Virus record (IMG/VR): IMGVR_UViG_3300031812_000021
Coordinates: 1 to 23,932 of that record
DNA length: 23,932 bases
Source: a virus
Direction: 5' to 3' (one strand)
Of the stretch, positions 1 to 23,932 are shown piece by piece. Every line of letters starts with the position of its first letter. Position 1 is the stretch's first letter. The translations under genes were made by a program, and so were the position numbers. Below the pieces are notes generated by a model. It did no database searches and was not told where the DNA came from. It was given only the letters and a program-made list of their open reading frames with translations.

Positions 1-1
1 C

Positions 2-2521
2 GGCTTGATGCCGATGTGGGTGCTGCGCGAACCGCGTTGGGTCAATGACGTTGCGCCGGTGCAAGCAGGCGTCGAAGCGCAACTGCGCATCGCGGCGGCG
101 CGCTACGGCTGGACGTTGGACAACACCAGCGACGCCGCGCGGTCGATCCGGGTGATCGGGAGTTACAACTGGAAACAGCGTCCGCAGAAGAAACCCGTCA
201 CCGTCATCCGCAACAGTGACCGCTACTACGACCTCGCCGATTTCGCCGCGTTTGCCCGCAAGCCGCTTCTCACACCGAAGCACGTCGGCGGCGCAGCGAC
301 GCGCGAAACGATTGAGACGTTGCTGAAGTACATTCCGGGCGACGGGCTGGAGTACAATATGTGGCTCGCAGCGGTGTGGGCGATCCAATCCGCACTGCCG
401 GAAGACGTTGCGACGGAGGTGCTGGACAAGTGGACGTACAACTGGGAAGCGCACCGGAAACCAGAAGATGTTGAGAGCGGCATCGGTGTTTTGGTCAATC
501 TCGCACGCAAGTACGGATTTGAGGGGACGGTGCCGGGTCTGCGCGGCGGGTACGTCGTATCGCCGGAACTGCCCGACGCGATGCGCATCAACCAGCGCTA
601 CCTCGACATCGAGATTGACCCCGACGATCAGTACCCCAACATCGTTGTAATTCGTTCCGCAAAAGGCACCGGTAAAACGCAGTGGTTGGCGGAGGCGGCG
701 AAGTGCTACCCGCGCGTGTTGTCTGTGGGGCACCGCGTCTCACTGGTGCGGCAGAGCGCAGCGCGCCTCAACCTTACCCCATACTACGAAGACGGGAAGT
801 GGATCACCAACGCCCCGCGCGTTGCTACCACCATCCACAGTCTCGACAAAATCGAGACAGACGCGCCGTATGATCTCGTGATCGTTGACGAGATCGAGCA
901 GGTGCTGAAGGCGATTGTCAACGACCGCAATCTGAAAAGCCGCAAAGTCTCGGCTGTCGGCGCGTTGATGGAGCATCTCCGCAAAGCGCGTTTGATTATT
1001 CTCGCCGACGCCGATGTTGGCGAAGCGACGCTGACGTTCATTCAATCTGCGTTTCCCGACCAACCTATTGCTTACGTCGAAAATGAGTACGCGCATCGCG
1101 CAATCGACCATCTCGTACTGCTGCCGACGCCGGAAGACGTACTTCAGAAGTCATTGGAGTGGTACGAAACCAATGCGTGGAAAATCGCGCTTGCGTGCAA
1201 CACCCGCGCCGACGCCGACCGCGCGGAATTGTTCTACCGACAGGTTTTACCGGACGCGCGGATATTGAAGATTACGTCGGAAACAAGCGAGAACAACAAC
1301 GAGACGCTTGAGCACATCAACAATATTCTACGAGATGTTGATGTGTTCATCTACTCGCCGTCCGTCGGCACCGGCGTCTCGATTGATGTGGAAGGGTTCG
1401 CACTGTTCGGGATCGCCCGCAACGGCGTCGGCGTGGGCGACGTGGATGATTTCCGTCAGCAACTGGGGCGCATCCGCAACCCGCGCGAACGCGAGATCAA
1501 CGTGTACGTTGAGACCAAACGAATGAACGAACCGACATCACCGGAGGCGTACCGCGATCTCGCCAAACTGCGCGAATTGGAAGCCGATTTCCGCGTTTCC
1601 CGCGCGTCCGGTGCGGCGGAACCGGCGACGGAATGGGACCACGTCTACCTCGATCTGTACTGCGTTGTCAAAGCCAAAACTGCGGCGCAGAAGAACAACT
1701 TTTTTGAGAACTTTACCGGCGCATACGTGGCTGAAGGCGTTGAAGTTTGGGATGACCGCGACAAGCCGAATCTACCGACCGACCGTCGCCGCGAACTGGC
1801 GAAAGCGCTGCGCGAACAGCGCCAAGCGCAAGAGCGCGCCCGCGCCGAACGGATCGCCAACGCGCCCGCGCCTGATGACGCGAAGACGGCGGAAGAGAAG
1901 CGCGACGCAGAGCGGAAGGTCGAATTGGAGGAGCGGTACGGCATCGAGATTGACGCTGAATTAGTGCTCGACGACGAGCGCGGCGCATACGGCGCGGCGC
2001 AGCGCTTCGCGGCGGTGGAAGATGCAGAGATAGCAAAGGCGCTGGACGAAATAGAGACAACGCGGCGGTTCAGCGCCGACCGCAACCGGTTCGCGTTGTT
2101 CGCCGCTTGGTTCACCGCGTTACTCGCCGCGCTGAAATTGCGGATCGAAGAGGGCGCGGAGATTGCAATCACTGAAGAATTCCTCGACCTCGTAGAGCGC
2201 AACCGGCTGCTGATCCACGCCGCGCTGGGGGTCAAGGTGCGCGAAGACTTTCGCCGGAAGCCGATGTCGTTCATCGGCGCGCTCTTCCAGCGGATCGGCG
2301 TCGGGATCGAGGGGAAGCAGCAGCGGGTAGACGGCGGGAAGCGGGTGCGCGTCTACCGGCTGATCAACGTCGAGCGGGCGCGGCTACGCACCACCGGCAT
2401 CCGCAAGCGGTACGCAGACCGCACCGCGCCGGTGTTTGAGTTTTTGGGGACGCCTGTCACAACACATCATATAAATAAAAGAAAAGCCGGTGTTGTGACG
2501 GCTGCTACTGCTGTACACTAG
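2..2521 (+). CDS. Primase-helicase replication protein, CyRepA1-like (5' end outside window)
   Basis: Likely replication initiator/primase-helicase. The frame is open to the window edge, so the N-terminus, including the catalytic part of any prim-pol domain, is missing. Residues are counted from the TTG at 5. Residues 43-80 (ARSIRVIGSYNWK, then YYDLADF) resemble the end of a bifunctional primase-polymerase domain. Residues 103-173 resemble a PriCT-type domain (GDGLEYNMWLAAVWAI). A superfamily 2 helicase follows: Walker A SAKGTGKTQ (218-226), Walker B VDEIEQVL (294-301), motif V SPSVGTGVSID (about 450-461) and motif VI QQLGRIRNP (about 485). The DEIEQ box is typical of the CyRepA1/herpes origin-binding-like group, known from plasmid replication proteins. 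Residues 590-720 are charged and helical. The C-terminus is encoded by a 44-bp palindromic element (2456-2499) and ends a few codons after it. The helicase call is strong; the CyRepA1 label is from motif memory. Confidence 0.85.
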   Translation, partial: GLMPMWVLREPRWVNDVAPVQAGVEAQLRIAAARYGWTLDNTSDAARSIRVIGSYNWKQRPQKKPVTVIRNSDRYYDLADFAAFARKPLLTPKHVGGAATRETIETLLKYIPGDGLEYNMWLAAVWAIQSALPEDVATEVLDKWTYNWEAHRKPEDVESGIGVLVNLARKYGFEGTVPGLRGGYVVSPELPDAMRINQRYLDIEIDPDDQYPNIVVIRSAKGTGKTQWLAEAAKCYPRVLSVGHRVSLVRQSAARLNLTPYYEDGKWITNAPRVATTIHSLDKIETDAPYDLVIVDEIEQVLKAIVNDRNLKSRKVSAVGALMEHLRKARLIILADADVGEATLTFIQSAFPDQPIAYVENEYAHRAIDHLVLLPTPEDVLQKSLEWYETNAWKIALACNTRADADRAELFYRQVLPDARILKITSETSENNNETLEHINNILRDVDVFIYSPSVGTGVSIDVEGFALFGIARNGVGVGDVDDFRQQLGRIRNPREREINVYVETKRMNEPTSPEAYRDLAKLRELEADFRVSRASGAAEPATEWDHVYLDLYCVVKAKTAAQKNNFFENFTGAYVAEGVEVWDDRDKPNLPTDRRRELAKALREQRQAQERARAERIANAPAPDDAKTAEEKRDAERKVELEERYGIEIDAELVLDDERGAYGAAQRFAAVEDAEIAKALDEIETTRRFSADRNRFALFAAWFTALLAALKLRIEEGAEIAITEEFLDLVERNRLLIHAALGVKVREDFRRKPMSFIGALFQRIGVGIEGKQQRVDGGKRVRVYRLINVERARLRTTGIRKRYADRTAPVFEFLGTPVTTHHINKRKAGVVTAATAVH
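2456..2499 (+). repeat. 44-bp palindromic element, copy 1 (in frame in the replication gene)
   Basis: Perfect inverted ends GTCACAACAC (2456-2465) and GTGTTGTGAC (2490-2499) flank a 24-bp interior containing ATATAAATAAAAGAAAAG. It is read in frame as VTTHHINKRKAGVVT. It is followed by CTGCTACTGCTG, the same 12 bases that follow copy 8. Confidence 0.95.
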
Positions 2522-2530
2522 GGGGCGCGT

Positions 2531-2821
2531 ATGGCGACGTATCGTGACGTGATATTTTGGAGCGGCGCGACCGACGGCGACTGTGAGGCGACGGTGATCC
2601 GGGCGCGGCTGTTGGGGATGGTTATTGAATTGGGGGATGAAGAGACTCGCACGCCGGATACAATGACCGCATTTTACGAAGCAGATGGCGGCGGGATAAT
2701 TGTGTATGAAGTGGAGTGTTGGGAAGCGGACGGACGAATGACCGCCCGTTGGCAGCGCGTTGCGTCGCTTGAAGATGTGCGACGCAGATATGCTGCGTAT
2801 CTGGAGCGGCTTGAGTTGTAG
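2531..2821 (+). CDS. Small protein of the W-x-G/FY-DG/SLED family (member A)
   Basis: A 96-residue protein of unknown function. It shares a motif order with four small proteins further downstream (starting at 12056, 12445 and 13198 on +, and the minus-strand gene 14719-15012). The shared elements are an early W-S-G, then L-L-G, then a T-A-F-Y-E-A-D-G segment near residue 48, a V-Y-E-V strand and an A-S-L-E-D-V segment near residue 78. It is acidic with no membrane segment or signal peptide. The ATG lies 10 bases after the replication gene stop, preceded by a G-rich ribosome binding site (GGGGG, 2521-2525). It is the only member of the family placed in the replication region and the most divergent one. 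The gene call is good; family membership is moderate because identity is low outside the motifs. Confidence 0.8.
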   Translation: MATYRDVIFWSGATDGDCEATVIRARLLGMVIELGDEETRTPDTMTAFYEADGGGIIVYEVECWEADGRMTARWQRVASLEDVRRRYAAYLERLEL

Positions 2822-2827
2822 CGTTCA

Positions 2828-3274
2828 ATGAAATCGTTTGACGAACAAGCCGCGTTCGGGCTGCCGTATGAGCGGGTGATCGCGCAGACGGCGGCGCTGC
2901 TGCTCTACCCGCATCGTCTCGATCTGACGCTGGTGCGGCTGGACGCCTACGCGCCGCTGGATTTTCTGATCGTTGACGGCGAGCGACCGGTCGCCGCGCT
3001 GGAAGTCAAGCGTCGCTCGGTCCGATCCGATACGTACCGCACCACAATTCTGCCGCAATCCGTCGTTGACGCGGCGAGGCGCTTGACAATCCCCGTCTAT
3101 GCTGCTATTCTCTTCCTCGACGGACTGGCAGTATTCGATGTGCTGCGCACGCCCTCAACTGCGCGCTGGCTGCGCACGCGGCGCGGGGCGATGCGGAAGC
3201 ACAGAGAATACGACATCAAAGAAAGGTTGGTGAAAGTTGAGGAAATACATCAACGACAGAGAAGAAGCGCTTGA
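2828..3274 (+). CDS. PD-(D/E)XK nuclease-like protein
   Basis: A 148-residue protein, probably a restriction-endonuclease-fold nuclease. The sequence shows the classical spacing: D at about residue 45 in APLDFLIVDG, then VAALEVKRR (E about 59, K about 61), following an N-terminal helix with E15 and Q20 that could complete the site. Residues 80-105 form alternating strands (IPVYAAILFLDGLAVFDVL), consistent with the fold core. The C-terminal 40 residues are very basic (RTRRGAMRKH), suggesting nucleic acid binding. Its 3' end overlaps the DNA polymerase start by 38 bases, so the two are probably co-translated. A near-consensus promoter lies inside it (3083-3111). Substrate and biological role are not visible. 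Confidence 0.7.
   Translation: MKSFDEQAAFGLPYERVIAQTAALLLYPHRLDLTLVRLDAYAPLDFLIVDGERPVAALEVKRRSVRSDTYRTTILPQSVVDAARRLTIPVYAAILFLDGLAVFDVLRTPSTARWLRTRRGAMRKHREYDIKERLVKVEEIHQRQRRSA
3083..3111 (+). promoter_or_regulatory. Possible internal sigma70-type promoter ahead of the DNA polymerase gene
   Basis: TTGACA (3083-3088), a 17-bp spacer and TATTCT (3106-3111) lie inside the upstream nuclease gene, about 125 bases before the polymerase start. Match and spacing are good, but the site overlaps coding sequence and could be chance. Confidence 0.4.
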
Positions 3275-5531
3275 TGCGGTTCAATCACTGCTCGAATGCG
3301 AAGCGCTTGCGTTCGACATCGAGACGCAGCCGCACTTCCACTACCCAAGAGAGCGAACCAAGACCGCGTATAAAGCGTACTTTGCGTACCTCAAGCGAAA
3401 CCGGTGGGGTCTGACGTTTGACCCCGACCCCGACGATTTGCCGGACCCGCTGCCCCCGCCGGTCGATCACCTCGCCGAGAAGCAGCGTCTTCAGCGTCTC
3501 CTCGCCGAAGTCCCGCGCGGCGGGAAGACCTCGGCGCGGCGCATCAACGATCTTGAGCGCGCACTGGAAGCGCTCAATAGTCCGGTTGTTCCGGCGTGGG
3601 TGATGCGGCATATCGCCCGGCTGCTCCATACCGGCGACTACGGCAACGACCCGGTGCGACCCGGATTAGACCCGCGTACTTCCCGTATTTTTCTCGTCCA
3701 GTTCGCAACGCCGTCCGGCGACGCCTATTGCTTCAACGCGCTGCGCGTCGGGCTGGATATCTTTATCCCGATATTCGAGCGCGTGCCGCTGGTCGGCGCG
3801 AACCTCACCTTTGATGTGCAGTTTGTGCTGCACACCGTCGGGATTTTTCCGAAGGTCGAGTGGGATGTGGTTGTCGCGGATCGCGTCATTACGCTTGGTC
3901 TCGACTTCTCGCACTCGCTTGCCGCCATCGCCGAACGCTGGATTGGCGAGACGCTCGATAAGAGCGTGCGGGAGACGTTCAGCAACCCGCACGTGCTGGA
4001 GCCGATGCCGGAGCAAGTGGAATACGCGCTCAAAGATGTCGAACTGCTCTTTGCGATCCGGCGCCAGCAGCAGCGCCGCGCTGAGGCGCTGGGTGCGCTG
4101 GACGCGGTGCGGTTGTTCATCAGTCTCACCGTCCCGACCGCAGCGATAGAGTACTGCGGGCTGCGCATCGACGCCGTCTGTTGGGGCGAGTTGGCGGACG
4201 AGGCGGAGCGGCGGTTGCGCGCTGCGTCGGAGCAATTTGCGGAGTACCTCGGCGTCGAACCGGAGGATTTGACGAAGCGCGAACTCGTAAAGACGGCGGC
4301 GAGAATGCGCGGGATTGACATCAACTCGCTGGACAAACAAGAACTCGGCGAAGTTGAACGCGAATATGAGGATGACCCGGAAAAGCGCCGATTTTTCGAG
4401 TTGTACCGCCGGTGGTCACATTGGCAGAAGCGCGTTTCGACCTACGGACGCGGGTTTCTGTCGCACATCCACCCGTTGACCGGTCGGATACATCCGAACC
4501 TAAAGATGGCCGGGACGGACACCGGACGGTTTGCGTGCGGTGAACCCAATCTCTTGAATATCCCGCGCGGCGAAGGTGACGATCTCGACTACCGCAGCGC
4601 GTTCGTTGCGCCGGAAGGGTACGTTTTTGTGAACGCCGATTACGCAGCGATGGAACAGCGCATCGCCGCCGATCTCTCGGAAGACCCCGCGCTGCTGGCG
4701 TTGTTCCGTTCCGGCGGTGACAACCACAGCATTACCGCGGCGTTGATGTTCCACATCCGGCGCGGGGACGTTGACGAACCGACACCGACAACGCTGACGT
4801 TCCAGAACCAACCGGTTGAGGGGTACGTTCTTCCGTCGGGGTGGGATGCGCAGCGAACGGTGCGGTTTGTAATCGAAAGCGGGTTGATGGAGAGGATCGG
4901 GAAGACGTACAAGAAGACGACGCGGCAAGTCGCAAAGGTGGTTGCGTTCTTATACTTCTACGGCGGCACCCCGGTCGGGCTGGCGAAGAAGTTGCATCTA
5001 TCGGTCGAAGAGGCGGGACAATTCTTCCGCGACTTCCGGTCGGTGTATCCGGTGTTGTCGAACTGGTTTGCGGACACCGCCCGCGCGCCGTTTGAGCAGA
5101 CCGCGAAGCGTCTCGACGGTTCGACCGCCGGATACGTAACGACGTACGCCGGTCTGCGCCGCTGGTTTACGTTGCCGAAGCCTGCCGCGTCGAATAAGGA
5201 GCAGTGGCGGCAGCGCGGCGCGATCCAACGCCAGGCGATGAATTTCCCTTGTCAAGGGGGCAACGCGGTCGTTATGGCGCAAGCGATGTCAGACGCCTTC
5301 CGTCTCTGCGCGCCGCGCGAGGGCGAGGTTGAGGCGACGTTGGGGATCGAGCGGATGATCGTCGCCCCGATCTACGACGAGGCGCTGGCGATTGTTTCGG
5401 AAGCGCTCGCCGAAGATGAGGCGCAGCGCTGGCTGGAGCAGACGATGCTCAACGCGGCGCAGCGGTATATGATGCAGTGCCCGCCTGCGGTTGAAGCAAA
5501 TCCGATTTCAAAGAATTGGAGGAAATACTAA
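3237..5531 (+). CDS. Family A DNA polymerase with 3'-5' exonuclease
   Basis: Phage replicative DNA polymerase, 764 residues. The exonuclease shows Exo I FDIET (D27, E29), Exo II NLTFD (N189, D193) and Exo III YALKD (Y263, D267). The polymerase shows TDTGRF before the fingers, motif A DYAAMEQRI (D468), motif B RQVAKVVAF...YG (R563, K567, F571, Y575) and motif C IYDEA (D714, E715). All catalytic residues are present, so proofreading and synthesis should both be intact. Phe at 571 is the E. coli Pol I-like state, as opposed to the T7-like Tyr. The start chosen is TTG at 3237, because GAAAGG at 3221-3226 is suitably placed and the exonuclease motif begins soon after; it overlaps the upstream gene. 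An insert-like stretch lies at residues 55-125 (DDLPDPLPPPVD and basic helices) between Exo I and the rest of the exonuclease. Confidence 0.95.
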   Translation: MRKYINDREEALDAVQSLLECEALAFDIETQPHFHYPRERTKTAYKAYFAYLKRNRWGLTFDPDPDDLPDPLPPPVDHLAEKQRLQRLLAEVPRGGKTSARRINDLERALEALNSPVVPAWVMRHIARLLHTGDYGNDPVRPGLDPRTSRIFLVQFATPSGDAYCFNALRVGLDIFIPIFERVPLVGANLTFDVQFVLHTVGIFPKVEWDVVVADRVITLGLDFSHSLAAIAERWIGETLDKSVRETFSNPHVLEPMPEQVEYALKDVELLFAIRRQQQRRAEALGALDAVRLFISLTVPTAAIEYCGLRIDAVCWGELADEAERRLRAASEQFAEYLGVEPEDLTKRELVKTAARMRGIDINSLDKQELGEVEREYEDDPEKRRFFELYRRWSHWQKRVSTYGRGFLSHIHPLTGRIHPNLKMAGTDTGRFACGEPNLLNIPRGEGDDLDYRSAFVAPEGYVFVNADYAAMEQRIAADLSEDPALLALFRSGGDNHSITAALMFHIRRGDVDEPTPTTLTFQNQPVEGYVLPSGWDAQRTVRFVIESGLMERIGKTYKKTTRQVAKVVAFLYFYGGTPVGLAKKLHLSVEEAGQFFRDFRSVYPVLSNWFADTARAPFEQTAKRLDGSTAGYVTTYAGLRRWFTLPKPAASNKEQWRQRGAIQRQAMNFPCQGGNAVVMAQAMSDAFRLCAPREGEVEATLGIERMIVAPIYDEALAIVSEALAEDEAQRWLEQTMLNAAQRYMMQCPPAVEANPISKNWRKY

Positions 5532-5532
5532 G

Positions 5533-6225
5533 ATGACTTCGTTTTTCGGCGTCCAAATCCAAAAACCGCAGCCGCTCGTCGACGCGATCCGCGGCGTCGT
5601 TGCCGCGAAGCGCAGACCGGTCGCGGCGCGGGATCGGGTGTACGCGAGCGAGATTTCCGGTTGTGACCGACGCATCACCTTCGCGCTGTTGGGATGCGAA
5701 CCGGACGCGCCGAGGGCGGATAGTCCGTCTGCACTGCTGGGCGACGCGATCCACGCGCACTTAGAAGCGCTGCTGAAGGAAGCGTATCCGGGGCGCGTTG
5801 AAACAGAGGTTCGGGTGATGAGCGCTGCGGTGTCGGGGCGGATCGACGCGCTGCTGCTTGACGACAACGACGCGCTGACGGTCGTTGACATCAAAACCGT
5901 CAGCGCGCGCGAGTGGGCGACGCGCTCGAAGGTCGAGGAGTATATCGATCAGATCAGCGTCTACGCGGCGCTGGTCGAAGCGCAGACGGGGGTTGTGCTG
6001 CTGGTCAATCGTGATACGGGCGAGATGGAGGAACTGCGTTTCGAGATCGACCGCGCCCGCGCTGAGGCGCTGCTGTACAAAGCGTTGCGGTTGCAGTCGC
6101 TGGCGCTCGAAGGATATATCGCCGAGGCGGTCGCTTGGGGCACAGAGGAATGCCGTTGGTGCCCGTTCAGAAAACGCTGCGAACCGCTTGACAAAACGGG
6201 CGTTCTGGTGTATAGTGACGGGTAA
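5533..6225 (+). CDS. Cas4/AddB-like PD-(D/E)XK nuclease with four-cysteine cluster
   Basis: A 230-residue RecB-family nuclease. Visible motifs: GDAIHAHLE (H74), SGRIDALL (D105), VVDIKT (D119, K121) and QISVYA (Q140), matching the H-D-DxK-QxxxY signature of Cas4, AddB and RecB nuclease domains. C44 plus C207, C210 and C216 (CRWCPFRKRC) match the arrangement that holds an iron-sulfur cluster in Cas4/AddB. Such proteins resect DNA ends or act in phage recombination and replication. The ATG at 5533 is chosen over an upstream in-frame GTG-type start because GGAGG lies at 5518-5522 and the polymerase stop is just before it. No cas1/cas2 or repeat array is nearby, so a phage recombination nuclease is more likely than CRISPR adaptation. 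Confidence 0.85.
   Translation: MTSFFGVQIQKPQPLVDAIRGVVAAKRRPVAARDRVYASEISGCDRRITFALLGCEPDAPRADSPSALLGDAIHAHLEALLKEAYPGRVETEVRVMSAAVSGRIDALLLDDNDALTVVDIKTVSAREWATRSKVEEYIDQISVYAALVEAQTGVVLLVNRDTGEMEELRFEIDRARAEALLYKALRLQSLALEGYIAEAVAWGTEECRWCPFRKRCEPLDKTGVLVYSDG
6188..6216 (+). promoter_or_regulatory. Sigma70-type promoter ahead of the SSB-like gene
   Basis: TTGACA (6188-6193), a 17-bp spacer and TATAGT (6211-6216) lie at the end of the nuclease gene, about 50 bases before the next start codon. Both boxes are near consensus with ideal spacing. The -10 hexamer is identical to that of the 13570-13598 and 15054-15082 promoters, though the spacer differs. Confidence 0.6.
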
Positions 6226-6264
6226 GGCGAGTGTGCCGAAGTTGAAAAGGAAGGAAGTGACGAG

Positions 6265-6744
6265 ATGTTCAAAGAACTCATCAACCACAACGGAAACGGG
6301 CGAGAGCGACCGGAGTTGAACGGGGCGTACATCGGGCGGTTTCTGGGCGTCAAAGAGCGCCAACGTCCGACGTTTGAAACGCGGCTTAGCCCGGAGCCGG
6401 TGATGGAGGACGTTTTTGTCTTCGAGTTTGAGGTGGAGGACGCCGAGTTAGACGCGCCGGTGCGTGTCTCAAAGTGGGTGCGGAAGCCAAAACGGTTGAC
6501 GCATCCAAACGGCGGGAAGGTCACAAACTTGTACAAGACGTTGGCGGCGCTTTACGGCGTTGCACAGATGACCGACGAACAGTTAGAGCGCGCAGAGGAG
6601 TATGTCCAGACCGTCGCCGTTGGGCGGGAATATCAACTGACAATCGAAACCAAGCCCAGCGGCTGGGCGGAAATTGTCCACATTGCGCCCGTCCGTAAGG
6701 CGCGCAACTGGAAGAAAGAAGAAGATGAAGAAGTCCCGTTCTGA
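6265..6744 (+). CDS. Putative single-stranded DNA-binding-like protein with acidic tail
   Basis: A 159-residue protein next to the polymerase and nucleases. The body is strand-rich (ELNGAYIGRFLGVKER, VFVFEFEV, EYQLTIETK), and the C-terminus is KKEEDEEVPF, closely resembling the acidic D/E-rich tip ending in -PF with which bacterial SSB recruits partners. It is not recognisable as a canonical OB-fold SSB by motif alone, so functional analogy is inference. A strong ribosome binding site (AGGAAGGAAG from 6248) precedes ATG 6265, and a promoter lies at 6188-6216. The tail-coding end overlaps the next gene by 20 bases. Alternative: a phage recombination mediator or replication accessory protein. 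Confidence 0.65.
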   Translation: MFKELINHNGNGRERPELNGAYIGRFLGVKERQRPTFETRLSPEPVMEDVFVFEFEVEDAELDAPVRVSKWVRKPKRLTHPNGGKVTNLYKTLAALYGVAQMTDEQLERAEEYVQTVAVGREYQLTIETKPSGWAEIVHIAPVRKARNWKKEEDEEVPF

Positions 6745-7138
6745 ACCTCGCTGGAAAAGAAAGGAGAGAGAAGCACTGCGGGCATTGCAAACCATCTTCG
6801 GGCGGGTGAGCGATCCGTCGCTTGCCCGCCTTTTGACATCCACCGGGCGCGTGGGGCACCTCACGCGCTTCGGCGTTGATGGGTTCGTTGGTGATAACCC
6901 CGGATTTGCGGTGGAAGTGAAAGCGAGGCGAAAGATGTTGACCAAACCGACGCTCGACGCATTGCTTCAGACAATCGACCGCGCCGCGCGCTTTGAGCGT
7001 ATTCCGCTATTTGTTCTGGTGTTCGGTGACGACGTTCCGACGCGCACCGAAAACGGCGCGCGGGTGGATCGGGAGTGGGTGATGATGCCCAGGCGAGTTT
7101 TAGATGAACTGCTGGGGAAGGAGCGCGCTGATGAGTGA
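6725..7138 (+). CDS. Holliday-junction-resolvase-like PD-(D/E)XK nuclease
   Basis: A 137-residue protein resembling the Hjc/VRR-type nuclease fold. Features in order: a basic N-terminus with K-x-R-E-R-E-A-L-R-A-L (catalytic-type Glu in helix 1), D at about 56 in GVDGFVGD, V-E-V-K-A-R about 67-72 (E-x-K), then LLQTIDRAARF and a strand IPLFVLVFGDD. This E...D...ExK...Q order is typical of archaeal-type resolvases, but the assignment to junction resolution rather than another nuclease activity is inference. ATG 6725 is chosen because the sequence upstream in this frame is the shadow of the SSB-like gene; a purine-rich GGAAGAAAGAAG precedes it. The stop overlaps the next start (ATGAGTGA). Confidence 0.65.
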   Translation: MKKSRSEPRWKRKEREALRALQTIFGRVSDPSLARLLTSTGRVGHLTRFGVDGFVGDNPGFAVEVKARRKMLTKPTLDALLQTIDRAARFERIPLFVLVFGDDVPTRTENGARVDREWVMMPRRVLDELLGKERADE

Positions 7139-7502
7139 CGACGTAGAGCGCTTTGTGCGCTGGTACGCGCACCTTCCCGCAGACGCACAGCTTGACCGTC
7201 ACGCGGCGCGGGCGCTGTTGCGGCGTGCGCTGGCGGATCGGGAGGCGCTGGCGGAATATCTCTTGCAGCACAAGTGCGCGCCTGCGCTACTTGGCGAGTT
7301 TATCAACAGACACTGGAACGACGCGATCAGCGACCCGCCCGCCAGCGCCGCGCTGCGTCTGGCGCTTCGCGTGACGCAGGCGCTGGAGCGCATCGAAGAC
7401 GAGCGCGACCGACGGGCGGCGTCGTGGTGGTTTCAGTTGGGGTTGGTTCCGTCGGCGCGGTCGCTGCGGTTGATATGCAAGGGGATCAACGATGCGCGAT
7501 GA
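7131..7502 (+). CDS. Hypothetical helical protein
   Basis: A 123-residue protein not recognised. Predominantly alpha-helical, rich in Ala, Leu and Arg, without cysteine clusters, signal peptide or membrane segments. It begins MSDDVERFVRWYAHLP and ends with a basic SLRLICKGINDAR. ATG 7131 overlaps the upstream stop, with AAGGAG at 7118-7123 as ribosome binding site. Its own 3' end overlaps the next gene by 11 bases, so it is part of a translationally coupled run with neighbours at 6725 and 7492. Confidence 0.7.
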   Translation: MSDDVERFVRWYAHLPADAQLDRHAARALLRRALADREALAEYLLQHKCAPALLGEFINRHWNDAISDPPASAALRLALRVTQALERIEDERDRRAASWWFQLGLVPSARSLRLICKGINDAR

Positions 7503-7929
7503 CGATCTACGCGCGGCGATGCGCTTCTTCGCTGCGCGACTGCGCGGCGCGGAGGCGACCGAAGCGCGACTGCGGCGCTGGACGCGGCGCAAACTGCGCA
7601 GTGATGCGCGGGCGGTTGCGGAACTGATGCTGAACGTCGGGTATCGACCAACGTTCATCAGATATTTTCTGCGTTATCACATCCCGACGCTCAACGAGCG
7701 CGCGGCGGTCGGGGAAACGTATGTTGATCCCAATACACCGGAAGCGCATCTCGGTCTGTGCTGGCGTCTGGATGAGGACGTACTGACCGTCTACACCGAT
7801 CTGCACAGCGCGGCGAAACGACTGCGCCAGCCCTACCGCGACCTTGCGGCGGTCTGTCTACGCTGGGGGTACGTTCACGAGACGGTTGTACAGATGCTGG
7901 CGCGGGCGTTGGAAAGGCGGAAAGAATGA
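7492..7929 (+). CDS. Hypothetical helical protein
   Basis: A 145-residue protein of unknown function. It starts with an acidic MRDDDL, then basic helices (RRWTRRKLRSDARAVAELM), a central segment NVGYRPTFIRYFLRYHIP and a C-terminal half with VYTDLHSAAKRLRQPYRDLAAVCLRWGY. The arrangement could suit a nucleic-acid-binding helical protein, but no known motif is recognised. It overlaps the previous gene by 11 bases, and its stop overlaps the next start by 4 (ATGA). Confidence 0.7.
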   Translation: MRDDDLRAAMRFFAARLRGAEATEARLRRWTRRKLRSDARAVAELMLNVGYRPTFIRYFLRYHIPTLNERAAVGETYVDPNTPEAHLGLCWRLDEDVLTVYTDLHSAAKRLRQPYRDLAAVCLRWGYVHETVVQMLARALERRKE

Positions 7930-8228
7930 ACAAGAGTACGTACCGGCTGTACCGTAAGTTTACCGCATTCCGCCGTCTGCAAGCGGTGCGGGTCGCGGTG
8001 TTGCTGGCGCGCGCGGGCGCGGTGCGCAAACGCCCGCGCTGGGTGATGCCGGCGTTGGAATTGGAGCGTCTGAGGAAGGCGCTGTTGAAGATGAAGAAAG
8101 AGGGAATATGTGGTGGAAGATTGAAGAAGTTCCGCATCAGGAGTTGGAGAATTGGGAGCGCGCGCTCCTTCGCTGTGAGAACCGAGCGAAGCGCGATCCA
8201 GCGACGCGCGCAGCGGGGATTTTTGTGA
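7926..8228 (+). CDS. Hypothetical basic protein
   Basis: A 100-residue, strongly basic protein of unknown function. Residues 1-62 look like genuine coding sequence (helices RLQAVRVAVLLARAG and ALELERLRKALLKMKKEG). The last 40 residues (WRIGSARSFAVRTERSAIQRRAQRG) are Arg/Ser-rich and overlap the gene at 8108 by 121 bases in another frame. The overlap may be real, or this gene may end earlier in a truncated or frameshifted form. ATG 7926 overlaps the upstream stop (ATGA), the usual arrangement in this operon, so the start is credible. Confidence 0.5.
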   Translation: MNKSTYRLYRKFTAFRRLQAVRVAVLLARAGAVRKRPRWVMPALELERLRKALLKMKKEGICGGRLKKFRIRSWRIGSARSFAVRTERSAIQRRAQRGFL

Positions 8229-8347
8229 TCTTTGTGCGCGAGGGCGCGACGCAACCGGAGTACGCGCCCGGGCGCGATATTCCGAAAGGAGCGTATCTGG
8301 TGGGGAGTTGGACGCTGAAGAAGAAGGGATGGATGTGGTATGAATGA
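8108..8347 (+). CDS. Hypothetical small protein
   Basis: A 79-residue protein of unknown function, charged in its first half (ELENWERALLRCENRAKRD) and strand-rich in its second (AAGIFVIFVREG, GAYLVGSWTLKKKGWMWYE). AGAGGG at 8099-8104 precedes ATG 8108. Its codon choice looks more like neighbouring genes than the competing frame of the 7926 gene does. Its stop overlaps the membrane protein start at 8340 by 8 bases, which supports it as a real member of the operon. Confidence 0.65.
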   Translation: MWWKIEEVPHQELENWERALLRCENRAKRDPATRAAGIFVIFVREGATQPEYAPGRDIPKGAYLVGSWTLKKKGWMWYE

Positions 8348-8984
8348 CCTCATCTCTTGGGTTATTGCGGGCGGCGTCATCCTCGCCCTTGTCAACAGCA
8401 ACGTTGCAGACGGATTACTGAGCGCGCTCGATCTGAGCGACAACCTCAAGCGCGCGGCGGATTGGGCGCGCGGGGTGCGGGGGGTTCCGGCGGGCGTGGC
8501 GTCGGTGTGTTTCTTCATTCTCGCGTACGTCTTCGGGGCGCTCGCGTACCGCTACGACATCGTACCGACGCAGCGGTTTATGCAGCCAATTGTCGCAGAT
8601 GTGTTATCTGTGAGCGAGGAGTGGCTGGCGCTGTTCACGTTGTTTATCGCGCTACTGCCGACGCTGAGCGAGATCGCGCTCGGCGCACTGGCGCAGCGTG
8701 ACATCCCGATGCTGCGGTGGATGGTGTACTTCTTTATCTTTTTCGATATTGTCACAGACTACAACGAAGCCGCCGCGCTCGTTGAGGTCTGGCAGCGCAG
8801 CGGGTTGTTTGCGCCGTTGCCGGACGCGATTGAGGGCGCGGCGGTGGTGCTCACAAAAATAGGCTGGACGTTTGCCGCGTCCTTCGCGTTTGAGTTCCTC
8901 ACCGTTCTCCTCGCGCTGACGGCGCTGCTGCTCGCCGCGAACGTTCGCGCGCCTGGCGGCGGAAGCGGGGGAGGCGGACGGTGA
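8340..8984 (+). CDS. Multi-pass membrane protein
   Basis: A 214-residue inner membrane protein of unknown function. Hydrophobic segments at about residues 4-19, 49-71, 93-118, 124-141 and 168-202 suggest four or five membrane passes, with acidic residues inside the fourth (FFIFFDIVTDY). The C-terminus is a glycine-rich GGGSGGGGR tail. It overlaps the stop of the preceding gene and, by 4 bases, the GTG start of the FtsK-like ATPase, so the two may act together at the membrane. It could be the partner or channel of the ATPase; this is inferred from gene order only. Confidence 0.75.
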   Translation: MNDLISWVIAGGVILALVNSNVADGLLSALDLSDNLKRAADWARGVRGVPAGVASVCFFILAYVFGALAYRYDIVPTQRFMQPIVADVLSVSEEWLALFTLFIALLPTLSEIALGALAQRDIPMLRWMVYFFIFFDIVTDYNEAAALVEVWQRSGLFAPLPDAIEGAAVVLTKIGWTFAASFAFEFLTVLLALTALLLAANVRAPGGGSGGGGR

Positions 8985-10519
8985 ACGTCAGCGGGAAACC
9001 CGTCTTTTTGATGTTGTTCGCCGTTGCGGTCGCGTTCAGCGTTGACCCGATCGCCGGGGTGTTTGCGTTCCTCGCGCTGTTCGCGGCGACGAACCGCGAG
9101 GCGGTCGTGCGCGCCTACCACGCGCTCAACGACGCTGCCTACCGGGTCGAGCGTCAACTTGAGCAGCGCGGCTGGCTGCCGAACGCTGCTGCTGCTGTCA
9201 CAACACCGTATAGAAAGAAAGAAGAAGATAGTGTTGTGACGGGTGATGAGCAGACGCCCGCGCCCGCGGCTGCTGTCACAACACCTCATATAAATAAAAG
9301 AGAAGCAAGTGTTGTGACGCTTCCTCCGCCGTCGCTGTTCAACCCCGCCGACCCGCGCCCGGCGCGGTTTGCCGTTCCGCTGGGGCGCGACCAAACAGGG
9401 CGCTTCCGTTGGCTTGACTTCGGCAGCGACGCGCTGCACATCGGGCTGTACGGTACCAGTGGCTGCGGGAAGGATCACCTGCTGCGCTTGTGGTTCAGCG
9501 CGCTGCTCAACGAGCCGGGCGCGCAGTGGGCGATCCTCGACGGGAAGGGCGACTGGTTGACGCCGAACCTCGCGCGGTCGCCGCAGATGCTCTTCCCTCC
9601 CGCGGGCGGCTACGGTGATGAGGGGCAGCGGCGAATACTGGATGCAATCGGTGTAATCAACGAAGAGGCGAAGCGCCGGTTCGGGCTGCTCTTGAGCGCC
9701 GGGGTGCGCAGCGTCGAGGAGTATAACCGGGCCGCGCCCGACCCGCTGCCATTGTTGATTGTGTTGGCGACGGATATTATCGACGTTGTTGACGAGACGG
9801 AACGTTTACTGATCGCGCTGGTCAGCAAAGCGCGGGCGTTGGGGATTAGGGTGATCGTCTCGATGCAAACCCCAACCGGCAAGCGGCTGGAGTGGCGGAT
9901 GAACTTATCAACGCTCATTTCCGGCGCGCTGGTTGACGGCAGTCAAGATGCCCCGGCGCTGGGGGTGCGCGATCCGAAGGCGCTGTTGTATCGCCCGTCA
10001 CAACTGCCGCCGCCGCCGGGCGAGCGCGGGCTGTTCGTGGTGCGGCACAACAACGAGCAGTTCCTTATCCGAACACCGGCGTTGGTCGGAGACTTCGACG
10101 CGCTGATCAACGCGCGCAATAACGCAGCGCTGCTGGAGACGCTGTTGTTCAGCGCTGTCACAACACCGTATAGAAATAAAGAAGAAGCGCGTGTTGTGAC
10201 GGCTGATGAGCAGAAGTCCGTCCCGGCGCATCGGCAAGCGCTGGGACGGCGGGGACGGTCGGATACGGCATCAGAACGCGCGGGGACGGCTTCCGTCCCG
10301 TCCCCGTCCCCAAGCGTCCCCGTCCCCGACCGTCCCGAACCCGCAAAAATCGACCAAATCGGGGGTTTTCGCGGGGACGGGGACGGCGGGGACGATGCGT
10401 TGCAGGCAGCGCTTGCAGCGCTCCAGCGCGCGGGCGTTAGTCGAGAGCAGGCGCGGGCGCTGGGCGCGCGGTTCCGTAACTCAGACTGGGCGCGCGCGGC
10501 GCGGTTGAATCGACGATAG
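8981..10519 (+). CDS. FtsK/HerA-type membrane-anchored ATPase carrying three palindromic elements
   Basis: A 512-residue DNA-translocase-like ATPase. Two N-terminal hydrophobic segments (residues 6-20 and 22-38) would anchor it. The motor domain spans about residues 120-390: Walker A region GTSGCGKDHLL (158-168) and a Walker B-like strand LPLLIVLATDIIDVVD (about 256-271), followed by SKARALGIRVIVSMQTPT, which matches the R-A-x-G-I-H-x-I-x-A-T-Q segment of FtsK. Walker A has Asp (165) where Ser/Thr is normal, which is odd. Three 44-bp elements are read in frame (residues 73-87, 99-113, 393-407). Residues 407-475 are low complexity from GGGACGG repeats. The helical C-terminus (LQAALAALQRAGVSREQARALG) could bind DNA. 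Start GTG 8981 follows GGGGGAGG. Possible roles: genome translocation or segregation, or conjugation-like transfer. Confidence 0.8.
   Translation: MNVSGKPVFLMLFAVAVAFSVDPIAGVFAFLALFAATNREAVVRAYHALNDAAYRVERQLEQRGWLPNAAAAVTTPYRKKEEDSVVTGDEQTPAPAAAVTTPHINKREASVVTLPPPSLFNPADPRPARFAVPLGRDQTGRFRWLDFGSDALHIGLYGTSGCGKDHLLRLWFSALLNEPGAQWAILDGKGDWLTPNLARSPQMLFPPAGGYGDEGQRRILDAIGVINEEAKRRFGLLLSAGVRSVEEYNRAAPDPLPLLIVLATDIIDVVDETERLLIALVSKARALGIRVIVSMQTPTGKRLEWRMNLSTLISGALVDGSQDAPALGVRDPKALLYRPSQLPPPPGERGLFVVRHNNEQFLIRTPALVGDFDALINARNNAALLETLLFSAVTTPYRNKEEARVVTADEQKSVPAHRQALGRRGRSDTASERAGTASVPSPSPSVPVPDRPEPAKIDQIGGFRGDGDGGDDALQAALAALQRAGVSREQARALGARFRNSDWARAARLNRR
9197..9240 (+). repeat. 44-bp palindromic element, copy 2 (in frame in the FtsK-like gene)
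   Basis: GTCACAACAC (9197-9206), 24-bp interior with TATAGAAAGAAAGAAGAAG, GTGTTGTGAC (9231-9240). Read as VTTPYRKKEEDSVVT. The flank after it (TGATGAGCAG) is shared with copy 4. Confidence 0.95.
9275..9318 (+). repeat. 44-bp palindromic element, copy 3 (in frame in the FtsK-like gene)
   Basis: GTCACAACAC (9275-9284), interior with ATATAAATAAAAGAGAAGC, GTGTTGTGAC (9309-9318). Read as VTTPHINKREASVVT. It lies 34 bases after copy 2. Its interior is closest to copy 1. Confidence 0.95.
10157..10200 (+). repeat. 44-bp palindromic element, copy 4 (in frame in the FtsK-like gene)
   Basis: GTCACAACAC (10157-10166), interior with TATAGAAATAAAGAAGAAG, GTGTTGTGAC (10191-10200). Read as VTTPYRNKEEARVVT. 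Flanking bases resemble those of copy 2 on both sides, so copies 2 and 4 may derive from one another as a longer unit. Confidence 0.95.
10240..10394. repeat. Cluster of GGGACGG / CCGTCCC repeats
   Basis: Many copies of GGGACGG and its complement are packed here, including a perfect 7-bp hairpin (GGGACGG 10283-10289, CCGTCCC 10293-10299) and tandem CGTCCC units. They encode the low-complexity C-terminal region of the FtsK-like protein. Runs of four or more G on either strand could also form quadruplexes. Confidence 0.75.
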
Positions 10520-10531
10520 AAAGGAGTGGGT

Positions 10532-11257
10532 ATGGCTACCGTCATCTCATACGGCGGCGGGGTGCAGAGTACCGCGCTGGTGGTTTTGGTGATGCAGCGC
10601 GGCTGGCGGATCGATGAGATTATCCACGTTGATCTGCTCGACGCCGAAGCGCCAAACACGCGCGAGTACGTCGCGTACTTCGCGGGTTGGTTGCAGAACG
10701 AATACGGGCGCGGTATAACAATCATACGGCGCGATCTGTACGGGGATATGCTGAACAACCCGGCGTTCACGCCTGCGCCTTGGCGTGCACGAGACGGATC
10801 GTTTATACTGAAGCGCCAGTGCACCAGACAGTACAAAGTCGAACCGATCCGGCGCTATCTGTACGACAAGTACGCGCGCGAGAAGATACACCTGATGCTG
10901 GGGATCAGCGTAGACGAGTTCCACCGGATGCGCGATTCCGGCTTCAAGCGTATTGAGAACGTCTACCCGCTGGTAGACGAGCGCCTTACCCGCAACGACT
11001 GCCGCGCGATCCTTGAACGCGCCGGGCTTGCAACGCCGCCGAAATCTTCGTGTTGGTTTTGCCCGTATCGATCGGCGCGAAGTCAGGCGGAACTGCTCAA
11101 GCAGTACCCGGCGCTGCGCGAGATGGCGGTGGAACTGGAGCGACGCATCAATGAGGAGCGGCGGAAGCGCGGGAAAGACGAGATCGCGGTGTTGCGGGTT
11201 GATACGACGCCGGAGGAACAAAGCGACTTCTGCGAGGAGGGGTTTTGCGGCGCTTAG
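10532..11257 (+). CDS. PP-loop ATP pyrophosphatase, PAPS-reductase-like
   Basis: A 241-residue member of the adenine-nucleotide alpha-hydrolase superfamily. The PP-loop SYGGGVQSTAL (residues 6-16) is clear, followed by HVDLLDAEAPNTREY and the basic KRQCTRQYKVEPIRRYL segment typical of phosphoadenosine phosphosulfate reductase-related phage proteins. Cys pairs CWFC (C174, C177) and C-terminal CEEGFC (C234, C239) may bind a metal or Fe-S cluster. Known relatives act in sulfate reduction, tRNA thiolation and DNA phosphorothioation (DndC-like). Which applies is unknown; no dnd partners are visible. ATG 10532 is chosen over GTG 10526 because AAGGAG (10521-10526) gives proper spacing. It starts 12 bases after the FtsK-like gene. 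Confidence 0.8.
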   Translation: MATVISYGGGVQSTALVVLVMQRGWRIDEIIHVDLLDAEAPNTREYVAYFAGWLQNEYGRGITIIRRDLYGDMLNNPAFTPAPWRARDGSFILKRQCTRQYKVEPIRRYLYDKYAREKIHLMLGISVDEFHRMRDSGFKRIENVYPLVDERLTRNDCRAILERAGLATPPKSSCWFCPYRSARSQAELLKQYPALREMAVELERRINEERRKRGKDEIAVLRVDTTPEEQSDFCEEGFCGA

Positions 11258-11275
11258 CGGGTTCGGGGGGCGGCT

Positions 11276-11319
11276 GTCACAACACGCTATAGAAATAAAA
11301 GAAGAATGCGTGTTGTGAC
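11276..11319 (+). repeat. 44-bp palindromic element, copy 5 (intergenic)
   Basis: GTCACAACAC (11276-11285), interior with CTATAGAAATAAAAGAAGAA, GTGTTGTGAC (11310-11319). It lies between the PP-loop gene and the membrane protein gene, ending 18 bases before the TTG start, so it could shape that gene's 5' leader. Confidence 0.95.
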
Positions 11320-11337
11320 GGGAAAGGAGATAGCCGC

Positions 11338-11889
11338 TTGAAGTTCCGCATTCTCGCAACGTTATCAGTACTGCTGCTGAGTGCGCCGAGCGCGCTGGGC
11401 GTCCAACGCGCACTCGCGCCGACGCGCGGCGACCTCGCGGGCTGGCTTGCGGCGGTCGGAATAGAACTGGCGTATCTGTCGCTGGCGTTCGCCGCGTTTG
11501 CAGACCAACAGCGCCAACGGTTGGCGTCGCGCGTGGCGCGGGCGGCGGTGCTGACGGCGATTACGCTCAACGTTCTGGCAGACTACGCCGCGCGCGTACC
11601 GGCGGGTTTGAGCAGTGCTGCGCAGTTTCTCGCAACGTTCGACGTTTTGCTGCTGGCGCTGTCGGCGCTGGAAAGCGCGCCGCTGGCGACTCTGGCGTAT
11701 ACGCTTGCGACGTTGCTGCATACGCACGGCGGTTCGCATCCGCAGCCGCAACCGGATGCGGCGCATCCGGCGCATACGCAGCGCACTGCGTCGTACCGGT
11801 GCCCGCACTGCGGTGCGGGGCTGGCGAAGCAGCAGCAGTACGCTGCTGCGCTGCGGTACGGGCATTGCGGGGAGTGTAAGAGGAAATGA
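11338..11889 (+). CDS. Membrane protein with C-terminal zinc ribbon
   Basis: A 183-residue protein of unknown function. Hydrophobic stretches at about residues 4-22, 34-56, 68-84 and 97-125 suggest a four-pass membrane protein. A His/Pro/Gln-rich linker (GGSHPQPQPDAAHPAHTQ) follows, then a C-terminal CPHCG...CGECKRK, a four-cysteine zinc ribbon likely facing the cytoplasm. TTG 11338 is taken as start because GGAAAGGAG (11321-11329) lies at ideal distance and the N-terminal hydrophobic segment starts there. The nearest terminator follows directly (11890-11918), so this is probably the last gene of the long early operon. Confidence 0.7.
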   Translation: MKFRILATLSVLLLSAPSALGVQRALAPTRGDLAGWLAAVGIELAYLSLAFAAFADQQRQRLASRVARAAVLTAITLNVLADYAARVPAGLSSAAQFLATFDVLLLALSALESAPLATLAYTLATLLHTHGGSHPQPQPDAAHPAHTQRTASYRCPHCGAGLAKQQQYAAALRYGHCGECKRK

Positions 11890-11950
11890 AAAGCCCCATC
11901 CGTTGTCGGACGGGGTTTCTGATCTGCGTTGGGGCGTCTAAATGACGCCC
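11890..11950 (+). terminator. Tandem stem-loops ending the early operon
   Basis: The first stem is CCCCATCCG (11894-11902) with CGGACGGGG (11907-11915), one mismatch, TTGT loop, then TTTCT. A second perfect 7-bp hairpin follows: GGGCGTC (11932-11938) and GACGCCC (11944-11950). The first is a plausible rho-independent terminator; the second lacks a T run. Confidence 0.7.
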
Positions 11951-11990
11951 GCTCTGCGTTTGTCAAGATGTAATTTCGCGAATTTCCCGC

Positions 11991-12019
11991 TTGACAACCG
12001 GCGCGGGGTGTGGTAGAGT
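11991..12019 (+). promoter_or_regulatory. Accessory-island promoter P1
   Basis: TTGACA (11991-11996), 17-bp spacer, TAGAGT (12014-12019) with TGG just upstream (extended -10). The spacer end GGCGCGGGGTGTGG is shared almost exactly with the minus-strand promoter at 15054-15082. Confidence 0.85.
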
Positions 12020-12025
12020 AGAAGC

Positions 12026-12040
12026 GTGATCGATATTCAC
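12026..12040. promoter_or_regulatory. Operator-like palindrome after P1
   Basis: GTGATCGATATTCAC, an imperfect dyad at the expected transcription start. Nearly the same sequence follows P2 (13605-13619), suggesting a shared regulator. Confidence 0.5.
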
Positions 12041-12055
12041 TAGAGGAGGTCTGAA

Positions 12056-12388
12056 ATGGCTACAATCCGTATTTGGTCAGGTTCCCGGCGCGTCGTCTGC
12101 GGTGAAGATTACGAGTTCGTCAAGTACGAGGAGTTTGAGGGCGAGACCCTCGGTTCGGTTTGGGAAGAGGAAAACAGCAGAGGAACACAGACGACGTTTT
12201 ATCAGACAAACGACGGGCGTATCGTGGCGCACGTCGTTCGATGGTCTCGGTGGGAAGGAGAAGCGACGCACGCTTACATTCACGTCTTCCCCTCGATGGG
12301 AGGGGTGAATGGAGCGGCGGCGATGTTCTGGCGGGAATTGGCGCAGGCGGGCATCATCCCGCCGCTCACAGTCGGTCTGGACGAGTAG
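12056..12388 (+). CDS. Small protein of the W-x-G/FY-DG/SLED family (member B)
   Basis: A 110-residue acidic protein of unknown function. Family motifs: I-W-S-G (residues 5-8), EFEGETLGS (about 29-37), TFYQTNDGRIV (about 49-59) and a variant of the last motif (VFPSMGGV, about 80). Aromatic residues and beta-strand pattern suggest a small compact domain. It is the first gene after promoter P1 and has a near-perfect ribosome binding site (AGGAGG, 12044-12049). No membrane or signal sequence. Alternatives such as anti-restriction or anti-CRISPR roles are conceivable for such a gene in this setting but not shown. Confidence 0.8.
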   Translation: MATIRIWSGSRRVVCGEDYEFVKYEEFEGETLGSVWEEENSRGTQTTFYQTNDGRIVAHVVRWSRWEGEATHAYIHVFPSMGGVNGAAAMFWRELAQAGIIPPLTVGLDE

Positions 12389-12444
12389 CAGTTCGGGGCG
12401 ATCCAATTCGCCAAGGCGTCCCTTCGTTGTAAAGGAGGTTCAAA

Positions 12445-12801
12445 ATGCGGGTACGGGTTTGGCACGGTTGGCGGGGCGTCCACGGCAACAGAGATGTTTC
12501 ACAGTTCGTCTGGATCGAGTTCGACGGTGAACTGCTCGGTTCCCTCGTCGTTGAGGTCGACGAAGACCGAACGGACGAACGGGCGTTCTACCGGCTGTAC
12601 GACGGGTGTCTTGTCGTCGCCGAGCATCGCTACGGCGACTGGGAGAAGGGCGGCGTCGACTATGGCGTTGTGTCGGTGTACGGCAGTATTGAAGACGCCG
12701 CGCGGCGGGGCTGGTACAATGATCTCGTTCGGGTCGGCGCATACGACGCGCCGACGCTGGAACTTGATGAGTGGCTAAGCCGGTACGAGGAAGAGGAATG
12801 A
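12445..12801 (+). CDS. Small protein of the W-x-G/FY-DG/SLED family (member C)
   Basis: A 118-residue, very acidic protein of unknown function. It carries V-W-H-G (residues 5-8), EFDGELLGSL (about 30-39), AFYRLYDGCLVV (about 52-63), VYGSIEDAA (about 79-87) and the C-terminal DAPTLELDEW (about 101-110) also found in member D. Ribosome binding site AAAGGAGG at 12431-12438 precedes ATG 12445. It is probably transcribed from P1 with member B; its stop overlaps the next start (ATGA). Confidence 0.8.
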   Translation: MRVRVWHGWRGVHGNRDVSQFVWIEFDGELLGSLVVEVDEDRTDERAFYRLYDGCLVVAEHRYGDWEKGGVDYGVVSVYGSIEDAARRGWYNDLVRVGAYDAPTLELDEWLSRYEEEE

Positions 12802-13124
12802 AATTCCAGTTTGAACGACACCCGCACGCTATCTGCGTCGTACTGACCGACGCGGGCGAGTGCGACCGCATCATCACCGTCGCCCGCCCAAGCGACGCCT
12901 TCGACGCGCTCGCACTTGACATCCACACCGCCGCGTTTATGCCGCTCGACGCACTGTTTGCGCTGCCGCGCGTCGTCTGTGTCGAGATTGAACGACGCGA
13001 AGGCGGTTGGTGCGTCGAGGTCGCGTACTGGAACAAAGGGCTGGGCACGCTTGCGCAGTATGAAGCGGAAGCGGTGACGCTTTCCGAAGCACTCGCCAGA
13101 TGTGTGTGGGCGTTGGCGAGGTAG
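12798..13124 (+). CDS. Hypothetical small protein
   Basis: A 108-residue protein of unknown function. It has an N-terminal strand-rich part (HAICVVLTDAGECDRIITV), a central helix and a C-terminal VVCVEIERREGGWCVEVAYW followed by EAVTLSEALARCVWALAR. The last part follows a common small-phage-protein pattern in which a strand pair is followed by a short helix beginning at S-x-E-A. ATG 12798 overlaps the upstream stop by 4 bases, with GAGGAAGAGG before it; this is preferred to in-frame starts further upstream, which would overlap member C. The next terminator at 13146 closes this transcription unit. Confidence 0.7.
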   Translation: MKFQFERHPHAICVVLTDAGECDRIITVARPSDAFDALALDIHTAAFMPLDALFALPRVVCVEIERREGGWCVEVAYWNKGLGTLAQYEAEAVTLSEALARCVWALAR

Positions 13125-13145
13125 CGGTGCGGGGTGACGTTGTGG

Positions 13146-13178
13146 AGCGCCGGGCGAACGTCCGGCGCTTTTTTTTTT
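13146..13178 (+). terminator. Strong rho-independent terminator
   Basis: AGCGCCGG (13146-13153) and CCGGCGCT (13162-13169) form a perfect 8-bp stem, followed by a run of about ten T. It ends the P1 unit. The next gene starts only 20 bases later. Confidence 0.9.
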
Positions 13179-13197
13179 GTTTAACAGAGGAGCGGGG

Positions 13198-13548
13198 ATG
13201 ATAAATATCTGGGGCGGCTACATCGCTGCGGGCGACGCGCGGGTGTACCTGATCTCCTTCGACGGCGAGCGGATCGGTGGGATGAGCGAGCGCAACGCCC
13301 AGCGAACGTTTTACCGCGCGCACGACGGGCGCGTTGTGGTGCACGAGGTGCGGCGTGGGCGGCGACGCGGCGGGATCACATACGATCAGGCGCTGGTGTA
13401 TGTGTTTGACGATCTCGCCCAAGCGTGTATGCACCTCACCGTCAACCCGTCGCACATCGCCCAGACGCGCGACGAATCGACGTTGCTGGATGTAGACGCG
13501 CCGACACTCACGCTGGAAGAGTGGGCGCGCGGGGCGGGAACGTACTGA
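13198..13548 (+). CDS. Small protein of the W-x-G/FY-DG/SLED family (member D)
   Basis: A 116-residue protein of unknown function. Motifs: I-N-I-W-G-G (residues 2-7), SFDGERIGG (about 20-28), TFYRAHDGRVVVHEV (about 37-51), VYVFDDLAQA (about 66-75) and C-terminal DAPTLTLEEW (about 101-110), which is shared with member C. More basic in the middle (RRGRRRGG) than its relatives. ATG 13198 is preceded by AGAGGAGCGG. No promoter is visible between the terminator at 13146-13178 and this start, so expression may depend on read-through or on an unrecognised promoter overlapping the terminator. Confidence 0.8.
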   Translation: MINIWGGYIAAGDARVYLISFDGERIGGMSERNAQRTFYRAHDGRVVVHEVRRGRRRGGITYDQALVYVFDDLAQACMHLTVNPSHIAQTRDESTLLDVDAPTLTLEEWARGAGTY

Positions 13549-13569
13549 CGATTTCTCCAAAATTGGGTA

Positions 13570-13598
13570 TTGACAACGCGCGCGGGTTGTGGTATAGT
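13570..13598 (+). promoter_or_regulatory. Accessory-island promoter P2
   Basis: TTGACA (13570-13575), 17-bp spacer ending GGTTGTGG, TATAGT (13593-13598), extended -10 TGG. The upstream sequence AAAATTGGGTATTGACA is identical to the one upstream of the minus-strand promoter at 15054-15082. Confidence 0.9.
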
Positions 13599-13604
13599 GT
13601 AACT

Positions 13605-13619
13605 GTAATCGATAATCAC
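13605..13619. promoter_or_regulatory. Operator-like palindrome after P2
   Basis: GTAATCGATAATCAC, differing from the P1 site at two positions and placed the same distance from the -10 box. Confidence 0.5.
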
Positions 13620-13642
13620 TGTATCAAGAGGAGGCAACCACT

Positions 13643-13867
13643 ATGCAACGCGACGGTTTTGAGGTGTGCGGTATTGTTTGGCGGTATGATAGCGACGCGG
13701 CGGCTTGGCGCAGCCCAAGCGGGAAGTGGATTCTTTCCGAGAGCGAAGGTGTCTTTACGCTAACTTTCCCAACGGGCGCGAAGCAAAAGATTGAGGTGGT
13801 CAATATTTACGCGGCGATGCTCGGCGCATATGACTACATTTCGAGATATAACTACTGGAAGCGCTAG
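13643..13867 (+). CDS. Hypothetical small protein
   Basis: A 74-residue protein of unknown function, read first from promoter P2, with ribosome binding site AGAGGAGG (13627-13634) before ATG 13643. Rich in Trp and Tyr (W13, W22, W29; ISRYNYWKR at the end) with alternating strands FEVCGIVWRY and GVFTLTFPTG. The aromatic content and short length are typical of small phage accessory proteins. It lacks the FY-DG motif of the neighbouring paralogue family. Confidence 0.75.
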   Translation: MQRDGFEVCGIVWRYDSDAAAWRSPSGKWILSESEGVFTLTFPTGAKQKIEVVNIYAAMLGAYDYISRYNYWKR

Positions 13868-13874
13868 ACTGTAA

Positions 13875-13916
13875 GAGAGGCGCGGCTGCGAACCCCTCGC
13901 ACGCTGCGCCTCTTGT
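13875..13916 (+). terminator. Weak terminator or structured leader
   Basis: AGAGGCGC (13876-13883) pairs with GCGCCTCT (13906-13913), and an inner TGCGA/TCGCA stem lies in the loop. TTGTTGT follows, not a clean T run. It separates the genes at 13643 and 13937 and may attenuate transcription. Confidence 0.5.
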
Positions 13917-13936
13917 TGTAGAAAGGAAGAGACACT

Positions 13937-14620
13937 ATGTTGAGCACGGAACTTGCGCGCTTCTTGGATGTGGCGCTTGACGTTCAAGCACCGCCGTATC
14001 CGGGCATTCACGTCGCCGACGGAATGCTGGTTGCGGCTAGTCACGTAATGCTGCTTGTCAAGAAGTTTGAGAACGTCGTTTTTCTAAGAGGAAAGGGCGC
14101 TATCTCACCGAAGGCGGCGAAGGTGCTCGTTGCGCTGGTGGAGGCGACGTACATCGGAAGTATTGAAGTGAACGGCAACCGGGTGACCGTAACCGCCCAG
14201 AGTACGTGGTATGATGAGAAAGTCGGGGCGGAAGTGGCGGGCGGGTACCGAGAAGTGACGTTGCCGGAACTCTACTGCCGTCAAATCCCGATCAAGCGAA
14301 TGGTCGAGGTGCTAGACGACAAGGCGTTAGGGTGGGAAGTTCTTCCTCTTTCAAACAATCCGAAACTGAAGACGCTGAAAGAAGCCAACGCGAAAGACTA
14401 CGTTGCGTTGGTAGATAGCCCGCACGGCGGGTATGAACTCTTTCGCTTGAGGGACATCGAAGACACACACTGGTACAGCGTCGCCCAGTTGCGGTGTGGG
14501 CTTCGGCTGTTCGGGAAGCACTCATCCTTGATCGTGCGGCGAAGCAAAGACGGGTGGTTGGCGTTCAGCGATCAGTGGGGCTACACCTTCGCCGTCACCC
14601 CGTTCGTCAAACACAACTAG
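13937..14620 (+). CDS. Hypothetical protein, beta-rich, two similar halves possible
   Basis: A 227-residue protein of unknown function. It alternates strands and helices: LDVQAPPYPGIHVADGMLV, then ISPKAAKVLVALVEATYIG, IEVNGNRVTVTAQ, and a second half with SSLIVRRSKDGWLAFSDQWGYTFAVTPF. The ending recalls the last strands of sliding-clamp domains, but the match is weak and no clamp claim is made. Ribosome binding site GAAAGGAAGAG (13921-13931) precedes ATG 13937. It is probably transcribed from P2 past the stem-loop at 13875-13916 and is followed by the bidirectional terminator at 14675-14701. Confidence 0.7.
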   Translation: MLSTELARFLDVALDVQAPPYPGIHVADGMLVAASHVMLLVKKFENVVFLRGKGAISPKAAKVLVALVEATYIGSIEVNGNRVTVTAQSTWYDEKVGAEVAGGYREVTLPELYCRQIPIKRMVEVLDDKALGWEVLPLSNNPKLKTLKEANAKDYVALVDSPHGGYELFRLRDIEDTHWYSVAQLRCGLRLFGKHSSLIVRRSKDGWLAFSDQWGYTFAVTPFVKHN

Positions 14621-14628
14621 TACCAGAT

Positions 14629-14638
14629 GTGTTGTGAC
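14629..14638 (+). repeat. Half copy of the 44-bp palindromic element
   Basis: GTGTTGTGAC, identical to the right arm of the ten full elements, lies just after the stop of the gene at 13937. The expected left arm is absent; only CACAAC (14612-14617) is present nearby. Probably a decayed or partial copy. Confidence 0.6.
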
Positions 14639-14674
14639 GACGACGCGCGGGCTTGGCGACGGTGGGGAAAAGAA

Positions 14675-14701
14675 AACCCCGCGCTTGTTAGGCGCGGGGT
14701 T
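14675..14701. terminator. Bidirectional terminator between convergent genes
   Basis: AACCCCGCGC (14675-14684) and GCGCGGGGTT (14692-14701) form a perfect 10-bp stem with a 7-base loop. Upstream AGAAAA and downstream TTTG allow termination from both strands. Confidence 0.85.
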
Positions 14702-14718
14702 TGTGGTTGGTTGGTTCG

Positions 14719-15012
14719 TTAGATAAGCCGCAGTTCCTCAAGAGCGTATCGCTGCTCGCTCTGCGCCGCGTCCTCCAGGTTGCTGAACCGGTAGATTACG
14801 GCGCGGCTAGGTTCACCGATACCGTAGTTCTGTTCCACAATATTGATCACGACCTCACCCTCGATTGTCTGATAAACGTAGTAGGTCTTTCCTTCAATTA
14901 CGTCCTCGAACCATCCAAGTTCCTCGCCTGTGATCTCGAAGACTTTGTACTTGCTGGTGTCGTCGCCTGGCAGAAACGTTCGCTCGCCTTCCCAAATCTT
15001 GTAGGTCTCCAT
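14719..15012 (-). CDS. Small protein of the W-x-G/FY-DG/SLED family (member E), minus strand
   Basis: A 97-residue acidic protein and the only supported minus-strand gene of the window. Motifs: K-I-W-E-G (residues 5-9), EITGEELGWF (about 26-35), YYVYQTIEGEVVINIV (about 44-59) and YRFSNLEDAA (about 74-83). It is a paralogue of members A to D. Ribosome binding site AAAGGAGG (as its complement at 15019-15026) lies just ahead of the ATG, and its own promoter at 15054-15082 matches those of the + strand units. It converges with the gene at 13937 onto a shared terminator. Its orientation suggests a past inversion or insertion of a promoter-gene cassette. Confidence 0.85.
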   Translation of the reverse strand: METYKIWEGERTFLPGDDTSKYKVFEITGEELGWFEDVIEGKTYYVYQTIEGEVVINIVEQNYGIGEPSRAVIYRFSNLEDAAQSEQRYALEELRLI

Positions 15013-15053
15013 TGTGCGCCTCCTTTGAGATAGTGTTGATTTACTGTGACTAT

Positions 15054-15082
15054 ACTATACCACACCCCGCGCCGTTTGTCAA
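15054..15082 (-). promoter_or_regulatory. Accessory-island promoter P4 (minus strand)
   Basis: Read on the minus strand: TTGACA (complement of 15077-15082), 17-bp spacer ending GGGGTGTGG, TATAGT (complement of 15054-15059), extended -10 TGG. The spacer is nearly the same as that of P1 and the upstream sequence is that of P2. Confidence 0.9.
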
Positions 15083-15119
15083 TACCCAATTTTCGAGATT
15101 TTCGCCGCGATTTTGTGAC

Positions 15120-15148
15120 TTGACAATCCGGCGCGCGTGTGGTATACT
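15120..15148 (+). promoter_or_regulatory. Accessory-island promoter P3
   Basis: TTGACA (15120-15125), 17-bp spacer ending CGCGTGTGG, TATACT (15143-15148), extended -10 TGG. It is divergent from the minus-strand promoter, the two -35 boxes being 37 bases apart. Confidence 0.9.
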
Positions 15149-15151
15149 GTG

Positions 15152-15169
15152 CGCGTAGTCGATTACGCG
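15152..15169. promoter_or_regulatory. Operator-like palindrome after P3
   Basis: CGCGTA and TACGCG are perfect 6-bp arms around GTCGAT. The site is centred near the transcription start and shares the TCGAT core of the P1 and P2 dyads. Confidence 0.5.
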
Positions 15170-15183
15170 AAAGGAGACCACTA

Positions 15184-15390
15184 ATGCCCAAGCGACGCTC
15201 TGCACCAAAGCCGCGCCCCGCGCGCGAGGTTGTTATTGAGGAAGGCGCTGACTACCGCCTCCTCTACGACCGCGAGACGCGCGACTACGCGGTCGAGTAC
15301 CGCGGCGAGCCGGTCGGCTGGCGACCGACCGAGGCGGAAGCGCGCAGACTGGTTGAGACGCTGCGCTACGAGGAAGCGAAGCGCGCGTAA
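15184..15390 (+). CDS. Hypothetical small protein
   Basis: A 68-residue protein of unknown function, directly behind promoter P3. After a basic Pro-rich N-terminus (MPKRRSAPKPRPAR) it has YRLLYDRETRDYAVEYRGEPVGW followed by a helix starting TEAEARRLVETL. This strand-strand-helix pattern (D-Y-x-V-x-x-x-G-E-x-V-G-W ... EAE) is common in small proteins of unknown role in phages. Start ATG 15184 with AAAGGAG at 15170-15176. A terminator follows after 22 bases, so it is a single-gene unit. Confidence 0.75.
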   Translation: MPKRRSAPKPRPAREVVIEEGADYRLLYDRETRDYAVEYRGEPVGWRPTEAEARRLVETLRYEEAKRA

Positions 15391-15412
15391 GACGATCCTC
15401 CTTCTCCTTCTC

Positions 15413-15446
15413 CCAGAAACCCCGTCGGCAACGGCGGGGTTTCTGG
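15413..15446. terminator. Rho-independent terminator
   Basis: CCAGAAACCCCG (15413-15424) and CGGGGTTTCTGG (15435-15446) form a perfect 12-bp stem. It ends the P3 unit and shields the packaging genes from it. Confidence 0.85.
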
Positions 15447-15458
15447 TTGTTCAGCAGC

Positions 15459-15502
15459 GTCACAACACTCGATCTTCTTTTATTTATACGCAGTGTTGTG
15501 AC
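15459..15502 (-). repeat. 44-bp palindromic element, copy 6 (intergenic, reversed interior)
   Basis: GTCACAACAC (15459-15468) and GTGTTGTGAC (15493-15502). The 24-bp interior reads GTATAAATAAAAGAAGA on the minus strand, so this copy is inverted compared with the others. Confidence 0.95.
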
Positions 15503-15561
15503 ACCCGCCGCACCACCTGAAAGTAGTACTCCCCCGCGCCCGCCGTCGGATCATCAGCAGT
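15503..15561 (-). repeat. Inter-element linker, first copy
   Basis: The minus-strand reading holds ACTGCTGATGA, GGGGAGTACTAC and GGTGGTGCGGCGGG, matching in order the linker at 21293-21349. The minus strand would encode a TADD...GEYY segment. Likely a duplicated piece carried with the elements. Confidence 0.75.
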
Positions 15562-15605
15562 GTCACAACACTCTATAGAAATAAAAGAGAAGCAGGTGTT
15601 GTGAC
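15562..15605 (+). repeat. 44-bp palindromic element, copy 7 (intergenic)
   Basis: GTCACAACAC (15562-15571), interior with CTATAGAAATAAAAGAGAAG, GTGTTGTGAC (15596-15605). Together with copy 6 it encloses the 59-base linker, in inverted orientation to copy 6. Confidence 0.95.
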
Positions 15606-15721
15606 ACCGCGCGCCCGCGCCGCCGCGATCTGGTGTACGAAAAGTCTGGGTTTTTGCAGTACAATTAAAGTGAGGGGCACACAGCGCCCCGCCGGGAGAG
15701 GAGTAGTAGTAGGAGGAGGAG

Positions 15722-15946
15722 ATGAACCTTCCCTTTTCACAACCGTTGGACAAAGTGACCTACGGCGCGCTCGCTGCCGCAACCGTTGTCATTCTTGCGT
15801 GGGCGCTGCGTGAGTTCGCGGGGATTGACCTTCCCGCCGAGGTGCAGTCGGCGCTGACGGTGATGATCGGGTACGTCGTTTCGTATCTTGTTCCGCTGAA
15901 CGAAGCGGAGGCTAAAGCAATCGCTCAGACGTTCTACCGCAAATGA
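15722..15946 (+). CDS. Putative holin-like small membrane protein
   Basis: A 74-residue protein with one clear membrane segment (residues 13-29, TYGALAAATVVILAWAL), a second weaker one (42-58, ALTVMIGYVVSYLVP) and a charged C-terminus. The pattern, I-x-L-P-A-E-V-x-x-A-L then a helix ending Y-L-V-P, is seen in a class of small phage holin-like proteins. Holins form pores releasing the endolysin, but no lysin gene is visible nearby, so the role is inference. The ribosome binding site is an unusual long purine tract (GGAGGAGGAG before ATG 15722). Its stop overlaps the next start by 4 bases. Confidence 0.55.
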   Translation: MNLPFSQPLDKVTYGALAAATVVILAWALREFAGIDLPAEVQSALTVMIGYVVSYLVPLNEAEAKAIAQTFYRK

Positions 15947-16146
15947 CTGTTGACGAACTTCTGACAGACGAAGCCCGCGCTGCGGTGTTGCGTGCGCTGT
16001 TTATGATCGTTGTCAACGACAACGAGCCGGCAAGCGCGCGCGTTGCCGCCGCGCGGCTGTTTCTGTCGCAGTTCGAGGAACACCCGAACGCCGATCAGAG
16101 CGTACTGGTGATCGTCGATGAGGCGGCGTTCGTCAAAACGGTATGA
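15943..16146 (+). CDS. Possible small terminase subunit (short)
   Basis: A 67-residue helical protein placed directly before the large terminase. ELLTDEARAAVLRALFMIVVNDNEPASARVAAARLFLSQF resembles the helical repeat often found in small-terminase or terminase-adjacent proteins (N-D-x-E-P-x-S-A-R-V-A-A-A-R). At 67 residues it is much shorter than typical small terminases (130-200), so it may be only a domain, or an unrelated protein. It overlaps the holin-like stop (ATGA) and the large terminase start by 29 bases. Confidence 0.45.
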   Translation: MTVDELLTDEARAAVLRALFMIVVNDNEPASARVAAARLFLSQFEEHPNADQSVLVIVDEAAFVKTV

Positions 16147-17329
16147 GATACGCTTGCCCCAGTTGCACGCCGATCAACGCGCCGTTGCGGAACAGACCAG
16201 AAGCGCGCGGTTCGTGCATCTGCGCGCCGGGCGGCGGTGGGGGAAATCTCATTTACTGGCGCGAATGCTGGTCGAAGCCGCGCTGGTGCGGCGACAGACG
16301 GTCGGATATTTCGCGCCGACCTACAAACTGATGCTGCCGGTATGGGAGCAAACGCGGCGCGTACTGCGCGCGCCGGTTGCGGACGAGTACAAAGCGGAAC
16401 GGCGGATTGACACAACGACCGGCGGGCGCGTCGAGTTCTGGTCGCTCGACAACGAGAACGCGGGAAGGTCGCGCGGGTACGATCTGATTGTGGTAGACGA
16501 GGCGGGACTGGTGCGCAATCTCGAAACAATCTGGCGCGAAAACCTCATCCCCGCGCTACTTGACCGGCGCGGGCGCGCGATCCTCGCCGGGACGCCGAAA
16601 GGGCGAGGGGATTTCTGGCGTATCCACCAGAGCGCGATAGAAGACCCGCGCTGGGCGACGGTTCGGCGTTCAACGAGTGACAATCCGCGTCTCGACCCGG
16701 CAGATATTGCGCTGCTGCGATCTGCAATGACCGAACGCGCCGCGCGTCAAGAGTTAGACGCAGAGTTTCTCGACGACGGCGGCGCTGTGTTCCGCAACGT
16801 CCGCGCGTGCGTCGGGGCGATCAAACGCAGCAACGAAGCAGCGGTGATCGGTGTGGACTGGGGGCGCTATGAGGACGCAACCGTATTCGCCGCGCTCGAT
16901 CCGCAGACGCGCTGCGTCGTTGACGTGGAGCGTCTGGTTGATGTGGATTTCGCAGCGCAGCGCCGCGCTCTGGTCGCATTCTGGAAGCGCAACGGCGGCG
17001 GCGTGGTGATTGCGGAGGTAAACAGCATCGGCGCGCCGAACATCGAAGAATTACAGCGCGCCGGGCTGCCCGTCCAGGCGTTTACGACGACCGCAGCGAC
17101 AAAACCGCTGCTGATTGACACCCTCGCGCTGGCGCTGGAGCAGCGAACGATTGTGCTGCCGGAATTGGACTGGCTGCTCAACGAGTTAGAGATGTACAGC
17201 GTCGAGATCGGCGCGTCGGGTCGGATGCGCTACAGTGCGCCGGAAGGCTGTCACGACGACGGTGTGATCGCGCTGGCGCTGGCGGCGTGGGGCGCGGCGC
17301 GCGGCGCTGAGGTGTTGTTTGATGTATAA
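16118..17329 (+). CDS. Terminase large subunit
   Basis: A 403-residue DNA packaging motor. ATPase: Walker A RAGRRWGKS (36-44), Walker B DLIVVDEAG (123-131, D128 and E129), coupling motif AGTPKGRG (about 158-165). Nuclease (RNase H fold): GVDWGRYEDATVFA (Asp near 246), VIAEVNSIG (Glu near 299) and CHDDGVIALALA (Asp near 380). Both domains appear complete, although the protein is somewhat short. It cuts and translocates concatemeric DNA into the prohead through the portal encoded next. ATG 16118 overlaps the upstream gene and lacks a clear ribosome binding site; TTG 16154 is an alternative start. Confidence 0.93.
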   Translation: MRRRSSKRYEIRLPQLHADQRAVAEQTRSARFVHLRAGRRWGKSHLLARMLVEAALVRRQTVGYFAPTYKLMLPVWEQTRRVLRAPVADEYKAERRIDTTTGGRVEFWSLDNENAGRSRGYDLIVVDEAGLVRNLETIWRENLIPALLDRRGRAILAGTPKGRGDFWRIHQSAIEDPRWATVRRSTSDNPRLDPADIALLRSAMTERAARQELDAEFLDDGGAVFRNVRACVGAIKRSNEAAVIGVDWGRYEDATVFAALDPQTRCVVDVERLVDVDFAAQRRALVAFWKRNGGGVVIAEVNSIGAPNIEELQRAGLPVQAFTTTAATKPLLIDTLALALEQRTIVLPELDWLLNELEMYSVEIGASGRMRYSAPEGCHDDGVIALALAAWGAARGAEVLFDV

Positions 17330-19235
17330 GCCCGCCGCACAACTCGTACTGTCGCCGTTTGAGCGCTACGAGATCAAGGCGCTCAATCTGGAGGATTTCC
17401 TTCCGACCGCGTGGACGGGTGTGTTCACCGGTGACGGCGACGCGGTTGACGTAGAGACGGCGTATGAGCGCGTCGCGGTGGTGCGCACGGCGGTGACGTT
17501 GCGCGCCAATGCGCTGGCATCGCTGCCGTGGGAGATTACGTCGCGGCGCGGTATGCTGGTCGCATTCGACGCCGAGCGGTTGGCGGCAATCGTTCGCGGT
17601 GTCGAGATCGACCTCTGTTTGTACGGCGCGGCGTATTTACTGCGCGATCCGGCAGCGCCGTTGGGGTTGCGTCGGTTGCACCCCAAAACGATCACCCCCG
17701 TCACCGATCCGAAGCGCGGCTTGGTCGGATTTACGCGCCGCGTGAACAACACAGAAGTGCGGCTTGAGCCGGAAACAGAACTACTGCACATCTGGGAACC
17801 GTCCGTAAGAAGTGAGGTTGAACCCGGCGTCGGACTGGTGGCTACTGCGCTGCTGCAAGCCCGCACACTGCTTGCGGCAGAGCGGTACCAAAGCACGTAC
17901 TTTGAGCGTGGCGCGGTGCGCCCGACGGTGTGGATGTTCGCCCAGCGCCCCACCGATGCGGAGCGCTCGCGGTTCGAGCAGTGGTTGCGACAACTCGTCA
18001 GCGGCATTCGCAATGCGTTTCGGCATTTGGCGCTGTCGAGCGAGATCAAAACGGTGACGTTGGGAGACAAACTTTCCGACGTAATCCAACCGGAACTGCT
18101 CCAGCGCGCGGCGGAACTGATGCTCACTGCGTTTCAAGTGCCGATGTCGTTGGTCTTCAGTAATGCGAGTAATTACGCAACCGCGCTGCGCGACTACCAA
18201 ACGTTTGTTCTTCTCACAATACTGACCAGAGCACGCGAAATTGCGGCGATGCTCCAACCGCACTTTACGGCGTACAACCAAACGCTGCGCTGCAACGAGG
18301 CGCGCATCGACGCGGTGCAGAACTCGGAGTTGGAGAAGGCAGAGGCGATCCAGCGCCTGACCGAACAACCGGTGCTGACGCTGAACGAAGCCCGCGCACG
18401 TCTCGATCTGCCGCAGTTCGTTGAGGACGCGGCAGACCAAGAACTACTGCGTCTGCGTAACCGACTGGCGATTGCGCGCGAGGCGGTTGCTGCCGGTCTC
18501 GACGTAAGAACAGCGCTGCGGCTGGCGGGCGTCAACGGCGCGGTAAGTGAGGAGCCGGCGGACGTTGAAGCGAAGTCGCTGAAGAAAGACGAAGCCGAAC
18601 CGGAACTGATGCCGCACGAGGTGCAACTGTACCGCGACCTCAAGCGCGCGTTTCAGCAGTTGCGTCAGGCTATGCTCGACGGCGCAGATGAGATTACGGC
18701 GCAGATGTTCAACGAGACGCTCTACCCCGCGATGCGCCGCAATATCGAGACGATTGCGCGGCTGTTTGCAGACGAGATGCGGGCGGAAATCGGCGTTGCG
18801 GTCAACGTCGATGCGCTGCTGGCGGACTGGGCAGAGGAAGCGACGCGGCGGCAAGTTGAGGAGTTGCTCTATCCGTACACACGCGACTACATCGCCCGCG
18901 CGGTCGCGGCGTGGCGGCGGATGCCGAACGCCGACCGCGCCGAACTCGTTGCAATGATCGAGCCGGTTGTTGGTGCGAAGCGCGCCGAGACCGTCGCGAT
19001 TACCGCTGCAACCGAAGCGGCGACGGCAGGCGTGCGGGCGTACAGAGAAGGACTACGCGCCGAGCATAATCTGGAGTACGTGATGATCTGGGAAACCGCC
19101 AACGACGAGCAGGTGTGTCCGATATGCGGCGCGCTCCACGGCAAGCGCGAGGACGAGTGGGGCGGACGGAGCGGGCCCCCGGCGCACCCGCGTTGTCGGT
19201 GCGGCGTAAGGCTGGTGAGGAAGAATGAGGCTTAG
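17322..19235 (+). CDS. Portal protein fused to Mu F-like minor head protein
   Basis: A 637-residue fusion. Residues 1-385 follow the HK97-type portal pattern: AYERVAVVRTAVTLRANALASLPWE, GAAYLLRD, RLHPKTITPV, LHIWEPS, then a clip/stem region with ERGAVRPTVWM and MSLVFSNASNYATALRDYQTF. Residues 420-637 match the F-like head morphogenesis domain, ending with VMIWETANDEQVCPICGALHGK and PPAHPRCRCGVRLV, the signature of Mu F/SPP1 gp7 proteins. The portal forms the ring for DNA entry; the F domain is a minor component needed for head assembly. Fused forms are uncommon compared with two separate genes. ATG 17322 overlaps the terminase stop by 8 bases; TTG 17319 is an alternative. Confidence 0.9.
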   Translation: MYKPAAQLVLSPFERYEIKALNLEDFLPTAWTGVFTGDGDAVDVETAYERVAVVRTAVTLRANALASLPWEITSRRGMLVAFDAERLAAIVRGVEIDLCLYGAAYLLRDPAAPLGLRRLHPKTITPVTDPKRGLVGFTRRVNNTEVRLEPETELLHIWEPSVRSEVEPGVGLVATALLQARTLLAAERYQSTYFERGAVRPTVWMFAQRPTDAERSRFEQWLRQLVSGIRNAFRHLALSSEIKTVTLGDKLSDVIQPELLQRAAELMLTAFQVPMSLVFSNASNYATALRDYQTFVLLTILTRAREIAAMLQPHFTAYNQTLRCNEARIDAVQNSELEKAEAIQRLTEQPVLTLNEARARLDLPQFVEDAADQELLRLRNRLAIAREAVAAGLDVRTALRLAGVNGAVSEEPADVEAKSLKKDEAEPELMPHEVQLYRDLKRAFQQLRQAMLDGADEITAQMFNETLYPAMRRNIETIARLFADEMRAEIGVAVNVDALLADWAEEATRRQVEELLYPYTRDYIARAVAAWRRMPNADRAELVAMIEPVVGAKRAETVAITAATEAATAGVRAYREGLRAEHNLEYVMIWETANDEQVCPICGALHGKREDEWGGRSGPPAHPRCRCGVRLVRKNEA

Positions 19236-19575
19236 TGTTTCTGTTGACGTAGACAACGCGCTGCACAAACTGCTGCCGCGTTCGGCGCAGATTGAGGCGG
19301 CGCTTGACGCGGGCGCGGCGGCGGCGCACAGCGTGATGCAGGTCTACCCGCCCCCGCCCGCCGGATCGCGCTACCGGCGAACGGGGAACTTGCGGCAGAA
19401 GTTGCGGATCAAGAAATTAGCGAAAACGTCGCGGATCGTCGAGAACACCGCGTCGTATGCGCGCTACGTCTACGGAATGCCGCAAGCGCGCGTCCATCGC
19501 GGGCGCTGGGCGGCGCTGAAGGACGCGGCAGAGGCGGCGCTGAAGGAAGCAATCGCGGTGCTGAAGGGGAGGTGA
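19225..19575 (+). CDS. HK97 gp10-like head-tail protein
   Basis: A 116-residue protein resembling the HK97 gp10 family: an N-terminal VDVDNALHKLLPRSAQ helix, AAAAHSVMQVYPPPPAG, SRYRRTGNLRQKL (Y-x-R-T-G-x-L hallmark) and SYARYVYGMPQARVHRGRW (S-Y-A-x-Y-V-x-G...W). Members act at the neck during head-tail joining. It starts within the end of the portal-F fusion (11-base overlap) and precedes the prohead protease, an unusual position because gp10-like genes normally follow the capsid and connector genes. Confidence 0.75.
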   Translation: MRLSVSVDVDNALHKLLPRSAQIEAALDAGAAAAHSVMQVYPPPPAGSRYRRTGNLRQKLRIKKLAKTSRIVENTASYARYVYGMPQARVHRGRWAALKDAAEAALKEAIAVLKGR

Positions 19576-19578
19576 GAG

Positions 19579-20055
19579 ATGGAGTGGCAGACCGCGCCCG
19601 GCGCGGCACTGAAGGCGGCATACACCGGCGACGTTGAAGGACTGCTGGTGGTGTTCGGCAGCCCCGACGCAACCGATCTCGAAAACGAGTTTTTCACGAG
19701 AGATACCGACTTCGGGCGTCTACGCGAAACGCCGATTTGGTTGAACCACGCGCAACCCGTCAAAACCGCGTCGGGGGTGATTCTCGTTGAAGAGCCGATC
19801 GGCTACGGCGCGCTGGAGATCACCGATGAGGGGGTGATCATTCGCGGGCTGCTTGATGCAAAGTATCGCTACCTCGCCCAGATCGCGCCGGAACTGGGCT
19901 GGTCGAGCGGCACTGCGGCGCATCTGGTAATGCGTGAAGCGGTCGGAAAAGCGACATTCATCAAACGCTGGCTGCTTGGGTTGGACGCGAGCATCACGCC
20001 GACGCCTGCAGAGCCGCGCACAATGCTTCGGAATTATCGGCTTGTCATCAAATGA
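19579..20055 (+). CDS. Prohead protease (HK97/U35-type)
   Basis: A 158-residue protease that probably matures the capsid by removing the N-terminal region of the major capsid protein. It shows VEGLLVVFGSPDATDLENEFF, then WLNHAQP with candidate catalytic His57, IGYGALEITDEGVIIRGLLD, and GWSSGTAAHL with candidate catalytic Ser109/110, ending LLGLDASITPTPAEPRT. Order and spacing fit the HK97 prohead protease family. GGGGAGG before ATG 19579 is the ribosome binding site. It immediately precedes the capsid gene. Confidence 0.8.
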   Translation: MEWQTAPGAALKAAYTGDVEGLLVVFGSPDATDLENEFFTRDTDFGRLRETPIWLNHAQPVKTASGVILVEEPIGYGALEITDEGVIIRGLLDAKYRYLAQIAPELGWSSGTAAHLVMREAVGKATFIKRWLLGLDASITPTPAEPRTMLRNYRLVIK

Positions 20056-20072
20056 AGGAGGGAAGGAAGGAG

Positions 20073-21236
20073 ATGACGGAAATCGTGATGAATCAGTCGG
20101 AACTCGCCGCCGAAATTGCCGCACGGCTGCGTGACGAGGTGGCGGCGGCGGTGAAGGCGCAGAGCGTCGGCGTAGCAACAACAGCAACCACTGCGGAAGG
20201 CGAAGGTGTGTCGTTCGGCGACTTCTTGAAGTGTGTTGCGACCAACAACATTCAGCGTCTGCGCGCGGTGTACAAGAGTACGAAAGCGCTGGATGAAACG
20301 ACCGGCGCAAGCGGCGGGTTTCTGGTGCCCACTCAGTTCGAGGAGCGTATCCGCGCGGTCGGCGCGCCGATGCTGTTCGACCAGTTGGTCGCCGCCGGGC
20401 GCGGTCCGCTGATGCTGCGCACCAACGCTGCAGAACTGGCGCTCCCGGTGCTGGAGCAAGACCAAGCGCCGAACGTTGAATCGAGCGCGCTGGTCGGTGG
20501 GGTGCGGCTCATCTGGCGCGAGCAGAGCGCTGATGTTCAAGAGAGCGAACCGCGCTTCGAGCAGCGCATCTTCCGCCCGCACTCGGCGGATGCCTACGTT
20601 GCAGCGGCGACGGAACTCATCACCGACGCGCCGCAGGCGCTTGAGGATACGCTGGTGTCGCTGTTCGGGCGCGCCTACGCGGTGTTGAAGGCGCGCGTGA
20701 TGCTGCGGGGAACCGGTGTTGGGCAGCCGCGCGGGATTGTTGGGCACCCGGCGGCGATCAGCGTGACGCGGGCGACGGGCGGCACGCAGGTCGAAAACGA
20801 TACGAACACTATTCTGCAAATGATCCAGCGCTTGTTGCCTGGCAGCGCAACCGCCGTCTGGATCGCACACCCGTTCTGGCGCTCGCGGCTGATGGCGACG
20901 CGACTCAGCGAGACGCTGCTCTATACCGTCAACGGGCAGTCGTTGGTGTACGGCGACACCCTCGCGGGCATCCCGATTGCCTACAGCGAGCATCTGCCGA
21001 CGGTGACCAGCGCCGGATCGTTGGTGTTGGCGGATTTGTCGTACTATGCAATGGTCGAGCGCACGTCGTTCAGTGTCGCGTTTAGTGAACACGTGCGGTT
21101 CCTCAAGCGGCAATCGGTGTGGTTGTTCGGCGTGCGGGTGGACGGCGCGCCGCTCGTCAACGCGCCGCTGATTTTGGCGGACGGCGCGGGGAACAACAAG
21201 GTAAGCCCGTTCGTCGAGATCGAGGCTGGATCGTAA
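20073..21236 (+). CDS. Major capsid protein (HK97 fold)
   Basis: A 387-residue major capsid protein. The N-terminal 45 residues are helical and charged (SELAAEIAARLRDEVAAAVKAQ) and probably serve as a short scaffold domain cut by the preceding protease. The HK97 signature follows: KALDETTGASGGFLVPTQFEERI (about 71-93), a long beta-rich body, GQPRGIVGHPA and the C-terminal FSEHVRFLKRQSVWLFGVRVDG, typical of this fold. ATG 20073 is chosen because AAGGAGG (20055-20061) fits it; ATG 20052 overlaps the protease stop but has no ribosome binding site. Three palindromic elements follow the stop codon. Confidence 0.92.
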   Translation: MTEIVMNQSELAAEIAARLRDEVAAAVKAQSVGVATTATTAEGEGVSFGDFLKCVATNNIQRLRAVYKSTKALDETTGASGGFLVPTQFEERIRAVGAPMLFDQLVAAGRGPLMLRTNAAELALPVLEQDQAPNVESSALVGGVRLIWREQSADVQESEPRFEQRIFRPHSADAYVAAATELITDAPQALEDTLVSLFGRAYAVLKARVMLRGTGVGQPRGIVGHPAAISVTRATGGTQVENDTNTILQMIQRLLPGSATAVWIAHPFWRSRLMATRLSETLLYTVNGQSLVYGDTLAGIPIAYSEHLPTVTSAGSLVLADLSYYAMVERTSFSVAFSEHVRFLKRQSVWLFGVRVDGAPLVNAPLILADGAGNNKVSPFVEIEAGS

Positions 21237-21248
21237 TACAAGCGCAGT

Positions 21249-21292
21249 GTCACAACACATCTCTTAATTAAAAGAAGATGCTGTGTTGTGAC
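21249..21292 (+). repeat. 44-bp palindromic element, copy 8 (intergenic)
   Basis: GTCACAACAC (21249-21258), interior with CTTAATTAAAAGAAGATG, GTGTTGTGAC (21283-21292). The interior is the most divergent, its core nearly palindromic (TTAATTAA). It lies 13 bases after the capsid stop. Confidence 0.95.
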
Positions 21293-21349
21293 GCTGCTAC
21301 TGCTGATGACACCGGCGGTGGGGAGTACTACGTTTGGGTGAGGCGGGCT
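21293..21349 (+). repeat. Inter-element linker, second copy
   Basis: Contains CTGCTACTGCTGATGA, GGGGAGTACTAC and GGGTGAGGCGGG, matching in order the minus strand of 15503-15561. Read in one frame it gives ADDTGGGEYYVWVRRAVTTL, an echo of the other copy. Confidence 0.75.
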
Positions 21350-21393
21350 GTCACAACACTGCATAGAAAGAAAAGAAGATGCGGTGTTGTGAC
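21350..21393 (+). repeat. 44-bp palindromic element, copy 9 (intergenic)
   Basis: GTCACAACAC (21350-21359), interior with CATAGAAAGAAAAGAAGATG, GTGTTGTGAC (21384-21393). Confidence 0.95.
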
Positions 21394-21432
21394 GGCGGTT
21401 ACGGATCAACGGTTGAACACACAACGGGCGCT

Positions 21433-21476
21433 GTCACAACACGCTCTATAAATAAAAGAGATGCAGGTGTTGTGAC
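21433..21476 (+). repeat. 44-bp palindromic element, copy 10 (intergenic)
   Basis: GTCACAACAC (21433-21442), interior with CTATAAATAAAAGAGATG, GTGTTGTGAC (21467-21476). It ends 24 bases before the start of the next gene, so it lies in that gene's leader. Confidence 0.95.
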
Positions 21477-21500
21477 GGCGCACTAGAGGAGGAGCATACG

Positions 21501-21908
21501 ATGCTTGTTCAGGAGACCATCCAGCCGCTGCTGCGCTACTTCAACGCGAACGTAACAGCGCCTGCGGACACGTCGGTTATCAGCATCGCAAACGCGCAGG
21601 CGGTGCGCATCGTTGCGCACACCGGGACGGTGACCGGCACCGCGTCGTTGCAAGTACACGTCAACGACACAAACAACACAAACAACTCGGCGCAGTTGAC
21701 GGATAAGGCGATTACGTCGCTGGCGTCGAACTCGTCTTACGAGATTTTCGTGACCGGCGCAGAGGCATATGCAGCGAAAACGCTCGCATCGCATATGTTT
21801 GTACGCATCGCCGGAACGGGTACGGCGCAGATTGCGATTGAGATTTCGGCGTTCCCCGGGCGCGATATTCCCGCGTCGCTCCCGTCAAACTGGACGCGCG
21901 TGCTGTGA
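21501..21908 (+). CDS. Possible capsid decoration or head-stabilising protein
   Basis: A 135-residue protein directly after the capsid gene. It is beta-rich, Thr/Ala/Asn-rich and contains VRIVAHTGTVTGTASLQVHV, NDTNNTNNSAQL and FVRIAGTGTAQIAIEISAF, suggesting a compact all-beta fold. Position and composition suit a decoration or head-stabilising protein, but no family motif was recognised; it could also be a small tail-associated protein. AGAGGAGGAG (21485-21494) precedes ATG 21501. Low charge and lack of cysteine are typical of virion surface proteins. Confidence 0.6.
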   Translation: MLVQETIQPLLRYFNANVTAPADTSVISIANAQAVRIVAHTGTVTGTASLQVHVNDTNNTNNSAQLTDKAITSLASNSSYEIFVTGAEAYAAKTLASHMFVRIAGTGTAQIAIEISAFPGRDIPASLPSNWTRVL

Positions 21909-21916
21909 GGTAAGCG

Positions 21917-22492
21917 ATGTACGCGACGCTGGCGCAGTTGAAGGATTATCTCAGCATCACATCAAACGCAGACGACGCGCTGCTGACGGATTTGCTCGTG
22001 CGCGCAACTGCGATGATTGAGCAGATGACGCGCAAAGTGTTTGAAGCGCCGCTCGTTTCGACCGCACGCCGATTCGGACACGAGCATATGATGTGGGACG
22101 GGGTAATGCGTTGGGATTATCTGCTGCTGCCGTCGGGCGTCTACATCGCCGAACTCACCGGCGCGAAGGACGGGGATGATGTAACAATCCCGCTGGCGGA
22201 AATTGACAAACATCCGGTTGACGCGCCGCACTCTATATTGGTGCGACGTGACAAACGTTGGTGCGGCAGAACGCAGACGGCGGAAATTACCGCGCGTTGG
22301 GGGTACAGTACCGACCCGCCAGACGACATTATTCACGCAACGATCCGGTTGGCGGCGTGGCTGTACCGCCAACGCGGAACGGCGAACGATCCCGACCGCC
22401 CAACGGTAATTGATCACGGGTTGGTGTTGCTGCCGTCGGCGTTGCCGGATGACGTTCGCGCAATACTGGAGCGCTACCGCGATGTCGTATAA
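21917..22492 (+). CDS. Head-tail connector (gp6-like)
   Basis: A 191-residue protein beginning MYATLAQLKDYLSITSNADDALLTDLLVRATAMIEQMTRKVF, the typical start of the gp6-like adaptor proteins (helical bundle with L-x-x-L-K-x-Y-L and a later A-x-x-x-I-E). ITARWGYSTDPPDDIIHATIRLAAWLYRQRG (about 125-155) matches their C-terminal helices. It would form the ring below the portal at the head-tail junction. AGGTAAGCG precedes ATG 21917, 9 bases after the upstream stop. It overlaps the next gene by 11 bases. Confidence 0.8.
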   Translation: MYATLAQLKDYLSITSNADDALLTDLLVRATAMIEQMTRKVFEAPLVSTARRFGHEHMMWDGVMRWDYLLLPSGVYIAELTGAKDGDDVTIPLAEIDKHPVDAPHSILVRRDKRWCGRTQTAEITARWGYSTDPPDDIIHATIRLAAWLYRQRGTANDPDRPTVIDHGLVLLPSALPDDVRAILERYRDVV

Positions 22493-22943
22493 CACCGTCA
22501 TTGACATTCTCAAGCTGCTGTCCGACCTGGCGGTGCAGTACAACAACGCTGTTGTTCCGGTTTGGTATCTCTCCACGCAGGCGAACTGGTCGGACGCAGC
22601 GCAACTTCCGGTTCGGATTATCCCCGTCCTCGGCGGGCTGCGTTTGGTGGAAGGCGGCGTCTACACCCCCACGCGCGCAACGCGCGCGGTGTGGGAGATC
22701 GACGATCTGCTGCTCGTGCGCGACGTTGGAATGGGGCGCGGCGTTGCGGATACGGCGGCGGCGCTGGCGGACTATATTGAGGATTACGTTGCGCAACTGC
22801 GCTTCGCGTGGTATGTTCGCGGCGATGTGCAGTTGCTCAACGTGAGCGGGATAGTGGACGTAATACGATACGGCGAGCGAGCGTATGAGGGCGTTGTGAT
22901 GACGACGCGATTTGCGCACCTCATCCGCGCGCCGTCGGTATAG
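22482..22943 (+). CDS. Probable tail completion/terminator protein
   Basis: A 153-residue protein between connector and tail tube genes. MSYNTVIDILKLLSDLAVQYNNAVVPVW is followed by LPVRIIPVLGGLRLVEGGVYTPTRATRAVWEIDDLLLVRDVGMGRG, then helix ADTAAALADYIEDYVAQL and strands ending VMTTRFAHLIRAPSV. The position and the alpha-beta layout suggest a tail terminator or neck completion protein; recognition is by context rather than motif. ATG 22482 overlaps the connector stop (22492), preferred over longer upstream in-frame starts because the N-terminal hydrophobic helix begins here. Confidence 0.6.
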   Translation: MSYNTVIDILKLLSDLAVQYNNAVVPVWYLSTQANWSDAAQLPVRIIPVLGGLRLVEGGVYTPTRATRAVWEIDDLLLVRDVGMGRGVADTAAALADYIEDYVAQLRFAWYVRGDVQLLNVSGIVDVIRYGERAYEGVVMTTRFAHLIRAPSV

Positions 22944-22953
22944 GAGGTAGGGG

Positions 22954-23460
22954 ATGTCGCACTCTGGAGTTCTTGCCGGGCTTTACGCGGGTAATTTTGC
23001 GGTCGAGATTTCGACCAACGGAACGACGTGGACTGCGGTTTCAAACGCAACCGTCAAAATAGACGACGTTGAGCTTTCGCGCCCAAGCGGTGAGGCGTAT
23101 GTTGGCGGTTCAAGCGATTATGCGACGGTGACCGTCGGTAAACGCGAACCGATTGAGATTACGCTGACGTTTTTGTACAACGAGGATACGAACTCTGCGG
23201 CGAATACGATCTTTGATCAGTTCCAAAGCACCTCGCCTCGCCTCGGTGTGCGTTGGTCGCCGCGCGGGTTGGTCAGCCAGGCGCGCGCCTACGCAACCAG
23301 CAACGACGGCGGGACAACGACGGAGTTAGGGGTGATCACCAACGTTACGCTCAGTGCGCTTGATCCGAGCGACGCGGAACCGTATGTCGCTATGGTGACG
23401 GTCAGAACGCCGTCGTTGCGGCGGTACACGCTTGGAAACAGCCCAACCAATCTCTCGTAA
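22954..23460 (+). CDS. Major tail (tube) protein
   Basis: A 168-residue protein with the pattern of a siphovirus tail tube protein: GLYAGNFAVEISTNGTTWTAVSNATVKIDDVELSRPSGEAYV, then VTVGKREPIEITLTFLYNEDT, NTIFDQFQSTSPRLGVRWSPRG and GVITNVTLSALDPSDAEPYVAMVTVRTPS. The strand-rich sequence with E-I-T-L-T-F-L-Y and a long loop fits the tube fold, and the position before the probable assembly chaperone supports it. GGAGGTAGGGG precedes ATG 22954. Confidence 0.75.
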   Translation: MSHSGVLAGLYAGNFAVEISTNGTTWTAVSNATVKIDDVELSRPSGEAYVGGSSDYATVTVGKREPIEITLTFLYNEDTNSAANTIFDQFQSTSPRLGVRWSPRGLVSQARAYATSNDGGTTTELGVITNVTLSALDPSDAEPYVAMVTVRTPSLRRYTLGNSPTNLS

Positions 23461-23469
23461 GGAGGAGAT

Positions 23470-23919
23470 ATGGACAAACCGGCAGAGATTTACGACATCG
23501 AGGCAATTCGTATAGACCGCGCGGCGCTCAGCATCCGCGACGCTGCGAGCGTGCTCAACAACGAGTTGACCGCGCCGGTGGTGGCGCGGCTGATTCGGAA
23601 AGCGATTGGGGATCAGGCGGATCGGTTCCCGCTACGCGCGCTCAAGCGCGTGTACGAACGGGTGTTGCCGCAGATTTTCGAGCCGGACGAGGCGGTGCGG
23701 TCGCGGGTGGCGGGACTGACGCCCGCAGTCGGCGAGATTACGTTGGGCGAGTACCACGAGTTTCTGGACGCCAGCGAACGGAAGATTGCGTTCCCGCCGG
23801 TGGCAGCGACGTTGTTGATCAAAGCCTACGGTGAGGACATTCTCAACGAACCGTATGCCGCTGCCGCGCTGCTGCTCAAAAAGATTTTCGACGCAATCGG
23901 CGACGAGGGAAACGAGTAG
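23470..23919 (+). CDS. Possible tail assembly chaperone
   Basis: A 149-residue helical protein with start ATG 23470 after AGGAGG. It contains VVARLIRKAIGDQADRFPLRALKRVYERVLPQIF and FPPVAATLLIKAYGEDIL, and sits directly after the tail tube gene, where tail assembly chaperones (lambda G-type) normally lie before the tape measure gene. Lambda-type systems make a longer product by frameshifting near the 3' end; CTCAAAAAG (23875-23883) lies there and both alternative + frames stay open to the window end, but frameshifting is not proven. Assignment rests on position and size. Confidence 0.6.
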   Translation: MDKPAEIYDIEAIRIDRAALSIRDAASVLNNELTAPVVARLIRKAIGDQADRFPLRALKRVYERVLPQIFEPDEAVRSRVAGLTPAVGEITLGEYHEFLDASERKIAFPPVAATLLIKAYGEDILNEPYAAAALLLKKIFDAIGDEGNE

Positions 23920-23932
23920 CGCGGGCGACGGC

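Follow-up and report, generated by a model that had tools for sequence, protein, structure and literature searches.

Putative host-type promoters of a probable accessory-gene island in an uncultured phage, and their possible role in gene exchange

Introduction

Why does a phage place four almost identical promoters in one small region, and why does their likeness reach into the spacer between the two hexamers? The question was raised by an earlier note on an IMG/VR virus record, in which the likeness was attributed either to recent duplication of promoter cassettes or to a regulator that binds the spacer. We analysed the whole record (23,932 bases; hereafter the window) together with related phage records.

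Four promoters of host type

The window was searched with the pattern TTGACA-N16-18-TAKAST, and shuffled sequence, which gave no match, served as the control. TTGACA-N17-TA[TG]A[GC]T was found at the four places and with the motifs that the earlier note had described, and TGTGG precedes the -10 hexamer in all four. The promoters and their accompanying elements are as follows, the A/T tracts being read from the sequence.

11991-12019 (+): P1 promoter, TTGACA ACCGGCGCGGGGTGTGG TAGAGT
13570-13598 (+): P2 promoter, TTGACA ACGCGCGCGGGTTGTGG TATAGT
15054-15082 (-): P4 promoter, TTGACA AACGGCGCGGGGTGTGG TATAGT; divergent partner of P3
15120-15148 (+): P3 promoter, TTGACA ATCCGGCGCGCGTGTGG TATACT
11980-11985 (+): A/T tract of P1, at -46 to -41, the proximal UP-element position
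13559-13564 (+): A/T tract of P2
15088-15093 (-): A/T tract of P4
15109-15114 (+): A/T tract of P3
12026-12034 (+): start-site block of P1, GTGATCGAT, at +1 to +9 by spacing
13605-13613 (+): start-site block of P2, GTAATCGAT
15155-15163 (+): start-site block of P3, GTAGTCGAT
15039-15047 (-): start region of P4, ACAGTAAAT, an alternative start block found in 10 of 95 promoters

Besides the hexamers, the set has in common the A/T tract at -41 to -46 and, in P1, P2 and P3, GTRRTCGAT at +1 to +9; a ribosome-binding site and ATG lie about 35-45 nt downstream of the promoters. In a sigma70-like promoter scan of 11200-15800, P1-P4 ranked at the top; each agrees with the consensus at 10-11 of 12 positions, is spaced by 17 bp and has TG ahead of the -10. 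The whole-window search also returned a fifth match at 6188, which is without GTGG and lies inside the ORF 5491-6225.

With the -10 hexamer set at -12 to -7, each of the four promoters has a -35 near TTGACA and a -10 near TATAAT, 17 bp apart (16-18 bp being allowed for sigma70/sigmaA), as well as TGTG, a form of TRTG, at -17 to -14, where identity was 0.88-1.00 within the groups of related promoters described below. Judged by these elements, P1-P4 are host-type sigma70/sigmaA promoters with TTGACA, a 17-bp spacer, a TRTGn extended -10, TANANT and an A/T tract at -41 to -46. Since TGTGG at -17 to -13 fits TRTGn, the conserved GTGG, which had been counted towards a spacer conserved beyond the needs of sigma70, is the extended -10 element and not a novel spacer signal. 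The A/T tract lies at the position where the alpha subunits of RNA polymerase can bind. Neither TRTGn nor the A/T tract needs a new explanation. A MerR-type promoter, which has a spacer of 19-20 bp with a dyad, was ruled out by the 17-bp spacer in 4/4 promoters, and no dyad recurring in the same register was seen by eye.

Two features do go beyond the known needs of sigma70. One is a G/C-rich core at -29 to -18, for which the claim of excess spacer conservation held good, and the other is the GTRATCGAT block at +1 to +9. Contact of RNA polymerase with spacer bases upstream of -15 is not known, although the spacer sequence can nonetheless change promoter activity (PMC2613000). The conservation of the core and the block is not explained by a plain constitutive promoter.

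Genes and transcription units of the island

The promoters stand before small genes in an island located between the replication genes and the packaging/structural genes. Its genes and terminator-like sites are listed below.

12056-12388 (+): gene behind P1 for an IWxG-family protein of 110 aa; probably heads a unit that also holds the genes at 12445 and 12798
12445-12801 (+): IWxG-family paralogue, 118 aa; profile E 9e-25
12798-13124 (+): 108-aa protein of the P1 unit, no database name
13144-13171 (+): terminator-like site (intrinsic) closing the P1 unit
13198-13548 (+): paralogue of the IWxG family (116 aa) that lacks its own family promoter; profile E 8e-18
13643-13867 (+): 74-aa protein behind P2, not IWxG
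13937-14620 (+): 227-aa protein, second gene behind P2; its homologues in relatives have their own family promoter
14674-14702 (-): terminator-like site (intrinsic) closing the P4 unit; the stem is also downstream of the P2 unit
14719-15012 (-): IWxG-family protein behind P4, 97 aa
15184-15390 (+): conserved 68-aa protein behind P3, with a basic N-terminus (MPKRRSAPKPRP...); member of a cluster of 21

The P3 gene is followed in the sequence by a CCCCG...CGGGG stem. P4 and P3 are divergent, with 37 bases between their -35 boxes.

Of 93 distinct promoter-proximal proteins, 54 form one paralogous family, which we name IWxG after its start (MATIRIWSGSRR, METYKIWEGERT); 21 fall into a second cluster. 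A profile built from the promoter-proximal members found four IWxG proteins in the window (12056, 12445 and 13198 on the plus strand, 14719-15012 on the minus strand; E 1e-42 to 8e-18). The product of 2531-2821 looked IWxG-like by eye and was put into the alignment; the profile did not report it. While the gene directly behind P2 in the window is of another kind, P2-type promoters drive IWxG genes in other phages. Among the loci fetched, 62 subtypes of the family can be told apart below 85% similarity. The two proteins behind P1 and P4 in the window are paralogues with 31% identity.

Searches of the island proteins against Pfam, PHROGs and PDB sequences gave nothing above the cut-offs, and a tblastn search of the P4 protein against phages gave no match. 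The NCBIfam model TIGR04342 (EXLDI) matched 16 of 43 IWxG members weakly (best E 2e-5). Membership in EXLDI was rejected, the P1 protein scoring 20 bits against a curated cut-off of 32; the likeness is weak and of partial length, and no common function is known. The AlphaFold2 model of the P1 protein, with a mean pLDDT of 93.5, showed five strands and a C-terminal helix. Foldseek found nothing below E 0.001 for this model in PDB and BFVD. In VIA-align its best match was PURA (Z 5.7, 60 residues, rmsd 3.0), and the WGR domain of PARP2 was also matched (Z 5.3, 81 residues, rmsd 4.2), both too weakly to claim a fold; PUR and WGR are domains that bind nucleic acids. IWxG is a highly diverse, undescribed family of small proteins with a confident predicted fold. 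Genes that are small, diverse, individually promoted and variably present would fit counter-defence or host-takeover loci.

Recurrence in related phages

Relatives were found by their terminase, which gave 59 loci in IMG/VR, most of them at 80-97% identity. Twenty-six records were scanned with TTGACN-N12-14-GTGRTANNNT and, as a control, with the reversed pattern. The pattern was present in 24 of the 26 records (84 sites), and the reversed control gave none. In related records the same class of promoter also precedes the gene of the long replication protein and the neighbouring gene that diverges from it, and it is therefore a phage-wide class. The spacers of the replication-operon promoters are often low in G+C (GATAGGAACTTG-TGTGC) and their +1 block is absent; the G/C core and the +1 block therefore mark the island promoters. 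Promoters of the island type sort by the gene behind them into groups P1, P2, P3, P4 and P5.

A nucleotide search of the island against annotated phages gave no match. For the host, a terminase search of genome contigs gave only distant matches (26-27%), in Bipolaricaulota, Ralstonia and Paraburkholderia. As a guess, the source may be hot-spring mats with a Roseiflexus host; viral contigs from hot springs have been found to group with Roseiflexus and to encode VirE and PAPS reductase (PMC5017753).

Promoter copies as possible sites of gene exchange

In relatives (L022, L046, L074 and L010), P1 has a divergent partner, P5. The window has lost the P5 gene and most of the P5 promoter; what is left is the -35 and the apparent end of the P5 gene.

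11961-11966 (-): fossil -35 (TTGACA) of the lost divergent cassette P5

The promoters are also mosaic. One and the same -35 and spacer sequence is followed by 5-7 different start regions, and the MATTIRVWDGY or MAIQVWQG genes have the same leader behind differing upstream and spacer sequences. In the window, P2 and P4 are the arms of a 74-nt inverted repeat of 76% identity (13554-13627 (+) and 15025-15098), which contains the AAAATTGGGTATTGACA that the earlier note had rightly seen in both. The upstream half of P2 inside this repeat is P4-like, and most P2-type promoters of relatives differ there; only this half looks like the product of a recent exchange with P4. The mosaics would be explained most simply by exchange or conversion between copies of the promoter, and strong purifying selection on the promoters could account for part of the pattern. 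The promoters look like sockets for swapped genes, relatives carrying the same promoters before different genes.

We consider it probable from these comparisons that the region is an island of accessory genes, arranged in small units that each have a promoter read by the host, and that the promoters double as homology for gene exchange. P1-P4 would be read by the housekeeping RNA polymerase of the host directly after infection, with neither an activator nor a dedicated regulator. Units of one to three small genes, with a promoter apiece and in most cases a terminator, would be transcribed independently, often as divergent pairs (P4-P3 and, in the past, P5-P1). The promoter copies would have arisen from a common ancestor by duplication, selection would preserve their likeness between about -46 and +9, and the common sequence would be the junction at which genes get exchanged, lost or converted by recombination. 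We propose more tentatively that the uniform promoter (about -55 to +9) is a gene-exchange device, providing the homology by which small beta-sheet IWxG proteins, perhaps for counter-defence or host takeover, are shuffled between phages. If this is the case, any arriving gene would be expressed at once by the host polymerase.

Conservation of the spacer core and the start-site block

The spacers had been described as being of a uniform type. This is true of P1 and P4, which have GGCGCGGGGTGTGG exactly, but P2 has the variant CGCGCGGGTTGTGG, and in P3 (CCGGCGCGCGTGTGG) the CCGGCGCG block sits 1 bp out of place with respect to the -10. Within the orthologous groups, the -35, TGTG and -10 were nearly fixed (0.78-1.00). 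The spacer core was 0.80-0.88 identical and the +1 block 0.69-0.90, as compared with 0.40-0.68 at fourfold sites of the genes behind; the pairs are non-independent owing to common ancestry, and the identities are given without a p-value. The 20 bases upstream were only 0.53 identical in the P3 group. Between groups, the identity of the core was 0.85 for P1-P4 and 0.73 for P1-P2, whereas P3 compared with the other groups gave 0.32-0.38, owing to the one-base shift of CCGGCGCG in P3. The +1 block was 0.69-0.84 identical between groups. GTRRTYGAY at +1 to +9 was found in 53 of 95 distinct promoters, all of island types, and in 0/19 "other" promoters.

The G/C-rich spacer could be the sigmaA promoter style of a high-G+C, possibly thermophilic host, copied by the phage. 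The window has a G+C content of 61%, and the exact 16-mer GGCGCGGGGTGTGGTA lies in intergenic promoter-like sites of two unrelated virus records (L014, TTGCAC-17-TAGGCT; L020, TTGCAA-16-TATACT), and is therefore not exclusive to these phages. In unrelated viruses that share the hexamers and TGTGG, however, the spacers were not enriched in G+C over their contigs (39% vs 42%; for contigs above 55% G+C, 61% vs 59%, n=8), whereas the average in this promoter family is 79%. Within these phages, moreover, the promoters of the replication operon have spacers that are far less G+C-rich. A host style is thus an unlikely source of the core.

It is also conceivable that the promoters make up a regulon, whose phage-encoded regulator would read the G/C spacer and/or the GTRATCGAT start block, for example a repressor acting on +1. 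Such a regulator would be consistent with a core and a block that are better kept than fourfold sites, and in groups P2 and P3 also better than the flank upstream, as well as with the confinement of GTRRTYGAY to island types; ATCGAT within the block is self-complementary. The right half of the palindrome (TAC at +10 to +12), however, is not conserved (0.40/0.58/0.36), which leaves a simple palindromic operator at +1 unsupported, and P4 of the window is without the +1 block. The 1-bp shift in P3 is incompatible with a factor that reads the core in a fixed register to the -10, and a spacer-reading regulator is therefore unproven. The core is also poor or absent at the replication operon, and the spacer is of 17 bp, unlike the 19-20 bp of MerR promoters. 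The window, which may be an incomplete record, holds no convincing regulator, a sub-threshold HTH_18 match at 7492-7929 being the only candidate. We regard such a regulon as improbable, and the spacer-binding regulator of the earlier note found no support. Some sequence-dependent role of the spacer may nevertheless exist, given that the core is better kept than fourfold sites.

A very recent origin by duplication, tandem or inverted, of a single promoter-gene cassette inside this phage, to which the 93% likeness of P1 and P4 over 30 nt and the P2/P4 repeat might point, is very improbable, since the set recurs at the same four positions in many related contigs whose genes have diverged, and since the proteins behind P1 and P4 are so far apart; the upstream region of P2 is the only remaining candidate. 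Duplication as such is well in keeping with the homologous promoters, the paralogous P1 and P4 proteins and the inverted repeat; it is the word "recent" that does not apply to the whole set.

Relation to known systems

The promoter type is ordinary and already known. Kayvirus vB_SauM-515A1 (Herelleviridae) has 58 early promoters, TTGACW-17-TRTGN-TATANT, which are host-dependent and, like those described here, have the same layout, occur in many copies per genome and serve many small transcription units (PMC7698491). Unlike in 515A1, the spacer core and the +1 block are kept here, there are divergent pairs and a paralogous gene family, and the promoters are known from sequence alone. The IWxG gene family is undescribed, and its arrangement is socket-like. 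The island gives a clear picture, from sequence alone, of promoters as fixed sockets behind which phage genes can be interchanged. The promoter signature has enough specificity to locate the accessory genes of uncultured relatives when searches by homology fail.

The start-associated sequences (SAS) of Cluster K mycobacteriophages are reportedly located at translation starts. Cluster K and Cluster O mycobacteriophages resemble the present phages in having short regulatory or repeat sequences many times per genome, and deletions in Cluster O have been attributed to recombination between copies of a repeat that mostly does not lie at promoters (PMC3203893, PMC4351075). In contrast to these repeats, the repeat found here is a complete promoter.

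A repeated element of about 44 bp

Ten copies of an element, each about 44 bp long, were found in the window, at the following positions:

2456, 9197, 9275, 10157, 11276, 15459, 15562, 21249, 21350 and 21433

The ends of the element are perfect (GTCACAACAC...GTGTTGTGAC) and flank, at a fixed spacing, an A/T-rich, asymmetric core, TATAnAAATAAAA, which occurs in either orientation. The copies are located both in intergenic DNA and within ORFs, where they read as VVTTPYRKKEEDSVVT. Many relatives' loci carry 3-9 copies, and three loci surrounding the replication genes have none. It may represent a small mobile element, or else a site for recombination or for binding; Cluster O mycobacteriophages, with their 17-bp dyad repeats, offer a loose parallel.

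Features in and around the accessory-gene island

Three genes precede the island:

5491-6225, Cas4-like exonuclease gene
8981-10519, FtsK/SpoIIIE-like gene
10526-11257, PAPS-reductase-like gene

A 96-aa protein encoded outside the island (2531-2821; MATYRDVIFWSGATDG...) resembles, by eye, the IWxG family of small proteins, and was not returned by the IWxG profile search of the window.

Adjoining promoter P1, the end of a P5-type gene seems to be fused to its own bare -35 (11940-11966). The segment is the fossil of a divergent P5-type cassette since deleted.

The G/C-rich 16-mer promoter spacer, GGCGCGGGGTGTGGTA, has exact copies in two unrelated virus records, both at intergenic, promoter-like sites:

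L014, TTGCAC-17-TAGGCT
L020, TTGCAA-16-TATACT
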